A stretch of 64,000 nucleotides of DNA from Brevinematales bacterium (GTDB taxonomy: Bacteria > Spirochaetota > Brevinematia > Brevinematales > GWF1-51-8). Location of the stretch: assembly GCA_020059465.1 (NCBI GenBank), contig JAGVBZ010000030.1, forward strand, positions 124,001-188,000, given 5' to 3'. The translations under genes and the position numbers were made by a program. The notes beneath the pieces were generated by a model. The model saw only the letters and a program-made list of their open reading frames with translations. It made no database searches and had not been told where the DNA came from. Shown here piece after piece: positions 1 through 64,000 of this stretch (positions are counted from its first letter, which is position 1; the number at the start of each line of letters is the position of its first letter).

Positions 1-590
1 GTAAAATCGACGCTGATATCGAATATCTGCGCCCCATTGAATATCCAATTATAGACAACGGAATTCCCATCTATCCTGTAATCGGCCACAGTTGTATAAA
101 CCTTTTTTACCGCCGCGGTCTCGGGAAGGACGACTTTTTTCAGCTTTTTCGCAAGGTTTCTCTCCCACGAGATAAAATGCAGGGAATAATTCCCGTTCCC
201 GTAATCGATAATATTCAGAAAAGGCGACGAGACGTATACCTCTGCCTTTATCTTCAATTCGACCATCTCCCCGTTATACACGGGATTTTTAAAAAAGACT
301 ATCAGTTCCCGGATATTCAATACTTCGAAGCTCATGCTTTTTTCTTCCTTCGAACTGATGTGAACAATATTGGTAAAACCGGATGTGAGGAATATTTTCT
401 GAACTGTAACGGGATATTCCGCGTCGTAGGTATATGAGTAATGCTTTTCGATAATAAATCGATCGGACGCTGCTTCGACATAATCGGTGAATTTCGGGAT
501 TTTCTTGACCCGCAGAACAACAAACAACGCGATACCGCCGGCAATGATAAAAAACAGGACACTAAAGATAATCTTTCTATTCAGCTGCAT
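1..590 (-). CDS. Membrane-anchored hypothetical protein, 3' end cut by window
   Basis: I read an open minus-strand frame of 196 codons from an ATG at 588-590 to the window edge; the C-terminus lies outside. Residues 5-26 are a hydrophobic segment (IIFSVLFFIIAGGIALFVV) followed by RVKK, which suggests one N-terminal membrane anchor with the remainder outside the cytoplasm. The visible ectodomain is rich in beta-type alternation and shows no family I recognise. An AAGGGAT ribosome site lies upstream. It follows the CBM48-like gene by about 27 bases on the same strand and is probably the last known member of the operon started by the ECF sigma factor. Function unknown. Confidence 0.7.
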   Translation of the reverse strand, partial: MQLNRKIIFSVLFFIIAGGIALFVVLRVKKIPKFTDYVEAASDRFIIEKHYSYTYDAEYPVTVQKIFLTSGFTNIVHISSKEEKSMSFEVLNIRELIVFFKNPVYNGEMVELKIKAEVYVSSPFLNIIDYGNGNYSLHFISWERNLAKKLKKVVLPETAAVKKVYTTVADYRIDGNSVVYNWIFNGAQIFDISVDF

Positions 591-617
591 GCGCGATCCC
601 TTGTGCGTCTTTAACGC

Positions 618-1931
618 TTATCCTTCGATTTCGAAATTCAGTATCTTCCATTCGTTGTTGATACGCCCCACCAGAAGCCGTATCTTCCCCTTATTTTTAT
701 TCTTCTCGATAAACTGGCAGGTCACAATAAATACCGAAGTGGTGTCCATAACATCGTATATTTCCGCGGAAAGCGCGACCGGTTCGGTCACTCTTACCGT
801 GCTTTCTATCAGTTCAATACCCTGAAAATGCTTATCCTTAAAAAGACTGATGAGGACATAACCCGTCTTCACTTCCTCCAGCGGAAGGTATTGTTTGACG
901 TAGCTCTGGTCGGATGTACTGACGGCCTTTATCCACGCCTTTAATATGACCGAGGCTAAATTCCCGTACTTCTTCTTCGCATCCTTCTGCTTGGCTTCAA
1001 GGAACTTGACCACAGGCTGAAGATGCATTTCCTTCAATAAATCATCCTTATACTGATAATTCTGAATAATATATATCTCTTCTTTTTTATACTTTGCGTC
1101 GTTCAGCGATATCCCGATAAAACCATCCGGCGGGATAATGAACAGGTCGTTGGCATGATAAAAACGCGCCTTCTTCAGGTAAAAAGTGTTATTGCAATTG
1201 ATATACGAGAGGTCCTCCTGAGAATTCGGCTGAACCTTTTTTTCCTCCAGATTCGACGAGATTGTACCGAAATATCCGGGGTTGAACCTCATAAATACGC
1301 CTTCCCCGTGGTTGGTGCGATATTCGTTCTCCTCCAGGGAAATAACCGTCGTTTGACCCCAGTATGTGATTCCCGTTACGCCGGCTTTCGTTTCCAAAAG
1401 ACGCGCAATTCCGTTCGAGAGAATTACTTCCAGATTGGTAAAATTAAGGCGCATCAGGCTGATGTAATAATTGCCTACCAACTGTACGGGATAAAACGTC
1501 GGAATCGTCTGGCTCATTATTTTCTCAAATTCCAGGGCGGAATTATAACAGTCATTATGCGCCCAATCGATAGTACCGTCATTATTGATATATAGAACCG
1601 AGTTAATCCCGCCGAAACCGTCCCCCTTCGTTAAGGGATTTGAATCGTCGCGAACCCACCGGCCGCCGATAGAATACTGGTATTCATATACCCCCGGGCC
1701 CAATTCCAAAGATACCGCATACAGGTTGGGGCTTTTTTTCTTGAATTGATACTTTCCCGACACCCATCTATTGAACGAACCGACTAAGAAACATTTCTCG
1801 CTTAAACTTCCGGCGCCGGTAAAGGAAAATACTACTTTATCCCCGTCTAAATAAGGCTGGATAAACTGAATCCCGAAAACCCTTCCGACTAATACGAGGA
1901 ATGACAGGACGGGGAAAATCCATTTAAACAT
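618..1931 (-). CDS. Secreted protein with glycogen-binding (CBM48/AMPK-beta-like) domain
   Basis: The 437-residue product begins with a signal peptide (about residues 1-20, ending near RVFG). Residues about 28-110 resemble an E-set/CBM48 fold of the AMPK-beta glycogen-binding type: VGSFNRW, then GVYEYQYSIGGRWVRDDSNP, with the conserved aromatic residues of such modules. The middle part (120-300) has no family I know. The last 130 residues resemble a compact alpha+beta domain ending in RLLVGRINNEWKILNFE, like NTF2-type C-termini. It lies 14 bases after the anti-sigma gene, so it probably belongs to the sigma regulon's own operon. A role in binding extracellular or periplasmic polysaccharide is inference only. 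Confidence 0.7.
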   Translation of the reverse strand: MFKWIFPVLSFLVLVGRVFGIQFIQPYLDGDKVVFSFTGAGSLSEKCFLVGSFNRWVSGKYQFKKKSPNLYAVSLELGPGVYEYQYSIGGRWVRDDSNPLTKGDGFGGINSVLYINNDGTIDWAHNDCYNSALEFEKIMSQTIPTFYPVQLVGNYYISLMRLNFTNLEVILSNGIARLLETKAGVTGITYWGQTTVISLEENEYRTNHGEGVFMRFNPGYFGTISSNLEEKKVQPNSQEDLSYINCNNTFYLKKARFYHANDLFIIPPDGFIGISLNDAKYKKEEIYIIQNYQYKDDLLKEMHLQPVVKFLEAKQKDAKKKYGNLASVILKAWIKAVSTSDQSYVKQYLPLEEVKTGYVLISLFKDKHFQGIELIESTVRVTEPVALSAEIYDVMDTTSVFIVTCQFIEKNKNKGKIRLLVGRINNEWKILNFEIEG

Positions 1932-1945
1932 CCATCACCCCCGGA

Positions 1946-2332
1946 TTACGGATAACTGACATAATTAACATAGGCATAATTGGGCTTTGTGGAATAGTAT
2001 ACCTTCTGCGACACATTTGTGCTCGAAACAACCCGGTCATCCGCGGATGTCCTGATCATCGCAGCCTCCTGAACAGCATGCGTACCGCTTGTTTCGATCA
2101 ATGATGGTAAAAATGCCGCCATCATCACCAAACTCAAGGCGAACACACCCTGCGACGCCCGGAAAAGGATATTCATGAAGAAATTCCTCTTCCGTATTAT
2201 CAGGTCGTTCTCCCGGATCCGTTTGAGAATATCGGCCTTCAGTCCGGGAGACGTCTCATCTATCGGCAGTTTCTTAAATCCTTCCCTCAGTACTGCATCA
2301 AAGGAACCTTCATTGAAGGTTGTCGTAGACAT
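1946..2332 (-). CDS. Probable anti-sigma factor, single-pass membrane protein
   Basis: I place the start at the ATG giving MSTTTF (2330-2332) because GGGGAGG sits eight bases upstream; a start five codons earlier lacks such a site. The 128-residue product has a cytoplasmic N-terminus of about 50 residues, one membrane segment (GVFALSLVMMAAFLPSL) and a short external tail rich in Ser, Thr and Tyr. Size, topology and the 23-base overlap with the upstream ECF sigma gene are typical of a cognate anti-sigma factor. The zinc motif of ZAS-type anti-sigma factors (HxxxCxxC) is absent, so the call rests on context and architecture. Confidence 0.6.
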   Translation of the reverse strand: MSTTTFNEGSFDAVLREGFKKLPIDETSPGLKADILKRIRENDLIIRKRNFFMNILFRASQGVFALSLVMMAAFLPSLIETSGTHAVQEAAMIRTSADDRVVSSTNVSQKVYYSTKPNYAYVNYVSYP

Positions 2333-2858
2333 TTTTTTCCTCCCCAAGGAGTTTTTTCAGCTTCTCTCTCGCGTGAAACAAGCGGTTTTTTACCGCATTT
2401 TCAGAAATCGCCTCTATTTCCGCAACCTCTTTTACCGAGAGGTTCTCATAATAGTATAACACCACAACCGAACGAAGCGTAGGAGAAATTTCATCCAACG
2501 CTTTTTCGAGCACAACACTCTCAACGCTTCTGGGTTCGAAACTTACGGGCGCGTCATGATCTTCCAGGTCGGTAAACTGCTCGCGTTCCCTCCTGACGTT
2601 TTTCGATAGCTGAAAGCAATAATTCAGGGCTATCCGGTAGATATAAGTGGATAGTTTCGATTTCCCTTCGAATCCGAAAATACCCTTATATACCCTGAAA
2701 AAGACCTCGTTCACATGAAAATCTATCTCGCTTCTCGAACAACGGCCTACTTTCCTGACTACCGATGCGACCATACGATTGAACTCGTCATAGATGACGC
2801 CGAACGCTTCCGTATTGCCGTTTTTAATCCGCTCAACCGCTTTTTCAATCTCATTCAC
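2310..2858 (-). CDS. ECF-type RNA polymerase sigma factor
   Basis: The 182-residue product has the two helical domains of an extracytoplasmic-function sigma-70 factor. Region 2 covers about residues 15-95 (FEGKSKLSTYIYRIALNYC corresponds to the FRxWLYRIAxN motif). Region 4 covers about 120-175 (SPTLRSVVVLYYYENLSVKEVAEI, then SENAVKNRLFHAREKLKK, a helix-turn-helix). It starts at GTG 2856-2858 with AAGGGAT upstream. It directs polymerase to a dedicated promoter set, probably including its own operon, and is held inactive by the overlapping downstream membrane gene. The inducing signal is unknown. Confidence 0.92.
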   Translation of the reverse strand: MNEIEKAVERIKNGNTEAFGVIYDEFNRMVASVVRKVGRCSRSEIDFHVNEVFFRVYKGIFGFEGKSKLSTYIYRIALNYCFQLSKNVRREREQFTDLEDHDAPVSFEPRSVESVVLEKALDEISPTLRSVVVLYYYENLSVKEVAEIEAISENAVKNRLFHAREKLKKLLGEEKNVYDNLQ

Positions 2859-2927
2859 CGCAGGATCCCTTCTTCCACATTCCGGTCGCTATACTATCTG
2901 ACACATTTCCATCAAAACGGTTAGATT

Positions 2928-4244
2928 TTAACGCCGTAACGGGGATTTTTCTCTCACCATTGTTCCGGTACGGAGCACTTCCTCTATTTTATAGGTACCG
3001 TACTTCCTGCCTTTCAGGAATCCATCCCAGCCGCATTCCGCGAGACGTCCGTGTTCCAATAAATCGAAAAGCCATTGGTCGGTATATCGCGGATCTTCCA
3101 TATCGATACCCGCCTGTATCTCCACAAGCCACTTCCTGTTGAAATCCTCCTGCGAACCGATCGGCTGGGTCATGATAATCGGAATACCCAATCCGGCATA
3201 AAAACTCAATTCGCTGGGTTTAGTCCAAAGAACGTCGGTATGACGGATTAAATCGTTAAATCCCTTAAAGTATTCGAACGCGACCGGGGAATAAAGGATA
3301 GGCACTATTTCCTCGGAAAGCCCGATTTCCTTCAAACCGCTGACAAAGTAATCGTACACTTCCTCGCGGAGTCCCGCGATCAGGTTAAACTTCACAGTCC
3401 CGTCGAGTATCTTCCGTTTGAGGCTCTTCGCGATCATAATGCCTACGTCCGCAAGCGCGCCCGCCCCTCCGACCGCGTATGTGATATTCAGCACCCGCTC
3501 GTTCAGGAATTTCATATTCTCCTTGCCGAGAAAATGCGTGACATTCATTTCATGATAAGGCCAGAAACGTCCGGTGGGATCGAGATAGTACAGGCGCTGC
3601 GCTAAATCTTTACGGAGTATCTCGAGCTCGGGTCCGCCCGTAACTTCCTTCGGCATCGGGAATCCCGTCAGGTATATCCGTTCGCCCTGCACACCGTACT
3701 GCATCAGACGCTGTACCGCGCGTCCGCATGGAGCAAAGTATTGGATGCGGCTTGTTTTCGGGTAGTTTGCAACCCATCCCCTGTTGATCTCCGCGTCGCA
3801 GATGATACAGTACTGTCGGCTCAATTGGTAATAGTCCGCAATATGCGCGGCTACCGGATAAGAACTGATATACGGCAGGGGATGCGCCTTGACTTTTTCG
3901 ATCAGCGTCTTACCCATACCTTTCTTAATAAAGTTATTGATGACATTATTGCTTAACACGGGTTTTGATAAATCCCTGAGCGGGTAAAGGGGCGGAATAT
4001 TCTGAATATGATCCAGCATCCCGAACAACAGCGGCCCGATAATAGGTATTTTCTTGGATTTTGAAATAAACTCGTACGAGCCCCGAAGCCGCTCCCATAA
4101 CTTGATTTCATCGGCGGACGAAGTCTCTTTTTCGCCGATGAGCTGGATGCCCTGATACGCGATATCCCTGAGCGGATAAGTGGCGCGCTGATGCCCCAAT
4201 CCCATACTGATGCTGACAACCCAAGCCTGCAACGAATCGCCCAT
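2928..4244 (-). CDS. GT28/MGDG-synthase-like glycosyltransferase family protein
   Basis: A longer frame opens at a GTG at 4272-4274, but GAGGAGG sits five bases before the ATG at 4242-4244, so the product is likely 438 residues. Near the N-terminus, SMGLGHQRA matches the glycine-rich GxGH loop of GT-B enzymes of the MurG / diacylglycerol-glucosyltransferase type. Toward the C-terminus, KPSELSFYAGLGIPIIMTQ followed by GSQEDFN resembles the nucleotide-sugar-binding segment of that superfamily. Likely role: a cytoplasmic or membrane-peripheral glycosyl transfer, perhaps to a lipid. Donor and acceptor cannot be read from the sequence. It is transcribed alone, upstream of nothing related. Confidence 0.6.
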   Translation of the reverse strand: MGDSLQAWVVSISMGLGHQRATYPLRDIAYQGIQLIGEKETSSADEIKLWERLRGSYEFISKSKKIPIIGPLLFGMLDHIQNIPPLYPLRDLSKPVLSNNVINNFIKKGMGKTLIEKVKAHPLPYISSYPVAAHIADYYQLSRQYCIICDAEINRGWVANYPKTSRIQYFAPCGRAVQRLMQYGVQGERIYLTGFPMPKEVTGGPELEILRKDLAQRLYYLDPTGRFWPYHEMNVTHFLGKENMKFLNERVLNITYAVGGAGALADVGIMIAKSLKRKILDGTVKFNLIAGLREEVYDYFVSGLKEIGLSEEIVPILYSPVAFEYFKGFNDLIRHTDVLWTKPSELSFYAGLGIPIIMTQPIGSQEDFNRKWLVEIQAGIDMEDPRYTDQWLFDLLEHGRLAECGWDGFLKGRKYGTYKIEEVLRTGTMVREKSPLRR

Positions 4245-4332
4245 ACCGGCCTCCTCTGGGCATTTTATTTCCACACTATCATTCTAACAAAAGATAACGC
4301 TTTCCGCAAGGAGTTTTTCTTTTCTTATATTA

Positions 4333-4361
4333 TTGAATGATTATTTCTTCTTCGGTATAAT
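4333..4361 (+). promoter_or_regulatory. Sigma-70-type promoter for the PEBP lipoprotein
   Basis: TTGAAT (4333-4338) and a perfect TATAAT (4356-4361) are separated by 17 bases, about 30 bases before the ATG at 4392. GGGAGG just before the start gives the ribosome site. Confidence 0.7.
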
Positions 4362-4391
4362 ACTATATATTTCGGTAAACGGGAGGTAAAA

Positions 4392-4949
4392 ATGATAAAA
4401 ATTTCAGCGATATTTATCAGCATGCTCCTGCTTACATCTACCGGATGCAATCAGGGAAACAAGGAGGGGAAGGTGAAGAAAGAGATCGAAAAGATTACCG
4501 TCAAAAGCCCGGCCTTTCAGAGCGGTGGAAAAATACCGTCAAAATTCACCTGCGACGGGGAAAATATTTCTCCCGCGCTTCAATGGGGGCCTGTCCCCGA
4601 GGGAACTGTAACATTCGCGCTGATCGCCGACGACCCCGACGCGCCTTCCGGCACATGGGTGCATTGGGTGATATATAATATCCCGCCGGGCGTCACCAAT
4701 CTTCCCGAGAAAACCACCCTGCCGTTTGAAAAGGAGACCGGCGCTATAAGCGGAAAGAGCAGCTTCGGAAAGGGCGGTTACGGCGGGCCTTGTCCGCCGG
4801 GCGGAACACACCGTTATTTCTTTAAAATCTACGCGCTCGACACCAATCTCACTCTCCCCGCTTTATCGTCCAAACAGGACTTGTTGAAGGCAATGGAAGG
4901 CCACATTATCGGGCAGGGAGAGTTGATGGGCACATACCAAAGGAATTAG
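4392..4949 (+). CDS. YbhB/YbcL-family Raf kinase inhibitor-like lipoprotein (PEBP)
   Basis: The 185-residue product has a lipoprotein signal (hydrophobic core then TSTGC, acylated Cys about 19). The mature part is a phosphatidylethanolamine-binding-protein fold. FTCDGENISPALQWG, DDPDAPSGTWVHWVIYNIP and GPCPPGGTHRYFFKIYALD are the hallmark segments of bacterial YbhB/YbcL, including the Asp/His ligand-pocket residues. E. coli homologues are cytoplasmic or periplasmic; the lipobox here suggests membrane attachment. The biological role of the bacterial family is not settled. The gene has its own promoter and ends exactly where the convergent DUF2892 gene ends. Confidence 0.9.
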   Translation: MIKISAIFISMLLLTSTGCNQGNKEGKVKKEIEKITVKSPAFQSGGKIPSKFTCDGENISPALQWGPVPEGTVTFALIADDPDAPSGTWVHWVIYNIPPGVTNLPEKTTLPFEKETGAISGKSSFGKGGYGGPCPPGGTHRYFFKIYALDTNLTLPALSSKQDLLKAMEGHIIGQGELMGTYQRN

Positions 4950-5156
4950 CTATTTAGCCTCTTTTTTTGTGCTGATACCGAACGGCATATAAAGAGGACA
5001 GACGCCTATCACTGCCGTCACAATAAAGATTCCGCCGACTGCGAGGATCACAATCCCCCATATGCCTGTCACTACTCCGGTAAAGTACAGCACTCCTGCC
5101 GCCGCGGCAACTATGAGACGTACGATACGGTCGATCAGACCCATGTTCTGTTTCAT
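4950..5156 (-). CDS. DUF2892 family small inner-membrane protein
   Basis: The 68-residue product starts at an ATG preceded by GGAGG at five bases; a frame-extended start four codons earlier lacks this. GLIDRIVRLIVAAAAGVLYF followed by a second hydrophobic segment and GVCPLYMPFGI is the typical two-helix DUF2892 (YgaP transmembrane-like) pattern, including the conserved CPLY motif. Such domains are often linked to rhodanese or sulfur genes, but none is adjacent. Function unknown. Confidence 0.85.
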   Translation of the reverse strand: MKQNMGLIDRIVRLIVAAAAGVLYFTGVVTGIWGIVILAVGGIFIVTAVIGVCPLYMPFGISTKKEAK

Positions 5157-5233
5157 ATCATCCTCCATAATGTTATATTATAATGTAATAATATTATAGA
5201 GATTAGTCAAACCCCGGCAAATTCTTCCATTTA

Positions 5234-5262
5234 TTGCGCCGGTAAAATATTTTCGTTATAAT
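5234..5262 (+). promoter_or_regulatory. Candidate promoter for the PilZ gene
   Basis: TTGCGC (5234-5239), 17-base spacer, TATAAT (5257-5262), about 47 bases before the GTG at 5309. The -35 is weak and the -10 perfect. The surrounding intergenic region (5157-5308) holds nothing else I recognise. Confidence 0.45.
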
Positions 5263-5308
5263 ATGCGATTGCCGATATATAATGTAATCTGCGTTGATAG
5301 GGGGCTGT

Positions 5309-6043
5309 GTGAACATATTGGTATACACCCAATCCAAGTTCATACTCGAACGTTTCGTCGATACGTTTTTTCCGGCGGGGATCTCGGTTTTTCACTGCGA
5401 CAGTTCCATTATGATCGATAGAAAAATCACCTCCCACAATATCGATATTCTTTTCATCAACCTCAACGGCGAGAATGTCCGGGACGCTACCGATATCTTA
5501 AGGGCAGTACGTGCCCATTCCGACCCGGTTGTTCTCGGAGTAATCGTTACTTTATACATCGAAAACGTGCCCAAAGAAACGGTGAGCCGGGTGCTCCATT
5601 TCGGCGCAGACGGTATAGTGCAGAACAGTATGACCTCGGAACAACTGATTCATTATTCCCTGATGGTATATGAACGTACTCACAAGGAAACGCCGTCGCT
5701 GAAACTCCAGAATGTTCGCCTCAATCCCAACCTTCCCCCGGAATACATCGTAGTGAAGCTGGTTTCGCCTCTCGACGACCAATCCATCCTCGGCGTGCTG
5801 ATCGATCTCAGTCTCGGGGGTATGGCTCTCAAACTGGTGGGAACGTATGCGAAAAATGCGATTGAAAAAGGAATGGCTTTCACCAATATCGAGTTTATTT
5901 TATTGGGGCACGAAATGCGGATCGACGGGATAGTCGCGGCGTATAAACAGGATATATGCGCGATCATATTCACGCAAATGACACAGTCCGACAGACACGA
6001 AATCTGCCAATTCATTTTCATGAAACTGTCTAATTTGATATAA
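5309..6043 (+). CDS. Receiver-like N-terminal domain plus PilZ domain protein
   Basis: I take the GTG at 5309 (preceded by GGGGG) as start, giving 244 residues. Residues 1-115 show the alternating beta/alpha pattern of a CheY-like receiver (ILVYTQSKFI, DILFINLNG, LGVIVTLYIE, GADGIVQN). The acidic pocket is incomplete: the usual paired acidic residues after beta-1 are missing, so it is probably a pseudo-receiver. Residues about 130-240 resemble PilZ, with IDLSLGGMAL matching the D/NxSxxGG half of the cyclic-di-GMP motif; a clear RxxxR half is not evident. Likely a cytoplasmic signalling adaptor. Confidence 0.6.
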   Translation: MNILVYTQSKFILERFVDTFFPAGISVFHCDSSIMIDRKITSHNIDILFINLNGENVRDATDILRAVRAHSDPVVLGVIVTLYIENVPKETVSRVLHFGADGIVQNSMTSEQLIHYSLMVYERTHKETPSLKLQNVRLNPNLPPEYIVVKLVSPLDDQSILGVLIDLSLGGMALKLVGTYAKNAIEKGMAFTNIEFILLGHEMRIDGIVAAYKQDICAIIFTQMTQSDRHEICQFIFMKLSNLI

Positions 6044-6093
6044 AGATCGATTTTCATTTACTGCCGGAATTCCGGATAATCGGAAGGTAAACT

Positions 6094-7032
6094 ATGAATG
6101 AAAATTCACTCGCTGCCGGGCATGCGTTTCGCATCGAAAAATGGATTAACATATACGAATTAGTCTTCGATGCGGCTATCGCGGGTATTTCAATGATTCT
6201 TTATCATATTCTCGCTCCGGTCTCCGGGTTTTTGCTGTTCGATACGGACCCTTTACTCATGCTTCTTATCATGGGTGTGTCCGAATTTTGTATCATGCTG
6301 TTTTTCGGGCAGGTCTTCCGCGCTCACGAAGATTCGTCTGAAAAACTCACAACGTTAACCATTATTATCATTATTCTCGCAATACACTTCGTATTTTTAA
6401 TAATGCCTGCAAGACTTTCGGCGGTATTCGAGAAAATTCCCGGCATCGGCGACGAATTGGTGTTTGCGTTCGTCCCGATATCCGGAGCGTTTGTTATACT
6501 GGGTATCACTTTCGGGTTCCCCCGTATATACTTGAAAGACTTCAGTCCGATTTTTGGATTTGTGTTCGCCCTTTCGGGGCTTCTCAGTGTTTTGTCATTT
6601 ATTGAAATACTATTAAAATTCGGAATAATCCCAGGCCTGATTTTTCTGCTTATTGTCGGTAGCCCGCTATTGATCAATAGGATTATCGTACTGCGCCCGA
6701 TTCCGAAAAAATCAAAAAAAACCAGTCCTTTGCTTAAGCCGTTGCGAATTATCGCGGGAATCCTAATCTCAGTCGCTGCCGCATTCTCTCTGATGGTATG
6801 GCAGGAATTGATCACTGTGCGGGAGGTGCAGAACGCGGTATCCGCAGGAGAACATATTTCTCCATGGCATATCCTTCTGATGCTTTTTTTCAGCGGTATA
6901 ATCCCTGTACGAATTCTGGCGATTATTGCGCCGCCCTTCCGGCCTATCAACGCCGGAATTGCGGTCATATCCATGTTTTTTTATTTTTTCTCCATCGCCG
7001 CTGCGATTAATAAACTTTCCGCAATCTTATAG
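6094..7032 (+). CDS. Multi-pass membrane protein, first of three tandem paralogues
   Basis: The 312-residue product has about eight hydrophobic segments and short loops; I do not recognise the family. The amphipathic N-terminus (WINIYELVFDAAIAG) and the C-terminal segment (GIIPVRILAIIAPPFRPINAGI) are the best-conserved parts among the three neighbours. GGAAGG precedes the ATG. It is followed after 26 bases by a paralogue sharing long nearly identical DNA stretches at both ends but a diverged middle. Probably one transcript of three genes. The conserved loop MVWQELITVREV could be functional, but no catalytic or transport motif is visible. Confidence 0.75.
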   Translation: MNENSLAAGHAFRIEKWINIYELVFDAAIAGISMILYHILAPVSGFLLFDTDPLLMLLIMGVSEFCIMLFFGQVFRAHEDSSEKLTTLTIIIIILAIHFVFLIMPARLSAVFEKIPGIGDELVFAFVPISGAFVILGITFGFPRIYLKDFSPIFGFVFALSGLLSVLSFIEILLKFGIIPGLIFLLIVGSPLLINRIIVLRPIPKKSKKTSPLLKPLRIIAGILISVAAAFSLMVWQELITVREVQNAVSAGEHISPWHILLMLFFSGIIPVRILAIIAPPFRPINAGIAVISMFFYFFSIAAAINKLSAIL

Positions 7033-7058
7033 AACTATCCCTAATTGAGGAAGGGTAT

Positions 7059-7997
7059 ATGGAGAATAAGCGGTTTTTAGAAAATATTTTCCGGTGGGTT
7101 AACCTGAACGAATTAGTCTTCGATGCGGCTATCGCGGGTATTTCAATGATTCTTTATCATATTCTCGCTCCGGTCTCCGGGTTTTTACTGTTCGATACGG
7201 ACCCTTTGGTCATGCTCCCTATCATGGGTGTGTCCGAATTTTGTATCATGCTGTTTTTCGGGCAGATTTACCGCGTTTTTAACGAAGAAAATCTGAACCC
7301 GCCCCGCGTCCTTTCGGCGCTTTCCGATATTATCCTGTTTATTGCGATTAACGGGATATTCTTTTTAATGCCCGCCCTGATGGCTTCGGTCGTTCGGTCT
7401 ATACCGGATATCGCGGAAAATATCGAATTTGCGCTCGTCCCTATTTCCGGGGCGTTCATCATTCTCGGCATCACGTTCGGATTTCCCCGCAGGAATTTAA
7501 AGGACATCGAACCCCTGCTCTCCCTTCCGCTTGCCATCACCGCGCTGATGGGAGTCATTTCCGTTCTTTTCGTTTTATTCACCTACGGGGTGATACCGGG
7601 AATAATTTATATCCTATTTATAGGCGGCGCGCTTTTATTGAACCGATTGCTTCTACTGAAGCCGGAGAAGGAAGCCGCGTTGAGGCCAGTCCCGAAAATA
7701 CGCGCCGGCAGGGTGATCGCAGGAATCATCGTGCCGATTGCCGTTGTGTTCGCATTGATGGTTTGGCAGGAACTTATCGTAGTCCGCTCGGTCACCAACG
7801 CTCTCGCCGCGGGGGAAACATTAACCCCATGGAACATCGTTGTACTGATGACACTCAGCGGCCTGATTCCGGTGCGGATTCTCGCTATCCTCGCGCCTCC
7901 CATCCGGCCTATCAACGCCGGGATTGCGGTCATATCCATGTTTTTTTATTTTTTATCCATCGCCGCTGCGATCAAAAAACTTTCCGCAATCTTATAG
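7059..7997 (+). CDS. Multi-pass membrane protein, second of three tandem paralogues
   Basis: This 312-residue product matches the first paralogue almost residue for residue over its first 70 and last 60 positions. The DNA of 7110-7265 differs from 6157-6312 at only five positions by my count. The central 170 residues differ strongly between the two. GAGGAAGGGTAT precedes the ATG and is repeated before the third copy. About eight membrane segments; the loop MVWQELIVVRSV is shared. Function unknown. Confidence 0.75.
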   Translation: MENKRFLENIFRWVNLNELVFDAAIAGISMILYHILAPVSGFLLFDTDPLVMLPIMGVSEFCIMLFFGQIYRVFNEENLNPPRVLSALSDIILFIAINGIFFLMPALMASVVRSIPDIAENIEFALVPISGAFIILGITFGFPRRNLKDIEPLLSLPLAITALMGVISVLFVLFTYGVIPGIIYILFIGGALLLNRLLLLKPEKEAALRPVPKIRAGRVIAGIIVPIAVVFALMVWQELIVVRSVTNALAAGETLTPWNIVVLMTLSGLIPVRILAILAPPIRPINAGIAVISMFFYFLSIAAAIKKLSAIL

Positions 7998-8023
7998 AAA
8001 TATCCGTAATTTAGGAAGGGTAT

Positions 8024-8965
8024 ATGGAAAATCAGGGGGTAATAGAAAAAGTTTCCCGGTGGGTTAACCTGAACGAGCTGATATTCGACGCGGTACTAAC
8101 TATTATAGGGCTGGTTGTATACCGCCTGATCGTCCCGGCGAGCGGATTCCTGACATCCGGCATAGGCTTCTGGCCGCTTTTTATCATCGTGCTGGGAGTC
8201 CAGTTTATCGTGATCGTATTCTTCGGTTCGCTCTTCCGACAATTCGAGGAATTGACCGGAAAATTAACGTTCCTCCGGGTACTGATACGAATCATTCTCT
8301 TTCTGGCGATTACCGGGCTGTATGTCCTGATGCCGCTGGAACTGTACAGGATATTCTCGCAAACCGAGGAAATCCAAAATGATTTCGCGCTGGCAGTATT
8401 CGGACTGATGGGGTATATCATGATACTCGGCGCGATCACGGGCTTCCGTCTCGATCAACTGAAGGTTATCAAGTTCATACTTTATGTCCCGGGACTGATG
8501 ACCATCGGCACTCTCCCGATCACCGTTATTTATTTCTTCACCTATCATGGCATTCTCGCCGGAATCCTGTCTATCGTTATTCTCGCCGGAGTCATGTTCG
8601 GAGTAATCGTTCTGAAACAGCATTTCGAAAATAAAAAGCCGACGGAGAAACCCGCCCTCATCCGGATGAAATCCGTTCTTCTTATCGCGGGCATTCCTAT
8701 TCTGACTGTTGCCGCGCTCACCGTATGGCAGGAGATGACCCTGATCAGCACCGCGCGTGCAATGGCGAATAACAATATGGCGATCAGCCCGGAGAATATT
8801 CTTCCGGTCCTGCTGTGGAGCGGATTTATCCCGATACGGATACTCGCTGCGCTCGCCCCGCCGTATAAACCGGTCAATACGGTCATCACGCTCGGCGCGT
8901 TCTATTTCTATTATACTTCGCTGGTATCGATTATCGATAAGCTCTCGGGGGTGATTACGAAATAA
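8024..8965 (+). CDS. Multi-pass membrane protein, third and most diverged tandem paralogue
   Basis: The 313-residue product shares with its neighbours the N-terminal RWVNLNELIFDA, the loop TVWQEMTLIS and the C-terminal GFIPIRILAALAPPYKPVN, but its DNA is much less similar, so it is the oldest split. Its first 30 bases of coding DNA and the ribosome-site region still resemble copy two. About eight hydrophobic segments. It ends the probable three-gene operon and is followed by a tandem-repeat region. Function unknown. Confidence 0.75.
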   Translation: MENQGVIEKVSRWVNLNELIFDAVLTIIGLVVYRLIVPASGFLTSGIGFWPLFIIVLGVQFIVIVFFGSLFRQFEELTGKLTFLRVLIRIILFLAITGLYVLMPLELYRIFSQTEEIQNDFALAVFGLMGYIMILGAITGFRLDQLKVIKFILYVPGLMTIGTLPITVIYFFTYHGILAGILSIVILAGVMFGVIVLKQHFENKKPTEKPALIRMKSVLLIAGIPILTVAALTVWQEMTLISTARAMANNNMAISPENILPVLLWSGFIPIRILAALAPPYKPVNTVITLGAFYFYYTSLVSIIDKLSGVITK

Positions 8966-9010
8966 TCCGCGCCGTCATGGTGTCATCGATTGACCGCTTC
9001 ACTTCGTTCG

Positions 9011-9283
9011 GGGTGACGGGAATTCCATTATCACGGGCTGTCTTTTAGCACGCCGTTTTGCATGATACCGGGGTTAGTGTACGTAGTACACGCAGCACTC
9101 GCGGTGACGGGAATTCCATTATCACGGGCTATTTTTTTATCCCGCCGTTTTGCCTGATACCGGGGTTAGTGTACGCAGTACACGCAGCACTCGCGGTGAA
9201 AGGAATTCCATTGTCGCGGGCTATTTATTTATCCCGCTGTTTTGCCTGATACCGGGGTTAGTGTACGCAGTACCCGCAGTACC
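9011..9283 (+). repeat. 91-92-bp tandem repeat, about three copies
   Basis: Within the gene-free stretch 8966-9326, units begin at about 9021, 9112 and 9204 (AATTCCATTATCACGGGCT). Each contains GGGGTTAGTGTACG and a small perfect hairpin GTGTAC-gca/gta-GTACAC. The third unit is cut after about 80 bases and degraded. Upstream, 8966-9010 holds a short run (CTTCACTTCGTTCGGGGTGACG) resembling dispersed repeats seen elsewhere in the window. Apart from an AT-rich segment just before the phosphatase gene, nothing else is visible here. Confidence 0.9.
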
Positions 9284-9326
9284 TTGACTTTTTTATACTA
9301 TATTATAATATATTACCGGAGAATAT

Positions 9327-10820
9327 ATGATAAACCGTTTCGTCCGGTATTTTCTAAAGAATTATCAGGACATATCCCCGGTAACCTACACCAAACTTAA
9401 GTACGCGCTCCTGATCGATCTGGGCGCGATCTTTCTTTTTATATTCAGTATCGTATTCAGAATAGTCGAGAACCGCCATCTCTTCCTGATCGTCAGCCAA
9501 ACCGGCGCTCTTATCCTTGTAGCAGTATCGATGGTACTGATCAAGTTAAAAAAGCCCGACGCCGCCGGGTATTTCCTTCTTCTCGGGGTGATCGCGGTCA
9601 TCACGATCCATCTTGTCAACGTGGGGATATTTACCGACGCGTTTTACCTGTACCCCCGCCTGACCGAGATCAATACCGCGTTCATGGTGCTCCTGTTCGC
9701 GGCGGGCATATTCTCGCGTTACCGGGTAGTCCCGGCGGTGCTGACCCTGATCGAGCTTGCCCTCCTGATTGTTTTCTTCATCGCGGCCCGCCAGTACGAC
9801 AATTATAACCTCCTGACCCTCGATATGCTCGCGGCGATGCTGACGCTGATTATTACGCTGCTTTTCTGCGGATACCTCTCTATCCTCGCGGTGTCGCTGT
9901 CGCGCGAACTGATGGACATCGTGCGCGAGGAAGAACGGATGGGGATACGCACCAAACAGGATCTCAGCGAGATTATCGCGCTCCGTACACAGGAACTCGA
10001 ACAAGCCAACCGCGAGCTTTTCATCGAGAAGGAGGAGTTGACCGAGAAATCCGAAACGATCGAGGAACAGCTCCAGCTCGCGCGGAAAATCCAGTCGAAC
10101 TTCATCCCCCGCGAAAGCCCTGTCCCGTACCTCGCGTTCCATTACCGTCCGATGGAACTGGTCGGCGGCGATTACTTCGACTTCATCCGTTTCCGCGACG
10201 GGCGTATCGGTATCCTGATCAGCGACGTGTCCGGTCACGGCCTTGCCGCCGCGTTCATCACATCGATGATCAAGAGCTTCGTACTCAAACAGGATCAGGA
10301 CGCGGGCGACCCCGCCGAATTCCTCCTAAGAATGAACGAGTACCTCTACAATCAAATCCCTGAAATATTCGTCACAGCGTTCTACGGGGTGTATAACCCG
10401 CTCAAGCGGGAGTTCGTCTATTCCAGCGCCGGGCATAACCCGCCTCTCATCATCAACCGCGCCGGAGTGGATTTTATCGATACCGGTAACTACGGCGTTA
10501 TCCTCGCGGTAATGACCAACTCCCGTCTGATGAAGCGCGGGTTCAAGTTTGTCAACCAGAAGATGAGGCTCGAACGCGGAAATAAGCTGTTATTCTATAC
10601 GGACGGGCTGACCGAGGCGGTGAATATCCGTTATGTCCAGAAGGACCCTAAAGAGATGCGTCAGGATTTCGAGGCGATCCGCCTTTTCGCGGCGCTGCGG
10701 GGAATGTCGTCTATCCCGCCCGCCGAACTGCTCGACAGGCTCATGCAGCACCTCGTGGAGTTCCGCGGCTCCGACAGCTTCAGCGACGACATCTGCCTCG
10801 TCTGCATGGAAGTGAAGTGA
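9327..10820 (+). CDS. Membrane-bound SpoIIE/RsbU-type PP2C serine phosphatase
   Basis: The 497-residue product has about six or seven N-terminal membrane helices (residues 25-200), a charged coiled coil (about 205-265: EEERMGIRTKQDL then repeated heptads) and a C-terminal PP2C-like phosphatase. Metal-binding motifs are visible: VGGDYFDF near residue 280, SDVSGHGLAAAF near 300, SAGHNPP near 375 and DDICLV at the C-terminus. This family dephosphorylates STAS-type anti-sigma antagonists. The RsbW-like kinase and STAS protein at 15390-16239 are plausible partners, though not in one operon. An AT-rich tract with TTGACT and TATAAT-like boxes precedes the CCGGAG ribosome site. The membrane sensor input is unknown. 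Confidence 0.88.
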   Translation: MINRFVRYFLKNYQDISPVTYTKLKYALLIDLGAIFLFIFSIVFRIVENRHLFLIVSQTGALILVAVSMVLIKLKKPDAAGYFLLLGVIAVITIHLVNVGIFTDAFYLYPRLTEINTAFMVLLFAAGIFSRYRVVPAVLTLIELALLIVFFIAARQYDNYNLLTLDMLAAMLTLIITLLFCGYLSILAVSLSRELMDIVREEERMGIRTKQDLSEIIALRTQELEQANRELFIEKEELTEKSETIEEQLQLARKIQSNFIPRESPVPYLAFHYRPMELVGGDYFDFIRFRDGRIGILISDVSGHGLAAAFITSMIKSFVLKQDQDAGDPAEFLLRMNEYLYNQIPEIFVTAFYGVYNPLKREFVYSSAGHNPPLIINRAGVDFIDTGNYGVILAVMTNSRLMKRGFKFVNQKMRLERGNKLLFYTDGLTEAVNIRYVQKDPKEMRQDFEAIRLFAALRGMSSIPPAELLDRLMQHLVEFRGSDSFSDDICLVCMEVK

Positions 10821-11068
10821 TATTCTAACGACTTATCCCTGCCTTAAGTGTATTCTCCGTCACACCCGGATAGTCGCAGTCTTTGTGGATTATTTCCACG
10901 AATGAACACAAATACCCGCAAATTCCATTAAGTATCCCAAAAATCTATTCGTGCCCATTCGCGTCTATTCGTGGATAAAGGTTTTTACTGAAAACGTAAA
11001 GTGATAGCGTCTTTCCGGTCGCAGGCTATTCATGACTCTTTTAGACTTATACGGTTATGGGTTTGATG
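10821..11068. other. Intergenic region with degenerate ATTCGTG inverted repeat
   Basis: This convergent gap contains ATTTCCACGAATGAAC at about 10886 and, in the opposite sense, GTCTATTCGTGGATAAA near 10962. The arms are imperfect complements. Runs of this ATTCGTG kind occur between genes in many bacteria. No open frame with a ribosome site and no T-run terminator were seen. Confidence 0.4.
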
Positions 11069-11680
11069 TCACTCAGTGAACCCGAACGTATTCTCCACCA
11101 CGCCGGGCAGTAACGTATACACGCTTTTCCCAAGCCGGCGCTCGAAACTATCCCTGACCGCGAAAAACGCCCGCCACCGTTCCGCCGTATGCGCGGTCGT
11201 CCCGTAACGGAGCGCCACATCCACGAAACGCTTATCGATCAGCACATACCCGTGCGGCATCGATACGATATCCGCGAGCTGGACAAGACTGTCGTAATCG
11301 TCGTACTCCACGGACGCAAGGAACTTGCGGGCGAACTCCCAGTCCGCGTCCGGCACGTCCTTCTCATGGAGCACCGTATCTATGTCCTTAATAGGAAACC
11401 CGTGGGTGATGCACACCCGCGCCGCATCGGGATATCCGAGCCCTTCGAGGTAACGGTAGCCATCGATCATATGACGGAATTTCGACCGTCCGGTGCGCCG
11501 CCCGATATCGTGGAGAAGCGCGAGGATATAGGCGTTCTCCGCGTCCATATCGCCGAGTTCGCGTGCGATCGTCTCGGCGGCGCGCGCCGCGTAGCGCACA
11601 TGGTCGACCCATGGCCCGGGATTCATGCCCTCGGCCTCGTTCAGCATCCCCTCCGCCTCTGTGCGTGACGGTATCTTCAT
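11069..11680 (-). CDS. HD-domain phosphohydrolase
   Basis: The 203-residue product shows the HD signature: His27 (WVDHVRYAA), His57-Asp58 (ALLHDIGRRTG), a later His in CITHGFP, and Asp in QLADIVSM. These are the metal ligands of single-domain HD phosphohydrolases, which act on phosphate esters of nucleotides or related compounds; the exact substrate is unclear. The start overlaps the stop of the histidine-phosphatase gene by one base (TGATG) with GGAG upstream, so the two are translationally coupled. It is the shorter HD type, with no linked GGDEF or response-regulator domain. Confidence 0.85.
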   Translation of the reverse strand: MKIPSRTEAEGMLNEAEGMNPGPWVDHVRYAARAAETIARELGDMDAENAYILALLHDIGRRTGRSKFRHMIDGYRYLEGLGYPDAARVCITHGFPIKDIDTVLHEKDVPDADWEFARKFLASVEYDDYDSLVQLADIVSMPHGYVLIDKRFVDVALRYGTTAHTAERWRAFFAVRDSFERRLGKSVYTLLPGVVENTFGFTE

Positions 11681-12300
11681 CAGGACTCCTCCCTACTTAA
11701 ATGGGACGTATCGCCGTGCAGGACAAGTCTGCCCCCGTTTCCGTTCGACTCGATGATCGTCAGGCTGGTCGAATCGATGAACTTCGCATCCCAGAAACCG
11801 CTCAGCGGCGTTCCGTTGAAAAACGCGATCATCGTCATCACCGCGACCGCATGCGACACCACCAGCACCCGTCCGCTCGGGTACGATTTCAGGATATCGC
11901 GGATAAACGATTCGATCCGCCTGCGGAGATCGTCGAACGATTCCCCGGAGATCGGGATATAAAGATCGGGCGCGCTCCAAAAGTACTGGTTCTCCTGCGG
12001 GTAGAGCGCCGATATTTCCCTGAACGTCATCCCCTCCCATTCGCCGAGATAGATCTCGCGGATACGGTCGTCGGAGTGGAGAAGCCTTCCGTGTCTTCCG
12101 GCGATAATCTGCGCGGTACGGTACGCGCGCGGAAGCGGGCTTGTGAAAATAGCGTCGAAACGTACGCTGCCGAGTCGTTCCGATAAAAGGCGCGCCTGTT
12201 CGAGGCCGCGAGGGGTCAGCGGCGAATCCTGGAATCCCTGCGCCCGTTTCTGAACATTCCATTCCGTTTCGCCGTGTCTGGTAAGGTACAATTCTGTCAT
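11680..12300 (-). CDS. Histidine phosphatase family protein (phosphoglycerate-mutase-like)
   Basis: The likely start is the ATG at 12298-12300 (GGACGGA upstream), giving 206 residues beginning MTELYLTRHGETEWN. The phosphohistidine motif is RHGE (His9). The second conserved Arg/His set appears in TSPLPRAYRTAQ and VLVVSHAVAVM, with EIYLGEWEGM supplying the acid. This pattern fits cofactor-independent-looking PhoE/CobC/GpmB relatives that hydrolyse small phosphate esters rather than act in glycolysis. It is coupled to the HD gene downstream. Together they may form a nucleotide or metabolite phosphatase pair; substrate unknown. Confidence 0.9.
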   Translation of the reverse strand: MTELYLTRHGETEWNVQKRAQGFQDSPLTPRGLEQARLLSERLGSVRFDAIFTSPLPRAYRTAQIIAGRHGRLLHSDDRIREIYLGEWEGMTFREISALYPQENQYFWSAPDLYIPISGESFDDLRRRIESFIRDILKSYPSGRVLVVSHAVAVMTMIAFFNGTPLSGFWDAKFIDSTSLTIIESNGNGGRLVLHGDTSHLSREES

Positions 12301-12432
12301 GCATTCCGTCCAATAGTTTGTAGATTCAGTCAATCATAAGTTATTAATGAAAGATGCCGTTCGACAATTTTTTATTATTATTTCCGGTTTATTCAACCCG
12401 TTTTTCGGCAATACGTTTATCGGGGCGGTCTG

Positions 12433-12804
12433 CTAACCCATCAGCGCGATAGTTAACGCCCCAAGTGCAATGCCTGAAAACAACATCATCCAGATTATCC
12501 CGCGCGACACAATCCCCTCGAAGCGTTTATCCCCCTTCGCGATAAACACCGTATGGATCGTAAACCCGCCCACCGATCCGGCGGCCAGTACGAGGGACGC
12601 AATTTTCCCCCAATAATTTTCGCGCACAAGAAGGACCAGCCCCGCGAAAAACAGGAAGAACACGGGAATATGCAGGAGCATGAAAAAGCCCGGCCCGCCC
12701 GGCATCCGGAACAATTCCCATTCCTTCCAGTACCCCGAATCGACCTCGTGCACGAAAAGCAGTACGGCAGTCCCCGCATATAGCCAGATCAGCGCTTCCT
12801 GCAT
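12433..12804 (-). CDS. Four-helix membrane protein (DUF6713-like)
   Basis: The 123-residue product has four hydrophobic segments. HEVDSGYWKEWELF after the first helix, FFMLLHIPVFFLFFAGL in the second and FTIHTVFIAKG in the third carry conserved-looking His and acidic residues inside or next to the membrane. I associate this layout with the uncharacterised DUF6713 family, from memory. It lies 18 bases downstream of the DUF190 gene on the same strand and so may be the last gene of the pyrG-crcB-DUF190 transcript. Confidence 0.55.
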   Translation of the reverse strand: MQEALIWLYAGTAVLLFVHEVDSGYWKEWELFRMPGGPGFFMLLHIPVFFLFFAGLVLLVRENYWGKIASLVLAAGSVGGFTIHTVFIAKGDKRFEGIVSRGIIWMMLFSGIALGALTIALMG

Positions 12805-12822
12805 AGGAATCCCCCTGTTTCA

Positions 12823-13164
12823 TTATTTCCCGAAACGGAATATCCTTACTTCTTCCAGAGCGGCATACCCCGATTTTATCTCCGCGCCGATCTCGACGAT
12901 GAACTTCCGGAGGTTCTCCCCGGTGTCCATAATCTCGACTATCATCGGGAGGTCGTCCGATATCTCCAGTAATTTCGCCGAATGCAGCACCTTGTCGCCG
13001 CCGTACCCGAGTATCCCCCGTACGACCGCAGCCCCCGCGAGGCCTCTCTCACGCGCCTGACGGACTATCCATTCGTAGGCCGGCTGGCCGTGAGTCTTTT
13101 CCTTTTCCTCGATAAACACCCTGAGAAGCATCCCTTTTTCTTCGTTTGTCCCATTGGTCGTCAT
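12823..13164 (-). CDS. DUF190 family protein, CrcB partner
   Basis: A much longer frame reads back into crcB, but AGGAGG sits five bases before the ATG at 13162-13164, giving a 113-residue protein. LLRVFIEEKEKTHGQPAYEWIV, ARERGLAGAAVVRGILGYGG and DLPMIVEIMDTGENL are the classic DUF190 segments (a PII-like ferredoxin fold). The start codon overlaps the crcB stop (ATGA). DUF190 proteins often neighbour CrcB fluoride channels, so a role in fluoride handling is a context-based inference. Confidence 0.9.
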   Translation of the reverse strand: MTTNGTNEEKGMLLRVFIEEKEKTHGQPAYEWIVRQARERGLAGAAVVRGILGYGGDKVLHSAKLLEISDDLPMIVEIMDTGENLRKFIVEIGAEIKSGYAALEEVRIFRFGK

Positions 13165-13553
13165 CCGGGCCTCCTGATGAGAAACAGAATTCCTTTGGAC
13201 AGCATGATTCCCCCGAATACCATAGCGATACCGAGTACGACACTGCCCGCGATATACAGCCCCGCGTACAGCCATTCGCTGTCGCGCAGGAGCGCGGCGG
13301 TCTCCCATCCGAATGTCGAGAACGTGGTGAACGCGCCGAGGAAGCCGGTGATAAAAAGCACCCGGAATTCAAGCGGGATAATAGCGACCTCGGCAAGCTC
13401 GAACAGTATCCCGATCACAAGACATCCCGCGAGATTGACAGCGAGTGTAGCCCACGGGAATCCGGTGCCCGCGCGTTCGGTGATAAATACGGACACGGCG
13501 TAACGCGAAACCGCGCCCAGCGCGCCGCCCGCCGCTATTAATAACCATTTCAT
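13161..13553 (-). CDS. crcB: Fluoride ion channel CrcB/Fluc
   Basis: The 130-residue product is the standard Fluc length with four membrane helices. GGALGAVSRYAVS, NLAGCLVIGIL and GFLGAFTTFSTFGWE contain the pore Asn and the Phe-box/Thr-Phe-Ser-Thr residues of dual-topology fluoride channels. The ATG comes directly after the pyrG stop; the usable ribosome site lies in the pyrG 3' end, so translation is coupled. It exports fluoride passively through the inner membrane as a homodimer. No fluoride riboswitch is visible, as it is transcribed from within the pyrG operon. Confidence 0.92.
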   Translation of the reverse strand: MKWLLIAAGGALGAVSRYAVSVFITERAGTGFPWATLAVNLAGCLVIGILFELAEVAIIPLEFRVLFITGFLGAFTTFSTFGWETAALLRDSEWLYAGLYIAGSVVLGIAMVFGGIMLSKGILFLIRRPG

Positions 13554-13554
13554 T

Positions 13555-15192
13555 CTACTTTTTTCCGCCGTGATCCTTATTATATTTAATCGCCGCCGCG
13601 ATAAACGATTTGAACAACGGGGCGGGTTCGAGGGGCGACGACTTGAATTCGGGATGGAACTGTACTCCGAGGTACCACGGATGCCCCGCAAGTTCCACTA
13701 TTTCCACCAGCCCGTTCTCCGCCCGCGCCGAGACTGTCAGCCCCTTCTTTTCAAGGATATCCACAAATTCGGGATTGACCTCGTAACGGTGGCGGTGCCG
13801 TTCGATGATCTCGTCGGAATTGTATATACTGTGCACCAGCGTGTTCTTATTCAGCATGGTCTTCATTTTCCCAAGGCGCATCGTGCCGCCGAGGTAAGTA
13901 ATTCCCTTCAGGTTCGTGAGGAGTTCGATGACCGGGTAAGACGTTTCCTGCGCGAATTCGGTGGAGTTCGCTTCCTGCATCCCGCAGACATGGCGCGCGT
14001 AATCGATAACCATGCACTGCATACCGAGACAGATACCGAAGTACGGGATTTTACGTTCGCGGGCAAGCTTGGCGGCGAGTATCTTTCCCTCGATTCCGCG
14101 GCTCCCGAACCCTCCCGGCACAAGTATGCCGTCAATCTCCCGCAGATACTGCTCCGGCTCCTGCTCGAACGTCTCGGCGTCGATGCTGACAATCTGCACT
14201 TTCGAGTTATTGGCGAATCCCCCGTGCTTCAGCGCCTCGTCCACGCTCTTATACGTGTCCGACGTGTCGGTCGAACGGAGGTATTTGCCGATGAACCCGA
14301 TGCGGACTTCATGCTTCGGGTCGCTGTCAATCGCTACCAGTTCGCGCCATTTGGAAATATCGCCCTTCTTGTAGGGCAGATGGAATTTTTCGAGGATGGT
14401 CTTATCCGCCTCCTGCTCCTGAAAATACAGCAGGACTTCATAGATACTCTTTTTGACATTTACCGCGGAAAAGATGCATTTCTCTTCTATATTACAGAAC
14501 AACGCGATTTTCTGACGGTGATGCGGGGGGAGAAGGTCCTGCGCGCGGCAGAACAGGAAGTCGGGCTGAATCCCCATCGACATCAGGGCTTTTACCGAAT
14601 GCTGAGTGGGTTTTGTCTTCAATTCGTTCGAGCCGCTGATGGTGGGGATCAGGGTCAGGTGCGCGAACTTGACGTTCTCCTTGCCCTCTTCGATCGAAAA
14701 TTGACGGATTGCCTCGATAAACGGGATTCCCTCGATATCGCCGACCGTTCCGCCGATTTCCACGATTATGATATCTGCGTCCTGATTCTCGTCGAGGATA
14801 CGGATACGCCGCTTAATCTCGTCGGTGATATGCGGGATGACCTGCACGGTCTGTCCGAGGTACTCCCCCTTCCGTTCGGCGTCGATGACCCGCTGGTAGA
14901 TCTGTCCGGTGGTCACGCTGCTCATCCTTGAGGTCTCGATCCGGACGAAGCGCTCGTAATTGCCGAGGTCGAGGTCGGTCTCGGTGCCGTCGCCGGTCAC
15001 AAATACTTCGCCATGCTCGTAGGGGCGCATTGTTCCAGCATCGACGTTCAGATAGGGGTCGATTTTCATCATATTTATCTTATAGCCGTCCGCCTTGAGC
15101 AATGCGCCCAGAGTGGAGGCGGCAATTCCCTTTCCCAGCGACGAACAAACGCCTCCGGTGATAAAAAGATACTTTTTTTTCTTAACTTCCAT
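13555..15192 (-). CDS. pyrG: CTP synthase
   Basis: The product is 545 residues, the usual length, from the ATG at 15190-15192 with GGAGGGG four bases upstream. The N-terminal synthetase domain shows YLFITGGVCSSLGKGI (P-loop) and the Mg/UTP site DPYLNVDAGTM. The C-terminal glutaminase domain (about 290-545) has GGFGSRGIEGK, GICLGMQ with catalytic Cys388, and FHPEF carrying the catalytic His. It converts UTP, ATP and glutamine to CTP in pyrimidine synthesis; dihydroorotase is at the other end of the window. crcB and DUF190 follow in the same transcript. Confidence 0.98.
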   Translation of the reverse strand: MEVKKKKYLFITGGVCSSLGKGIAASTLGALLKADGYKINMMKIDPYLNVDAGTMRPYEHGEVFVTGDGTETDLDLGNYERFVRIETSRMSSVTTGQIYQRVIDAERKGEYLGQTVQVIPHITDEIKRRIRILDENQDADIIIVEIGGTVGDIEGIPFIEAIRQFSIEEGKENVKFAHLTLIPTISGSNELKTKPTQHSVKALMSMGIQPDFLFCRAQDLLPPHHRQKIALFCNIEEKCIFSAVNVKKSIYEVLLYFQEQEADKTILEKFHLPYKKGDISKWRELVAIDSDPKHEVRIGFIGKYLRSTDTSDTYKSVDEALKHGGFANNSKVQIVSIDAETFEQEPEQYLREIDGILVPGGFGSRGIEGKILAAKLARERKIPYFGICLGMQCMVIDYARHVCGMQEANSTEFAQETSYPVIELLTNLKGITYLGGTMRLGKMKTMLNKNTLVHSIYNSDEIIERHRHRYEVNPEFVDILEKKGLTVSARAENGLVEIVELAGHPWYLGVQFHPEFKSSPLEPAPLFKSFIAAAIKYNKDHGGKK

Positions 15193-15389
15193 CTTCCCCT
15201 CCAAAATAATGCTTGACGAAATATTTTTTTGCATTATTATATATAAAAATAAAGGTTACCGCAAACTCCGTAATTTTTATTTTTTTATTTAAAAAATATT
15301 TCAACGTTTTCTTTGTGTTTCATGGAAAACTTTGATATGATATTGAACGGGGTTTTTCTCTTCTCTGAGAAGTGCTTGGGAGAAAGGAA

Positions 15390-15845
15390 ATGATTTTCAA
15401 CTTCAAAGTTTCTGGAACTGAAGACGAGATCGTGCAATTTGAGCGGGAACTACTGGAGATTCTAACACGTATCACCTGCGATCAGGATATGGTCGCTCAT
15501 GAGATTCATTTCTGTATTCACGAGGCTATTCTGAATATTCTTCAGCACTCATATCATTGGAAACGGGATATTCCTATCAACATCAAACTTATTGTGAGCG
15601 GGAGCGATGAAAAGAAAGATAAAATCCTGGAGATCCAAATCAAAGATAACGGGCCTGCGATTAAGCAGCCGTTGGAACCCCCCGAGAAGATCGACCGTTT
15701 CCAGATGCGTAAACGCGGAATCTATATGATCAGCAAGATAATGGACGAGTTTTCAATCAACTACGATGGTAAGAGCGGAAACATCACATATATGAAGAAG
15801 AAGCTTTCGGGCTTCGACGACCAGATATTAAACGTATCCGTATAA
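15390..15845 (+). CDS. RsbW-like anti-sigma regulatory serine kinase (HATPase_c_2)
   Basis: The start is the ATG at 15390 (GGGAGAAAGGA upstream), giving 151 residues. The GHKL fold is visible: the N-box helix FCIHEAILNILQHSY with E and N positions, the G1 box IKDNGPAIKQP (DNG) and the G2-like RGIYMISKIMDEF. Such small kinases phosphorylate a STAS-domain antagonist and sequester a sigma factor or other partner. The STAS gene lies 19 bases downstream, the classical kinase/antagonist pairing. The phosphatase at 9327-10820 could close the cycle. No alternative sigma factor gene is adjacent, so the output may be another protein. Confidence 0.88.
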   Translation: MIFNFKVSGTEDEIVQFERELLEILTRITCDQDMVAHEIHFCIHEAILNILQHSYHWKRDIPINIKLIVSGSDEKKDKILEIQIKDNGPAIKQPLEPPEKIDRFQMRKRGIYMISKIMDEFSINYDGKSGNITYMKKKLSGFDDQILNVSV

Positions 15846-15864
15846 CCATATCCGGAGAACCGCA

Positions 15865-16239
15865 TTGAAAATAAAAATTGCCGTTCTTAGCGAAACTCTT
15901 GTCATTTGTACCGTCTCCGGCGAGTTAAGCATTTTTGACGAAGATTTCGACATCTTCCAGAAAGAAGTAGTTGCCTATATCAAACTGGGAGTTTACCGTT
16001 TTATCGTCGACCTCGACGCCGTCAGCTATATCGATTCGTCCGGTATCGGGGTTATCATCCGTCTCGCTACCAACGCCATGAAAAAAGAGACACAGGTCTG
16101 CGTCATCTGCAATCAGCCGCATGTCAAGCGCGTATTTTCGGTCGCCAACGTCGACCGTATCATGAAGTTCGTGGACAGTGTCGACGAGGGTATCGCGTTC
16201 TTCGAGCGCACGACTGGATTTGTCAATAACGGAAAATAA
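15865..16239 (+). CDS. STAS-domain anti-sigma factor antagonist (RsbV/SpoIIAA-like)
   Basis: The 124-residue product starts at TTG 15865 with GGAGAA upstream. VDLDAVSYIDSSGIGVIIRL is the STAS signature; Ser58 in DSSG is the predicted phosphorylation site. The C-terminal HVKRVFSVANVDRIMKFVD completes the fold. In partner switching, the unphosphorylated form binds the kinase encoded just upstream and frees the kinase's target. The TTG start may lower its yield relative to the kinase. Confidence 0.92.
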   Translation: MKIKIAVLSETLVICTVSGELSIFDEDFDIFQKEVVAYIKLGVYRFIVDLDAVSYIDSSGIGVIIRLATNAMKKETQVCVICNQPHVKRVFSVANVDRIMKFVDSVDEGIAFFERTTGFVNNGK

Positions 16240-16310
16240 TCCGTCCGTCCCGTAAAACCATTATCTGCAGAGGTGAGAGAAATAGATGTACCAGCGCGGG
16301 CAGGGGATGC

Positions 16311-17525
16311 TTACGCCTGCAGGAAAAACCGTTTATGCAACGCCTGCACCGTTTTCTCGGCGTCCGCCTTACGGATGACGACGGAAATCTTGATTTCGGA
16401 GGTGGAGATCATTTCGAGATTGATGCTGTTCTTGGCAAGTTCGTCAAATACGGCCGCCGCGATTCCGGCATATACCTTCATCCCGACGCCGACCACCGAC
16501 ACGATCGCGATATCCGCGTCGTAGGTCACACTTTCCGCTCCGAGTTCAGTCTGGAGCTTCGCCATCACTTTTTTCGCCTCGTCGAGGTCGGTATTAATCA
16601 CAGTGAACGAAATCTGGCTGTGTCCCTCTTTCCCGACGCTCTGTACGATCATATTCACATTGATATTCGCGTCGGCGAGCTGTTTGAATATTGTGGACGC
16701 GACACCGGGTTTATCGGGAATGCCCGCGATATTGACACGGACTTCGTTGTCTTTCTTAGCGATACCGCTGATTAATACGTCTTCCATATCGGCTGACTCC
16801 TTTACAATTAAAGTGCCGGGGCCTTCCGCGAAGGACGAAACCACCCGGAGAGGAACGTTATATTTCATGGCGAATATGACTGAACGGTCGTGAAGAACCT
16901 TCGATCCCATCGACGCCAGTTCGAGCATTTCATCGTGGGAAATCCTGTCGAGCCGTCTGGCATCGGGAACTATACGCGGGTCGGCGGTATAAACCCCGTC
17001 CACATCGGTATATATATCGCATCGGTCGGCCTTGAGGGCGGCGGCCACAGCCACCGCGGTCGTATCGCTCCCGCCGCGTCCGAGTGTGGTAATATTGTTC
17101 TTCATATCGATGCCCTGAAAACCCGCCACTACTATGATCTTACCGGCGGCGAGAGATTCCCTCATTAATTTGGTGTCTATATCGAGTATTTTTGCCTTCG
17201 AGTATTCGGCGGTGGTGCGGATTCCCACCTGCCATCCGTTGTATGAGATGGCGTCATGCCCCTGATCGATCAGCGCCATCGCGAGAAGCGCGATAGTGAC
17301 CTGTTCGCCGGTAGAGACCATCATATCCATTTCGCGCTTGGAGGGATTGTCCGAAATCTGCCTGCACAGGCCGATCAGTTGGTCGGTCTGCCCGCTCATC
17401 GCGGATACGACCACCACGACCTGATTGCCAGCCAGCTTTTCTTTAATGACGGTACCGGCAACATTTTTTATACGTTCGGGATTGCCTACCGAAGTACCGC
17501 CGAATTTCTGCACAATCAGCGCCAA
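16311..17525 (-). CDS. lysC: Aspartate kinase with two ACT domains
   Basis: The 404-residue product begins at a TTG with AGGAGG six bases upstream, giving MALIVQKFGGTSVG, the aspartokinase signature. The kinase domain covers about 1-235 (GFQG, TTLGRGGSDTTAVA, YTDVDGVYTADPRIV). Two ACT domains follow (about 265-400: VNIAGIPDKPGVASTIFKQLADANIN and IVSVVGVGMKVYAGIAAAVF), which usually bind lysine and/or threonine for feedback inhibition. It catalyses the first step to lysine, threonine and methionine; asd, the next step, is at 30253-31254. Confidence 0.97.
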   Translation of the reverse strand: MALIVQKFGGTSVGNPERIKNVAGTVIKEKLAGNQVVVVVSAMSGQTDQLIGLCRQISDNPSKREMDMMVSTGEQVTIALLAMALIDQGHDAISYNGWQVGIRTTAEYSKAKILDIDTKLMRESLAAGKIIVVAGFQGIDMKNNITTLGRGGSDTTAVAVAAALKADRCDIYTDVDGVYTADPRIVPDARRLDRISHDEMLELASMGSKVLHDRSVIFAMKYNVPLRVVSSFAEGPGTLIVKESADMEDVLISGIAKKDNEVRVNIAGIPDKPGVASTIFKQLADANINVNMIVQSVGKEGHSQISFTVINTDLDEAKKVMAKLQTELGAESVTYDADIAIVSVVGVGMKVYAGIAAAVFDELAKNSINLEMISTSEIKISVVIRKADAEKTVQALHKRFFLQA

Positions 17526-17554
17526 CGCATTCCTCCTGTAAATTCAAGGTTTAC

Positions 17555-17583
17555 ATTATAAAATAAGGCGGCGAAAATGACAA
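17555..17583 (-). promoter_or_regulatory. Sigma-70-type promoter for lysC
   Basis: On the minus strand, TTGTCA (17578-17583), a 17-base spacer and TATAAT (17555-17560) lie 30 bases before the TTG start. The leader is too short for a lysine riboswitch. Confidence 0.8.
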
Positions 17584-17711
17584 GATTTTATACCCGATAC
17601 CATCATCCCGTCCTTCAATAAGACAGAGTGATGGAAAAACATTTTTTCATCATCGCGGGTAAAACGGAAATCTCAACCCATACCGCTTTTACAGGGACGG
17701 GATATGATTAT

Positions 17712-18158
17712 TTACTGCCCTATCGACTGGTACTCATTGAGGGCGAGTATCAACGGTTTTGTCTTGTCCTGATCGGCGGAAAACTTGCGGATCGCGCCGT
17801 CCACAGCCTGCACAAAATCGTCGCTCGACAAGGTAAGTTCGAGAACCTTCTCGCCCATGAATGCAAGTATATTATCCACTTCCTCTTTGCTCAGGTTCGG
17901 GTATTTCTGAGATATTCTGTCGATCCCCGGATCAATCCCTTTCTTCGCGTCGGTCACCGATTTTATCGTATCCAGTATCACATTGATATTCGTCGACGCG
18001 CCGATTACCTTGATCGCGTCGTTCTGGACTTTGCATGTGGACGTAATCAGACCGTCCAGTTCCGCCTTCGCCTTCGTGAAATCGGAACTCTCGGCCGCGC
18101 AGGAGACCACCATGAATATTGCGGCGAATATTGCTGAAAAAAACATTCCTCTTTTCAT
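17712..18158 (-). CDS. Small helical lipoprotein, member of the tandem array (copy 5)
   Basis: The ATG at 18156-18158 follows GGAGGAAAG, giving 148 residues. The signal peptide ends in VVSC (lipobox), so the mature protein starts CAAESS and is predicted membrane-anchored by lipid. The mature part is almost entirely helical and charged, and it carries the array's shared pattern: INVILDTIKS then IDRISQKYPNLSKEEV. The last gene of five consecutive lipoproteins. It differs from the others by an internal Cys (STCKVQ). Function unknown. Confidence 0.78.
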   Translation of the reverse strand: MKRGMFFSAIFAAIFMVVSCAAESSDFTKAKAELDGLITSTCKVQNDAIKVIGASTNINVILDTIKSVTDAKKGIDPGIDRISQKYPNLSKEEVDNILAFMGEKVLELTLSSDDFVQAVDGAIRKFSADQDKTKPLILALNEYQSIGQ

Positions 18159-18193
18159 AGCTTTCTTTCCTCCAATCCTATTATTCCTACAGT

Positions 18194-18634
18194 TCATTCG
18201 TGCGGGATGAGTATCATAAGCGGGTCGAATGCCTTCGTGAGCAGGTCGATAGCCGTATGGTCTCCCGCGTAGCGCGCCAGCAGGCCGCCTACAGTCTCGC
18301 CCAGTTCCTGCGATAAATCGGCAAGCTTATCGTACTTCGTCTGAAGCATCTGCCTCAATAGTTCCGCCTCTTTCGGGGAAACCGGATAAAGGTCGTCGAT
18401 ATCGTTCATCTCGGATAGGAGCGCGTTCGCCTGCACAGCGGCTTTTTCAGCCGCGGCCGCCGCCTGACCCGCGTCCTTCGCCGAGGCGGTCTGCTCGATC
18501 GCGGCGGTAATCACTGCGATCCATTTATCCAGCACCGTATGATATTCCCCGGCGGCTTTTTTTATATCCGTTCCGCAGGAAGCGAGCGCAAGGATTAATC
18601 CCAGCACCGCTGTGTATTTCAAGGCATGTTTCAA
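18194..18634 (-). CDS. Small helical lipoprotein, member of the tandem array (copy 4)
   Basis: The frame opens at a GTG 18641-18643 that overlaps its own GGAG, so the TTG at 18632-18634 (eight bases after GGAG) is the better start, giving 146 residues. LALASC is a clean lipobox. The mature part is helical with an Ala-rich stretch (DAGQAAAAAEKAAVQAN), then IDDLYPVSPKEAELLRQM, matching the shared motif. It ends 35 bases before copy 5. No enzymatic motif. Confidence 0.72.
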   Translation of the reverse strand: MKHALKYTAVLGLILALASCGTDIKKAAGEYHTVLDKWIAVITAAIEQTASAKDAGQAAAAAEKAAVQANALLSEMNDIDDLYPVSPKEAELLRQMLQTKYDKLADLSQELGETVGGLLARYAGDHTAIDLLTKAFDPLMILIPHE

Positions 18635-18673
18635 TGTGAACACTCCGTCGGTATATTTTTATCGGCCAATCAG

Positions 18674-19114
18674 TTACATCTGCAAACTATAGGCGAGGTT
18701 CATCCGCGCCTGATGAATTTTTTCCTTTGCAGCGCTGTCTTTTTCGAACTTAATGAGAATACCGTCGACAGTTTTACCCATCTTTTCGCCGGACTTGGTG
18801 AAATTGTCGAACGTCGTCTGCATCATCTCCATCAGCTTATCGTTCTCGGGAACACTCAGCGTATATTTATTATCGATCAGCTTCAATTCCGCAATCAGCC
18901 CGTTCGCTGTCTCCGACGCCCCGTTCAGAATCGCAACAATCTTATCGCTGTTGGTTTCAGCGTTCAGCTTATCGACAGTCGTGTTCAATAAAGCCGTCAG
19001 CTTATCGATAGCGGGAGCCATTTCCGATTCGACCTTTTTCAGGTCATTTCCGCCGCACGATGCTGTCATGATCATTAAACCTGCTAATAACCCCAGACTG
19101 AAAATTCTTTTCAT
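18674..19114 (-). CDS. Small helical lipoprotein, member of the tandem array (copy 3)
   Basis: The 146-residue product has GAGGAGCG upstream and a lipobox at TASC, followed by GGNDLKKVESEM. The mature helix-rich part contains NSDKIVAILNG and LIAELKLIDNKYTLSVPENDKL, the clearest version of the family motif. Spacing to the neighbouring lipoprotein genes is 30-40 bases. Function unknown; a periplasmic lipid-anchored helical bundle is the likely structure. Confidence 0.78.
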   Translation of the reverse strand: MKRIFSLGLLAGLMIMTASCGGNDLKKVESEMAPAIDKLTALLNTTVDKLNAETNSDKIVAILNGASETANGLIAELKLIDNKYTLSVPENDKLMEMMQTTFDNFTKSGEKMGKTVDGILIKFEKDSAAKEKIHQARMNLAYSLQM

Positions 19115-19152
19115 CTTTCGCGCTCCTCTATGTTTTATATCTGTCCCGGTTC

Positions 19153-19596
19153 CTACATCCGGCTCGCTTCGACAATGACATCTATCGTGGTTTTCAACTG
19201 CTCCATTACGTCGGCGCTATCCGCAAATTTTTCAGCCGCCGTACCGAACGCCTTATTCAGCGTTTCGCTTGCGGCGCCAAGTTCCGCATAGACGTCGCTC
19301 AATCTCCCCTGAAGCTCGTCATCCTGCGCGGCATTCAGGTTATACTTGTCCGATATCTCCTTCAGTTCCCGAGTGAAATTCAGGAACAGTTCGCCGGATT
19401 TTTTTATCAGCATGATTGTATCTTCAGCAGATTGTGAATCGTTCATCTTTGCGGCGATTTCGTTCATCGAACCGACCATATTCTTCATCGACATCCGAGC
19501 TTCGGCCTCGATTTTCTTCATATCCGTACCGCCGCCGCATGAGATGAATAATGCCGTGAAAACTGCGATAAACCCAAACCTCATAAAATTTTTCAT
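19153..19596 (-). CDS. Small helical lipoprotein, member of the tandem array (copy 2)
   Basis: I choose the ATG at 19594-19596 (GGAG eight bases upstream) over a GTG three codons earlier, giving 147 residues. Lipobox LFISC, then GGGTDMKKIEAEARM. The shared motif appears as SAEDTIMLIKKSG then RELKEISDKYNLNAAQDDEL. The rest is Lys/Glu/Ala-rich helix. Same strand and short gaps as the other four lipoproteins. Confidence 0.78.
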   Translation of the reverse strand: MKNFMRFGFIAVFTALFISCGGGTDMKKIEAEARMSMKNMVGSMNEIAAKMNDSQSAEDTIMLIKKSGELFLNFTRELKEISDKYNLNAAQDDELQGRLSDVYAELGAASETLNKAFGTAAEKFADSADVMEQLKTTIDVIVEASRM

Positions 19597-19645
19597 TTTC
19601 AGCACTCCTTAATGATAACCCTTCCCGTCAAGCCATCATATCGTA

Positions 19646-20083
19646 TTACATACTGCCGATTTCCCGAAGGCTGAGAAGCGCGTCCATCAGCTTTTCTACT
19701 TCCTTCGGATTATCCTTGTACTTTTCCAGCACTGTGTTGATATTGCTGTTCAGCGAAACCAGCACCGTACCTACCGTATTGTATTCGGTTTTCAGTGTTT
19801 TTACCAGTTTTTTAGATTCATCGGGGGTAAGGTTGAATTTTTTCTCGATAGCCTTCATTTCGAGTATAATCTGCTTCATTTTCCCGGCGGTTTCCTTGAT
19901 AATCGCGGCGGCCTCGTCCGCGGACTGTACCGATATGATTTGCAGGGAGGCTTTTTCTATCAACGCGGACATCCCCTGTACCGCCGGGCGCATTTCGTTC
20001 GCGGCCTTATTGATGTCGGCTCCGCAGGATACGAAAAGCAGGCCCGCCCCGATCAGACCCGGCAGGAAAAACAGTTTCTTCAT
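19646..20083 (-). CDS. Small helical lipoprotein, member of the tandem array (copy 1)
   Basis: The first lipoprotein gene after coaD (42-base gap), 145 residues, with GGGAG upstream. Lipobox LFVSC then GADINKAANEMRP. The motif reads SADEAAAIIKETAGK then EMKAIEKKFNLTPDESKKL. Mature residues DINKAA/DIKKAA are shared with copy 4, supporting duplication. Function unknown; probably made from the coaD transcript or a nearby promoter. Confidence 0.78.
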   Translation of the reverse strand: MKKLFFLPGLIGAGLLFVSCGADINKAANEMRPAVQGMSALIEKASLQIISVQSADEAAAIIKETAGKMKQIILEMKAIEKKFNLTPDESKKLVKTLKTEYNTVGTVLVSLNSNINTVLEKYKDNPKEVEKLMDALLSLREIGSM

Positions 20084-20125
20084 ACATTTACTCCCGAAGC
20101 GCTATATGACATTATCTCTCATACT

Positions 20126-20608
20126 CTATACCGGGTACTTCTCGCGCAGTTTCTTCCATACGTCGGGCGGTACTTTATCGGACACATCCCCGCCGTACTG
20201 CGCGATCTCGCGGATGATGGACGAACTGACGAACAGGTTTTCCTCGCGCGCCATAAAGAACACTGTGTCGACTACCTCGTTCAGGTGGTAGTTAAACGAT
20301 GCGAGTTGGAGTTCGTATTCGAAATCGGACACAGCCCGCAGTCCGCGTACAAGCGCCATCGCCCCGCAATCGCGTACGAAATTGATCAGCAGGTTCGAGA
20401 ACGAGCGTATTTCGATATTCGGGCTGTCCTTGAATATCTGTTTTAACATCTCCTCCCGTTCCGCAGCGGAAAACAACGGGTCTTTCCCGGGGTTGTTCCC
20501 TACCCCGATAATCAGCTTGTCGAAGAAATGGGACGCCCTGATCGCCACATCGATATGGCCGTTGGTGGGAGGGTCGAATGTTCCGGGATATACCCCGATT
20601 TTCCGCAT
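20126..20608 (-). CDS. coaD: Phosphopantetheine adenylyltransferase
   Basis: The 160-residue product starts at the ATG 20606-20608 with AGGAG upstream; a longer in-frame opening is spurious. GVYPGTFDPPTNGHIDV contains the nucleotidyltransferase T/HxGH motif (His18), followed by LIIGVGNNPGKDPLFS and LVRGLRAVSDFEYELQLA, with SSSIIREIA near the C-terminus. It makes dephospho-CoA from phosphopantetheine and ATP. Five lipoprotein genes follow on the same strand. Confidence 0.97.
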   Translation of the reverse strand: MRKIGVYPGTFDPPTNGHIDVAIRASHFFDKLIIGVGNNPGKDPLFSAAEREEMLKQIFKDSPNIEIRSFSNLLINFVRDCGAMALVRGLRAVSDFEYELQLASFNYHLNEVVDTVFFMAREENLFVSSSIIREIAQYGGDVSDKVPPDVWKKLREKYPV

Positions 20609-20749
20609 ACGCTTCTCCTGAATAACCGGATAAAAAATGAATCGATGTAAAATTGTAATGCAAGTCCTGAAAAAAATCCAGCATGGGTAATATCCCATGG
20701 AACTTTGACTTTCCGTCCTTCTGATTATAGAATAATCCGTGAGGTAAAA

Positions 20750-21676
20750 ATGAGTTTCCTTGAAGCGAGCGGTATAGAAGTCCATTTCCCGATCTATAAG
20801 GGGATTTTCCGCAGGGTGACCGGGCATGTCCGCGCTGTCGACGGGGTCTCGTTCAATTTAAAGAAGGGCGAAGTTCTTTCCGTGATCGGCGAATCCGGAT
20901 CGGGTAAGACTACCCTCGGCAACGCCGTACTCGGGCTGTATCCCCCTACCGGAGGGCAATTCCGTTTCCACGGCGCGGACATCCGCCAATCGTGGTTCTC
21001 CGGGAAGATTCAGGCGGTATTCCAGAACCCCTACAGTTCGCTGAATCCCCGCATGAATATCCTTCACACCATTGCAGAGCCGTATCTCAGGATCGAAAAA
21101 AATATCGACAAGGATAAACTCCGCATCAAGGTGGGCGAAGCGCTCGAAACGGTGGGCATCGAGGCGTCGGCGATGTTCCGTTATCCCCACGAGTTCTCCG
21201 GCGGACAGCGTCAGCGGGTGTCAATCGCGCGCGCCCTCATATCCCAGCCGGAACTGATTATCCTCGACGAGCCGGTGTCGTCGCTCGACGTTTCCATCCG
21301 CGCCCAAATCCTCAACCTGCTGTCCGACCTGAAAACGAAATTCGATCTATCATATATCTTTATATCCCACGATCTCGCTACCGTACGTTTCCTCTCGCAG
21401 ACGATCATGATTATCTACCGCGGCAAGGTGCTCGAATCGGGCGATAAGAACTCGATCTTCGAACGCCCGGCGAACCCATACACCCATCTCCTGCTCCAAT
21501 CCGCACGCGATATCGTGGTACGGAATGACCCTATCGAACGCGGGGAGGCTGTCGGCGGATGCCCGTTCTATTCCCGTTGTCCCGCCGCCGACGGACAATG
21601 CAGGGAAAGTTTCCCGCAAGCCGCTCAATTGGAGGAGAACCATTATGTCTACTGCTATCATCCGTACGTTCATTAA
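20750..21676 (+). CDS. Oligopeptide ABC transporter ATP-binding protein (OppF/DppF-like)
   Basis: Start at ATG 20750 (GAGG upstream), 308 residues. Walker A GESGSGKTT, Q-loop AVFQNPYSSLNP, signature SGGQRQRVSIARAL, Walker B LIILDEPVSSLDVS and the His switch ISHDLATVR are all present. The C-terminal extension with CPFYSRCP is the cysteine cluster typical of OppD/OppF/DppF. It energises peptide or nickel uptake with a partner ATPase and two permeases. None of these is adjacent here; an OppC-like permease is 41 kb away. The 3' end overlaps the next gene by 32 bases. Confidence 0.92.
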   Translation: MSFLEASGIEVHFPIYKGIFRRVTGHVRAVDGVSFNLKKGEVLSVIGESGSGKTTLGNAVLGLYPPTGGQFRFHGADIRQSWFSGKIQAVFQNPYSSLNPRMNILHTIAEPYLRIEKNIDKDKLRIKVGEALETVGIEASAMFRYPHEFSGGQRQRVSIARALISQPELIILDEPVSSLDVSIRAQILNLLSDLKTKFDLSYIFISHDLATVRFLSQTIMIIYRGKVLESGDKNSIFERPANPYTHLLLQSARDIVVRNDPIERGEAVGGCPFYSRCPAADGQCRESFPQAAQLEENHYVYCYHPYVH

Positions 21677-22286
21677 AACCGCCCTGCTTGTCCTGTTCCC
21701 CCTGATTCTGCCCGCGCAGATACCCGAGCCGTCTGTCCCCGACCCCGCCGACCCGGAAGTTCAGTTCAATAATACGTCTATCAAGACGCCGATGAAAACG
21801 AACACCGCAGTACTCCAGACCTATCATTCCTATGTGCAGGTTCTTGTGGCGCCCAATACCCTACTGAAAGGAACCTACGAATATATTACAAACTTCATGC
21901 TTTATATCACCAATAAAGTGACAAACCAGACGGTCACCGCTAAAATCGACCTGATGTCTATCGAGCAGATCGATATTATCGGGTGGACGGCGCAGCAAAT
22001 CGAAACCGGCTTCTATCAGATGGTTCCTGTTCAGTACCGGATATATTTCGGGGGGAAGTCATATATATACGATAAGAATATTCCCTACCTGAATATCTTT
22101 ATCATAAAATCGGACGGCAAGAATACAAAACTCTTCACCATATTTTACGATTCATGGGTGAAGGGGCAGAAAGGCGTGTTCCACTGGAAAAACAGTATGG
22201 CGTATGAATTCTCCTATAATTTTTCCCACCCGCTCAAGGGCGTTGCAATCAGTCTGCAATTCGGCTCGAAATATCAATGGAAGTGA
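21645..22286 (+). CDS. Secreted protein of unknown function
   Basis: The ATG at 21645 has GGAGGAG upstream and lies inside the ABC gene's 3' end, giving 213 residues. A signal peptide covers about residues 1-24 (FIKTALLVLFPLILPAQ). The mature part begins with a Pro/Asp-rich linker (PEPSVPDPADP) and continues as a beta-rich domain with many Tyr and Ile residues (YRIYFGGKSYIYDKNIPYL). No family recognised. The overlap with the ABC ATPase gene implies co-expression, but a functional link is unproven. Confidence 0.7.
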   Translation: MSTAIIRTFIKTALLVLFPLILPAQIPEPSVPDPADPEVQFNNTSIKTPMKTNTAVLQTYHSYVQVLVAPNTLLKGTYEYITNFMLYITNKVTNQTVTAKIDLMSIEQIDIIGWTAQQIETGFYQMVPVQYRIYFGGKSYIYDKNIPYLNIFIIKSDGKNTKLFTIFYDSWVKGQKGVFHWKNSMAYEFSYNFSHPLKGVAISLQFGSKYQWK

Positions 22287-22327
22287 TGCGGATATACTGA
22301 TTAGCGCTGAAAATGTTGGAAAAATAA

Positions 22328-22356
22328 TTGATAAAACCCTCATAATAATGTAAGAT
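22328..22356 (+). promoter_or_regulatory. Candidate promoter with flanking inverted repeat
   Basis: TTGATA (22328-22333), 17-base spacer, TAAGAT (22351-22356). A 7-bp inverted repeat AACCCTC (22335-22341) / GAGGGTT (22374-22380) brackets the -10 region, and its right arm includes the ribosome site of the gene at 22381. Confidence 0.45.
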
Positions 22357-22380
22357 ATTTGAAAGCGGTTTGAGAGGGTT

Positions 22381-22878
22381 ATGAAAAAAAAGACGGCTCC
22401 TACGTTCGACGAACTGAAAAACCCGGATCTTGTTTATCACTACTCACGGGCGGACCGTATCGCGTTAAACCGCCACCCCGAACCAACGACAACTCCTAAA
22501 AAATTCTTAACCCGAGTGTTCGGCGGAAATAAAACCACCGCCCGGATGTTTATTTTCTATATTATACTTGCTATCGCGATGTGGCTGGCTTTTATGTTCG
22601 GCTCGTCGGATACCAAGCGGAAGGAGTTTAATTTTACCAACGGCAATAAAATGGTGGTGCGGCTGGTACAGGATAAATTCAAGTACGGGCTGAGCCTGTT
22701 TCTTGAAAACACCGCCGCAAATCCCTGGGTAATCAGGAATCTCATGTTATCCAATAAAGAATATGTTTTCAGTACCGATGTCGCAATGGAGCTTCGCCAG
22801 AACGAATTCGATACGCTGTTTCTCCCGATCCCCCTTTCCATCTCGAATATCGGTAAACTCACAGTAACGTTGAAGTAG
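22381..22878 (+). CDS. Single-pass membrane protein of unknown function
   Basis: The 165-residue product has a basic cytoplasmic N-terminus of about 57 residues (KKKTAPTFDELKNPDL), one membrane segment (MFIFYIILAIAMWLAFMF) and a C-terminal beta-rich domain of about 85 residues (NGNKMVVRLVQDKFKYGLSLF). The GAGGG in the inverted repeat directly before the ATG is the ribosome site. The acylphosphatase gene begins 11 bases after the stop. I recognise no family. Confidence 0.7.
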   Translation: MKKKTAPTFDELKNPDLVYHYSRADRIALNRHPEPTTTPKKFLTRVFGGNKTTARMFIFYIILAIAMWLAFMFGSSDTKRKEFNFTNGNKMVVRLVQDKFKYGLSLFLENTAANPWVIRNLMLSNKEYVFSTDVAMELRQNEFDTLFLPIPLSISNIGKLTVTLK

Positions 22879-22889
22879 GGGGGCGAACG

Positions 22890-23165
22890 GTGCTGATTTT
22901 GAGGGCGGTCGTCAAGGGGAGGGTACAGGGAGTGGGATTCAGATGGTTCGTTCAGCAGAGAGCGGAACGGATCGGCCTGACCGGATGGGTCAAGAACCTG
23001 TATTCCGGGGACGTAGAGGTCGAGGCATGCGGAACCGGCGAGCAGGTTCAGCAGATGATCGAGGAACTTCGCAAAGGCCCGTCCATGTCGTTTGTTTCCG
23101 ATTTGGAGTACTCGACGGAATCTGCGGACAGCAACCCGTATATTTCGTTCGATGTCCGTTTTTAA
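22890..23165 (+). CDS. acyP: Acylphosphatase
   Basis: The 91-residue product has the family length and both catalytic residues: Arg18 in GRVQGVGFRWF and Asn36 in VKNLYSGDVEVE. It hydrolyses acyl phosphates such as acetyl phosphate. It starts at GTG 22890 with GGGGGGCGAA upstream and is followed by a clear terminator at 23224, so it ends a short transcript with the preceding membrane protein. Confidence 0.95.
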   Translation: MLILRAVVKGRVQGVGFRWFVQQRAERIGLTGWVKNLYSGDVEVEACGTGEQVQQMIEELRKGPSMSFVSDLEYSTESADSNPYISFDVRF

Positions 23166-23223
23166 TCGGGCGGTTTTAAGAACCTTGAATTTTACAACGG
23201 ATTAAGACATAATGATAACCGCA

Positions 23224-23247
23224 CGCCCAACGGGCGCTTTATTTTTT
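23224..23247 (+). terminator. Rho-independent terminator after acyP
   Basis: CGCCC-AAC-GGGCG hairpin (23224-23236) followed by CTTTATTTTTT. It separates acyP from the LacI-type gene, whose TATAAT (23265-23270) lies just downstream. Confidence 0.8.
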
Positions 23248-23290
23248 GAGTGTTTTTAGAGTGATATAATGATAAATTTGGAAAGGTAAA

Positions 23291-24307
23291 ATGCCGGACT
23301 TAACAAGAAAGATCACTATCTACGACGTAGCCAAACGCGCTAATGTCACTATCGCCACAGTTTCCCGCGTCATCAACGGGAAGGACAACGTCTCGGTGCC
23401 GACGAAAGAAATAGTCATGCAGGCGATCGAAGACCTGAATTATTATCCGTCTCCCATCGCGTCGGGCCTGTCCAAACGAAAGTCGCAGGAAATCGGCGTA
23501 CTGGTGCCGTTCTTTTTCGGCGAGTTCTTCCTGAAACTCCTCGACGGTATAGCGAAGGAGCTGCACGATTTCGACCTGATTCTCTACGACGCCACCACGC
23601 CGGAGCATAAAAAGAAACTGATAGCGAAGGTGGTCGGCGAAAACAAACTCGACGGACTGGTCGTGGTATCGCTGCCTATCCGCACGGACGAGGAAATTAA
23701 TCTCCGCAAGGCGCGTTTCCCGATTGTTCTGATCGATACGATGCACCCGACCTATAGTTCCGTCTGCTTCGACAACACCTACGGCGCATATAAGGCGGTC
23801 GAATACCTCACCGGATTGGGACATAAACGGATAGCGATTATCAGCGGCGCAATCGAAGACCCGTTCCACTTCACCGTCGCGAGCGAGCGTCTGAAAGGCT
23901 ACAAGATGGGGCTTGCGATGGCGAATATCCCGATAAACGATAAATATATCCAGATTAACGACTGGAGCCGGATGGGCGCGAATATTATCACAAAGAAACT
24001 GATGGGAATGAAAGAACCGCCTACCGCCATTTTCTGTGTCAGCGACCTTCAGGCTGTGGGCGTACTCGAAGCAGTCCGCGAACTCGGTATCCGTGTCCCG
24101 CAGGACCTATCCATACTCGGATACGACAATATGGACTTCAGCGATTATATCGGATTGTCGACAATGTCCCAGCCGTTAAGTATCGCGTCCCAACTCGGAA
24201 TCGAACTGCTGAAGACAGAAATAGATTCCGGTATCAATAAAAAAGAAAAAATAATTCTTCAACCCGCGCTGATCGAACGGTCGACAGTCGCTCCGATATC
24301 TTCTTAA
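23291..24307 (+). CDS. LacI-family transcriptional regulator
   Basis: The 338-residue product has an N-terminal helix-turn-helix (ITIYDVAKRANVTIATVSRVINGK) and hinge (NYYPSPIASGLSKRKSQEIGVLVP). A periplasmic-binding-protein-like sensor domain follows (GLVVVSLPIR, RIAIISGAIEDP, AIFCVSDLQAVGVLEAVRELG, LSILGYDNMDF). It is 13 bases upstream of the tandem APC-EIIA permeases, so it probably controls them; LacI proteins usually sense sugars. The ligand cannot be read. AAAGG precedes the ATG. Confidence 0.93.
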   Translation: MPDLTRKITIYDVAKRANVTIATVSRVINGKDNVSVPTKEIVMQAIEDLNYYPSPIASGLSKRKSQEIGVLVPFFFGEFFLKLLDGIAKELHDFDLILYDATTPEHKKKLIAKVVGENKLDGLVVVSLPIRTDEEINLRKARFPIVLIDTMHPTYSSVCFDNTYGAYKAVEYLTGLGHKRIAIISGAIEDPFHFTVASERLKGYKMGLAMANIPINDKYIQINDWSRMGANIITKKLMGMKEPPTAIFCVSDLQAVGVLEAVRELGIRVPQDLSILGYDNMDFSDYIGLSTMSQPLSIASQLGIELLKTEIDSGINKKEKIILQPALIERSTVAPISS

Positions 24308-24320
24308 TAAAGGAGGAGTC

Positions 24321-26204
24321 ATGGCGTTAAAAAAACAACTGAGCGGAATCGAGGTATTCAGTCTCGCGTCGGGCGCCATGATCAGTACAGGTATCTTCGT
24401 CCTTCCGGCAATCGTCTTTAAAATCGCGGGGCCCGCGATACTCATTTCGTATTTTTTCGCGGGGATACTCATGCTGCCGGTGCTTTTTTCCCAACTCGAG
24501 CTCGGTTCCGCTATCCCGAAGGCCGGCGGAAGCTACTTTTTCGCGGAGCGCATTCTCGGCTCGGCCGCCGGAGTTTTCACCGGTTTCGCGAACTGGTTCA
24601 CCATTACCCTGAAAAGCGCGTTCGCTCTGATCGGAATCGGCGCGTTCGCGACCCTGATTTTTCCCAACCTCACCGAATGGGAAATAAAGATTATCGCCGC
24701 GTCCTTCTGCCTTTTCTTTACGTTCACCAATCTTGTCAGCGTGGAATCGTCCGGAAAACTTCAGGTCATTATGGTGATCGCGCTGCTTCTCATACTCGGG
24801 CAGTTTATCCTGTTCGGGTACAGGCTGATGGATTTCTCGCGGGTGGCCAATATATTCGATTTTAAATGGAAGGATGTTTTTCTGGTTACCGGTATGGTGT
24901 TTATTTCATACGGCGGGCTGATCAAGGTATCGAGTATCGCCGAGGAAGTGAAAAACCCCCAGAAAACTCTGGTACTCGGGACAATCTTCGCGTTCATAGT
25001 CGTTCAAGTCCTATACATGCTGATCATTTTCGTGCTGATCGGGATACTCCCCGGCGAGAAGCTTGCCAATACACTTACCCCCCTCTCGGTGGCGGGACAG
25101 CACTTCTTCGAAACCCCGATTCTCTCGCGTATCGAACTGATTGTCACCGCGCTCGCCGCAGTCCTCGCGTTTGTCACCACAGCCAACGCAGGCATTATGA
25201 CCGCGTCCCGGAACCCGATGGCGATGAGCCGCGACAGCCTTCTCCCGCAGCTGTTCGCCAAAGTATCGAAGAAGAAAAAGATACCCTATATTTCGGTCAT
25301 CCTGACATCCGTAGTCATGCTGCTCGTCATTCTGCTGCTCAATATCGAGCAGCTCGCTAAGGTGGCGTCGCTTTTCATGCTTCTCGTATTCTCAATGGTC
25401 AATCTATCGGTCATCATTATCCGTTATACCAAACTTTCCACCTATAAGCCCTCGTTCCGGGCGCCCCTGTTCCCGGTGCTTCAAATCGCGGGGATCGCCG
25501 CATATCTTTTCCTGATATTCGAGATGGGATGGGAAATTTTTACCGCGGCGGGCGGTTTCCTTGCGCTTTCGATCACATGGTATTTTGTCTATGCGCGAAA
25601 ACGGGTCAAACGTAAATCGGCGTTTGTGCATATGGTGGAAAAGATCATCGACCCCGAACTCAAAACGGAGGGTTCGGTGCTGGAGGACGAGCTTTTGGAT
25701 ATCCTGATGGAGATGAAGGAGATCCATGAGGACAGGTTCGATAAAATCATCCGCGACGCGAAAATCTTCGACCTCACCCGCACCATCACCCGCGACGAAC
25801 TTTTCCGGATGGTTTCCGAAAGTGTCGCAGAAAAATGGAATATCGATCCGAAACTTGTCAGGATGAAACTCGATATTCGCGAGGAAGAGGCCTCCACTTT
25901 AATCTACCCGGGTGTTGCGGTTCCGCACGCCATCCCGCATATCGTCATCGAAGGCGAGCACCGTTTCGATATCATTCTCGTACGCGATAAGCACGGGATC
26001 GACTGGAACGAAAAGGGAGACGTCGTATACACCGCGTTTTTCCTCATCGGTTCGAGAGACGAACGGAATTTCCACCTTCGGGCATTGATGGCGATCGCGC
26101 AGATCCTTCAGAATCCGAAATTCCATCAGGATTGGATGATGGCGAAATCCGAGAAAGAACTCCGATCAATCATTTTATTGACGGAACGCCAGCGCACGGT
26201 ATAA
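24321..26204 (+). CDS. APC-family amino-acid permease fused to a PTS EIIA-type domain (copy 1)
   Basis: The 627-residue product has about 12 membrane helices in residues 8-440. The N-terminal SGAMISTGIFVLPA, KAGGSYFFAERILG and the later PMAMSRDSLLP are APC superfamily signatures. After a charged linker (about 445-480), residues 490-627 form a PTS EIIA type-2 domain: YPGVAVPHAIPHIVIEGEH with predicted phospho-His536, and FFLIGSRDERNFHLRALM. The fusion suggests that uptake is gated by EIIA phosphorylation or that the domain is regulatory, as for EIIA-Ntr. AAAGGAGGAG precedes the ATG. The next gene is a close duplicate. Confidence 0.88.
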   Translation: MALKKQLSGIEVFSLASGAMISTGIFVLPAIVFKIAGPAILISYFFAGILMLPVLFSQLELGSAIPKAGGSYFFAERILGSAAGVFTGFANWFTITLKSAFALIGIGAFATLIFPNLTEWEIKIIAASFCLFFTFTNLVSVESSGKLQVIMVIALLLILGQFILFGYRLMDFSRVANIFDFKWKDVFLVTGMVFISYGGLIKVSSIAEEVKNPQKTLVLGTIFAFIVVQVLYMLIIFVLIGILPGEKLANTLTPLSVAGQHFFETPILSRIELIVTALAAVLAFVTTANAGIMTASRNPMAMSRDSLLPQLFAKVSKKKKIPYISVILTSVVMLLVILLLNIEQLAKVASLFMLLVFSMVNLSVIIIRYTKLSTYKPSFRAPLFPVLQIAGIAAYLFLIFEMGWEIFTAAGGFLALSITWYFVYARKRVKRKSAFVHMVEKIIDPELKTEGSVLEDELLDILMEMKEIHEDRFDKIIRDAKIFDLTRTITRDELFRMVSESVAEKWNIDPKLVRMKLDIREEEASTLIYPGVAVPHAIPHIVIEGEHRFDIILVRDKHGIDWNEKGDVVYTAFFLIGSRDERNFHLRALMAIAQILQNPKFHQDWMMAKSEKELRSIILLTERQRTV

Positions 26205-26233
26205 TATTCGGACTGTTTTTTATCGGGGAAAGT

Positions 26234-28114
26234 ATGAGATTGAAAAAGCAGTTATCCGGTATCGATATCTTCAGCCTCGCATCGGGCGCGATGATCAGCA
26301 CAGGAATTTTCGTCCTGCCAGCCGTCGTATTTAAAATCGCAGGCCCGGCTATTCTCATTTCCTATCTATTGGCCGGACTCCTGATTCTGCCGGCATTATT
26401 TTCACAGCTTGAACTTGCGACAGCCATCCCGAAAGCGGGGGGGAGCTATTTCTTCGCGGAGCGCATACTCGGTTCGGCCGCCGGAACTTTTACCGGTTTC
26501 GCGAACTGGTTTACCATCAGTTTGAAGAGCGCGTTCGCCCTCATCGGCATCGGCGCGTTCGCAACCCTGATTTTTCCCCATCTTACCGAATGGGAACTGA
26601 AAATTATCGCCGCGTCGTTCTGCGTCTTTTTTACCGTTCTCAATCTCATCAGCGTCAAGTCGTCGGGTAAATTACAGCTTTTTCTTGTCGCGGCGCTTCT
26701 GTTAATCCTGGTTCAGTTCCTTTTTTTCGGATACCGCATCGTTGATTTTAGACGGGTTTTCGATTCTTTCGAGCTGAATTGGGCCGCCATTCTACCGGTC
26801 ACGGGTATGGTTTTTATTTCATACGGCGGCTTAACAAATATCGGGAGTATGGCGGAGGAGGTCAAGAATCCTCAAAAAGCGCTTGTTCCGGGGCTTATTC
26901 TCGCATTTATCACGGTCGAAATCATCTATCTTGCCATCATTTTGGTATTAATCGGCACATTAACCCCTTCCGAACTCGGCGGAACACTAACTCCCTTATC
27001 GCTTGCCGGAACAAAATTCTTTTCCTCGCCCGGATTGCAGAACTTCCAATTGGCAGCCACAGCGATCGCCGCTATTCTCGCATTTGTCACTACCGCAAAC
27101 GCAGGCATCATGTCCGCATCCAGAAGCCCGATGGCGATGAGCCGCGACGGCCTGCTTCCCGGCGCGTTTGCAGAAATATCGAAGAATAAGAAAATTCCGT
27201 ATATTTCCGTAATTTTCACTTCGGGTTTCATGCTTCTGATTATTCTCCTTCTCAACATCGAACAGCTCGCGAAAGTAGCCTCGCTTTTCATACTATTAGT
27301 TTTTATTTCCGACAATTTATCTGTTATCATAATCCGCTACACCAGAATATCCACCTATAAACCCTCGTTCCGCGCGCCCCTATTCCCGGTGCTTCAAATC
27401 GCGGGTATCGCCGCATACCTTTTTCTGATCGTCGAGATGGGATGGGAAATCCTTACGGCGGCAGGCGGTTTCCTTGCGCTTTCGATTATCTGGTACTTCG
27501 TTTATGCGCGAAAACGGATCAAACGTAAATCGGCGTTCGTGCATATGATAGAAAATATTATCGATCCGGAACTCAAGAAGGACAATGAACAGCTCGAAAA
27601 CGAGTTATTAGATATATTAATGGAAATGAAGGAAATTCATGAGGATCGATTCGATAAAATCATCCGCGACGCGAAAATCCTCGATCTCGACCATACGATC
27701 ACCCGCGATAAACTATTTAAACGGGTCGCGGAAATAATCGCGGAACAGTGGAATTCCGACCCGGCATGGATAAAACTGAAACTTGAACGCCGTGAAGACG
27801 ACGCATCCACGCTGATTTTCCCCGGAGTAGCAGTTCCGCATGCCATCCCGCATATCGTTGTCGAAGGCGAGCACCGTTTCGATATCATTCCCGTACGAGA
27901 TAAGCATGGGATCGACTGGAACGAGAGGGGGGACGTCGTTTATACCGCGTTCTTTCTCATCGGCACCAAGGACGAACGCAATTTCCATCTCAAGGCGCTG
28001 ATGGCGGTCGCGCAGATTCTGCAGGATCCCGACTTCCAGAAAAACTGGATGAACGCGCGAAATGCCCAGGAACTTCGTTCGGTTCTTCTACTGACCAAGC
28101 GCCAGAGATCATAG
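26234..28114 (+). CDS. APC-family amino-acid permease fused to a PTS EIIA-type domain (copy 2)
   Basis: Start at ATG 26234 (GGGGAAAG upstream), 626 residues. The same architecture as copy 1 in the same order: LASGAMISTGIF, KAGGSYFFAERILG, SPMAMSRDGLLP, then the EIIA domain with FPGVAVPHAIPH and predicted phospho-His536. The two are highly similar throughout, with many silent differences, so the duplication is not recent. Divergent positions in the transport core (for example TNIGSMAEEV versus IKVSSIAEEV) hint at different substrates. Probably co-transcribed with copy 1 and the LacI gene. Confidence 0.88.
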   Translation: MRLKKQLSGIDIFSLASGAMISTGIFVLPAVVFKIAGPAILISYLLAGLLILPALFSQLELATAIPKAGGSYFFAERILGSAAGTFTGFANWFTISLKSAFALIGIGAFATLIFPHLTEWELKIIAASFCVFFTVLNLISVKSSGKLQLFLVAALLLILVQFLFFGYRIVDFRRVFDSFELNWAAILPVTGMVFISYGGLTNIGSMAEEVKNPQKALVPGLILAFITVEIIYLAIILVLIGTLTPSELGGTLTPLSLAGTKFFSSPGLQNFQLAATAIAAILAFVTTANAGIMSASRSPMAMSRDGLLPGAFAEISKNKKIPYISVIFTSGFMLLIILLLNIEQLAKVASLFILLVFISDNLSVIIIRYTRISTYKPSFRAPLFPVLQIAGIAAYLFLIVEMGWEILTAAGGFLALSIIWYFVYARKRIKRKSAFVHMIENIIDPELKKDNEQLENELLDILMEMKEIHEDRFDKIIRDAKILDLDHTITRDKLFKRVAEIIAEQWNSDPAWIKLKLERREDDASTLIFPGVAVPHAIPHIVVEGEHRFDIIPVRDKHGIDWNERGDVVYTAFFLIGTKDERNFHLKALMAVAQILQDPDFQKNWMNARNAQELRSVLLLTKRQRS

Positions 28115-28178
28115 CGCGGGGGCGACACACACAGATGTGTTAGCACCGAGCGCGCCATGGACAGCTATTGCGCGAGGA

Positions 28179-29543
28179 CTAGTCCAGATTAAAGAATTCC
28201 ACCGTGTAGGTCAATACCGCGGGCTTACCGGCAATATCCTCCAGCCCGGAAATCTCCACCCGATAGACCTGCCCGTCGGCATAATTCGCCTGAAGGTAGT
28301 CCGGGCGGAACATAATACTGTTCGGCATCCCTCCGACATTGTATTTTATATTAAAATACGGCCCGTATGTACTCGCCTTCTTGTGGGATTTATCCAGTAC
28401 GATCACAGTATTATCATAGAGGCGGGTCAGTTTTACGCTGACCTGATTGATATCGGGGGTCTTGTAGTATTTCGGGTTGACAGTAACCGTCCACGGTTCG
28501 CCCTCCTTGTATCCGATGAGAAACTCATGGGGGAAATACCCCGGCGCGGGAAAACAGACCGCCTTCTGCTCGAATTTAGCGTTCGGATCGGGTTCTCCAA
28601 AGCTGAGGACGGAAAAACTGCCCACCATCCCGAACCCGACCTTGCCCAGGCAGGGCGACAGGATGCTTTCGCGGTCGCCAGCCGTTTCGGACGAGCAACT
28701 CCTGTAATACCCGATCCACCAGCGCATCGATGTCACAAAATCCTCAAGCGAGCACCCGTAAGCGATATTCGCGTGTTTCAAGCCCTGCATCGCCAGTTCG
28801 TACTGTTTATCCGTCACCTCGGGGGCTTTTTTCGGCATGGAAGTTACCCCAGAGTTGTCATACTGCAGGATAAACGCCGCGTGCTGGGCGAGATTATTCA
28901 TGTAGTCCGAGTACTGGATATCGCTGTTCAGGCCTGCAAGCCAACGATAATAGTTGACCCATACAATCCCGTCATCGAAGGATTCTTTAGCCACTTTTCC
29001 TGCGTTCAGGTTATACCCGCCCTCCATATACAATTCCGGCTGTTTATCGAAATGAGTCGTCGTCTCGGCCCTCTTGGGAAGTTTCTGGTAGTAGTTATAT
29101 ATTTCCAGTTTGGTATGGAAGGGTTTTATGGTATCTTTCGACGTATCATAGGTGATGCCCCACGGGTTTTTCTCGAAATACCCGAGTCCCGGATTCTTAG
29201 GTATATAGTTCGTGTTGTATGCGGCGTGGCATGCGACTTTCAGGGGGTTGTACTTGCCCAGTTCGACCGATTCGACTGTTCCCCATAGCCCGAAGAAATC
29301 CACGAATTTTACATGATATAGCGTGCCGCTTTTGATATTGTATTTGACCGTCGCGCCATCCCATCCGTAAACCACATTCGGGGTAATCAGGTTCTTTCCC
29401 CATTTACCCTTAAATCCCTTCGCGGGAACAATATAGAGTTCCTGCACACCCCATTTACTGTTGTTCACCAGCTTAAACGGCACTGTTTTCGGGAAAACGA
29501 GCGCGGGAATCGCCATGAGAAATACGAGTAAAACCTTCTCCAT
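28179..29543 (-). CDS. Secreted CAP/SCP-domain protein
   Basis: The ATG at 29541-29543 (GGAGG upstream) gives 454 residues with a signal peptide (EKVLLVFLMAIPALVFPK). The central part resembles the CAP superfamily (cysteine-rich secretory, antigen 5, PR-1): VWVNYYRWLAGL, YMNNLAQHAAFIL and a later GKVGFGMVGSFSVLSFG, with the usual SRTVW-type helix-strand order. The N-terminal 170 residues and the C-terminal 120 look like beta domains. CAP proteins act extracellularly, some as lipid binders or proteases; activity here is unknown. It converges on the permease operon. Confidence 0.72.
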   Translation of the reverse strand: MEKVLLVFLMAIPALVFPKTVPFKLVNNSKWGVQELYIVPAKGFKGKWGKNLITPNVVYGWDGATVKYNIKSGTLYHVKFVDFFGLWGTVESVELGKYNPLKVACHAAYNTNYIPKNPGLGYFEKNPWGITYDTSKDTIKPFHTKLEIYNYYQKLPKRAETTTHFDKQPELYMEGGYNLNAGKVAKESFDDGIVWVNYYRWLAGLNSDIQYSDYMNNLAQHAAFILQYDNSGVTSMPKKAPEVTDKQYELAMQGLKHANIAYGCSLEDFVTSMRWWIGYYRSCSSETAGDRESILSPCLGKVGFGMVGSFSVLSFGEPDPNAKFEQKAVCFPAPGYFPHEFLIGYKEGEPWTVTVNPKYYKTPDINQVSVKLTRLYDNTVIVLDKSHKKASTYGPYFNIKYNVGGMPNSIMFRPDYLQANYADGQVYRVEISGLEDIAGKPAVLTYTVEFFNLD

Positions 29544-29569
29544 AAGACCTCCGAAAGGCATATGGAGTT

Positions 29570-29597
29570 AATATAACATAAGATTATTATTTGTCAA
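29570..29597 (-). promoter_or_regulatory. Promoter for the CAP-domain gene
   Basis: On the minus strand, a perfect TTGACA (29592-29597), 16-base spacer and TATATT (29570-29575) lie just before the ribosome site. Confidence 0.7.
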
Positions 29598-29626
29598 GGC
29601 GGGAATCAGAAACAGTCCTTAATATA

Positions 29627-30187
29627 TTAGCTTTTCAAAATATTCAGTCCCAAACCATATGCCTCGTCAATCTTTTCCTGCCGGCATATGATATCCGCAA
29701 TTGCGCCCACACCTTCGATCATATACCTACCTTTCGGGGCAATTCCCAGATGCCCGAAGTAATGCTCTATAGATTCTATAATATGCATATTCTCACCGGG
29801 AGAACGGCCTCTCCTTACCGCGACGGCGATACCCGTTTTTCCTTCTGGGATACCGGTCGTCCCGTTTATTGCATTACATAAAGGAGTACTCCGATCGAAA
29901 AACACCTTTAACTGGCCTGTGATATCGCCCCAGTATGAGGGTGACGCGATCAGGATAATATTCGCGGCTATCATGGATTCTATCATGGTATCCATATCAT
30001 CCCTTTGAACACACCGCCTCGTTTTTTCACAAATCCCGCAGCCCCGGCAATAGTGAATATTCATCGAGCCCAGGCATACTTTTTCAGCCCGAATACCCGC
30101 CGCCTCCATTCCCTCTATTATTTTTCCGGTAATATAGGCGGTGTTCCCGGATTCCTGAGGGCTGCTGATGATACACAATGCTTTCAT
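29627..30187 (-). CDS. Flavodoxin-fold NAD(P)H/FMN-dependent oxidoreductase (iron-sulfur flavoprotein-like)
   Basis: The 186-residue product starts CIISSPQESGNTAYI, the FMN phosphate loop of the flavodoxin-like reductases. The segment CRGCGICEKTRRCVQRDDM is the cysteine-containing loop of iron-sulfur-flavoprotein relatives, followed by IILIASPSYWGDITGQLKVFFDR, the flavin-contacting motif. GGGAGG precedes the ATG. It reduces an unknown acceptor. It lies downstream of the asd terminator, so it is transcribed separately. Confidence 0.85.
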   Translation of the reverse strand: MKALCIISSPQESGNTAYITGKIIEGMEAAGIRAEKVCLGSMNIHYCRGCGICEKTRRCVQRDDMDTMIESMIAANIILIASPSYWGDITGQLKVFFDRSTPLCNAINGTTGIPEGKTGIAVAVRRGRSPGENMHIIESIEHYFGHLGIAPKGRYMIEGVGAIADIICRQEKIDEAYGLGLNILKS

Positions 30188-30202
30188 GATATGCCTCCCT
30201 AT

Positions 30203-30229
30203 AAAAAAACCGCCTCTTTCCAGAGGCGG
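30203..30229 (-). terminator. Rho-independent terminator after asd
   Basis: On the minus strand, an eight-base stem CCGCCTCT / AGAGGCGG with a GGAA loop (30210-30229) is followed by seven T (30203-30209). It ends asd transcription before the flavoprotein gene. Confidence 0.9.
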
Positions 30230-30252
30230 TATTATTTCTTATCAATTGGTTT

Positions 30253-31254
30253 TTAAAGTATCTCCGCGATCTGCACCGCGTTGGACGCGGCGCCTTTCAG
30301 CAGGTTGTCCGATACGCACCAGAAATTCAGCCCGGTCTCGACATTCAGGTCCTCGCGGATACGCCCGACATAGGTGTCGAACAGGTCGGCGGTCTCGGTC
30401 GGCACAGGATAGACTCCCTTCTGCGGGTCGTCGGAAACCACTATTCCGGGGGCCTTCGACAGAAGCTCGATCGCCTTCTCGCGGGTGATCTTCTTCTCGG
30501 TCTCGATATAGACCGATTCGCTATGCCCGCGCAGTACGGGTACGCGCACGCAGGTCGCGGTGGTCTGGATATGCTCGTCGTGCATGATCTTGCGGGTCTC
30601 GTTGACCATCTTCATCTCTTCTTTGGTGAAGTAGTTTTCGAGGAACACGTCTATCTGCGGGATCACGTTAAACGCGATCTGCTTGGGAAATTTCTGAATT
30701 TTAACGGGCTGGCCGTTGATCATACTCTTTGTCTGCTCCCAGAGTTCGTCGATACCCTTCTGACCCGCCCCGGAAACCGACTGGTAGGTCGATACCACAA
30801 TACGGCGAATCTTTCCGAAATCGTGCAGGGGTTTCAGCGCGACAACCATCTGAATAGTGGAACAGTTGGGGTTCGCGATAATTCCTTTATTGTACTTGAC
30901 GTCTTCGGGGTTCACTTCGGGCACTACGAGCGGCACTTCGGGATTCATACGCCACGCGCTGGAGTTATCGATCACAATAGCCCCCGCTTTAGCGACTATC
31001 GGGGCGAACTGCTTACTGGTGTCTCCACCGGCTGAAAACAGCGCGATCTCGATACCCTGGTTGTCGAACGCCTTCTCGGTCAATTCCTCGACAATCACGT
31101 CATCACCCTTATACTGGAGATATTTACCGGCCGAACGCTGTGAAGCGAAAAAACGGATCGCCTTCACGGGAAAATTCCTGCGCTCAAGAGTACGAATCAT
31201 CTCACGCCCTACGGCGCCGGTCGCGCCGACTACGGCAACTACTTTTTCAGACAT
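30253..31254 (-). CDS. asd: Aspartate-semialdehyde dehydrogenase
   Basis: The 333-residue product has the N-terminal Rossmann motif VVGATGAVGREMIR. Catalytic Cys131 lies in IIANPNCSTIQMV, and VSGAGQKGIDEL and CVRVPVLRGHSESVYIE follow, with the active His in RGHSE. It reduces aspartyl phosphate to the semialdehyde, following the lysC product in lysine/threonine/methionine synthesis. It has its own promoter and terminator, so it is a monocistronic unit. Confidence 0.97.
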   Translation of the reverse strand: MSEKVVAVVGATGAVGREMIRTLERRNFPVKAIRFFASQRSAGKYLQYKGDDVIVEELTEKAFDNQGIEIALFSAGGDTSKQFAPIVAKAGAIVIDNSSAWRMNPEVPLVVPEVNPEDVKYNKGIIANPNCSTIQMVVALKPLHDFGKIRRIVVSTYQSVSGAGQKGIDELWEQTKSMINGQPVKIQKFPKQIAFNVIPQIDVFLENYFTKEEMKMVNETRKIMHDEHIQTTATCVRVPVLRGHSESVYIETEKKITREKAIELLSKAPGIVVSDDPQKGVYPVPTETADLFDTYVGRIREDLNVETGLNFWCVSDNLLKGAASNAVQIAEIL

Positions 31255-31321
31255 CGCCTTCTCCTCTCAATAATAAATAGACAAAACACCCCGCATTTTG
31301 AGCGGTTTTCGGTAGACAAAT

Positions 31322-31350
31322 AATTTAACGTGCAAACCGGGTTCTGTCAA
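31322..31350 (-). promoter_or_regulatory. Promoter for asd
   Basis: On the minus strand, TTGACA (31345-31350), 17-base spacer and TAAATT (31322-31327), leaving a leader of about 60 bases. Confidence 0.75.
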
Positions 31351-31386
31351 GGACTAAAATGTTCCATGGGATCGGAACGGTCCCTG

Positions 31387-31566
31387 TTATCCGATATTAT
31401 ACTTCGCTTTTATCTCGTTCTCGGCCTGCACCCAGTCCGTAAACTGATCGCCGGGAATATTATTCTTCTTTCTTTCCTGATAAATTTGATACGCTTTTAC
31501 TTCAATTTCCTTGAGGTAGTTCTCCATGTTAGGTTTTTTGGGCATTTCGTTCTTTGCTGCTGCCAT
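31387..31566 (-). CDS. DUF2934-like small protein
   Basis: GAGGAG lies shortly before the ATG at 31564-31566, giving a 59-residue soluble protein. VKAYQIYQERKKNNIPGDQFTDWVQAENEI matches the DUF2934 pattern (hydrophobic-x-x-[RK]AYxIYxxR, then DWxxAExE). It begins 11 bases after the der stop, so it is a downstream passenger of the der transcript. Function unknown. Confidence 0.75.
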   Translation of the reverse strand: MAAAKNEMPKKPNMENYLKEIEVKAYQIYQERKKNNIPGDQFTDWVQAENEIKAKYNIG

Positions 31567-31576
31567 AGGACGCTCC

Positions 31577-32926
31577 TCATGTATTTTTCTTGTCACGTTC
31601 CCTTTGTTTGAAAAACATCCGAACAGGGACTCCGCTGAAACCGAATCTCGCCCGGATCCGTTTTTCCAGAAACCGGGGGAAATCTTTCCGGATATGATCC
31701 CGCTTATTCACAAAAATAATAAACTTCGGCGGGGCTGTCAGCGGCTGAGTCGCATAATAAACCTTAAGATTAGACTTCGGTTTATCGAGGTCGGTCTCAC
31801 GGATTTCCTGCTTGAGCCATTCGTTCAATTCCGGGGTCGGCACCCTGCGGTTGTATTCCCCGTATACTTCGAATACCAACTCCATCAGGCGCCCGATTTT
31901 ATAGTTATCCTTCGCCGAGATAAACTCGAGCGGTATGTAGTCGAATGTCGGATACTCGTTCAGGGTCATTTTCCTGAACTCCTGCATCCTGCGGTAGTTC
32001 TCTTCGCCGTCCTCCGCAAGACCCATCAAATCCCATTTATTATACGCGAATATCAGTCCGCGGCCCTTCTCGATCACCATCTCGCTGATATGTTTGTCCT
32101 GATGCGATACCGGCTCGTTCGCCTCGAGGAGCTGGATCACCACATGACTGCGCTCTATCGCCTGCGCGGTACGCACCGCGCTGTAATACTCGATATCGTC
32201 CTCGACCCTCGACGTCCGGCGCAATCCGGCGGTATCGATCAGCCGTATCTTTCGGCCTTTCCAAATCAGCACATCGTCCAGCGAATCCCGCGTAGTGCCG
32301 GGCACCTCGGACACGATACTTCGTTCGTACCCCAGCAGGGTATTCACGAGCATCGACTTACCGACGTTGGGTCTTCCCACAATCGAGACACAAATCTCTC
32401 CCGATTCGTCATCGCCCATCGCGCCTTCCGGGAACATATCCTCGAACGTGTCGTATAAATCGTTCACCCCGCGTTTATGGACGACCGAGAACGGCACAAT
32501 CTGCTCGAAGCCGAGATTGTAGAACTCGTAGAGATCGTCGTCAAACTTACGGTGGTCGAGCTTGTTCGCGATCACGAGCACGGGTTTATCCTGCTTGCGC
32601 AGAAAACGCCCGAGTTCCTCGTCTATCGGGTGGTACTCCCGCCCGTCGACCAAAAAAAGGATCAGGTCGGCATAGGCTATCGCCTGCTTCACCTTCTCCT
32701 GCACCAGTTTATTAAATTGATCGCCCTTTTCGAGGTATCCGGCCGTATCGTAGATCCTGAACGCGCGTCCCCGCAGCGTCTTGAATTCACCGATATTGAT
32801 GTCGCGGGTCACTCCCTCCATCTCGTCCACAATGGACTTCCGCTCCTTGATCAGCAGATTGAAAAGAGACGACTTGCCGACATTCGGCCGCCCGATAATT
32901 GCGATAGTTGGTAACGCGCCTTTCAC
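31577..32926 (-). CDS. der: Ribosome biogenesis GTPase Der (EngA)
   Basis: The 449-residue product has two tandem GTPase domains: GRPNVGKSSLFN (residues 12-23) with DTAGY and NKLD, then GRPNVGKSMLVN (about 187) with DTAGLRR and NKWD. A KH-like C-terminal domain follows, with RIRARFGFSGVPVRMFF. It starts at GTG with AAGGA upstream. It acts in 50S subunit assembly. TATAAT on the minus strand at 32959-32964 may be its -10, with a poor -35. Confidence 0.98.
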   Translation of the reverse strand: MKGALPTIAIIGRPNVGKSSLFNLLIKERKSIVDEMEGVTRDINIGEFKTLRGRAFRIYDTAGYLEKGDQFNKLVQEKVKQAIAYADLILFLVDGREYHPIDEELGRFLRKQDKPVLVIANKLDHRKFDDDLYEFYNLGFEQIVPFSVVHKRGVNDLYDTFEDMFPEGAMGDDESGEICVSIVGRPNVGKSMLVNTLLGYERSIVSEVPGTTRDSLDDVLIWKGRKIRLIDTAGLRRTSRVEDDIEYYSAVRTAQAIERSHVVIQLLEANEPVSHQDKHISEMVIEKGRGLIFAYNKWDLMGLAEDGEENYRRMQEFRKMTLNEYPTFDYIPLEFISAKDNYKIGRLMELVFEVYGEYNRRVPTPELNEWLKQEIRETDLDKPKSNLKVYYATQPLTAPPKFIIFVNKRDHIRKDFPRFLEKRIRARFGFSGVPVRMFFKQRERDKKNT

Positions 32927-33041
32927 ATTTTTCCTTCGTCGAAATTCTCACCGGATGGATTATAACATACTTCCCGGAAAAACGGAATATTATGAATCAT
33001 TTAAAAATAGAAAAAATATTTGATAAAACAGCATAAACCCC

Positions 33042-33070
33042 TTGACAATACATTACAAATATATTATCAT
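33042..33070 (+). promoter_or_regulatory. Promoter for the PaaX-like operon
   Basis: Perfect TTGACA (33042-33047), 17-base spacer, TATCAT (33065-33070), 23 bases before the ATG at 33094. Confidence 0.75.
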
Positions 33071-33093
33071 AGTTATCATTATGGGATGTATAA

Positions 33094-33894
33094 ATGAAAG
33101 AAACCGACCTTATTTTCGGAATCATGGCATCACTCAACAAAAAGGAATATTCCTTTGAAGTTTTATCCGGACTTGTGTCTCCTTTTTCTATAAACGAGAG
33201 TTCGCTGAGAACCGCATTATCCCGTATGAATCAAAGAGAACTGATAAATATCAGGCACGACGGAAAAAAGGCTTTTTACTTGTTCGGTGACAAAGGGCTG
33301 AACATATCAAAAAATGTTTCCTACGGATTTCGATCTCCCGATTGGTCCGAATGGAATAACTCATGGAATGCGGTTGTTTTTTCTGTTCCGGATTCTCCGA
33401 CCCGTCATTCCATCAGAAAAAAACTGGAATCATACCGATACGCGGCGTTTTTTCCGGGATTCTGGATACGTCCGTTCCATCCGTCGGAGAGCATGTCGGC
33501 TTCTTTCGCAAAACAGATTTCCGGGGGACATGTTTCGCTGATGGTCTGTTCCGGAATAACCGGACTTACAAAAGAAAAAGTGTCAGAAATCTGGAGTTTG
33601 GATGAAACCGGCAGGAAACTCACCCGCGCATTCGATTTTCTGAGCAGCAGGATTAAGTCGATACCTTTGCTCAGCCCTCAGGAGGCATTTATCGAACGGT
33701 TTCTTACGGGGAATGAAATTGTACAAACATTGTTCAAAGACCCCCTGCTTCCCCCTGTGCTTTTACCGGGCGATTGGAACGGCTTTCACCTGAGAAAGCT
33801 TTTTCAGGAATGGGATGCGGAAATCCGTTATCGGTCCGAAATTTTTGTAAAAAACGTATTAAAATACGGAGGCGGATATGAAAAAGAAAATTAA
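33094..33894 (+). CDS. PaaX-family transcriptional regulator
   Basis: The 266-residue product has an N-terminal winged helix (ESSLRTALSRMNQRELINIRHDGKKAFYLFGDKG) matching the PaaX first domain. A central ferredoxin-like domain follows (WNAVVFSVPDSPTRHSIRKKLESYRYAAFFPGFWIRP), then a C-terminal helical region. Such proteins repress catabolic operons and respond to CoA thioesters or other effectors. It overlaps the next gene by 17 bases, so it probably regulates its own operon, which contains no phenylacetate genes here. A typical membership would be PaaX-like rather than true PaaX. Confidence 0.8.
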   Translation: MKETDLIFGIMASLNKKEYSFEVLSGLVSPFSINESSLRTALSRMNQRELINIRHDGKKAFYLFGDKGLNISKNVSYGFRSPDWSEWNNSWNAVVFSVPDSPTRHSIRKKLESYRYAAFFPGFWIRPFHPSESMSASFAKQISGGHVSLMVCSGITGLTKEKVSEIWSLDETGRKLTRAFDFLSSRIKSIPLLSPQEAFIERFLTGNEIVQTLFKDPLLPPVLLPGDWNGFHLRKLFQEWDAEIRYRSEIFVKNVLKYGGGYEKEN

Positions 33895-34345
33895 TGTTTT
33901 ACGGGCAGTATTGGGAGGCGCAGGTGTAATTCTTTTAAACAGTGTTTTCGGGAACCTTCTCTACATGAATCCTTTAGTGTCCGGTATTTTTGCCCAGTTT
34001 AAAGACCATCCCGGTATCCGTCCTATGGAATACTTCGGGGGAATGGAAAACTGGCTCGGGCTTACCATGGGATTCGGGCTTTTCCTCGAAATTTTCGTGA
34101 TAATTCTATTCGTTCTGCTCTATCAGGGTATTCCCTTCACAAAGTGGAGAAAAGGTCTCGCTTTCGGTACAATAATCGGCGTCCTTCGCGCGGTTCCAGA
34201 GGCGTTTAATCAATGGATGCTGGTCAATTATCCCGAACCGCTTATACTCGTCCAGTTAGTAAACACTTTCCTTGGATATATAATTCTCGGATTTCTGATA
34301 GGAATTATATTCGATAAAGCGAAAGTTATCTCAGAGGAGGCTTGA
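33878..34345 (+). CDS. Four-helix membrane protein of unknown function
   Basis: The 155-residue product has four hydrophobic segments (VLGGAGVILLNSVFGNLLY, LTMGFGLFLEIFVIILFVLLY, LAFGTIIGVLRAVP, LVNTFLGYIILGFLIGIIF). GGAGG precedes the ATG, within the PaaX-like gene. The conserved-looking RAVPEAFNQW loop may be functional. No family recognised. Co-expression with the PaaX-like regulator and the next gene is clear from the overlaps. Confidence 0.7.
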   Translation: MKKKINVLRAVLGGAGVILLNSVFGNLLYMNPLVSGIFAQFKDHPGIRPMEYFGGMENWLGLTMGFGLFLEIFVIILFVLLYQGIPFTKWRKGLAFGTIIGVLRAVPEAFNQWMLVNYPEPLILVQLVNTFLGYIILGFLIGIIFDKAKVISEEA

Positions 34346-34346
34346 G

Positions 34347-35300
34347 ATGAAAATACCCGAATCCACCAAGGACTGGCTTCTAAATTCGCCGATCCTGTAT
34401 GTCCGTTATAACTCCGCTCTCCTTTTCGGGAATACTCCCGATCCCGCCCTGCTCGAACAGGACGAATTTATCGCCGAGAATATGCGCGCAGTAGAAAAAT
34501 GGGACGACACGCCGATCGAGCGCCACGATAAGTCCGACCTGCCCCTGCACCGTCTGGCTCTACTCGCCGACCTCGGGGTCACCAAAGACTTCCCCGGTAT
34601 GCCGGCGGTGATCGAAAAAATCCTCTCACATGTCAGTCCCGACGGTATCCCGCTCGTGCTGATAAAAATCCCGACAGTGTTCGGCGGCACCGGCGAGGCG
34701 TCGTACGACTGGGTGATGACGAATTTCCCGACCGTGCTGTACTCGCTCCTGAAGATGGGGGTACGGAACAGCGTCACCGCGCGGGCGACGGAACGGCTTG
34801 CGGCACTGACCGATACGGACGGATACCGCTGCGTAGGATCGATCCCCAAATTCAAGGGGCCCGGCTCGAGGACGTCGATATGCCCCTACGCAAACCTGAT
34901 CGCGCTGAAGGCGATGTCCGAGGACTCCGCCGCTATGGAAAGCCCCGCCGCGAAGCTCGCGGCCGATACGCTACTCCGGCTATGGGACGAGCGCGGTAAG
35001 AAGAAATATTTCCTCTTCGGGATAGGCACCGACTTCAAGAAGCTGAAACTCCCGTTCGTATGGTATAATATCCTGCATATGCTCGAGGCGTTCAGCAAGC
35101 TCCCGGCGTACCGCGCGGATAAATATGTCCTCGAGATGGCGGATATCGTACTATCGAAGGCTGACGCGGAGATGCGTTTCACACCGGAGAGCGTGTATAT
35201 GGCATACAAGGGGCAGGATTTTGCCGATAAGAAACACCCCTCGCCGACCATGACTCTTTTTACCCTGCGGATACTCATGCGGCTCGGCCTCGCGGAATAG
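34347..35300 (+). CDS. Predicted alpha/alpha-toroid protein (terpene-cyclase-like fold), uncharacterised
   Basis: The 317-residue product starts right after the preceding stop (GAGGAGG upstream). DWLLNSPILYVRYNSALLFG resembles the N-terminus of uncharacterised bacterial proteins with an alpha/alpha toroid, often mislabelled as nitrogen-fixation proteins. TNFPTVLYSLLKMGV, DTDGYRCVGSIPKFKGPGSRTSICPYANLIALKAM and repeated helical pairs fit that fold. No catalytic Asp-rich motif of squalene cyclases is visible. Third gene of the PaaX-like operon; function unknown. Confidence 0.6.
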   Translation: MKIPESTKDWLLNSPILYVRYNSALLFGNTPDPALLEQDEFIAENMRAVEKWDDTPIERHDKSDLPLHRLALLADLGVTKDFPGMPAVIEKILSHVSPDGIPLVLIKIPTVFGGTGEASYDWVMTNFPTVLYSLLKMGVRNSVTARATERLAALTDTDGYRCVGSIPKFKGPGSRTSICPYANLIALKAMSEDSAAMESPAAKLAADTLLRLWDERGKKKYFLFGIGTDFKKLKLPFVWYNILHMLEAFSKLPAYRADKYVLEMADIVLSKADAEMRFTPESVYMAYKGQDFADKKHPSPTMTLFTLRILMRLGLAE

Positions 35301-35518
35301 CGTACTGGTTTGGGGGAAAAGCGGGGGCTAATCCGATACGCACATAAACTTGCCGGCCCCGCGTTCATCTGTTCAATCCGTGCTGTCCGTGTGAAAATAG
35401 GGCGGGAAAATTTTACCCCGCTATCACACGGATCGCGCGGATAACACCGGTTTTCACGGAAAACGCACTTTATTACCCAAACACGACAGCACGAAACGCA
35501 GGAATATCGACGGCTTGT
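35301..35518. other. Intergenic segment with a long imperfect palindrome
   Basis: ATCCGTGCTGTCCGTGTG (35376-35393) is followed by its near reverse complement CACACGGATCGCGCGGAT (35425-35442), 15 of 18 positions pairing. The loop contains an inner GCGGG / CCCGC stem. No open frame with a ribosome site was seen in 35301-35518. The element precedes a 96-bp tandem repeat. Confidence 0.5.
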
Positions 35519-35930
35519 CCCCCATGCAACGGGTTATTTTTTACCGTTATCGCAACTATTTCCCCGCCGCAGGCTGATATCTCCTGCATGTGTTATTTAT
35601 CGTAATGGGTTTAGCCCCCATGCAACGGGTTATTTTTTACCGTTATCGCAACTATTTCCCCGCCGCAGGCTGATATCTCCTGCATGCGTTATTTATCGTA
35701 ACGGGTTTAGCCCCCATGCAACGGGTTGCATTTAATCGTTATCGCAATTATTTTCCGCGTCGCAGGCTAATATCTACTGCATGTGTTATTTATCGTAATG
35801 GGTTTAGCCCTCATGCAATGGGTTATTTTTTATCGTTATCGCAACTATTTCTTCGTCGCAGGCTGATATCTCCTGCATGCGTTATTTATCGTAATGGGTT
35901 TAGCCCCCATGCAATGGGTTGCGTTTTATC
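35519..35930 (+). repeat. 96-97-bp tandem repeat, about four copies
   Basis: Units beginning CCCCCATGCAACGGGTT recur with ATG at 35524, 35620, 35716, 35813 and 35909 (the last partial). Each contains TTATCGCAACTATTT, a GCAGG-...-CCTGC stem, and GTTATTTATCGTAA. Copies 1-2 are nearly identical; copies 3-4 carry several changes and one unit is 97 bp, which breaks any shared reading frame. The region is noncoding by that test and ends 44 bases before the deaminase start. Confidence 0.92.
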
Positions 35931-35973
35931 GGCGGACACATTAAAATATTGCACCGAATCAAACGGAGCGTGT

Positions 35974-36396
35974 ATGGATCAGCATAAGTCCGACCTTTTC
36001 TACATGCGTATCGCTAAGGAAACCGCCCAACTCAGTTACTGCAAACGCCTGCAGGTCGGGTCGATTATCGTCAAGGACGGCAATATCGTCTCGTTCGGCT
36101 TCAACGGCAACCTGCCGGGGCTGACCAATTCCTGCGAGGACGAGGGCGGAGATACTCTCCCCACAGTGATGCATGCCGAGGCGAACGCTATCGCGAAAGC
36201 CGCCCGTTCGACCGTCAGCATAGAAGGCGCGACTCTGTATGTCACCCAATCGCCGTGCTTCGAGTGCAGCAAGTTTATCATCCTGTCGGGCATCAAACGT
36301 GTGGTGTACGGCGAGGAATACCGCCTCTCTGAACCGATCGATATCCTCCGCAAATGCGGCGTCGAGGTCGTCAAATGGAATGAGCCGGAGGTATAG
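35974..36396 (+). CDS. dCMP/CMP deaminase family protein (ComEB-like)
   Basis: A longer frame reads back through the tandem repeat, but GGAGCG before the ATG at 35974 gives the natural 140-residue protein. Zinc ligands and catalytic Glu are visible: MHAEANAIAKAA (His67, Glu69) and TQSPCFECSKFI (Cys95, Cys98). CKRLQVGSIIVKDGNIVSFGFNGNLPG is the substrate-side motif of dCMP deaminases. It probably makes dUMP from dCMP. The ankyrin lipoprotein gene begins at the base after its stop codon. Confidence 0.9.
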   Translation: MDQHKSDLFYMRIAKETAQLSYCKRLQVGSIIVKDGNIVSFGFNGNLPGLTNSCEDEGGDTLPTVMHAEANAIAKAARSTVSIEGATLYVTQSPCFECSKFIILSGIKRVVYGEEYRLSEPIDILRKCGVEVVKWNEPEV

Positions 36397-37995
36397 GTGA
36401 ATATCCGGCGACCGGCGCTTTCCGCCATACTTTTCGCTTTCATCGCCGCGTGCGGCCAGACCCGTCCCGATATCGATCATCCCGAGATCGATATCCTCAT
36501 CGCCAGCAGTTCGGGCGATATTCCCGCGTTAAACGCCGCCGTATCCGAAACACCCCTTTTAATACATACCACATCTTTTTACCAGTATAAAAATATAACG
36601 CTTCATGACGCCGCGCCCCTGCATATCGCGGTTCTCAACGGGCAGAGCGAGGCGGCGCAGTACCTCGTCGATCACGGCGCGTCGGTCACCCAGACCGCGG
36701 GCGGCAAGGAAGGTTCCCTGCGGTACAGCCCGCTGCAGCTCGCGTGCTATAACGGCGACTGGACGACAATAAAAATCCTGATCGACAGAGGACAATCCCC
36801 GGTGTGGCAGAAGGGAGGGATTGGTTTCTCGCCTCTCATGATGGCGGCGTGGGGAGGCAATCCCCCGGCAGTCGCGGGGCTTTTAAACACGGGCGCGTCG
36901 GTCAAGGAAATCAATCAGCAGAAACTCACCCCCCTGCATTTCGCGTGCGACAACGGTAATCCTGAAATAGTGTCGCTCCTGATCTCGAAGGGCGCGGACG
37001 TGAACGCTGCCTCTTCGGAGGGGGAAACCCCGCTTCATTTCGCCGCCGCGAAGGGCCATCCCGATATCGTGAAACTCCTGCTTGCCGCTAAGGCCAAGCC
37101 GGAGCTAAAGAACTCGGCCAAGGAAACCCCGCTTCATCTCGCATGCCTCGCGGGAGACATCCAATCGGTGCAAATCCTGCTGGAACACGGCGTAAAACCG
37201 GACGACAAGAACGCCGACGGCGAGACCCCGCTTCATCTCGCCGCCGCGGCCGGAAATATCCCGATCGCCGTGGCGCTCCTCGAAAAGAAAAAAAATCTTT
37301 ACCTCATAAAAGACGGGAGCGGATATACCGCCCTGCATCATGCCGCGGCATGGGGAAAGACCCCGATGGCGAAGTTCCTGCTGTCGAAGGGAAGCAAGGT
37401 CAACGATCAGAATTTACGTTTGGATACGCCGCTTTACCTTGCGGCGAAACGCGGGCATGCCGGGACGGTACAGCTTCTTCTCGACTACGGCGCAAAAATG
37501 GACATGAAAAACCGTCACGGATGGTCGCCCCTTATGATCGCGGGAGCGTTCGGGCATATCGATGTGATCGACTGTCTGCTCAAATCCGGCGCGTCTATCG
37601 CGGAGCAGGACTCATGGGGGCACACCCTTCTTCATAAGGCGTGCATCGCGGGTAATATCGGGATGGCGGAATACCTTGTCGGAAAGGGCGCGAATGTCAA
37701 CATGAAGGATTTCGGGAAATGGACTCCCCTTCATTGCGCGGCATTCAAAGGGGATATCGTGATCGCGCACTTCCTGATCACGCACGGGGCGTCGATCAAC
37801 GATAAAACCAAGATCGGCGAAACCGCGCTGGGCATCGCTGTCGAGTTCGGGAATCTTCCGGTTGTCGAATATCTGATCCATGCGGGCGCGAGTACGGATT
37901 ATAAGGATTCGTCGGGAAGGACTCTCCGGCAGATCGCGCTTGAGAACTTTCATTTCGATGTATGGGATTTCCTCTGCGAGAAAGGAATTCCGTGA
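36397..37995 (+). CDS. Ankyrin-repeat lipoprotein
   Basis: The 532-residue product starts at GTG with GGAGG upstream (inside the deaminase gene's end). The N-terminus (RRPALSAILFAFIAAC) is a lipoprotein signal with lipobox IAAC. From about residue 65 to the end there are about thirteen ankyrin repeats of 33 residues (for example GETPLHFAAAKGHPDIVKLL, DTPLYLAAKRGHAGTVQLL). It is therefore a lipid-anchored protein-interaction scaffold in the periplasm or on the surface. No enzymatic domain. Partner proteins are unknown. Confidence 0.92.
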   Translation: MNIRRPALSAILFAFIAACGQTRPDIDHPEIDILIASSSGDIPALNAAVSETPLLIHTTSFYQYKNITLHDAAPLHIAVLNGQSEAAQYLVDHGASVTQTAGGKEGSLRYSPLQLACYNGDWTTIKILIDRGQSPVWQKGGIGFSPLMMAAWGGNPPAVAGLLNTGASVKEINQQKLTPLHFACDNGNPEIVSLLISKGADVNAASSEGETPLHFAAAKGHPDIVKLLLAAKAKPELKNSAKETPLHLACLAGDIQSVQILLEHGVKPDDKNADGETPLHLAAAAGNIPIAVALLEKKKNLYLIKDGSGYTALHHAAAWGKTPMAKFLLSKGSKVNDQNLRLDTPLYLAAKRGHAGTVQLLLDYGAKMDMKNRHGWSPLMIAGAFGHIDVIDCLLKSGASIAEQDSWGHTLLHKACIAGNIGMAEYLVGKGANVNMKDFGKWTPLHCAAFKGDIVIAHFLITHGASINDKTKIGETALGIAVEFGNLPVVEYLIHAGASTDYKDSSGRTLRQIALENFHFDVWDFLCEKGIP

Positions 37996-38065
37996 GTTTT
38001 TGCGCTTTCGTCCTTTTAATGCTACACTAATCCGCTGAGAATATCCTGTTTCCGGAGAAAAAGAC

Positions 38066-39514
38066 ATGAAAACCGCCGCCGTACTATTCGATAATAAAAA
38101 CATCCCAGATTCATCCCCGGTGGATTCCTTTATTAAGGCCACTGTCGATAAACTGAATAAGTTCACGGACGATATCTATTTCCTCTCGGATAAGACTGCC
38201 GATGGGGTAAAGAACATCAAATTCGGGACGGCGCGCGAATTCTTCGATTTCCTGACGGAAAAATTCGCGGGCGCGGAGGTGCTTCTTCTCAACGCATACA
38301 GTCCGCTCCTCGACGTGAAATCGCTTGCGGAGATGCTCGACGAGCACCGCAGATTGGTGTTCGATTATACCTACCCCGAGAACCTGCCGCAGGGTTTGCT
38401 GCCGGAAATCCTTTCCGCCGACGTCGCGAAGTTTATCCGTGAAACTATCCCCGCCAACGCCCCCCTGCCTCGCTCCAATTTCCGCGAACTGTTCGAAAGC
38501 GACATTAGTTCCTACGATACCAACATTTTTATCAATCCCTCGAAACTCATAAAATACCGCGTGCATTTTATCCCGGATAATCTCAACGATTACCTGATTA
38601 CGCGGGAGATCGCCGAAAAGCACGGGACGGATATGGATATCGCCGCGATCGAGGCGCTGATCTCGCAGAATCCCGGGCTGATACGGAAACGTCCGACCTA
38701 TTTCGAGATCGAACTGACCGGCGAACGCGAGACCGGGTTCTTCCCGGAGGGAGGCGGAGACAGCGAGATGAAGCCCGCCGATCTGAAAAGCATACTGACT
38801 TCTATCGCGGGGTTTTCGCACGCTCCCGTAGTCGTGTTCGGCCTCTACGGCGAACCTTTCCTGCACAGCGCGTTCGGGGAAATCCTCGAAATCCTGCGGG
38901 GATTCCCGGATATGCGTTTCCTCTTCGAGAGCCGGGGGATACTGACCAGCTTCGTGCCGGCCGCCGATGCGTTAAAACTCCCCAATACTGAAATCATCTT
39001 CGATATCAGCGCGTCCGACCCTGCGGGATTCGCTGCGCGGAAAAAGCCCCGCAGCGCTCTCCTCCCCCCGTCCGAATACCAGACGCTGACCGATAAAATC
39101 AGGAGCCTCGAACCGAAGGGGCGGGTTTATCCGCAGTTCACCCGTACTCCCGATAATGAAAAGGAACTGATGCGCTTCTATGATACATGGAAAGACTACG
39201 GCGACCGGATCATCGTCCGGAAACCCGATACGTTCGGCGGGATACTCGACAGCCTGCGGGTCGTCGACCTCTCGCCTATCGAACGGCATCCGTGCCTGCA
39301 CCTCAAGCACGACATGTTTATCCGCGCGGACGGCGCAGTCCAGCTCTGCCGCGAGGACTACAGCCGCGCGAACCCGATGGGAAATATCCTTTCCGGCGGC
39401 ATCGAAGCGTGCTGGGAGAAAATGAACGCCGCTTACCTCGTGCAGTGGAAGGGAGATTACGCAAATCCCCCGTTATGCGCGGGATGCGACGAATGGTGGG
39501 TGTTTAATTTTTAA
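38066..39514 (+). CDS. Spiro-SPASM protein (SPASM domain without radical SAM cluster site)
   Basis: The 482-residue product ends in a SPASM-type domain: HPCLHLKHDMFIRADGAVQLCRED, NPMGNIL and LCAGCDEWWVFNF supply five or six cysteines for auxiliary iron-sulfur binding. The preceding 400 residues contain no cysteine at all, so the CxxxCxxC motif of radical SAM enzymes is absent. The central part (RPTYFEIELTGER, VVVFGLYGEPFLH) still looks like the radical SAM barrel. This is the architecture I know as spiro-SPASM, from Spirochaetes. GGAG precedes the ATG. A methyltransferase-like gene begins five bases after the stop. Confidence 0.82.
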   Translation: MKTAAVLFDNKNIPDSSPVDSFIKATVDKLNKFTDDIYFLSDKTADGVKNIKFGTAREFFDFLTEKFAGAEVLLLNAYSPLLDVKSLAEMLDEHRRLVFDYTYPENLPQGLLPEILSADVAKFIRETIPANAPLPRSNFRELFESDISSYDTNIFINPSKLIKYRVHFIPDNLNDYLITREIAEKHGTDMDIAAIEALISQNPGLIRKRPTYFEIELTGERETGFFPEGGGDSEMKPADLKSILTSIAGFSHAPVVVFGLYGEPFLHSAFGEILEILRGFPDMRFLFESRGILTSFVPAADALKLPNTEIIFDISASDPAGFAARKKPRSALLPPSEYQTLTDKIRSLEPKGRVYPQFTRTPDNEKELMRFYDTWKDYGDRIIVRKPDTFGGILDSLRVVDLSPIERHPCLHLKHDMFIRADGAVQLCREDYSRANPMGNILSGGIEACWEKMNAAYLVQWKGDYANPPLCAGCDEWWVFNF

Positions 39515-39518
39515 CGAT

Positions 39519-40400
39519 ATGAAATCCGATGATAATAAAACCGTAAGGAATATTGCGCTGGAAGAACGTCCAGAAACAGGGGCGGCGCTCCTGCGCGGAA
39601 TAAACCCCTGCTGTGAGACAATTCACAGCGCGGCGGCGGCGTACCTGATCGAACGTTACAGCGACCCCGGCGAACTCGTGCTCGACCCGAATATGGGATG
39701 CGGCGCGGCGCTCGCCGAAGCCGTATTTCTCGGACGATCCGCCTGCGGTATCGGGGGCGACCCGCTGGAGGAACTGATCGCGCGCGTCCGGCTTAGCCCG
39801 TTAACGGCGGATACTCTGCTGAAGGAATTGGAATCCATTCCCGTATCAGCGAATACTCCCGCGGAATTGAAGAAATGCATCGACACTATCGCGGACGGCG
39901 ATGCGGCGAATTTCTTCCGGGTTTGCGCGAGCGAAGCGATGGATAAAACATCCCAAACGGAAAACTTCCGCGATGTATGCATAAAAAATATCGGAATAAT
40001 CGAGAACGCTTACCGGGACATGCGGACACCTGTGGATTTTCAGCATTACGCGCATGTGACCGAAATCGGGCTGATCTCTGCGGATATGATCCTTTTCCCG
40101 TATATGCAGCGCGCCCGCTCCGCAGGAAACGGTACGGACGCGCTGACAATGTTATGGCCGGAATGGAAGTCGGGATTCCGCGACGCGGAAAAATACCTCG
40201 ACGAGGTCGTCCGCAATTTCACGGAACTCGAGCGTGTCCTTCGGCCCGGCGGGCATTTCTGCGTGATCAGTCCGGACGATAGGGGCGATACATTCCCGTT
40301 CGTGTCCGGTGAAAATTTCACCCGCACCCGGACATTCGTACTCACCTGCCCGGGCGAGCCGGACTTCCGTGTTACTGTTTCGGAAAAGGCGCATAAATAA
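39519..40400 (+). CDS. Degenerate DNA-methyltransferase-like (Rossmann) protein
   Basis: The 293-residue product shows HSAAAAYLIERYSDPGELVLDPNMGCGAALAEAVFLGRSACGIGGDPL, matching the SAM-binding core of N4/N6 methyltransferases, where DPFxGSGTTxxAA is usual. Near the C-terminus VLRPGGHFCVISP is another typical strand. The catalytic (D/N/S)PPY motif is not found; ISADMILFPYM sits where it could be. So it may bind SAM without being a DNA methylase, or use a small-molecule substrate. It is tightly linked to the spiro-SPASM gene. The N-terminus NIALEERPETGAALLRGINPCCETIH is of the same family type. Confidence 0.55.
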   Translation: MKSDDNKTVRNIALEERPETGAALLRGINPCCETIHSAAAAYLIERYSDPGELVLDPNMGCGAALAEAVFLGRSACGIGGDPLEELIARVRLSPLTADTLLKELESIPVSANTPAELKKCIDTIADGDAANFFRVCASEAMDKTSQTENFRDVCIKNIGIIENAYRDMRTPVDFQHYAHVTEIGLISADMILFPYMQRARSAGNGTDALTMLWPEWKSGFRDAEKYLDEVVRNFTELERVLRPGGHFCVISPDDRGDTFPFVSGENFTRTRTFVLTCPGEPDFRVTVSEKAHK

Positions 40401-40542
40401 AAAGAGACACGTTAGAAAAATACTTTTTTATGAATCTTTATTCGGATATATCGGTCTGACGACCGGGCTGAAGATGATTAAAACCATCAAGTTCAGGACA
40501 GCGGAATAGCCCGCGTATAAATTATCATCACAAGGAGACAAT

Positions 40543-41364
40543 ATGAGTAATCAATTCTGGTCGGTACTCACCGCGTTCGCGGGAAGTTCGCTGCTCAACC
40601 TCGGGCAGGGATTCCAGAAATGGGGGCTGTCGTTCCCGAAGGAAAAACCGGTCAAACGCTGGGCGATATGGGGAATCGGCCTGCCGATGATGGTAGGCGC
40701 GACTTTTCTGCTTCAGCACGCGACCTCGCTCGGCGGAGCGTCGCTGGTCGGCTCGATGTTCGGGACCGGGCTTGCCGCGCTGACGTTGTTCTCCATCTTC
40801 GTGATGAAGGAAAAAAGCGGGATCGGCGAGATTGTCGGGGTTGGAATTATCCTCGGTTCGTCCATACTGATCGGCGCGTTTTCCGGCGATGCGGGTACGG
40901 AGTCGGTCATTAATTTCATGTCTTTATATATCTACTGCGGCGCGATTGTAGCAACACTCGTGCTGACCAGCCTGATATTCCGGAACAAGACGGCGATCAT
41001 GGGGATACTCCTCGGAAGCCTCGCGGGCGGGCTGGGCGGATTTGTGACCCTGTTCCAGAAGGTGACCACATCCAATACGATCGGGGCGGTTTCCGTGTTC
41101 GCCAACCCGTTCTTCTACGTGTGGGTCGCGCTCAGCTTTATCTCGTTCGGGGTATTGCAGTTAGCATACGGGAAAGGCAAGGCCATCCACATTTTGCCCG
41201 CGTTCTCGGCAAGCGCGATTGTCGTACCGATTATCGGGGGAGTGGTATGCTTCAGCGAGACGCTGAACCTATTCCAGTGGGCGGGCGCGGCGGGAACCCT
41301 CGCGGGAGTAATCCTTATCAGTATGATCAGCGTCAAGGGCGCCGGGAAGGAGGAACATAAGTAA
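40543..41364 (+). CDS. DMT-superfamily (EamA/NIPA-like) membrane transporter
   Basis: The 273-residue product has nine or ten hydrophobic helices in an EmrE/EamA-type arrangement: NLGQGFQKWGLSF, LLQHATSLGGASLVGSMFGTGLAAL, then FSASAIVVPIIGGVVCFSETLNLFQWAGAAGTLAGVILI in the second half. The pattern is closest to NIPA/EamA-like DMT proteins; substrate unknown. AAGGAG precedes the ATG. It is separated from the methyltransferase-like gene by 142 bases, in which no clear terminator was found. Confidence 0.75.
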   Translation: MSNQFWSVLTAFAGSSLLNLGQGFQKWGLSFPKEKPVKRWAIWGIGLPMMVGATFLLQHATSLGGASLVGSMFGTGLAALTLFSIFVMKEKSGIGEIVGVGIILGSSILIGAFSGDAGTESVINFMSLYIYCGAIVATLVLTSLIFRNKTAIMGILLGSLAGGLGGFVTLFQKVTTSNTIGAVSVFANPFFYVWVALSFISFGVLQLAYGKGKAIHILPAFSASAIVVPIIGGVVCFSETLNLFQWAGAAGTLAGVILISMISVKGAGKEEHK

Positions 41365-41443
41365 GGGAATCAATCAAAGTTATAAAAGGGAATATCTTCA
41401 ATACTAGGGCTTCATAATGTTTAGCATCGCCGGGAATACCTTT

Positions 41444-41917
41444 TCATTCGTCTTCCTCGAAGGAACTGAGCGCCTTAACGGCATCGAGCAATAGCTGCTC
41501 GTCCTGCGGAGATAAGGTTTTCCCCTCCCGCCACTTCGTCACAGCATCCTGAAATTCCGTATAAGCCCGCATCATCTCCTCTATCAAAGCCTGGCCTGTT
41601 TCCATAAAGTCATTATCGTCCTCTATCGCATCCTCGTAGGGCTGTGCCGATTTTTTCATAAGCCCCATGATATCCCGGAACTTTTTACCGGTATATAAAA
41701 TAATGTCCGACAGTTTCTGCACTGATTGGGCGCTTTTCACCTCTACGGCAGCGTCGCGCAGGATACCCGTGACCTCGGAGATACCGAAAATAATAAGTAC
41801 CTTTGCCTTGATAATATCGGCCGCGCCGCCTGTACGAGTCCGATCGGAAAAGCTTTGCGGGTATACGGTACTTGTAAAAAAAACCGCCCCTAAAAGTACT
41901 CCGATAAAAATCCTCAT
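41444..41917 (-). CDS. Small exported helical protein (second locus, member a)
   Basis: The 157-residue product has a signal peptide (RIFIGVLLGAVFFTSTVYPQ) without a lipobox. The mature part is helical: SVQKLSDIILYTGKKFRDIMGLMKK is similar to the motif of the lipoprotein array at 17712-20083, and the tail is acidic (SSFEEDE). It overlaps the next gene upstream by an ATGA junction with GGAG. Function unknown; likely periplasmic. Confidence 0.7.
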   Translation of the reverse strand: MRIFIGVLLGAVFFTSTVYPQSFSDRTRTGGAADIIKAKVLIIFGISEVTGILRDAAVEVKSAQSVQKLSDIILYTGKKFRDIMGLMKKSAQPYEDAIEDDNDFMETGQALIEEMMRAYTEFQDAVTKWREGKTLSPQDEQLLLDAVKALSSFEEDE

Positions 41918-42450
41918 TTTTGCATCTCCTGTTCATACTTCGGCCATATCTGAGTGATCTCATGTATTCTCTCGCATACGGTCATAAACGCAACTAAAGC
42001 ACTTTCTATCTCTGCCTGCTCGCCGGAATATTTATCCAGGATAATCATGGCGTTTTCCACAAATTCGTCCGACGCATCGGAAAAAAGTTTTGTATATTCG
42101 CCGATATGGTTTGCAACCATTACTATTTGCTTTTCATTCAGTCCCACGGGAGGGGATTTGAAAACCGCTGTCTTTTCGGCCAGATGAGTGTTTACATATT
42201 CGAACACCCCAGCCGCTTCACCCGCATTTGCGGTATTCGTCAGCTTATAGGTTCCGGCTTTCAGCAGAAACGCACCCTCCAGATAGACAGCAATATACTT
42301 GATTAACAATGCGCTGTTATTCTTCCATGTCCGGATTTTTACGCCGCCTTTTTTCTTATCAATAAGGGGTGCTGACGCATCTTTCCCGGATGAAGAAACC
42401 GGAAAGAGATAAAGAACGATACCGAGTATAACAATGATCAGTTTCCTCAT
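41914..42450 (-). CDS. Small exported helical protein (second locus, member b)
   Basis: The ATG at 42448-42450 (AGGAGGAGCGG upstream) gives 178 residues; a longer frame reads into the metallo-hydrolase gene and is spurious. A signal-like N-terminus (KLIIVILGIVLYLFPVSSS) is followed by a basic stretch and then helices (ANAGEAAGVFEYVNTHLAEK, EYTKLFSDASDEFVENAMIILDKYSG). It fits the general size and composition of the exported helical family, although the motif is weaker here. Coupled to member a. Confidence 0.65.
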   Translation of the reverse strand: MRKLIIVILGIVLYLFPVSSSGKDASAPLIDKKKGGVKIRTWKNNSALLIKYIAVYLEGAFLLKAGTYKLTNTANAGEAAGVFEYVNTHLAEKTAVFKSPPVGLNEKQIVMVANHIGEYTKLFSDASDEFVENAMIILDKYSGEQAEIESALVAFMTVCERIHEITQIWPKYEQEMQK

Positions 42451-42491
42451 TCCGCTCCTCCTGAAAATTTGATAATCCGATGGTTCTACCT

Positions 42492-43259
42492 TTAAATAGA
42501 ATCCAGTGTTTCCCCCGGGCGAATCAGTTTTACCGACGAAGGAAATATTCCGTTCTCCCGGTCCAGCCGTTCCCGGTAATGCGAAAAGGTTCCCCAATGG
42601 ACGGGTACGATCGTTCCAGGATGGAAACGGCGGTCGAACCGCGCGATATCCTTTTTATTCATCGTGATACGTCCGGCAATCCGGGAGAGCAGGCCGTCGC
42701 CCAATACCGCGTTACCCGCGTTGAGGATCGCGAGATCGATCGCTTTTCCCTTCAGGCCCCGGATCATCCCGTTATTTATCAGGGTGTCGCCGGAGACATA
42801 GAGATTAAAAAGCTCCTCGCCGTTCCGGTACTCGACCAGATACCCGTTGCCGTTACCGACCATCCCGCCGAGAATCGTATTGGACGCATGGATCGCGGGA
42901 ATCGCAGTCACCCGGATAATCCCCCGGTGCGGGAGTTCCGTGATATGCGTCTCGCCCCATTTCAGCACTTTTGTCCCCTTTTTTCTCTCTATCGGGACAG
43001 GGCTATAGAGCGGCGTATCACCGATTACAGCCATTCCCCGCATATCGATATGGTCCTCGTGAATATGCGAGATAAGCCAGAAATTCAGCCCCTTAAAATC
43101 GTCCCTCGTATAGACAGGGTCTTCCAGCCTCTCGGATTTGAAAAACCTGTAGTCCTGAACAGTTCCCTTGGCGCATAAGACCGGATCGCACGCGATGCGG
43201 ATATTACCGACATCCAATACCCATGTCGCGCCGCCGATCCATTTCAGCCGATACTCCAT
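42492..43259 (-). CDS. MBL-fold metallo-hydrolase (UlaG-like)
   Basis: The 255-residue product shows GATWVLDVGNIRIACDPVL then the metal motif ISHIHEDHID (HxHxDH), with later ligands in VTAIPAIHASNT, VSGDTLIN and VPVHWGTFSHY. This is the UlaG/RNase-Z-like metallo-beta-lactamase fold that hydrolyses phosphoesters or lactones, but the substrate is unknown. AAAGGGGG precedes the ATG. It lies between two small exported helical genes on the same strand, which may only be chance. Confidence 0.9.
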   Translation of the reverse strand: MEYRLKWIGGATWVLDVGNIRIACDPVLCAKGTVQDYRFFKSERLEDPVYTRDDFKGLNFWLISHIHEDHIDMRGMAVIGDTPLYSPVPIERKKGTKVLKWGETHITELPHRGIIRVTAIPAIHASNTILGGMVGNGNGYLVEYRNGEELFNLYVSGDTLINNGMIRGLKGKAIDLAILNAGNAVLGDGLLSRIAGRITMNKKDIARFDRRFHPGTIVPVHWGTFSHYRERLDRENGIFPSSVKLIRPGETLDSI

Positions 43260-43295
43260 TATACCCCCTTTCTGAATATCCCTTCGTTTCGCGGA

Positions 43296-43751
43296 TTAAT
43301 AATCCATTCCATTCTCGATAATCTTCTTTAAATCCGCCTTCTGGGCCTCGGATAACCCGTGCACATCCGCCCATTCCTCGATGGAATTTAATAATTCCTG
43401 GTGCGCCTGTACCAATTCGTCCGCGATTTTCTGTCCTTGAATAAAAAATTCCTTATCGTTTAGTAATTCCGGATATTTCTCAAAAATATCCATCGCGGGC
43501 TTCATGCTTTCCTTGTATTTCAACGCCGCTTTCTTCAGGTACTTTGAAACCCCTGTTTTGTCGTCTATTTTCCAAATCCCGTCCTTTGAGGCAATCATCA
43601 GATCCGTCATCAACCGGAGGGTATTGATTATCTTCTCCTGACTACTCTTGGGGTCGTTTTTCGCGGAACGGCTATGCGTCCCGGCGGCGTAAACCGTCCC
43701 CGAAAGAACAATAATGATTCCCGCGATAACAACATGTTTGTAAAATGCCAT
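43296..43751 (-). CDS. Small exported helical protein (second locus, member c)
   Basis: I take the ATG at 43749-43751 (GAGGAGCGG upstream), 151 residues. The N-terminus (YKHVVIAGIIIVLSGTVYAAG) is a cleavable signal peptide with AxA-type end and no lipobox. The mature helices include VSKYLKKAALKYKESMKPAMDIFEKYPELLNDKE and ADELVQAHQELLNSIEEW, similar in layout to the array lipoproteins. Function unknown. Confidence 0.68.
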   Translation of the reverse strand: MAFYKHVVIAGIIIVLSGTVYAAGTHSRSAKNDPKSSQEKIINTLRLMTDLMIASKDGIWKIDDKTGVSKYLKKAALKYKESMKPAMDIFEKYPELLNDKEFFIQGQKIADELVQAHQELLNSIEEWADVHGLSEAQKADLKKIIENGMDY

Positions 43752-43841
43752 CCGCCCGCTCCTCATATATTTCAATCCATCCGGAAAACGTCTCATAAAC
43801 TCAACGCTTCCATTTTCTCACCGTTCTCAAGCAACATATAC

Positions 43842-44795
43842 CTATATAATATCCGATCCCGCGTAGCATTGCAGAAACCGTACAGCCTCGTCGAGACCCT
43901 CCGCGAGAGGGTGCGGGTTCGCGCTTCCGCCGCCGGCGAACCGTACGAACGCCTCCCACTGCCGGGCAAACGAATCCTCAAGACGGTTCGCGGGATAGGT
44001 GTGCTCGACCGCTTTGCCCGATAAAGGCAGAAACTTCGTCCGTTCCCTCGTGATCTCGAGCGCGCCGATATCGGTCGTCATGGAAAATTTATCCGTTTTA
44101 TCCCGAGAACGGTAATCGACGATAAACGTGCCCATCACTTCGCCGTCCGTGAATTCCCATTCCGCGCGGGTCGGGTATCCGTCCTCCGCCATCCCGGACA
44201 TTTCCCCCGATTGAAAGCCCAATTCCGGGAACAGGCGGGCGATCATCGAAAAATGATGTACGCCCCAGTCGTAGAGGAATCCCCCGGTATGCGACGGTTT
44301 CCGCCGCCATTCCGCCTGAAGGTACGGGACTTCGCTCCGCAGGTAATTCCGTTCGACCGTATAGGTAAACCCGCGCGGGTTTCCGTATTCCCCGCCGTGC
44401 AGGCGTTTCTTCAGATCGGTAAAAAAATCGAAAAAAAGCTGGTTCTCCGCGATCATGCATTTCGCCGAGAGTTCCGGCGGCAGGCTGCCGAACACGTCCC
44501 GCTCATCCAGCGATGCGATCGCGGGTTTCTCGCATAGGACTGTTTTTCCCGCGCGGAGCCCCCTGATAATCCAGTCTGCGTTATAACGGATCGGTACGGC
44601 GATCAGGAGCGCATCGGTATTATCCGTGAGCGCCGCGTCCGCATCGGGATACACCGGGTATCCGGTACGCCCCGCGCTCTCCCCCGACGGGGAGTATATT
44701 CCCGCGACCTCAATCTGGTCGCGCATCGCCCTGATGACCGGCAGGTGGGTCTCGTTAACAATCCTGCCCGCGCCGATAATCCCTAATCTCATCAT
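43842..44795 (-). CDS. Gfo/Idh/MocA-family oxidoreductase
   Basis: The 317-residue product has the N-terminal NAD(P) Rossmann motif LGIIGAGRIVNETHLPVI, then DALLIAVPIRYNADWIIRGLRAGKTVLCEKPAIA, the family's signature EKP (Lys/Pro catalytic region). The C-terminal half is the alpha/beta dimerisation and substrate domain (GGFLYDWGVHHFSMIA with the conserved His). It oxidises or reduces an unknown sugar or inositol-like substrate. GGAACTG precedes the ATG. The promoter region lies between it and the divergent gene at 44998. Confidence 0.92.
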   Translation of the reverse strand: MMRLGIIGAGRIVNETHLPVIRAMRDQIEVAGIYSPSGESAGRTGYPVYPDADAALTDNTDALLIAVPIRYNADWIIRGLRAGKTVLCEKPAIASLDERDVFGSLPPELSAKCMIAENQLFFDFFTDLKKRLHGGEYGNPRGFTYTVERNYLRSEVPYLQAEWRRKPSHTGGFLYDWGVHHFSMIARLFPELGFQSGEMSGMAEDGYPTRAEWEFTDGEVMGTFIVDYRSRDKTDKFSMTTDIGALEITRERTKFLPLSGKAVEHTYPANRLEDSFARQWEAFVRFAGGGSANPHPLAEGLDEAVRFLQCYAGSDII

Positions 44796-44944
44796 TTCAG
44801 TTCCTTATCATTCATTTTCCGTATATACGGTTCTCAGCCTGATTAAAAGTATTTCACCTTATTCCGACAAAATATTTTATCAGGCTATGGATAAATAGCA
44901 AGAAAAGCGGATGGTAGATTATACTCAGGCGTGTTTTCGCCCGC

Positions 44945-44973
44945 TTGACAAATATCCCGTCCCGTACTACACT
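44945..44973 (+). promoter_or_regulatory. Sigma-70 promoter for the HEAT-like gene
   Basis: TTGACA (44945-44950), 17-base spacer, TACACT (44968-44973), then GAGGCG before the ATG at 44998. Confidence 0.7.
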
Positions 44974-44997
44974 CGTAAAAATAAAAAAGAGGCGACT

Positions 44998-45705
44998 ATG
45001 GGAGAATTTGCCGGCGGGGTACGCCGCCTCGAAGCCGCGATTGACGAGGAACGGAACGGTTATATGGAATGGCATGACGGGCCGGACTATTCTTCGGTAT
45101 CGATAGCCGTATCCGCGCTGACCCCTGACGAAATACCGCGCGCGGCCGAAATGGTGATACGTCGGCTCGAAGCCGGGGGCTACACGGTATACCTCGGATA
45201 TGCGGCGGTAGAATTGGGTAAACATCCCGGCGCGCGCGAACCGATAAAATCCGCTCTTGAGGGGGTTATCAGCCGATCGGTGAATTTTTACGATGCGGCG
45301 AACGTGTCGCGCAATATTCTGGAACTCGGGCCGAGCGGGAAGGCGGTGGAGATGTTCCGGAATATGATACGCGCGGGCGCGGATTGGTACACGCAGGTCG
45401 AGACCCTCTGTAATCTCAAGTCGGCGATAACGTCAGGCGGGAAACACAGTATGCTGGAGGAAATATTCACCCCGGAACTGGCGGAGACCGTGCTGGCGGC
45501 GGTATGCGACGACGATTACCTGACCCGTTATCACGCGGCGGACCTTCTCAGGAAGGCGGCGGGTATCAGGCAGGAACTTTCCGATGACCAACTGCTGTTC
45601 CCGCTGATCTGCGGGTCGAAAACGGCGGACGATTCGCCTCCGACCGGCGCCGACCGCAAGGGATTCGAACAAGCCGCGGAGATACTGAGAGCCTATTTCA
45701 CCTGA
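44998..45705 (+). CDS. HEAT-repeat-like helical protein of unknown function
   Basis: The ATG at 44998 follows GAGGCG and lies after a good promoter, giving 235 residues. Paired-helix stretches (AVELGKHPGAREPIKSALEGVI, SRNILELGPSGKAVEMFRNMIRAG, LAAVCDDDYLTRYHAADLLRKAAG) fit HEAT or armadillo-type repeats, with no signal peptide, so it is probably cytoplasmic. The C-terminus is GSKTADDSPPTGADRKGFEQAAEIL. Function unknown; possibly a scaffold. Confidence 0.65.
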   Translation: MGEFAGGVRRLEAAIDEERNGYMEWHDGPDYSSVSIAVSALTPDEIPRAAEMVIRRLEAGGYTVYLGYAAVELGKHPGAREPIKSALEGVISRSVNFYDAANVSRNILELGPSGKAVEMFRNMIRAGADWYTQVETLCNLKSAITSGGKHSMLEEIFTPELAETVLAAVCDDDYLTRYHAADLLRKAAGIRQELSDDQLLFPLICGSKTADDSPPTGADRKGFEQAAEILRAYFT

Positions 45706-45761
45706 GAGAACTTCCAATGATAGATTATTCTTATAATACCCTTACCGGAATAGCCCTCTGT

Positions 45762-46769
45762 CTATTTTACGGCCGGTTTCCGTTCGGGGAACACCAGCGA
45801 TATCAGTTTCATGATACCCATCAGTACGAGCGCAGAACCGTACAGTATCGCGGGGATCGCGAATAACTGCCATATCTTCCCGATCCCGGTCACTGCGTAA
45901 AACGTAACCGCGGCCGCGAGAAAAACGGAAATCCCGGTAATTCTCAGCCATTTCGGTATTTTTAGCGCGAAAATCCCCGTGAAAAAAAACATAAAAAGGA
46001 ACCCGAACAGGAACATAGGCCAGATCGATTGGTTGTTCATAATCGCGACCGATAACCCGTGCAGGGTCACCCACGACTCCAGCAGAACAATCCATTCCTT
46101 TTTCATATGCAGTTTCGTATCGAAGAGGGAGAGCTGGATAAACAGGAGGAACATATAGAAGAACCCCGTCAAAAGCCCGTGCTGGGCGTCCATGGGGTGA
46201 AACCAGAATGTGTAGACCAGCGCCCACGCGATATAGATTCCATGGAACATCCGCAGAAAACGCATCTCACGCGCGGGTAAGGGAATTTTCGCGCCGAGGA
46301 TCAATCCCCTCACGGGAGTCTGCAGGACAAGTATCAGCACGAGCATGATAATCACCGATATCTGCGACGACCAGACGGATACGTCCTGCGCGAGGCCGTC
46401 ATAGAAAAGGTGGGTCTGCCCGAAATGCAATAGTGTGAAAAACAGATTCGCGAGAAGCATGGCGTAATTATACTTCGTGAGATTCTCGTTGATCCCCGCG
46501 CGTTTATTCTTCCGTTTGTCAATCATGTACGCGGCGAGAATAATATAAACCGTGATTTGGTGCGAAAGGTATCCCGCCCATGCCGTAAAATGTGTCCAGA
46601 AAGTCGGAGCGGCATGCTTCCAGTAATACCATGACGGCCCCTGATCGGGCAGATGCGGAACCGACGCCAGATTATAGCCGAATATCCCTATGACTGCGGT
46701 CATTACCGCCCCGAACGCGACGCTGATCCAGAAGAATAGCATGACATTCGATTGCTTCGATTTTTCCAT
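45762..46769 (-). CDS. Multi-pass membrane protein of unknown function
   Basis: The 335-residue product has about nine membrane helices. Several His and aromatic residues lie near helix ends (WTHFTAWAGYLSHQITVYI, LLHFGQTHLFYDG, FHGIYIAWALVYTFWFHP). No signature of a known transporter or oxidase is visible. GGGGTGAACC precedes the ATG. It lies 28 bases upstream of the exported helical gene at 46797-47276 on the same strand, so the two could be co-transcribed, although the order is not conserved with the other copies. Confidence 0.7.
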   Translation of the reverse strand: MEKSKQSNVMLFFWISVAFGAVMTAVIGIFGYNLASVPHLPDQGPSWYYWKHAAPTFWTHFTAWAGYLSHQITVYIILAAYMIDKRKNKRAGINENLTKYNYAMLLANLFFTLLHFGQTHLFYDGLAQDVSVWSSQISVIIMLVLILVLQTPVRGLILGAKIPLPAREMRFLRMFHGIYIAWALVYTFWFHPMDAQHGLLTGFFYMFLLFIQLSLFDTKLHMKKEWIVLLESWVTLHGLSVAIMNNQSIWPMFLFGFLFMFFFTGIFALKIPKWLRITGISVFLAAAVTFYAVTGIGKIWQLFAIPAILYGSALVLMGIMKLISLVFPERKPAVK

Positions 46770-46796
46770 GGTTCACCCCTGATATAGATGTCCGCT

Positions 46797-47276
46797 TTAT
46801 TTTATATCCTGATTATACCCCTGCTGCCATTCCTTTAATTTGACAAACGCCTTCTCAATCGATTCGACGCCTTTTTTATCCTTCTTGAATTTTTCCTTCA
46901 GGTCGTCTACCGCCAATTCATAATTATTCCATGCAAATATCATAGTTTCGATTTGTTCTTGAAGCGTCTCCCAAACGTCAATACTTTGCCCGTCGTCTAT
47001 GGTCTTTAGAGTTTTTAATTCCGCAATAATCAGTTTCCTAAGAAGCGCGTCGGTAGCGTAAATTACTTTGACAGCAGCCTCCGCGCTGTCCACCGATTCC
47101 AGAGATATAACATAATCGTTATAAACTTTCGTGCAGTTGACAACAAGCGTTTGCGTTTTTTCTGTCAGGATTTTATTATTCCCCGAACGCATTTTCTTCG
47201 ATACATATTCCTGAGCGATACCGGACGATACCGATACTAGAATAACAGACAAAATAAAAAACACGCGCATAGTCAT
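46797..47276 (-). CDS. Small exported helical protein (second locus, member d)
   Basis: The ATG at 47274-47276 (TTGGAG upstream) gives 159 residues with a signal peptide (RVFFILSVILVSVSSGIAQ). The mature helices carry SVDSAEAAVKVIYATDALLRKLIIAELKTLKTIDD, which resembles SADEAAAIIKETAGKMKQIILEMKAIEKK of array lipoprotein copy 1. Later part: KEKFKKDKKGVESIEKAFVKLKEW. Basic and acidic residues alternate. Non-lipidated member of the family. Function unknown. Confidence 0.72.
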   Translation of the reverse strand: MTMRVFFILSVILVSVSSGIAQEYVSKKMRSGNNKILTEKTQTLVVNCTKVYNDYVISLESVDSAEAAVKVIYATDALLRKLIIAELKTLKTIDDGQSIDVWETLQEQIETMIFAWNNYELAVDDLKEKFKKDKKGVESIEKAFVKLKEWQQGYNQDIK

Positions 47277-47356
47277 GGCTTTCTCCAAGAATATATTATC
47301 ATTATCATAATTCACTCCCCTGAAAACGCAAATAATCGAGGCTTGTGCGGTCATTT

Positions 47357-47385
47357 TTGACAGACGACGTGCTTTCCGCTATAAT
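47357..47385 (+). promoter_or_regulatory. Consensus sigma-70 promoter for the FliO-like gene
   Basis: Perfect TTGACA (47357-47362), 17-base spacer and perfect TATAAT (47380-47385). The ATG at 47411 has GGAGGGG upstream. Confidence 0.85.
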
Positions 47386-47410
47386 ACTCTAACGGATACG
47401 GAGGGGAACC

Positions 47411-47983
47411 ATGAGAAAAACCGTCACAATCGCGGCGTTATTGTGCGTGATGCTGGGTATGACGTTCGGCACGATATTTCCCGCGCCAAATACCAATAAA
47501 ACCAACGCTCTAACGAATGTATTCCTAGCGGAATTCTACGAGGGAGCGACCAACAATCAGGGCGCGGAGGGCGACGAATATTCGCCGTTCTGGAGTACGG
47601 TCAAGGTCATTTTCTATACCGCCATCTTCGGCGTGATCGCGTATGTCGTAGTCCGGCTGATCGTCAAGAAAAGCGCCCTCCCGGTTTCCGAGGATAAACA
47701 ACTGGTCGATATCATCCTGACGAAATCGATGGGCATGTCCGCGTATCTCCAGATTGTCAAGATCAGCACGGCGTACTATCTTTTCAGTCTCGCGAGCGAC
47801 GGCATCAAGCTGGTCGACAAGATTACGGACAAGGAGACCATCGATTTCATCGAACTGAACCGCGAAAAGCTCAAGCCAAAAGAAACGAAATTTATGGATA
47901 TACTCAGTTTCTTCCCGCAGGGCAAGAAGGTCGATAAGATCGACTTTATGCGCCAGCAGAAGGATAAACTGAAAAAGCTCTGA
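47411..47983 (+). CDS. fliO: FliO-like flagellar export component
   Basis: The 190-residue product has a signal peptide (residues 1-21), a short periplasmic stretch, one membrane helix (VIFYTAIFGVIAYVVVRLI) and a cytoplasmic domain KQLVDIILTKSMGMSAYLQIVKISTAYYLFSLASDGIKLVDKITDKETIDFI. This order and the strand pattern match FliO, the accessory protein of the flagellar type III export gate. No fli neighbours are visible, so the call is tentative; an uncharacterised membrane protein with this layout is the alternative. mnmA starts two bases after its stop. Confidence 0.5.
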   Translation: MRKTVTIAALLCVMLGMTFGTIFPAPNTNKTNALTNVFLAEFYEGATNNQGAEGDEYSPFWSTVKVIFYTAIFGVIAYVVVRLIVKKSALPVSEDKQLVDIILTKSMGMSAYLQIVKISTAYYLFSLASDGIKLVDKITDKETIDFIELNREKLKPKETKFMDILSFFPQGKKVDKIDFMRQQKDKLKKL

Positions 47984-47984
47984 T

Positions 47985-49058
47985 ATGCCGAAAGTTCTTG
48001 TCGGGATGAGCGGAGGGGTCGACAGCTCCGCCGCCGCATACCTCCTGCAAAAAGACGGCTGCCATGTCGAGGGAGTGACGTTCGATACGGGATTCTGCCT
48101 CCGGTGCCGCCGATGCCACCACGATATCCAAAACCCGTCGAAGAGCGATCTCCCCGGCGCAGACGAGGCCGCGAAGGTCTGCCGTCACCTCGGCGTCCCG
48201 CACCATATCGTCCGTCTCGGTCATCAGTTCCAGTCGAAGGTCGTACAGGCGTTTATCAGCGCATACCCGAAAGGACTCACTCCCAATCCGTGCGTCCTCT
48301 GCAACCGTCATATCAAGTTCGGCGCTCTCTTGGAATACGCGGTATCGCGCGGCGCGGATTTCCTCGCGACTGGGCATTATGTCCGAACCGGCGAGTCGAA
48401 CGGGGCGCGGATGTTTATGCGGGGCGCGGACGGCTCTAAAGATCAGTCGTATTTTTTATCCTATGTCGAAAGTTCCAAGCTCGATAAAATCCTTTTCCCG
48501 CTCGGTAGTTTTACCAAGTCCGAAGTCCGTGAAATCGCCAACGAGGCCGGCCTCCCCGTACCCCCGCCGTCCGGGGAAAGCCAGGATATCTGTTTCGTGC
48601 AGGGCGATTACCGCGATTTCCTGCGCCGGAACGGGGTTACCGGAATTCCCGGCGATTTCATCCTCGACGGGAAAGTCGCCGGTACGCATCACGGGATACC
48701 GTTCTATTCCTACGGCCAGCGCCGCGGTCACGGTGTCGCCGCCGGGCGGAGGGTGTTTGTGCGGGAATTCGATATAGAGAAGAATCGCATCATATTGGGG
48801 GATATCCCTTTGACACGCGAGTTCGACGCGGAGGAACTGAATATTTTTACGCCGGAGTTCGCCGACGGGGAATACGATATACAGGTGCGGTACCAGTCGA
48901 AGGTCTCGCGCGGGAACGTAGAATTAGATAACGGTAAGGCGCATGTCGTGCTCGACGAGCCGCACGAGATTATCGCGCCGGGTCAATTCGCGGTGTTCTA
49001 TCGCGGGGATTATATCTACGCGGCGGGGCAAATATCCAATGTAACCCTTCTCGATTGA
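47985..49058 (+). CDS. mnmA: tRNA-specific 2-thiouridylase MnmA
   Basis: The 357-residue product has the ATP-pyrophosphatase loop GMSGGVDSSAAAYLLQ, LATGHYVRTG, GSKDQSYFLSYV, and catalytic Cys203 in ESQDICFV. It installs sulfur at U34 of tRNAs for Lys, Glu and Gln. In the E. coli enzyme the first catalytic Cys lies in NPDILCN; here it is NPCVLCN (Cys103 and Cys106), so the Asp is replaced by Cys. An extra cluster FDTGFCLRCRRCHHD (Cys38, 41, 44) lies near the N-terminus. These cysteines suggest iron-sulfur or zinc binding. FliO-like gene lies directly upstream. Confidence 0.93.
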   Translation: MPKVLVGMSGGVDSSAAAYLLQKDGCHVEGVTFDTGFCLRCRRCHHDIQNPSKSDLPGADEAAKVCRHLGVPHHIVRLGHQFQSKVVQAFISAYPKGLTPNPCVLCNRHIKFGALLEYAVSRGADFLATGHYVRTGESNGARMFMRGADGSKDQSYFLSYVESSKLDKILFPLGSFTKSEVREIANEAGLPVPPPSGESQDICFVQGDYRDFLRRNGVTGIPGDFILDGKVAGTHHGIPFYSYGQRRGHGVAAGRRVFVREFDIEKNRIILGDIPLTREFDAEELNIFTPEFADGEYDIQVRYQSKVSRGNVELDNGKAHVVLDEPHEIIAPGQFAVFYRGDYIYAAGQISNVTLLD

Positions 49059-49197
49059 CATCCCTGTCCGACCCGTACTCCTCGCTTCCTGCGAGTCGCC
49101 GGGCCAATTCGCCCCGCTCCCTCACATCCGTGTGATCGCGGGACTTCTCCCCTCCTTGGGAGTCGCCGTATACTCAGGAATGGTCTATGAACTTCAC

Positions 49198-49234
49198 AAA
49201 AAAAGCCGTCCCCCCGCAAACGAGAGGACGGCTT
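49198..49234 (-). terminator. Rho-independent terminator after the PEGA/barrel gene
   Basis: On the minus strand, a long stem AAGCCGTC / GACGGCTT (49203-49210 with 49227-49234) is followed by a T-rich run. The rest of 49059-49252 holds no recognisable feature. Confidence 0.8.
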
Positions 49235-49252
49235 ATCGATATATCGGTTATA

Positions 49253-50572
49253 CTAGAAGCGGAAACCCAGCCCGACAATCGGCTTGAATCCCCCGTTAAA
49301 TTCCGCGAGGGAATAACGAGTGCCGATAGTCAGGAACAGCGATCCTATAGACGCGGAGATTTCAAATTCCGGGTCGATGGTCAATACGCCGGGGATATAC
49401 CCGAACGCCGAAGCGCCCGCCCCAAGCATAAAATCGCCCGAGCGGATGATCGGGAAAAACACGTTTATATCGAACATGAACACCGCCTGTGCGGCGTTGG
49501 GAAGATACCCCATACCGACATTCAGGCCGGCCCAGAAGTTCTGCGAGAACATGTAGGTGAAGCCGACCGAACCGCCGAGCAGGAGGCCGCGCCCAATGGT
49601 GACAGGGATCAGGAATTTCTTCTCAACCGAACCGAATACCATCAGCATCATATCGCCTTCTTTGACAGTCCCGGACTTCTCGCCGAACACCTTACCGTTC
49701 ACTTCCAGTTTGATCTTCTGCTCGGCCCCGGCGGGAAGGTTGAATATGGTTATGTCGCCGTTCTCGTCGGTATTGCCGTACTCCTGACCGTTCAGATATA
49801 CTTTCGATCCCGGCATCCCCATCGCCTTGATCAGGATGACTCCCGACGGTTCGTACTGGACATTGGCGGTCTCGCCCTCTTTGACAATGACGGCCTTCTT
49901 GAATACTTCCTTCTCGTCCTTACCAACCATCAGGCGGATAGAGACCTCGACCGGTTCCCCGGCGATAATATCCCCGGTGTACGGGTCGCCCTTCTTGACC
50001 GCTTTCTCGAAACGCCCGTTGACATAGACTTTATAGAGATTGTCCGGCACATCGACATTCACCTTGACCTTACCCAGCGCGATCGCCTTACCGACCAGGA
50101 TGTAGGATACCTGCTTGACAACATCGTCGATAGTGGTAAAAATATCCACGCCCGCGGGACGGTCCTTGAAACTGCGCTGGAGGGCAAGTTCGCCGGTGAC
50201 CACGTCGTAAATGTAAAGGTTGATCGTCACCTTGTTCTTGACTACCTCGTAGTCCCCGACCACGACCTGCTTGGTCTCGAACAGCAGACCCATCGCAAGG
50301 GCTTTATCGATATTGATAGATTTAGCGCTGAGGAGTTTATTATCCTTGACCGCCGACTCGATATCCTCGTAGGGAGTGATTACCACATTGGGAATCTTCG
50401 ATAGAAGGTTGATGAGCGATTTCGTCAGCATGATATTGATCTTGTCGTCCGTTTTGTCGCCTTTATTCACAAACCCCGCAATCGTTGTCGGTTTGATCTT
50501 CGCGGCGGCGGCAAAACCCGCGCTCATCGCAAAGAATACCAGACCGAATACTACGGCTAAACGCTTTATCAT
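49253..50572 (-). CDS. Secreted PEGA-domain/outer-membrane beta-barrel-like protein
   Basis: The 439-residue product has a signal peptide (RLAVVFGLVFFAMSAGFAAAA). Residues about 30-160 are an N-terminal domain resembling TolB-N or DUF-like lipoprotein regions (KSLINLLSKIPNVVITPYED). Then PEGA-like motifs appear (VPDNLYKVYVNGRFEKAV, AMGMPGSKVYLNGQEYGNT). The last 130 residues look like an eight-strand barrel (GFTYMFSQNFWAGLNVGMGYLPN) ending in aromatic GLGFRF, as in outer-membrane proteins. GGAGGG precedes the ATG. Likely envelope-associated; function unknown. Confidence 0.75.
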   Translation of the reverse strand: MIKRLAVVFGLVFFAMSAGFAAAAKIKPTTIAGFVNKGDKTDDKINIMLTKSLINLLSKIPNVVITPYEDIESAVKDNKLLSAKSINIDKALAMGLLFETKQVVVGDYEVVKNKVTINLYIYDVVTGELALQRSFKDRPAGVDIFTTIDDVVKQVSYILVGKAIALGKVKVNVDVPDNLYKVYVNGRFEKAVKKGDPYTGDIIAGEPVEVSIRLMVGKDEKEVFKKAVIVKEGETANVQYEPSGVILIKAMGMPGSKVYLNGQEYGNTDENGDITIFNLPAGAEQKIKLEVNGKVFGEKSGTVKEGDMMLMVFGSVEKKFLIPVTIGRGLLLGGSVGFTYMFSQNFWAGLNVGMGYLPNAAQAVFMFDINVFFPIIRSGDFMLGAGASAFGYIPGVLTIDPEFEISASIGSLFLTIGTRYSLAEFNGGFKPIVGLGFRF

Positions 50573-50687
50573 TTGACCCTCCTTTCCTATACCAATTTAT
50601 TATATAATAGGGAAAATAATTGTCAATTCTCCATTCCATTTTTTCATCTATTCCCTTGTCACTTAACACCTTCCGCCTGCAACTGTA

Positions 50688-52472
50688 CTACCATCCCGCG
50701 ATCTTCGTGATAAAGATATCATAGCTACCAAGTGCCGAATTGGTTTTAACATCGCTTCCGCCAAAGTCCGCCGCGAAATTATTTGTTCCCATGAAAACCC
50801 CGGTCAGGTAAATAGCGCCGTTCCCGTCCACTGCAACCCCATATCCGATATCATCAGAAAATCCCCCGAAACGCTTCGCCCACCCGTATGTGCCGTCCGC
50901 GTTGATCTTAGTGACAAAGCTATCGGAAGAACCCGCATTCGTCTTATAATCGGCCTGCATATAGTCGTCCGCGAAATTTACGGTTTTATAAAACGAACCT
51001 GTAAAATAAACCTCGCCGTTTTTACTCACCGTTATTGAATTCCCCCGATCATAATCAACACCTCCAAATTCTTTTGCCCACCCGTAACTCCCGTCGGAAA
51101 GTACCTTAATTACAAATGCATCACTCCATATCGCGATCTTTTCATCCGCTGTTCCGATCCAATCTTGAAGAAAATATACTGTATTATTAAAATACCCCGT
51201 CACGTACACGTCACCGTTTATATCAGCGGCAATCGAAAAAGCTGTATCATCACCGATGTCTCCAATTACCCTCGTCCATCCGTAGGTCTCGTCAGCGTTA
51301 ATTTTCGTCACAAAAATATCATTATTTCCCATTGCCGAGTAAATTCGAACATCGTTTGTGGAAAAATCCGCCCCAAAGTCCATACTATTTGAATTAAAAG
51401 TTCCGGTAACAAAAACGTTTCCATTTAAATCGACCGCGATTCCATAGCCATAATCATAGCTGGTACCGCCTATCCGGTGCGTCCATCCGTAAGTCCCGTT
51501 GGCATTGATTTTTGAAACAAAAACATCCGCACCTGTAACAGCAGCAGACTTTGAATCGTTTGTACCAAAATCCGCGCCGAAATTTACCGTATTATTGAAA
51601 GACCCGGTCAGATAAATATTTCCTGCAGTATCGACCGCAACCGAATTTCCCTGATCGCTGCCCGTTCCGCCCATCCGGTGCGTCCACCCGTACGTCCCGT
51701 TCGCATTAATTTTCGTGATGAAGATATCGGAACCATTAACATTCGTTTTAATATCGCTTCCGCTCCAGTCCGCCGCAAAATTGATAATATCAGAAAATAA
51801 TCCAATTATATAAACGTTCCCGTTCCCGTCCACGGCAACCGATTTCCCGGAACAATTAACCGACCCGCCGAAAGTATGAGTCCAACCGTATGTTCCGTCC
51901 GCGTTTATCTTTGTGATAAATATATCATTATCCGCACCAGCGTCGATAGTATCGCTTCCGCCCCAATCCGCCGCAAAATCAACCACTGAGTAAAAACTCC
52001 CGGTAATATAGACATTCCCCGCCGCGTCCACTGTAATCGACTTCCCGTAATCGTCGCTATTCCCGCCGATCCGGTGCGTCCACCCGTACTTGCTCGCGTA
52101 CAGCACCCACGGCGCGCTGATATTGGTTTCCCCGTTATCGGCGATCGCGCGCGCGAAGATGAGGTTCGATCCCTCGATCAGCGTCAGGGCCTTCGACCAT
52201 GATGCTATCCCCGACGCGTCGCCCCACACCCCGTTATTAAGCTGAACCTGCACCCTCACCACCTTGAGCGGTTTGTCCATTTTCGCCGTGCCGGTCAGTG
52301 TGACCTCGGGATTGAGAGTGGTATACCCGTTCGCTGGGGTATCGATACTCACCCCAGGTACGGCGTTATCCAGTAATTGAACCAGCACATCGTTCGGTTC
52401 GAGAAGTTCGTCGAATAACGCACATGATGACAATAATACCGCTCCAACCAAAATCAACCCCACCCCTTTCAT
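50688..52472 (-). CDS. SBBP-repeat beta-propeller lipoprotein, seven repeats
   Basis: The start is the ATG at 52470-52472 (GGAGG five bases upstream), not a GTG two codons earlier; 594 residues. The lipoprotein signal ends LLSSC. A short Ig-like domain (about 45-130: GYTTLNPEVTLTGTA) precedes seven tandem repeats of 60 or so residues, each beginning YGWTHR-GG or YGWAK-FGG and containing GNVYITGSF and DIFITKINADGTYGW. These are SBBP motifs, one per blade of a seven-bladed propeller. The DNA repeats are diverged. Surface or periplasmic binding protein; ligand unknown. Confidence 0.88.
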   Translation of the reverse strand: MKGVGLILVGAVLLSSCALFDELLEPNDVLVQLLDNAVPGVSIDTPANGYTTLNPEVTLTGTAKMDKPLKVVRVQVQLNNGVWGDASGIASWSKALTLIEGSNLIFARAIADNGETNISAPWVLYASKYGWTHRIGGNSDDYGKSITVDAAGNVYITGSFYSVVDFAADWGGSDTIDAGADNDIFITKINADGTYGWTHTFGGSVNCSGKSVAVDGNGNVYIIGLFSDIINFAADWSGSDIKTNVNGSDIFITKINANGTYGWTHRMGGTGSDQGNSVAVDTAGNIYLTGSFNNTVNFGADFGTNDSKSAAVTGADVFVSKINANGTYGWTHRIGGTSYDYGYGIAVDLNGNVFVTGTFNSNSMDFGADFSTNDVRIYSAMGNNDIFVTKINADETYGWTRVIGDIGDDTAFSIAADINGDVYVTGYFNNTVYFLQDWIGTADEKIAIWSDAFVIKVLSDGSYGWAKEFGGVDYDRGNSITVSKNGEVYFTGSFYKTVNFADDYMQADYKTNAGSSDSFVTKINADGTYGWAKRFGGFSDDIGYGVAVDGNGAIYLTGVFMGTNNFAADFGGSDVKTNSALGSYDIFITKIAGW

Positions 52473-52527
52473 ACGCACCTCCGTTTATAATGCTATTTCA
52501 TTTCTCAATATCAGGATACAACACCTC

Positions 52528-52556
52528 AACATAAAACATAATGAACAATTTGTCAA
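52528..52556 (-). promoter_or_regulatory. Promoter for the SBBP-repeat lipoprotein
   Basis: On the minus strand, a perfect TTGACA (52551-52556), 17-base spacer and TATGTT (52528-52533), about 55 bases before the start. Confidence 0.65.
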
Positions 52557-52683
52557 AATATATAAATGATTATTTCATAATACTATACAACACTGCCGGA
52601 TATGCTTTTTTGAATTAAATCAGAATCAGTGAGTGGGGAAAGGCAGCACTAAATATATATAATACCACACGAGGCGGTAAAAA

Positions 52684-52788
52684 GTGAAATTAGATATGTT
52701 TTTTTTGCATCCGGAGTTGAATATTGATAAGATTCGATTTTTTTCGAGAAAGTGTGTAAATTATCATTATACGGGATTTACCCGCTGA
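52684..52788 (+). CDS. Possible small protein of 34 residues (doubtful)
   Basis: GTG 52684 to TGA 52788 encodes MKLDMFFLHPELNIDK... with GAGGCGG seven bases before the start. The product is basic and hydrophobic at its N-terminus. There is no similarity that I recognise, and AT-rich DNA produces such frames by chance. It sits between divergent genes, so a leader peptide or an unrelated small protein are both possible. Confidence 0.2.
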   Translation: MKLDMFFLHPELNIDKIRFFSRKCVNYHYTGFTR

Positions 52789-52848
52789 AAACTTGCTAAA
52801 TCGCATTCCTGTATTAAAATAATAGGCTAAACTTTACAGAGGGTAAGA

Positions 52849-53382
52849 ATGGCAGTATTGAAAATGTGCACGTACGGAGACCCAATTCTCCGGAAACGCG
52901 CCGAGGATGTTTCCGAGCTTAATGACGATGTTCTGAAATATATCATCGATTTAGAGGAAACCCTATCCAAACAGAACGGGATAGGTCTCGCCGCCCCGCA
53001 GGTCGGTATTCCCAAACGGATTTTTCTTGTCGACCTCCGGCCGTCGAAGGAAGATAAGAAAATCGCGCTGATCAATCCTGAGATCATCTACCGTTCTTCC
53101 GATATCATCGAACGCGAAGAAGGCTGCCTGTCTGTCCCCGAGGTATGGGGCAGCGTCATCCGCCCGGAATCGATCAAGATGAAGGGAATGCTCCCTAACG
53201 GGCGTATCGTGACAATCCGCGCCGACGGCCTCTACGCACGAGCGCTTCAGCACGAGTACGACCATCTGGAGGGAGTCCTTTTTATCGATTATCTCAGCAC
53301 CGGCGAACTGGATAAAAATAAAGAACTGCTCGATACTATTATAGAAAAGAATCGCAAGAAACTGGACCGGATCCAGATATGA
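52849..53382 (+). CDS. def: Peptide deformylase
   Basis: The 177-residue product has all three motifs: GIGLAAPQVG (residues 44-53), EGCLSVP (Cys93) and QHEYDHLEG (His135, Glu136, His139), forming the Fe/Zn site. It removes the formyl group from nascent proteins. GAGGG precedes the ATG. Its 3' end overlaps fmt by an ATGA junction, the usual def-fmt pairing. The C-terminal tail (LLDTIIEKNRKKLDRIQI) is a helix slightly longer than in E. coli. Confidence 0.97.
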   Translation: MAVLKMCTYGDPILRKRAEDVSELNDDVLKYIIDLEETLSKQNGIGLAAPQVGIPKRIFLVDLRPSKEDKKIALINPEIIYRSSDIIEREEGCLSVPEVWGSVIRPESIKMKGMLPNGRIVTIRADGLYARALQHEYDHLEGVLFIDYLSTGELDKNKELLDTIIEKNRKKLDRIQI

Positions 53383-54320
53383 AACTGGTCTTTTGGGGTA
53401 GTTCCGGTTTTTCTATCCCCTCGCTTGAACTCCTTTACCGCAGCCATACGATAGCCGCGGTAGTGACCAATCCCGATAAACCTGCCGGGCGGCACGGCGA
53501 ACTCCATCAAACCCCTGTCAAGCAATTTGCATCAGATCACGGTATCCCATGCCTCCAACCCGCGTCGCTTAAGGACGGGGCGCTCCGCGAACCTCTCGCG
53601 GAAATTTCTCCCGATCTATCGGTCATTGTTTCCTACGGCAGGATTATCCCCGACGATCTGATTTATCTGCCGAAACACCACTCCGTCAACCTTCACGCCT
53701 CTTTGCTTCCGAAATACCGTGGCGCCTCGCCGATACAGTCTGCGCTCCTGCATGGCGATACGATCACGGGTAACACGGTTCAGTTTATCACCAAGGAACT
53801 TGATAAGGGCGATATAATTCTCTCGGAAGAAACTTCCATTCTGCCGGACGATACCTGCGAGTCCCTGTCTGAAAAACTCGCCGCAAGCGGCGCAGAACTC
53901 TTACTCCGCGCGGTCGAGGGTATCGACCACGGGGATATCCGGCGTACCCCGCAGGACGACTCGCTCGCAACATTCTGTTCGATCATCAAACGCGAAGACG
54001 GATACATCAGCTTCGCGGACGAGACCGCAGGAGAAATTATGAATAAGTACCGGGCATATTATCCGTGGCCGGGTATCTATACGGATTATCATGATGAAAA
54101 AAGCGAAAAACAAATCCGTGTTTCTTTTACGAAAATCGGATTTAATGATAAAATATTAGGCGCACCTGGGACAGTCTTAAAAGCCGGAAAAGAAGGCTTG
54201 ATTATCGGTTGTAAAAAAAACTCGATTACGGTAGAAACTATTAAACCTGCCGGAAAGAGCGAAATGAACGCCGCCGCTTTTATAAACGGATACAGGCCGG
54301 TTACCGGCTTATTATTTTAA
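53379..54320 (+). CDS. fmt: Methionyl-tRNA formyltransferase
   Basis: The 313-residue product has the formyltransferase core: VNLHASLLPKYRGASPIQ (Asn114, His116 and the SLLPKYRG signature), then ITKELDKGDII with the catalytic Asp. The C-terminal domain (about 205-313) is the OB-like tRNA-binding domain (VLKAGKEGLIIGCKKNSITVETIKPAGKSEMNAAAFING). It formylates initiator Met-tRNA using 10-formyl-THF. Overlaps def by four bases. Confidence 0.96.
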   Translation: MKLVFWGSSGFSIPSLELLYRSHTIAAVVTNPDKPAGRHGELHQTPVKQFASDHGIPCLQPASLKDGALREPLAEISPDLSVIVSYGRIIPDDLIYLPKHHSVNLHASLLPKYRGASPIQSALLHGDTITGNTVQFITKELDKGDIILSEETSILPDDTCESLSEKLAASGAELLLRAVEGIDHGDIRRTPQDDSLATFCSIIKREDGYISFADETAGEIMNKYRAYYPWPGIYTDYHDEKSEKQIRVSFTKIGFNDKILGAPGTVLKAGKEGLIIGCKKNSITVETIKPAGKSEMNAAAFINGYRPVTGLLF

Positions 54321-54332
54321 AGGAGACCCAAG

Positions 54333-55403
54333 ATGCAGGGTAATGTGAAAAAAATCGGTTTTTTTCAGCGTCTGTTAATCAAGCTGAAGAGCCCTACGGA
54401 AAATAAGCATACGGATATATATACCCGCTTTCTGCGTAAAATGCTCTTTTTCGCCGTACTCGCGGGCGTACTCGCCATCATCACTATCTTCGCCGTACTG
54501 ACTATCAACAGCATAGGAACGCCGCTGACCAAAGTTCCTGCTGTAATCGGGATGAATGTCGTGGACGCCGCGCTTGCGCTTGAAGAACGGGGACTGACCG
54601 TACAAATCGATAAGAAATTCGATAAAACGGTGGAACGTTTCATGGTGGTCGAACAGTATCCCAGCCCGGGTATCACTGTCCGTGAGGATCGTGTGGTCAA
54701 AATATTGGTCAGCATGGGTAAAGACACCTATGTCGTACCCGACCTGATCGGGATGAACAGAATTCAGGCGGAGTCGATACTCAAACAGAATAAAATCACC
54801 TATTCGGTGAAGATCATTCAGGCAAGCGAATATCAAACGAATGTCGTTATCAGCCAGGATCTCAAGGCGGGACAGGAAGTCGAACGTTTCGTGAAACTCC
54901 AGCTCCTCGTCAATTCCGATGTGAAGAAGGACGAGTACCGTGTCGCCGACTTCTCGAAACAACCCCTCGAAATCGCCGTCAAGGACCTTTTCGATGCGGG
55001 TGTGATTCCGAAACTTGAGAAAGTGGTCACCGAACTGACAGAGGAAGACGGATTGGTCTTGGGGCAGGATATCCCGCCCAGTTCGGTAGTCAAAAAGAAC
55101 TCGTCTGTCACCCTAAAAGTCGGGGTCTACGGTAAGGACGATATGGAAAAGGCGAAATATACATTTCATATATTCCGTTACTACCTGACAAAATCTTCAG
55201 TGCCCGATCTCGGGACAGGCGCATCCGCGGGGCCGTCGGCGCAGATTAAGATTACAGTCGACGACGAACTGAACAGCGAACGTGAAATCATGAATATGCC
55301 GATCGAGTACAATAACTGGATCGTCGTTACCTTTAAATCGTTCGGGAAAACCTCGCTTTATCTGACCGCGAACAATACTTTCCTGCGCGAGGAAAAATAT
55401 TGA
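54333..55403 (+). CDS. Membrane-anchored PASTA-domain protein without kinase
   Basis: The 356-residue product has a cytoplasmic N-terminus of about 35 residues, one membrane helix (MLFFAVLAGVLAIITIFAVL) and three PASTA-type domains (about 65-280: VPAVIGMNVVDAALALEERGL, VPDLIGMNRIQAESILKQNKI, and VADFSKQPLEIAVKDLFDAGV). The C-terminal 75 residues form an extra beta domain. PASTA domains bind peptidoglycan or beta-lactams and normally sit on PrkC/PknB-type Ser/Thr kinases, but no kinase domain is present. Gene order def-fmt-PASTA-rpe fits the Firmicutes prkC cluster with kinase, phosphatase, rsmB and rsgA genes missing. Confidence 0.85.
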   Translation: MQGNVKKIGFFQRLLIKLKSPTENKHTDIYTRFLRKMLFFAVLAGVLAIITIFAVLTINSIGTPLTKVPAVIGMNVVDAALALEERGLTVQIDKKFDKTVERFMVVEQYPSPGITVREDRVVKILVSMGKDTYVVPDLIGMNRIQAESILKQNKITYSVKIIQASEYQTNVVISQDLKAGQEVERFVKLQLLVNSDVKKDEYRVADFSKQPLEIAVKDLFDAGVIPKLEKVVTELTEEDGLVLGQDIPPSSVVKKNSSVTLKVGVYGKDDMEKAKYTFHIFRYYLTKSSVPDLGTGASAGPSAQIKITVDDELNSEREIMNMPIEYNNWIVVTFKSFGKTSLYLTANNTFLREEKY

Positions 55404-56080
55404 TAATGGGATCAGGGATAAAAGCAGCGCCGTCGATCTTCGCGGCCGATTTCTATTCGATCGGCGATGCGGTCGCACAGATTAAGAAGTCCGGCGCGGA
55501 CGGAGTACACTACGATGTGATGGATAATCACTTCGTCCCTAACATTTCGTTCGGCCCCAAGTTTATCGGCGATGTCGCCTCGAAATGCGGATTGTACGGC
55601 GACGCGCACCTCATGATCGATCTTTCCCGGGGAATTGAGCCGTATCTCCCGCTTCCTGTAGAACTGATTACCATTCATATTGAAGCATACGGCGATAATC
55701 CGCTTTCCAAGCCGGACCGCATGATAGAACTGTTGGGGTCGATACGTGCGGCGGGTAAAAATGCGGGGATTTCGATAAAACCCGCGACTCCTGCGGACGC
55801 GGTTGTCCCATATCTGGACAAGATCGATCTCGTTTTAGTAATGAGCGTGGAGCCCGGTTTTTCAGGGCAGAAGTTTATGCCCGCATCGCTCGACAAGATC
55901 CGCCGCATCAGGGAATTAATCGGCGCGCGTCAAATATCGGTACAGGTCGACGGCGGCGTGTCCCGCGATAACTACAAATCCCTGATCGGCGCGGGCGCGG
56001 ATTTTCTTGTGATCGGCTCGGCATTCTTTAACGACGCCGATCCCACGGGATGGATGCGCGATATCCACGAAAACGCATAA
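55400..56080 (+). CDS. rpe: Ribulose-phosphate 3-epimerase
   Basis: The 226-residue product (TTG 55400 overlapping the PASTA stop; an ATG at 55406 is an alternative) shows APSIFAADF, GVHYDVMDNHFVPNISFG and DAHLMIDLSRGIEPYLP. Later come GISIKPATPADAV, VMSVEPGFSGQKFMP and QVDGGVSRDN, the metal and phosphate sites of the TIM-barrel epimerase of the pentose phosphate pathway. GAGG lies upstream. It ends the def-fmt-PASTA-rpe run. Confidence 0.97.
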   Translation: MIMGSGIKAAPSIFAADFYSIGDAVAQIKKSGADGVHYDVMDNHFVPNISFGPKFIGDVASKCGLYGDAHLMIDLSRGIEPYLPLPVELITIHIEAYGDNPLSKPDRMIELLGSIRAAGKNAGISIKPATPADAVVPYLDKIDLVLVMSVEPGFSGQKFMPASLDKIRRIRELIGARQISVQVDGGVSRDNYKSLIGAGADFLVIGSAFFNDADPTGWMRDIHENA

Positions 56081-56117
56081 ACATATAGTAATGATGTTTA
56101 TTTACGGATAAAGTAAA

Positions 56118-57053
56118 ATGGGGATAATTAAGAATTTATGGACGAACCGTCTTCGTAAAAGAGTGCTTAATGAAGGTGTGGCGGTCGCGTTGGGTTCCGG
56201 CGGATTGAAAGGATTTTTTCATATCGGCGTACTCGAAGCCCTCGATGAAGTGGGAGTTCCTGTGCGGATGATCGCCGGGACAAGCGCCGGTGCGATAGCG
56301 GCAAGCGCCTACGCGGCAGGTATTCCCGTCGGGGATATGAAAGATTTTGCCGCGCACATCAATATGGGAAGCATTTTCTCGCTCGGAAACCCGGTTCTGC
56401 CGAAAAGCGGGCTTTTAAAAGCCGACTCTGTCATCGAATTCCTCCGTAAAAGCATTAAACCCAACCGTTTCAGCGAAATGAAAATCCCGCTCTATATCCT
56501 CGCTACCGATATTATGACCGGCGAACGTGTGATACTCCATGACGGCGATGTGCCTCTCGCGGTGCGCGCAAGCGTATCCGTACCGGCGGTGTTCGAACCC
56601 GTCATTATCGATAACCGGATACTGGTCGACGGCGGTATAACGGAAAACCTGCCTATCCCCACCCTGCGCAAGTACTGGAAAGGACTGATATTCGCGTCCT
56701 CTCTCACCGCGCCTCTCGCCCCGCCGATGGATATTCAGATCAAGCGGAACAGGAAACCCCTGATCCACTTCATCAAATCCATCCCGATCTTTCAGGGTGT
56801 CCCGTGGCTGGACGATAAAGAATTTGAGAGCGTCGAAACCCATTGGGCGGCCATCCTCCTCCGGGCATGGGATATCATATCGTATGAGAATTATTCCGTA
56901 AAGATAAAGAAATTCCCTCCCGATATCCTGGTAACTGTCGATCCCGAATGCAATCCCGGACTGAACAATCTGAACGAGGACGACATCCTGAAAATAATCG
57001 CGCGGGGTAAGGAAAAAACTTTCAATTGTCTTAAAGAGATCGGTGTGATATAA
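56118..57053 (+). CDS. Patatin-like phospholipase family protein
   Basis: The 311-residue product shows the patatin catalytic dyad: GTSAG with Ser56 (oxyanion hole GSGGLKGFFHIGVLE) and Asp171 in LVDGGITENLP. It is a predicted lipid acyl hydrolase, probably cytoplasmic or peripheral (no signal peptide). The C-terminus after residue 200 is variable (IHFIKSIPIFQGVPWLDDKE). The ribosome site is weak. It lies 37 bases after rpe and 20 before the subtilase gene. Confidence 0.92.
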   Translation: MGIIKNLWTNRLRKRVLNEGVAVALGSGGLKGFFHIGVLEALDEVGVPVRMIAGTSAGAIAASAYAAGIPVGDMKDFAAHINMGSIFSLGNPVLPKSGLLKADSVIEFLRKSIKPNRFSEMKIPLYILATDIMTGERVILHDGDVPLAVRASVSVPAVFEPVIIDNRILVDGGITENLPIPTLRKYWKGLIFASSLTAPLAPPMDIQIKRNRKPLIHFIKSIPIFQGVPWLDDKEFESVETHWAAILLRAWDIISYENYSVKIKKFPPDILVTVDPECNPGLNNLNEDDILKIIARGKEKTFNCLKEIGVI

Positions 57054-57072
57054 TAGTTTATAGGAGAGTTTA

Positions 57073-59175
57073 TTGAGAGTGAAACTTGTATTCGTCTTCT
57101 TTTTATTTCCCTCCATCCTGTTTCCCGTATCAATGAATCTCGGACTGAAACAGCTTTCCGCGATACAGCAGGGCAAACTGCAGATCCCGTCAAAAGGCAA
57201 GCCCGGATTTCAGCTTCTTTCGCAGGAAGGCGTATTGCCTTATGAAGTCTCTATCATCGGAAAGGGCGATCCCGCGGCCGTCGGGAAGTGGGGCGGGAAA
57301 ATCCAGTCGAAGAGCGGGGAATACTTCACCGCGATTATTCCGCTGAACATGATTGACTCGATTGCGGCGGAGCCCGGAATCGAACAACTCCTTCTCGGCA
57401 ACCCTGTCGAAAAATACATGAATACCGCCCGCCCGTTTGTCGACGCCGACCTCGTACATAACGCTGGGTATACCGGCAACGACGTTATTATCGGGATAGT
57501 GGACACCGGGATCGATATCGCGCATCCGGACTTCCTCTCGCCCTACGGGCTTTCGCGTATCCTTTATATATGGGACCAGAACTCGAGCACGGGGAAAGCC
57601 CCCCATGGATTCGACTACGGTACGGAATGGACGAAAAGCGATATAGACGGCGGCAGGTGTAATGTGACCGACCCCGGACTGCACGGCACGCATGTCGCGG
57701 GCATATCCGCGGGAAACGGTTCGAAGTCGCAAGGGTACTATAAAGGCATCGCCCCGTCAGCGAATATCGTATATGTGTGCCTCGATTTCTATAACAGCAC
57801 ACGTATCCTCGACGCGGTGAATTATATATTCTGGCGCGCAAAACAGCTCGGCAAGCCGTGTGTCATCAACCTGAGCATCGGATTCCATTGGGGCACCCAT
57901 ACCGCGACCGACCCGTACAATAAATACCTGGACAACCTGCTGAGTGACGCCAATTATGGAAAAAGCGGGAATATAATCGTATGGGCCGCGGGCAACGAGG
58001 GCGACGAAGGTATTCATACGACGAATACCATCAGGACTCTCACCGATACCGCGATACAGGTCAATATTCAGGATACATTCGTACAGATGGTGTTTTTCTA
58101 CTCCAATAGCGCGATCGTCCCGTTCGCGCTGGTTTCTCCGGGCGGTACCACGAACGTCTGGTTTACCTCGGGGTCGAATCCCTACGGGTTCAATGTTTCC
58201 TACAGCCAGATGAAGTACACGGAAGACAATATACACATGCTGGAAATAGATCTGTATAATGTCGCGAGCGGGAATTGGAAGGTGGTATTCCGAAACGGTG
58301 CGGTTGGGGCAAACACTCCCGTGCACGGCTATATCAATACGTCGCATCCGAACAGCGGATTCACAACACCCGTATATGCCGGCACCGTGTCGACATTCTC
58401 AGCCCAGAAGGACGCGATCAGCGTAGGCTCGATGGTCACCAAGATCGGGTTTACCAATTACACGCAGTCGTACTACGAGGATACCGGGCTGACTCTGAAC
58501 GATATCGCTTATTATTCCAGTATGGGGCCGACCGCAGACGGGCAGAAGAAACCCGATATCTGCGCGCCGGGGTCTTATATTATTTCCACGCTCTCCTCCA
58601 CCGATGCGCCCGCCCCGCCCGGATACCTGAAAATCAACAATTATTATCTGGCGCAGCAGGGCACGAGTATGGCCGCGCCGATAGTGACCGGGATTATCGC
58701 GGAACTTCTGCAGAAGGAACCGACGCTGACTGTCGATCAGGTACGGACAATCCTTGCGAATACCGCGAAAGCCAGCCTCCCTTATAAAGCCGATCCCGGG
58801 ACATGGGACAATAAGTTCGGGTATGGAGTGGCGAATCTCGCCCAACTCCTGTTCACCGAACCGTCGAAACCGAGCTTTTCGTCGAAAGTAGTCAATAACG
58901 TGCTCAATTTCTCTAAAGCGACCGATAATTTCGCAACGGTACAGATTACGGCGAACTCGTCGCAGATCAATAAAAGTCTCTCGATCAGGGTCTACGACCA
59001 GTCGGGAAATCTGATGATGAATTTAGGCGATACCACTATCAACGGAGTCGAGGTAATCAAGTATGACTGGGACGGAAGCGACAGCACAGGCCGAAAGGTG
59101 CCCGCGGGCGTTTATTTTATCATGGTTCAGGTGGACGGTGAAACCGTTCGTTATCCTGTGCTTGTGGTTAATTAG
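57073..59175 (+). CDS. Subtilisin-like S8 serine protease with FlgD-like C-terminal domain
   Basis: The 700-residue product starts at TTG 57073 (TAGGAG upstream) with a signal peptide (RVKLVFVFFLFPSILFPVS). The catalytic triad is Asp144 (IGIVDTGIDIAHPDF), His204 (LHGTHVAGISAG) and Ser532 (QQGTSMAAPIVTG), with oxyanion Asn in VWAAGNEGDE. A long insertion lies between His and Ser. The C-terminus (SIRVYDQSGNLMMN, YDWDGSDSTGRKVPAGVYFIMVQ) is an FlgD/T9SS-like Ig tail of about 65 residues. Secreted protease, target unknown. Its 3' end overlaps the barrel gene. Confidence 0.93.
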   Translation: MRVKLVFVFFLFPSILFPVSMNLGLKQLSAIQQGKLQIPSKGKPGFQLLSQEGVLPYEVSIIGKGDPAAVGKWGGKIQSKSGEYFTAIIPLNMIDSIAAEPGIEQLLLGNPVEKYMNTARPFVDADLVHNAGYTGNDVIIGIVDTGIDIAHPDFLSPYGLSRILYIWDQNSSTGKAPHGFDYGTEWTKSDIDGGRCNVTDPGLHGTHVAGISAGNGSKSQGYYKGIAPSANIVYVCLDFYNSTRILDAVNYIFWRAKQLGKPCVINLSIGFHWGTHTATDPYNKYLDNLLSDANYGKSGNIIVWAAGNEGDEGIHTTNTIRTLTDTAIQVNIQDTFVQMVFFYSNSAIVPFALVSPGGTTNVWFTSGSNPYGFNVSYSQMKYTEDNIHMLEIDLYNVASGNWKVVFRNGAVGANTPVHGYINTSHPNSGFTTPVYAGTVSTFSAQKDAISVGSMVTKIGFTNYTQSYYEDTGLTLNDIAYYSSMGPTADGQKKPDICAPGSYIISTLSSTDAPAPPGYLKINNYYLAQQGTSMAAPIVTGIIAELLQKEPTLTVDQVRTILANTAKASLPYKADPGTWDNKFGYGVANLAQLLFTEPSKPSFSSKVVNNVLNFSKATDNFATVQITANSSQINKSLSIRVYDQSGNLMMNLGDTTINGVEVIKYDWDGSDSTGRKVPAGVYFIMVQVDGETVRYPVLVVN

Positions 59176-59959
59176 CGCCCCATCAATCGGCCACAGCCTT
59201 TTTTCCACCGAGCTTTTTTACCAGCGCGACGCTTACGCGGAGGGTATCGGGGGCATTTATTGCTTCGAGAGCCCGGCGCTTGCACAGAAGCATACCGCAG
59301 TATTAAAATTCGATACTTCATATATCTCGCAGTTCATTATGCGAGACACTCTCAGTTTCTACCGGTTCATTCCTATGCTCGATCTGGGACTCGATTTTAT
59401 CTTCGTACCGGGTTTTAACGCGGTAGACGATACGGGGATCGAGCATATGATATTCCCGTTCGCTGTAGCCGCGCGCCTTCAGGGATATATCCTCAATAAC
59501 AAAACGATCTCCCTCAAACTGGGCGGTTTTCTCGGAGTGGAGAATGTCGCCGAATACGCCGCGCATCCTGTGATCGGCCTCAATATGGGCTTCTCGCTCA
59601 TGCTTACTCCGTGGCTGTCATGGGGAATCACCGGGGGCATAAACGATATGAATATCGCGCTTGTCCAGACGGGATTCTTATTCGATGCCGGATGGATGCG
59701 GTTTTACCCGGTATTCGACCTTACCGGAATAGAAAAATCGTTAAAAATAGGAATTGCCGTACCGTTATCGAAATCGTTCGCGCTCCTGTTCGGCGGCGAT
59801 TTTTCGATCGACTACAGCGGATGGAGCGTCAATTTCGGCACCGATATTTCGGAGCTGAACCTGTTCGGCCTGCCATCCGCGTTGGGAACATCCCTCGCAT
59901 ATAATCTTGCTGTGGGGGTAACGTTCCAGATCAGCCTTTCGCTCGCGTTCGGTTCATAG
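59138..59959 (+). CDS. Outer-membrane beta-barrel-like protein
   Basis: I place the start at GTG 59138, inside the subtilase gene, because MKPFVILCLWLISAPSIGHS is a signal peptide with GGTGGAC upstream; earlier in-frame starts lack one. The 273-residue product has alternating hydrophobic strands (IMRDTLSFYRFIPMLDLGLDFIFVPGF, LKLGGFLGVENVAEYAAHPVIGLNMGFSL, SLAYNLAVGVTFQISLSLAF) and ends close to a barrel-type C-terminus. Overlap by 38 bases with the protease suggests co-expression. Function unknown; perhaps an envelope protein served by the protease. Confidence 0.65.
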   Translation: MKPFVILCLWLISAPSIGHSLFSTELFYQRDAYAEGIGGIYCFESPALAQKHTAVLKFDTSYISQFIMRDTLSFYRFIPMLDLGLDFIFVPGFNAVDDTGIEHMIFPFAVAARLQGYILNNKTISLKLGGFLGVENVAEYAAHPVIGLNMGFSLMLTPWLSWGITGGINDMNIALVQTGFLFDAGWMRFYPVFDLTGIEKSLKIGIAVPLSKSFALLFGGDFSIDYSGWSVNFGTDISELNLFGLPSALGTSLAYNLAVGVTFQISLSLAFGS

Positions 59960-59970
59960 GAGGAGCACAG

Positions 59971-60909
59971 ATGATTATCACAGTTACGCTCAATCCCGCC
60001 ATCGATAAGTACGGGGAAACGGACGACCTGAAGCATGACGAGATCATGCGGCTTTCCGAAATCACCTATGAGGCGGGCGGAAAGGGCATCAACGTATCCC
60101 GCGTGCTCAAGCGTTTCGGCGTACCGAATACCGCGCTTTACTTCAGCGGCGGACAGATGGGGAAACTTTTCTCCCAACTCCTCGACGAGGAGCAGATCGA
60201 CAGCGATTATGTCCCCGTGATCGGGAACAACCGGATGAATTATACGGTAAATATCCGAAAACAAAAATCGACCCTGAAATTCAACGATCCCGGCCCGGTG
60301 CTCGACACCGAGGAACTGGAAAAGATGCTCGACCTGATCCGTTCGTACGCCAAGAAGGACGCGACCTTCGTATTCTCTGGGATTGTCCCGCCGAATTCCC
60401 CGACGGATATTTACGCTTACTTTATCAACTCTATCAAGGACGATGTGAAAAACGTCCTACTCGATACCGAGGGCGATATCCTCTCGGATACTCTCGCGCT
60501 TTGTTCGCCCGATTTTATCAAGCCCAACCAGAGGGAGACCGAAAACCTCACCGGGATGACGTTGAAAACGAACGACGACTATGCCGAGGCCCTCGCGAAG
60601 CTCGGCGAACGTGTCCCGTTCCCGATAATCTCCGCCGGCGCGAAGGGGATCTATATCCGCAACACCGACGATGGCAAGTATTATAACGTAGTCGCGCCGA
60701 ATGTCGACGCTGTTTCCACTGTCGGGGCGGGCGACGCTTTTGTCGCGGGGTTTATCATGAGCCTTGTCGAGGAGGAGAAGCCTATCCTCGAAGCGGCGAA
60801 GATGGGCGTCGCGTGCGGTACGGCGTCGGTAATCACTCCCGGCACCGGACTCTGCTACCCGAAGGACGTGATCGATATGCTGGATCAGGTGAAAGTGCGG
60901 GAGATATAG
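59971..60909 (+). CDS. fruK: PfkB-family hexose kinase, probably 1-phosphofructokinase
   Basis: The 312-residue product has both PfkB signatures: GGKGINVSRVLKRFGVPNTALYFSGG and STVGAGDAFVAGFIM (catalytic Asp in GAGD). The start ITVTLNPAIDKYGE and the internal KSTLKFNDPGP resemble 1-phosphofructokinase or tagatose-6-phosphate kinase. It would phosphorylate a sugar phosphate using ATP. GGAGGAG precedes the ATG. No EIIBC fructose gene is visible nearby, so substrate is inferred only from family. The gene is followed by a degenerate repeat (60910-61052). Confidence 0.85.
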   Translation: MIITVTLNPAIDKYGETDDLKHDEIMRLSEITYEAGGKGINVSRVLKRFGVPNTALYFSGGQMGKLFSQLLDEEQIDSDYVPVIGNNRMNYTVNIRKQKSTLKFNDPGPVLDTEELEKMLDLIRSYAKKDATFVFSGIVPPNSPTDIYAYFINSIKDDVKNVLLDTEGDILSDTLALCSPDFIKPNQRETENLTGMTLKTNDDYAEALAKLGERVPFPIISAGAKGIYIRNTDDGKYYNVVAPNVDAVSTVGAGDAFVAGFIMSLVEEEKPILEAAKMGVACGTASVITPGTGLCYPKDVIDMLDQVKVREI

Positions 60910-61052
60910 CCGCTTCGGCTTCGCCTAGCGGCCGGGCTTCATCATTGTTCAGCGATTGCGTCCCTAGACAGGCTCGGGATGACGAGGTGTGGTCATTGTG
61001 AGCATCGCCGAACCATGCAGGGGATTACTTCGCGCCCTTGGATTTCAGGTAA
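60910..61052. repeat. Degenerate dispersed repeat
   Basis: CTTCGGCTTCGCCTAG and later GGCTCGGGATGACGAGGTGTGGTCATTGTGAGCATCGCCG resemble a repeat family with GGGATGAC and CATTGTGAG words found between genes in many bacteria. Related fragments occur at about 8990-9016 (CTTCGTTCGGGGTGACG) and 61781-61803 (GGCTTCGCTCGGGACAAC). No gene is present in this gap. Confidence 0.45.
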
Positions 61053-61319
61053 TTACTTTGCACTTTGAAATTCTTTATTTTGTGTGATACTAACACTCTC
61101 GGCATAAAGAAACTCCGGGTCGAGGTCGATCCGGTTGTCCCAATCCACCGTGTCGAACGATACCCTGACACGTTTGAATAATGCCTCGTCCTTGAGTTCC
61201 TTGAATACTCCTTTATCTAAAAACGGCTTCATATCGAGAATTTTTATTTCATGATTATCAAACTCCAGCTTCAACTGAAAGTCGTCGAGCGGTTCTACCG
61301 AAATGACGCCATGATACAT
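61053..61319 (-). CDS. DUF2442 family protein
   Basis: The 88-residue product (VISVEPLDDFQLKLEFDNHEIKILDMKPFLDKGVF, then VDWDNRIDLDPEFLYAESV) matches DUF2442, including the conserved W-x-x-x-x-D-L-x-P-E-x-L motif. TAGGAG precedes the ATG. The DUF4160 gene lies 10 bases upstream on the same strand. DUF4160/DUF2442 pairs are common, scattered in bacteria and sometimes treated as toxin-antitoxin-like; biological role is not established. Confidence 0.85.
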   Translation of the reverse strand: MYHGVISVEPLDDFQLKLEFDNHEIKILDMKPFLDKGVFKELKDEALFKRVRVSFDTVDWDNRIDLDPEFLYAESVSITQNKEFQSAK

Positions 61320-61329
61320 ATTTTCACTC

Positions 61330-61596
61330 CTATCTTAACGGTTCTATTTTATACGGTTCTTCACCGTTCTTACATAATTCCCAATCCGCATAAAGTTCTT
61401 CCCGATGGATTTCCGTCCAAGCTAGAACTAATTTCTTTTGACGGGCAGGAAGACTTCCCTGAATAATCTCACATTTTTCAATATCTATTATTGCTTTATT
61501 ATCCTGATAATAAACATGAAAGTGAGGCGGTTCATGCTCCTTCGGGCTGAAATACATTCGGATGATGATTCCGAAAAACATGGATATCGTCGGCAT
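61330..61596 (-). CDS. DUF4160 family protein
   Basis: The 88-residue product begins MPTISMFFGIIIRMYFSPKEHEPPHFHVYYQ, the hallmark DUF4160 N-terminus with the PPHFHV motif (two His). GAGG precedes the ATG. The central LPARQKKLVLAWTEIHREELYADWEL is the conserved helix. Operon with DUF2442. The shared upstream region also carries the divergent tRNA promoter. Confidence 0.9.
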   Translation of the reverse strand: MPTISMFFGIIIRMYFSPKEHEPPHFHVYYQDNKAIIDIEKCEIIQGSLPARQKKLVLAWTEIHREELYADWELCKNGEEPYKIEPLR

Positions 61597-61662
61597 TATT
61601 TTTTCCTCATTGCATTATATGAATATTTTTAAAAATTCGCAATATATGCGCGGTAAGTTTTT

Positions 61663-61691
61663 TTGACAATTCTCCGCCCATGCCTTATAAT
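61663..61691 (+). promoter_or_regulatory. Consensus promoter for tRNA-Val
   Basis: Perfect TTGACA (61663-61668), 17-base spacer, perfect TATAAT (61686-61691), 12 bases before the mature tRNA 5' end. Confidence 0.9.
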
Positions 61692-61703
61692 ATTTCCTCA
61701 TTA

Positions 61704-61778
61704 GGGCGTTTAGCTCAGCTGGTTCAGAGCACCTGCCTTACAAGCAGGGGGTCACAGGTTCGAATCCTGTAACGCCCA
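61704..61778 (+). tRNA. tRNA-Val (anticodon UAC)
   Basis: The sequence folds as a standard cloverleaf: acceptor GGGCGTT / AACGCCC, D-arm AGCTCAGCTGGTTCAGAGC, anticodon arm CCTGC-CTTACAA-GCAGG with anticodon TAC (valine), and T-arm CACAGGTTCGAATCCTGT. Discriminator base A at 61778; the CCA end is not encoded, so CCA must be added after transcription. No other tRNA is nearby. A terminator follows at 61834. Confidence 0.97.
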
Positions 61779-61829
61779 ATTCCCTCGGCTTCGCTCGGGA
61801 CAACCCAGACTACCAGAGAAGAATATATA

Positions 61830-61860
61830 AAAAGACCGCTCCATTCCGGAGCGGTCTTTT
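61830..61860 (+). terminator. Rho-independent terminator, bidirectional
   Basis: Stem GACCGCTCC / GGAGCGGTC (61834-61842 with 61848-61856), loop ATTCC. T-runs on both sides serve the tRNA on the plus strand and the permease operon on the minus strand. Confidence 0.85.
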
Positions 61861-61883
61861 TGTATCGCACTATTGCTTCCTCT

Positions 61884-62891
61884 CTACTCTATCAGGCGGG
61901 GATCTGCGGAATCCCGTATCGCCTGTCCTAAGAGGTTGTACGCGGTGACAGTCATGAAGATCGCGAGCGCGGGATAGAGCGAGAGCCACCATCCCTGATC
62001 GAACTGGATATATGAATATGCGACACGGATGATCGCGCCCCAACTGGGGGTCGGGGGCTGTACGCCGAACCCGAGAAAACTCAGCGTCGATTCGACCAAT
62101 ATCGCCCCGGCTACATTAAATGTCGCGGAGATGAGCGCGGGGGTGATACTGTTCGGGAGGATATGGCGCGATATGATTTTAAACGGTTTGACGCCGTTGA
62201 TCTTCGCCGCGCGGATATAATCGAGCGTCTTTACCTTGAGCACTTCGCCCCGTACCAGCCGCGCGATACTAGTCCATCCTGTCAGCCCGATAACGATTAT
62301 GATATTGTAATAGCTCGGCGGCATGAACGCCAGCACCGAGAGAATAAGAAAGAACGTGGGGAAGCACATCATGATTTCGATGATGCGCGAGAAAATCACG
62401 TCGGCCGCTCCCCCGAAGTACCCTGCCGCCGCCCCGATCAGCGAACCGATCAGGAAGGTCAATCCCGCCGAGATGACCCCGATACTGATGGAGATACGGG
62501 TGCCCCATACGATACGCGCGAATACGTCCATCCCCTGATCGTCGGTTCCGAACGGGTGATCCCATGACGGGGGCGCAACACGCTTGGTCAGGTCGGACTT
62601 CACCGGGGAATAGCGCACGATCGGCCAGACCGCGAAATCGACGGGAAATGACGGATTGCGCCAGTCGGTCGAGAGGAACTCGCTGGGATTGAATATCCCC
62701 GGGAATGTCACTTTGCCCTCGCTGACCATCATCACCGGCGCGTCGTTTGCGATAATCGGCGCGATCACCGCCAGCACGATCATGAAAATAACGAAATAAA
62801 ACGATATCTGTCCGGTACGGTTTTTTTTAAATCGCTGAAGGAATACCGTGAAGAAACTTTCATACTTCGGGCGGGTGTCCTTATCCTTCAT
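61884..62891 (-). CDS. Oligopeptide ABC transporter permease (OppC/DppC-like)
   Basis: The 335-residue product has an N-terminal cytoplasmic segment, one helix (ISFYFVIFMIVLAVIAPIIA), a periplasmic loop of about 80 residues, and five further helices. The DppC-type core GTDDQGMDVFARIVWGTRISISIGVISAG and the EAA motif (ARLVRGEVLKVKTLDYIRAAKINGV, then ILPN) are present. It forms a transmembrane half of a peptide transporter. The start overlaps the pyrC stop by 11 bases. The other subunits (binding protein, OppB, ATPases) are not in this stretch. Confidence 0.93.
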   Translation of the reverse strand: MKDKDTRPKYESFFTVFLQRFKKNRTGQISFYFVIFMIVLAVIAPIIANDAPVMMVSEGKVTFPGIFNPSEFLSTDWRNPSFPVDFAVWPIVRYSPVKSDLTKRVAPPSWDHPFGTDDQGMDVFARIVWGTRISISIGVISAGLTFLIGSLIGAAAGYFGGAADVIFSRIIEIMMCFPTFFLILSVLAFMPPSYYNIIIVIGLTGWTSIARLVRGEVLKVKTLDYIRAAKINGVKPFKIISRHILPNSITPALISATFNVAGAILVESTLSFLGFGVQPPTPSWGAIIRVAYSYIQFDQGWWLSLYPALAIFMTVTAYNLLGQAIRDSADPRLIE

Positions 62892-64000
62892 ATACGATTT
62901 CTCCCTTGGAAATCGTACATTTTACCCATCCCCACACTTCTTTATCGAGGAACGCGCTGTTTTTCGACATTGAAACAAAATCCGACTGCTTGACTGTCCA
63001 ACGCTTATCGGGATCGAATACGGTGATATCGGCGTGATGCCCTTCCAGAATCGTCCCGCCCTCTTCGAGCCGGAGGATTTTCGCGGGGTTCGCGCAGAGA
63101 AGTTTGACCATATCGAGCATGGAGGTGCGGTGCTGCTTGACCAGATGGGTAAACACTACCGCAAGCATAGTCTCGAAGCCGATGACCCCGAACGGGGCTT
63201 TTATATACCCAAGCTCCTTTTCCTCCGCGGTATGGGGCGCATGGTCCGACGCGATCGCGTCGATAGTTCCGAATATCACACCGCGTTCGATAGCGATCCG
63301 GTCGTCTTCCGGTCGTAGCGGGGGATGCATTTTCAGGTTGGGGTCGAGCAGAAGGTTGTCGTCCTCGGACAGCCGCAGGTGATGCGGGGTCGTGTCGGCG
63401 GTAATAAACCCCGGATAGAGCCGTTTCAGCATACGGATAGCTTCGACCGATTTTCGTGTGGAGATATGCGTGAAATGCGCCCGCGCGCCGATCATCCCGG
63501 CAATCGTGCCGAATTTCAATATATCGAGACTTTCCGATTCGGCGGACTGACCCATTGTTTTAAGTATATCGGCGATTTTCCCGTAACTGCACGGTTCCTT
63601 CTTCGAGAGAAACACGTCCTCAGGGTGTTCGATGAGCAGTACGCCGGCGTTTTTCGCCTGGTAGCAGATATCGTAGAGAAGGTGCTCCTTCCCCACCCCG
63701 TCGCCGTCGTCCGAGAACGCTGTAAACCCGGCCTGCTTGTTCTGCGCGAAATTGACCGGCTCGAAACCCTCGCGGTTCCGGGTCATTGTCGACGCTACTT
63801 TCACATCTATCTTTGCGTCCTTACGGATAATCGTCTGGAGCCGGAGGAGGACATGCGGGTTATCGAGCGCGGGAGTGGTATTCGGCATAGTAAGAACTGT
63901 TGTGATCCCGCCCTTCGCCGCGGCCATAGTACCGCTCTTCACCGTCTCCTTATGCTCGCCGCCGGGCTCGCGGAGGTGGCAATGCATATCGACTATTCCG
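62881..64000 (-). CDS. pyrC: Dihydroorotase, N-terminus outside the window
   Basis: The open frame continues past the right edge; the segment IVDMHCHLREPGG, normally near residue 50-60, lies at 63960-64000, so only the first few dozen residues are missing. Visible hallmarks: the metal-binding HxH (HCHLREPG), AAKGGITTVLTMPNT, a later GARAHFTHIS (His) and IASDHAPHTAEEK with catalytic Asp. This is the long, class I-like dihydroorotase of pyrimidine synthesis. The permease gene follows with an 11-base overlap, an unusual coupling. Confidence 0.93.
   Translation of the reverse strand, partial: GIVDMHCHLREPGGEHKETVKSGTMAAAKGGITTVLTMPNTTPALDNPHVLLRLQTIIRKDAKIDVKVASTMTRNREGFEPVNFAQNKQAGFTAFSDDGDGVGKEHLLYDICYQAKNAGVLLIEHPEDVFLSKKEPCSYGKIADILKTMGQSAESESLDILKFGTIAGMIGARAHFTHISTRKSVEAIRMLKRLYPGFITADTTPHHLRLSEDDNLLLDPNLKMHPPLRPEDDRIAIERGVIFGTIDAIASDHAPHTAEEKELGYIKAPFGVIGFETMLAVVFTHLVKQHRTSMLDMVKLLCANPAKILRLEEGGTILEGHHADITVFDPDKRWTVKQSDFVSMSKNSAFLDKEVWGWVKCTISKGEIVYEG

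Follow-up and report, generated by a model that had tools for sequence, protein, structure and literature searches.

Five consecutive genes on the minus strand, located between coaD and lysC at positions 17712-20083 of the window (the whole stretch of 64,000 nucleotides of Brevinematales bacterium DNA analysed here), appear to encode small, helical lipoproteins. Their presence side by side raises the questions whether they are true paralogues or just sequences of like composition, whether they belong to a larger family, and which role such proteins may have in the cell.

The array and its flanks

An earlier note on this DNA described the array as five same-strand genes, 30-50 bases apart, each coding for 145-148 residues, and the coordinates of the open reading frames (Table 1) agree: going from LP1 to LP5 the gaps are 49, 38, 39 and 35 nt, i.e. 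35-49 nt. Each of the five genes is preceded by an AGGAG-like ribosome-binding site. The TTG start of LP4 is backed by its ribosome-binding site and by the orthologues; a GTG at 18643 is possible, and would shorten the preceding gap to 30 nt. The mature part measures about 125 residues in each protein.

Table 1. Features of the array, of its flanks and of an outlying relative, in window coordinates
Feature	Position	Strand	Remarks
coaD (phosphopantetheine adenylyltransferase)	20126..20608	(-)	PF01467, E 4e-28; probably opens the transcription unit
LP1	19646..20083	(-)	predicted lipoprotein, 145 aa; first array gene, 42 nt past coaD
LP2	19153..19596	(-)	predicted lipoprotein, 147 aa
LP3	18674..19114	(-)	predicted lipoprotein, 146 aa
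LP4	18194..18634	(-)	predicted lipoprotein, 146 aa from TTG; 149 aa if GTG at 18643
LP5	17712..18158	(-)	predicted lipoprotein, 148 aa; most divergent copy
Imperfect inverted repeat	17605..17703	(-)	18 nt arms, 78%, 63 nt apart; directly past LP5
Sigma-70-like promoter	17555..17583	(-)	TTGTCA-17-TATAAT, 11/12; ahead of lysC; consensus match only
lysC (aspartokinase)	16311..17525	(-)	borders the array downstream in each of the four congeners
Outlying superfamily relative	46797..47354	(-)	Sec-exported, non-lipidated; mature-only profile E 1.2e-7

All five signal peptides end in Ser-Cys, and this pair is invariant in the 15 of 15 array proteins of the genus. The signal peptide and the cysteine are thus present throughout, but to call the lipobox clean, as the earlier note did, was an overstatement, since it is canonical in LP4 only (LASC), the residue at position -3 being F in LP1 and LP2, T in LP3 and V in LP5; the word fits a relaxed, spirochaetal standard, as non-canonical residues at -3 are tolerated in spirochaetes. 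With a signal peptide, a lipobox and its cysteine, the features by which a bacterial lipoprotein is recognised, the cysteine is presumably lipidated.

The short spacing, 42 nt between coaD and LP1 in the window and 19 nt in the congener GWF1_49_6, suggests that coaD and LP1-5 are co-transcribed as one unit. A consensus search found no sigma-70-like promoter between coaD and LP1. The match ahead of lysC might set this gene apart from array transcription, which can be taken as suggestive only because promoter-like matches occur across the region in the number expected by chance. The inverted repeat past LP5 may possibly mark the end of the unit. Further along, on the opposite strand (15372-16239, +), a gene with a HATPase_c_2 domain (anti-sigma-kinase-like) is followed by a STAS-domain gene, and both are located next to the array locus in the congeners too.

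Homology and age of the five copies

Global alignments gave z = 9 to 12.5 in three of the four pairs tested; LP1 against LP5, with z = 2.3, is unconvincing as a pair, and a profile is therefore needed. Mature-only profiles were built by leaving out one paralogue at a time and using the other four ortholog groups. Every left-out copy was recovered with 38-92 bits, corresponding to E-values from 1e-10 to 1e-27 when scaled to 3000 sequences, while the best score reached by the control, 3000 shuffles per group, was 14.2 bits. In addition, a profile of 15 mature sequences was run against 1249 ORFs, taken from loci that had been fetched outside the genus; it detected 56 of them at E<1e-4, and the same profile, reversed, detected none below 0.06 in the same set; as the loci overlap, some ORFs are counted repeatedly in both figures, and the loci had been pre-selected with a related profile, so that the informative point is the contrast between forward and reversed search. 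These tests rule out a chance likeness of helical sequences and confirm that the five genes are homologous, with a relationship extending past helix composition, as originally proposed.

The motifs put forward in support of the same idea hold in part. The S-x-[DE] helix start is found in LP1-3 and is missing from LP4 (DAGQAA) and LP5 (NINVIL). The segment [ED]LKxIxxK[YF]xL is well recognisable in LP1-3, while LP4 (EMNDIDDLYPV) and LP5 (GIDRISQKYPNL) have degenerate forms of it, and the acidic-rich stretch, claimed to be part of the pattern, is nothing distinctive. Two patterns of a wider family are present in the array: [KR]-[YF]-x-[LV], with which helix 2 ends and which is degenerate in LP4 (LYPV), and [KR]-[YF]-x(2)-[DN], placed between helix 3 and helix 4 and variable in some copies. 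The proposed motif is the signature of this spirochaete family, and is not specific to the array.

The genes are old tandem paralogues, as had been suspected. Identity between paralogues amounts to 16-30% over the mature parts, against 54-91% for orthologues in the two nearest congeners (54-79% to the window copies, 84-91% between the congeners). The order in Spirochaetes bacterium GWF1_49_6 (contig MIBD01000003, L058/L038) is coaD-LP1-2-3-4-5-lysC. Congener G002 has coaD-LP0-LP1-5-lysC, where LP0 is an extra lipoprotein gene that shares 4 nt with the end of coaD. What represents the genus are metagenome-assembled genomes, drafts in many contigs, and G003, a more distant congener, has the locus divided between two contig ends, coaD-LP0-lipoprotein-TerB-like on C37 and lipoprotein-LP5-lysC on C9, which we infer to join as one locus. 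Size and order are kept, with orthologues at the same positions in two congeners plus the split locus in a third, and the array is ancestral to the genus. The TerB-like protein (PF05099, slightly under cut-off; L045 12-455) is encoded inside the G003 array, near the contig end.

LP1 orthologues were found in congeners G001 and G002, and an LP5 orthologue also in G003, with 47% identity. In the phylogenetic tree LP1, LP2, LP4 and LP5 form orthologue groups with starred support, the G003 gene falling within LP5, and the LP0 genes of G002 and G003 are united at 99/99; the LP3 orthologues do not form a well-supported closed group and the deep branches do not resolve. Every copy is under purifying selection, with dN/dS of 0.10-0.30 wherever computable and dN about 3-5 times that of coaD; pseudogene status is ruled out by these values. 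No long or recombination-type repeats were found between array copies, hence there is no sign of recent exchange, and this, along with the 16-30% identity, argues against recent duplication or gene conversion.

The wider family and its predicted fold

The array is only the visible part of a large, unnamed spirochaete family, of which its copies are divergent members. The profile search of spirochaete genomes, suggested along with the original observation, was performed with a 23-row alignment against 393 Spirochaetota genomes: 76 match at E<=1e-4, and in about 55 the best match reaches E<=1e-7, 10 of the latter having contributed rows to the query. Weak matches covering mostly the signal peptide (several families; f14, f22, f36) were left out of the counts, and copy numbers are lower bounds, the best 10 candidates per genome having been scored. 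The distribution is patchy, by loss or transfer: the family profile matched none of the other genomes from this order and class (G004-G017), yet it matched many Spirochaetota genomes that are further removed.

The family has KYP[ED]L as its signature, together with a loop containing D-P-x-V. Members outside the genus display it more clearly: helix 1 starts with Y-x-D, [KR]-[KR]-Y-P-[ED]-[LF] comes after helix 2, P-x-E-L is located at helix 3, and K-Y-x-x-D-P-x-V follows between this helix and helix 4. Besides the cysteine, the most conserved positions in 54 aligned lipoproteins are K82, Y83, an inserted P and D125 (LP1 numbering). No residue beyond the start and the cysteine is invariant in the 23-row alignment, nor is any catalytic-type residue conserved in the 54 members, where no His, Cys or acidic cluster points to catalysis. 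Lipidated, membrane-anchored, soluble and fused forms exist, and tandem arrangement is common: pairs or triples are found in several other genomes, with lipidated and Sec-exported soluble versions adjacent (L093-L095), and further tandem groups at L092 and L096-L098. In three cases (L092 2163-2909, L107 1877-2560, L108 1939-2655) the four-helix domain is located behind another exported domain, for which Pfam gave no identification.

Comparison to known families supports the early remark that no named family has this signature. Neither the array proteins nor distant members match a Pfam or NCBIfam model at cut-off, and their PHROGs matches lack consistency; what was obtained from the three collections are scattered, sub-threshold matches only. 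The best NCBIfam match of the distant member L101, the Leptospira lipoprotein family TIGR04454 (Lepto_4Cys; E 2e-4), is below cut-off (21.9 vs 35 bits) and spans residues 1-57, signal peptide included; nothing here corresponds to the four cysteines of its name. No published description of the family turned up in a literature search. A plasmid or phage origin was also considered and rejected, since one canonical member gave no tblastn match in plasmid and phage collections and PHROGs yielded nothing consistent. As no model exists in Pfam, NCBIfam or PHROGs, the family, often multicopy in the genomes containing it, has likely been entered as 'hypothetical' in one genome after another; a profile, together with the signature and predicted fold, allows searches for it.

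Structures were predicted for single proteins, another of the checks suggested. The AlphaFold model of LP1, for which ten array sequences from two species were used as input, is a four-helix bundle (helices 24-50, 55-82, 87-121 and 126-143) with a pLDDT of 87, rising to about 96 over most of the mature part. For LP5, modelled from its single sequence, one of five models was good (83.8, the rest near 40), with the same helix order as LP1, so that a four-helix bundle of equal topology is predicted for both. Helix 1 is predicted to start about 4 residues past the cysteine. Foldseek found no match at E<=0.001 to solved structures for either model; the top matches were t-SNARE helical domains and designed bundles, and those shared by both models, such as yeast Sso2, are generic and expected of helical bundles.

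Possible roles and further relatives in the genome

The reading we favour, with moderate confidence, is that of a tandem expansion, within an unnamed family, of exported four-helix bundles which bind or scaffold envelope components at the periplasmic face of the outer membrane and are steadily co-expressed with coaD. The signal peptide would be cleaved and the cysteine then lipidated; LolA, which is present in the genome, would deliver the proteins to the outer membrane, where the bundle would lie on the periplasmic side and near the membrane, as the linker from the cysteine to helix 1 measures only about 4 residues. LP1-5 would be made steadily and jointly with the product of coaD, a housekeeping gene, and would serve in binding or scaffolding of other envelope components, not in catalysis, the paralogues being specialised for different partners. 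We infer, in short, steadily made, non-enzymatic and probably periplasmic proteins. If this is correct, the array would exemplify how tandem lipoproteins diversify in spirochaetes that are known from environmental genomes, outside the usual setting of host interaction.

Spirochaetes are able to place lipoproteins on the cell surface, and the array proteins could be binding lipoproteins displayed there, diversified for external ligands, particles or neighbouring cells. The gross organisation, tandem paralogous helical lipoproteins in a spirochaete, is that of the PF54 array of Borrelia (CspA/BBA64-BBA73), and the proteins evolve faster than their neighbours; a dN above that of the neighbours would fit surface exposure also. 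PF54 is however carried by plasmid lp54, species-variable and host-interacting (PMC5193363), whereas the present array is chromosomal, located amid housekeeping genes in conserved order between coaD and lysC, under purifying selection and devoid of repeat exchange, codes for shorter proteins (about 125 aa mature), and belongs to a genus known from metagenome-assembled genomes. The PF54 model is not among the Pfam matches of the array proteins, and the 50 best Foldseek matches for each of the two models include neither solved PF54 folds nor any other Borrelia outer surface protein. The best PDB sequence match of the 23-row profile is indeed a 'Putative surface protein' (6roc/6qo1, E 0.003), which we take to be a Borrelia PF54-type protein, but its best stretch has an i-Evalue of 0.04 and the match is absent with a 10-row profile. 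The predicted tether of about 4 residues, though compatible with surface display, speaks against a long-stalked surface antigen. On the whole, surface display appears rather unlikely. Very doubtful is a function as abundant, partly redundant structural filler or envelope spacer, similar to Braun-type Lpp/OprI. The proteins are small, charged, predicted to be lipidated, multicopy and without a conserved active site, but Lpp/OprI are single-helix coiled coils, whereas a folded four-helix monomer, not one long coiled-coil helix, is predicted here; also, paralogues kept apart for long at 16-30% identity point to distinct roles instead of redundancy.

A sixth paralogue, present in this genome and in the congeners, is part of a conserved block composed of clpC, a membrane-anchored paralogue of 190 aa, a lipoprotein paralogue and a secretin (L042 2671-5272 on G000:C6; also L043, L044 and L046), with a large unknown gene past the secretin; in G003 the middle gene of the block is broken by unknown bases. 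The secretin matches PF00263 (E 4e-41) and has an N0 domain. For this paralogue, the clearest case, and for the family in general, a role as secretin pilotins or secretin-associated factors may be considered, given that T2SS pilotins (OutS/PulS/GspS) are small four-helix lipoproteins as well, as described for OutS (PMC3276575). It is quite improbable. In the published description the pilotin fold differs from ordinary four-helix bundles (PMC3276575), such as the one predicted here, no Pfam pilotin model is matched, and the secretin ends about 28 residues past its secretin domain, which leaves scant room for a long pilotin-binding tail. By eye, no T2SS or T4P genes were noticed near this apparently orphan secretin, and no secretin was noticed beside the five array copies or beside members in other genomes examined. 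A pilotin-like role is conceivable for the sixth copy only, because of its secretin neighbour. Little probability is likewise given to a periplasm-spanning scaffold or relay, possibly secretin-linked, in which interlocking four-helix modules encoded by side-by-side genes would be anchored to the outer membrane by lipid, to the inner membrane by a TM segment, or free in the periplasm.

Further likely relatives of the array proteins are found in the window itself. A second, scattered set of four minus-strand genes (41444-41917, 41914-42597, 43296-43796 and 46797-47354) encodes Sec-exported, non-lipidated, helical proteins, which, judging by profile matches, are likely outlying relatives. In addition to the value in Table 1, E is 7e-4 for the 41444 gene, 0.006 for 41914-42597 and 0.24 for 43296-43796, the latter two being weak alone. 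The likely start of the 46797-47354 gene is internal (MRVFFI). Some of these proteins carry an H-[TS]-R-[TS]-like motif right behind the signal peptide. The syntenic stretch of G003 (L054) contains six such genes, two of them adjacent and similar (4450-4902, 4950-5405). A CTP synthase 50% identical to that of the window was also observed on JAQYCV010000037 (L059), a contig labelled 'Clostridiales bacterium'.

Follow-up and report, generated by a model that had tools for sequence, protein, structure and literature searches.

The window, a stretch of 64,000 nucleotides from a Brevinematales bacterium, carries two tandem genes on its forward strand, and each of them encodes a fusion of an APC carrier, a linker and an EIIA domain. 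In the product of gene 1 (24321..26204, 627 aa), the transport core with the APC fold comprises residues 1-430 (24321..25610) and is followed by a helical linker at about residues 431-469 (25611..25727) and by the EIIA domain at about residues 470-627 (25728..26201). Gene 2 (26234..28114, 626 aa) has the same make-up, with the transport core at 26234..27523 and the EIIA domain at 27641..28111. Its start is most likely the ATG at 26234; an alternative, longer TTG frame from 26132 overlaps gene 1. Open frames and Pfam matches for both proteins, together with fold models, confirm the tandem permeases with C-terminal EIIA domains noted in a preliminary description.

A LacI-family regulator gene (338 aa, 23291..24307, forward strand) indeed lies directly upstream and ends 13 bp before gene 1. 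A terminator-like hairpin between the acylphosphatase gene and the LacI gene (23224..23236, forward strand) suggests that LacI begins its own transcription unit, although the underlying pattern scan is weak (12 hairpins found, 6.1 expected). Upstream of LacI, no palindrome resembling an operator was conspicuous. Each of the four genomes examined in the genus has this adjacency, but it did not recur elsewhere, so that the sugar-responsive expression deduced earlier from this gene rests on a linkage confined to one genus.

Both Pfam families lie above their curated cut-offs in both proteins: AA_permease_2 matched with E-values of 3.5e-46 (gene 1) and 1.5e-39 (gene 2), and PTS_EIIA_2 (PF00359) with 1.4e-17 and 5.5e-16, at scores of 64.5 and 59.3 bits against a gathering cut-off of 27. 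PTS_EIIA_2 is the sole EIIA class found by Pfam; PF00358, the IIA-Glc class, has no match in either protein, and EIIB and EIIC domains are likewise absent from the Pfam results of both. The best-scoring NCBIfam model is TIGR00909 (2A0306) with 215.6 and 195.4 bits, which is below its curated cut-off of 556.8. The PtsN equivalog model TIGR01419 reached 23.3 bits in gene 2 (cut-off 138.7) and was not among the 25 NCBIfam matches listed for gene 1. That a secondary carrier bears an intact PtsN/Fru-class EIIA domain is supported, with EIIA scores far under the NCBIfam cut-offs for PtsN and FruA.

The predicted structures agree with this domain organization. The full-length AlphaFold2 model has a pLDDT of 90.1 and a pTM of 0.88, and in the PDB fold search the closest solved fold of the core is GkApcT (6f34; Z 46.5, 2.1 A over 419 residues) at 24% identity. 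The matches listed for the full-length model were all of the APC fold, and the EIIA fold surfaced only when the domain was modelled alone (pLDDT 90.0); its closest solved fold is PtsN (2a0j; Z 18.8, 2.4 A over 145 residues).

As regards its fold, the core is thus very similar to GkApcT and the CAT-type amino acid carriers, but it differs in the residues that matter there. Lys191 (TM5), Glu115 (TM3) and Asp237 (TM6B) are charged residues important in GkApcT (PMC5803215). They align with positions 155, 94 and 201 of the fusion proteins, where the ungapped family rows have Leu (84/90), Ser, Ala, Thr or Phe (89/89), and Thr or Leu (85/90), respectively. What the fusion family keeps instead is Lys98 and Lys202; it also has the linker and the EIIA domain in addition to the core. 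An amino acid as substrate, as originally supposed, goes back to the name of the Pfam family, and with the three charged residues of GkApcT missing we regard it as weakly supported.

The loss of these residues would also fit a membrane part that is an anchor or a sensor and no ordinary carrier, with the cassette of linker and EIIA acting elsewhere. However, conservation of the core is high apart from these positions: all 89 ungapped family rows have Lys98 in TM3 (24612..24614 in gene 1), and 81 of 90 have Lys202. We regard such a role as improbable. A further comparison is offered by haloarchaeal permeases with 35-37% core identity to gene 1, which share Lys98 and Lys202 with the bacterial fusion family but retain Gly at the position of its Ser22 and bear a C-terminal Usp domain where the EIIA domain sits. 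Since both lysines are common to these APC-Usp proteins, a different coupling or a different substrate looks likelier than a loss of transport. Moreover, since Usp takes the place of EIIA in these relatives, the C-terminus of the core appears to be a place where different regulatory domains can be attached.

The EIIA domain itself possesses the residues expected of a functional one. Arg520 (25878..25880 in gene 1) aligns with the conserved RE of PtsN and His585 (26073..26075) with its conserved second histidine, and both are kept, together with a Pro-His motif, in 94 of 94 aligned relatives. We take the acceptor histidine, the conserved arginine and the second histidine to have active-site roles in PF00359 domains. 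The PHA motif described earlier was found again, with the candidate phospho-acceptor His536 bearing the same residue number in both proteins (25926..25928 in gene 1, 27839-27841 in gene 2). By its spacing of 16 residues from the RE motif of Arg520, His536 is the canonical residue. Since the motif is doubled to PHAIPH, His540 (25938..25940 in gene 1) is a second candidate acceptor, and in the MAFFT alignment it is His540 that forms the Pro-His column common to 94 of 94 relatives, while 75 of the 94 rows are gapped at 536. The assignment of the acceptor to His536 or His540 is ambiguous in the subgroup of gene 1 and gene 2.

The conservation of these residues also bears on whether phosphorylation matters at all. 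Human SLC4 exchangers, too, have cytosolic domains with an EIIA-like fold (Z about 12 for Band 3/AE2), and no phospho-relay is known to act on those exchangers. By analogy, the EIIA domain might be a constitutive docking or scaffold part to which HPr or a partner subunit, for example, binds, phosphorylation being irrelevant. However, docking alone would need neither Arg520 nor the Pro-His motif nor His585, and we therefore consider a pure scaffold to be rather unlikely.

The proteins encoded by gene 1 and gene 2 are 76% identical. The preliminary description saw the difference between the copies in the transport core, which is correct for TM1-8 (identity 0.73), but the EIIA domain is equally divergent (0.72); TM9-12 (0.87) and the linker (0.84) are more similar, and residues 151-270 form the least similar stretch. 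Residue 202 is Lys in gene 1 and Asn in gene 2, and judged from this exchange the two carriers probably differ in substrate or affinity. The phylogenetic trees led us to reject the idea that the two genes and the G089 pair are simple orthologous pairs. The trees place gene 1 and gene 2 with low support (0.13 for EIIA, 0.78 for the core). In the EIIA tree, the members of the L043 pair and of the L051 pair are each mutually closest, with support values of 0.996 and 1.0, which indicates that gene doubling occurred more than once in the family; in the core tree, which does not test L043, support for the L051 pair is 0.36.

One scan yielded 273 candidate fusion loci, and the best 79 of them are distributed over 18 named phyla. 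The APC carrier-EIIA fusion is a conserved family that occurs in many groups of uncultured bacteria. In a phylum draw of 247 genomes, all 35 near-full-length core matches with at least 36% identity lie in frames of at least 609 aa, and each close full-length core is fused. The cassette of linker and EIIA is found as well on CPA2-TrkA antiporters, on an APC-TrkA_C carrier and, in a single case, on an F1 alpha subunit within an atp operon. This occurrence on other membrane machines and the exchange for Usp in haloarchaea back the view of the EIIA domain as a regulator. The survey of the gene neighbourhood covered 117 first-neighbour ORFs at 72 loci; the other seven of the 79 were excluded as duplicates or genus relatives. 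No Pfam family recurred in more than 4 of the 117 ORFs, and the BLAST clusters comprised at most 4 members except for one of 6 that is linked via shared domains; no conserved neighbour among these ORFs connects the fusions with a pathway or with the relay. A literature search, in which titles and abstract openings were judged and brief mentions could escape, found no paper on an APC carrier-EIIA fusion.

The search of the own genome for EI and HPr that had been proposed as a check recovered EI, HPr and HPr kinase, together with two free EIIAs, one of which is encoded 12 bp upstream of a CPA2 antiporter gene. The finding that was to refute the earlier interpretation, a genome without EI/HPr, thereby did not materialize. 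EI has all three Pfam domains and the active-site stretch GGTTSHAAI; HPr shows GLHARPA and KSIMNLL, and the HPr kinase gene adjoins. PF02378, the main sugar EIIC family, has no match in this genome. In sugar PTS permeases, EIIA is either part of the permease or recruited to it, and with its catalytic residues intact the fused domain might act in the style of a true PTS permease and donate phosphate, either to a different protein or to the substrate being carried. But neither protein contains an EIIB domain, the genome is devoid of PF02378 EIIC and the core has the APC fold, so that we give this explanation very little credence.

We also analysed 80 cassette-bearing genomes, namely those behind 50 of the 79 loci and 30 from the phylum draw. 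HPr is present in 73, EI in 72 and an EIIC above the cut-off in 4; for the 18 genomes with a completeness of 90% or more and a contamination of no more than 5%, the numbers are 18, 18 and 0. Five of the 80 are without both HPr and EI, and one of these five is 60% complete. However, since 231 of the 247 genomes of the phylum draw encode HPr, its presence in a genome with the cassette says little. EIIC was detected in 1 of 30 cassette genomes of the draw versus 60 of 217 others (Fisher p 0.0026), but counted by family the difference is not significant (3/19 versus 9/32, p 0.50). Tested with these controls, neither HPr presence nor EIIC absence is evidence on its own.

From the domains, the fold, the catalytic residues, the relay genes and the conservation of the fusion we infer phosphorylation, docking and an effect on transport. 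Both proteins would act as APC-fold secondary carriers, with the C-terminal EIIA domain governing the activity of each. HPr-P would transfer phosphate to His536 (or His540), with the assistance of Arg520 and His585. Docking on the cytoplasmic side of the carrier would then differ between the phosphorylated and the free domain, and this difference would alter the transport rate. That EI and HPr phosphorylate the fused EIIA domain, which in turn tunes the carrier, is in our opinion likely. Since the relay has no PF02378 channel to feed, the phosphorylation of HPr is expected to reflect the cellular PEP/pyruvate state. After the example of PtsN and EIIA-Glc, the unphosphorylated domain might be the inhibitory form, but this is a guess hardly better than the toss of a coin. 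Of the earlier interpretation, the intact EIIA domain, the relay and the regulatory role are retained, whereas sugar-dependent expression, the amino acid substrate and a link to nitrogen status, for which we found no direct support, are not. More tentatively, it is possible that a transport-free PTS forms a general energy-status network in many uncultured phyla, in which histidine phosphorylation derived from PEP directly sets the activity of the cassette-bearing APC, CPA2-TrkA, APC-TrkA_C and F1 alpha proteins, bioenergetic machines of the membrane that are not related to each other and would have acquired a single cassette.

Two known systems come close to the proposed regulation. PtsN (EIIA-Ntr) controls transporters such as Kdp and, in Rhizobium, ABC uptake (PMC3665714). 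The fused EIIA domain shares its fold and residues, and is likewise accompanied by an EI and HPr relay without PF02378; however, PtsN is a free protein, whereas the domain described here is covalently joined to its presumed target. LacS of streptococci and lactobacilli has a fused IIA-Glc-like domain that is phosphorylated by HPr and modulates transport (PMC10710835). It is likewise a secondary carrier with a C-terminal EIIA domain in one chain, but its core is of the GPH type instead of the APC fold and its EIIA belongs to the IIA-Glc class instead of PTS_EIIA_2 (PtsN/Fru/Mtl). Furthermore, the fusion has relatives in many phyla, and the genome analysed here is without PF02378. If the proposed regulation is true, the family would be a second and much wider case than LacS, with another carrier and another EIIA class. 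It would also provide a plausible job for EI-HPr relays without a sugar channel, as their phosphate could end on receiver carriers of this kind.

The tandem genes at positions 24321-26204 (gene 1, 627 residues) and 26234-28114 (gene 2, 626 residues) each encode an APC carrier with a C-terminal EIIA domain, as the preliminary description had proposed, and in both products the amino-acid-permease match (residues 7-400) and the PTS_EIIA_2 match (about residues 487-618) lie above the Pfam cut-offs. The most likely start of gene 2 is the ATG at 26234 rather than the TTG of the longest frame. The two products share 76% identity. They do differ in the transport core, as had been suggested (0.73 identity over TM1-8, 0.87 over TM9-12, 0.84 in the linker), but since the EIIA parts are only 0.72 identical, these diverge as much as the core does. 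Tandem doubling was found in the window, in the genome G089 and at the fusion loci L043 and L051.

The expected LacI-type gene is located directly before the pair (23291-24307). Within the genus, LacI adjoins the fusions in four of four genomes, but nothing similar recurred among the neighbours of fusion loci beyond the genus. Elsewhere in the window, five consecutive minus-strand genes (17712-20083) encode small lipoprotein-like proteins of 145-161 aa, in each of which a Cys follows a signal-like start; they resemble an array of tandem paralogues. A possible second array consists of three plus-strand frames in a row (6094-8965; 312, 312 and 313 aa).

The full-length model, for which an alignment of 73 sequences was used, is confident (mean pLDDT 90.1, pTM 0.88), and its core superposes on GkApcT (6f34; Z 46.5, rmsd 2.1 Å, 419 residues). 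A helical linker connects this core to the EIIA domain. When the C-terminal 199 residues were folded alone (pLDDT 90.0), the best fold matches were EIIA-Ntr proteins (2a0j, Z 18.8; 3urr, 18.7; 1a6j, 18.4; 4gqx, 18.1), and PtsN was also the top match of a sequence profile search (4gqx, E 3.1e-13). The EIIA model (residues 429-627 of gene 1) can also be superposed, with Z about 12, on cytosolic domains from human SLC4 exchangers, Band 3 and AE2 among them.

For the active site we compared 94 relatives (99 collected, minus five duplicates), with nine of the 79 named loci excluded, as their genes are cut by a contig end. All 94 share Arg520, His585 and one Pro-His column, which align with RE...PH...HL of PtsN and are the catalytic residues. 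The motif of the window proteins is PHAIPH. Of 99 domain rows, 21 share this doubled type, and these 21 group in a single clade (support 1.0). Counted from the RE motif, His536 lies at the canonical spacing of 16, as in the free EIIAs of this genome, but either histidine of PHAIPH is a candidate phosphate acceptor.

A search of the genome (3.19 Mb, 96.6% complete) for EI and HPr, named beforehand as a check, revealed one of each, together with one HPr kinase adjoining HPr and two free EIIAs, and no match to the sugar EIIC profile PF02378 in the whole genome. A CPA2-type antiporter gene follows one of the free EIIA genes at a distance of 12 bp and in the same orientation (L127, contig G000:C25 of this genome, 2140-3813, minus strand), a pair that is possibly a trans counterpart of the cis fusion. 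Across genomes, HPr is present in 73/80 cassette genomes (those encoding linker plus EIIA) versus 231/247 in the draw from Spirochaetota, and EIIC exceeds the cut-off in 4/80 and 61/247, respectively. Within the draw, EIIC occurs in 1/30 cassette genomes versus 60/217 others (p 0.0026); counted by family, the contrast is 3/19 versus 9/32 (p 0.50). Since HPr is common throughout the draw and the EIIC contrast is not significant by family, the pattern is compatible with a relay that lacks a PF02378 sugar channel but is no proof of a link.

The fusion is real and widespread. One cassette scan of genome contigs gave 273 relatives; among the best 79 of these 273 loci, 64 belong to 18 named phyla (Spirochaetota 16, Planctomycetota 14, Cloacimonadota 7, Omnitrophota 6, Latescibacterota 5, others 1-2), and the table gives no phylum for the remaining 15. 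Since nearly all record titles denote metagenome assemblies, phylum labels resting on a single locus may be binning errors. Complete fusion frames mostly measure 612-666 aa. In the draw of 247 genomes, 30 match the cassette strongly (E below 1e-20). With the core alone as query, 35/35 full matches (nearly the whole core, at least 36% identity) lie in frames of at least 609 aa that also have an EIIA match, and four more matches, all partial, represent pieces at contig edges, a fragment or G202's divergent fusion. The next tier of full matches has 25-29% identity, and the one checked is an APC-Usp protein. Within this draw, the core type is therefore seen only with the cassette.

The core differs from GkApcT at key residues. 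According to PMC5803215, Lys191 (TM5), Glu115 (TM3) and Asp237 (TM6B) are important in GkApcT. Among 92 fusion-family rows, five divergent or non-APC rows being left out, these positions hold Leu (84/90), Ser/Ala/Thr/Phe (89/89) and Thr or Leu (85/90), respectively. Lys98, one helical turn past the Glu115 position, is present in 89/89 ungapped rows, and Lys202 in 81/90 (Lys202 in gene 1, Asn202 in gene 2). The two conserved lysines might suit an anionic substrate or a different coupling ion. Both also occur in the two haloarchaeal plasmid carriers of the same core type that were examined (L162, 2489-4693; L163, 2492-4669), which possess C-terminal Usp domains in place of EIIA; haloarchaeal relatives of this kind have 35-37% core identity (among the six matches listed out of 362 records). 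A TrkA_N gene lies just upstream of the L163 carrier gene.

The cassette has other hosts as well. L085 (4057-6579) encodes a CPA2 antiporter of 841 aa with the order Na_H_Exchanger-TrkA_N-TrkA_C-EIIA, L060 (1815-3245) a shorter TrkA_N-TrkA_C-EIIA frame of this type, and L160 (262-2346, minus strand) an APC-EIIA-TrkA_C carrier with a three-part regulatory tail. In a single case, from a Spirochaetota genome assembly, an F-type ATP synthase alpha subunit, its 5' end cut by the contig, runs in frame into linker and EIIA (L161, G044:C658, 4648-5859, minus strand). The gamma and beta genes follow in normal operon order with gaps of 10 bp and 3 bp, and a chimeric assembly would require two joins.

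Our judgement of the fusion rests on architecture, fold, residues, relay genes and conservation. By its residues, the fusion appears to retain the phosphate chemistry of EIIA, and the best reading of the combined analysis is that a phosphorelay would control the carrier in cis, whereby we infer phosphorylation itself, the direction of its effect and the substrate. In this respect the fusion would resemble LacS, a carrier under cis phosphorelay control, although it is built from different parts.
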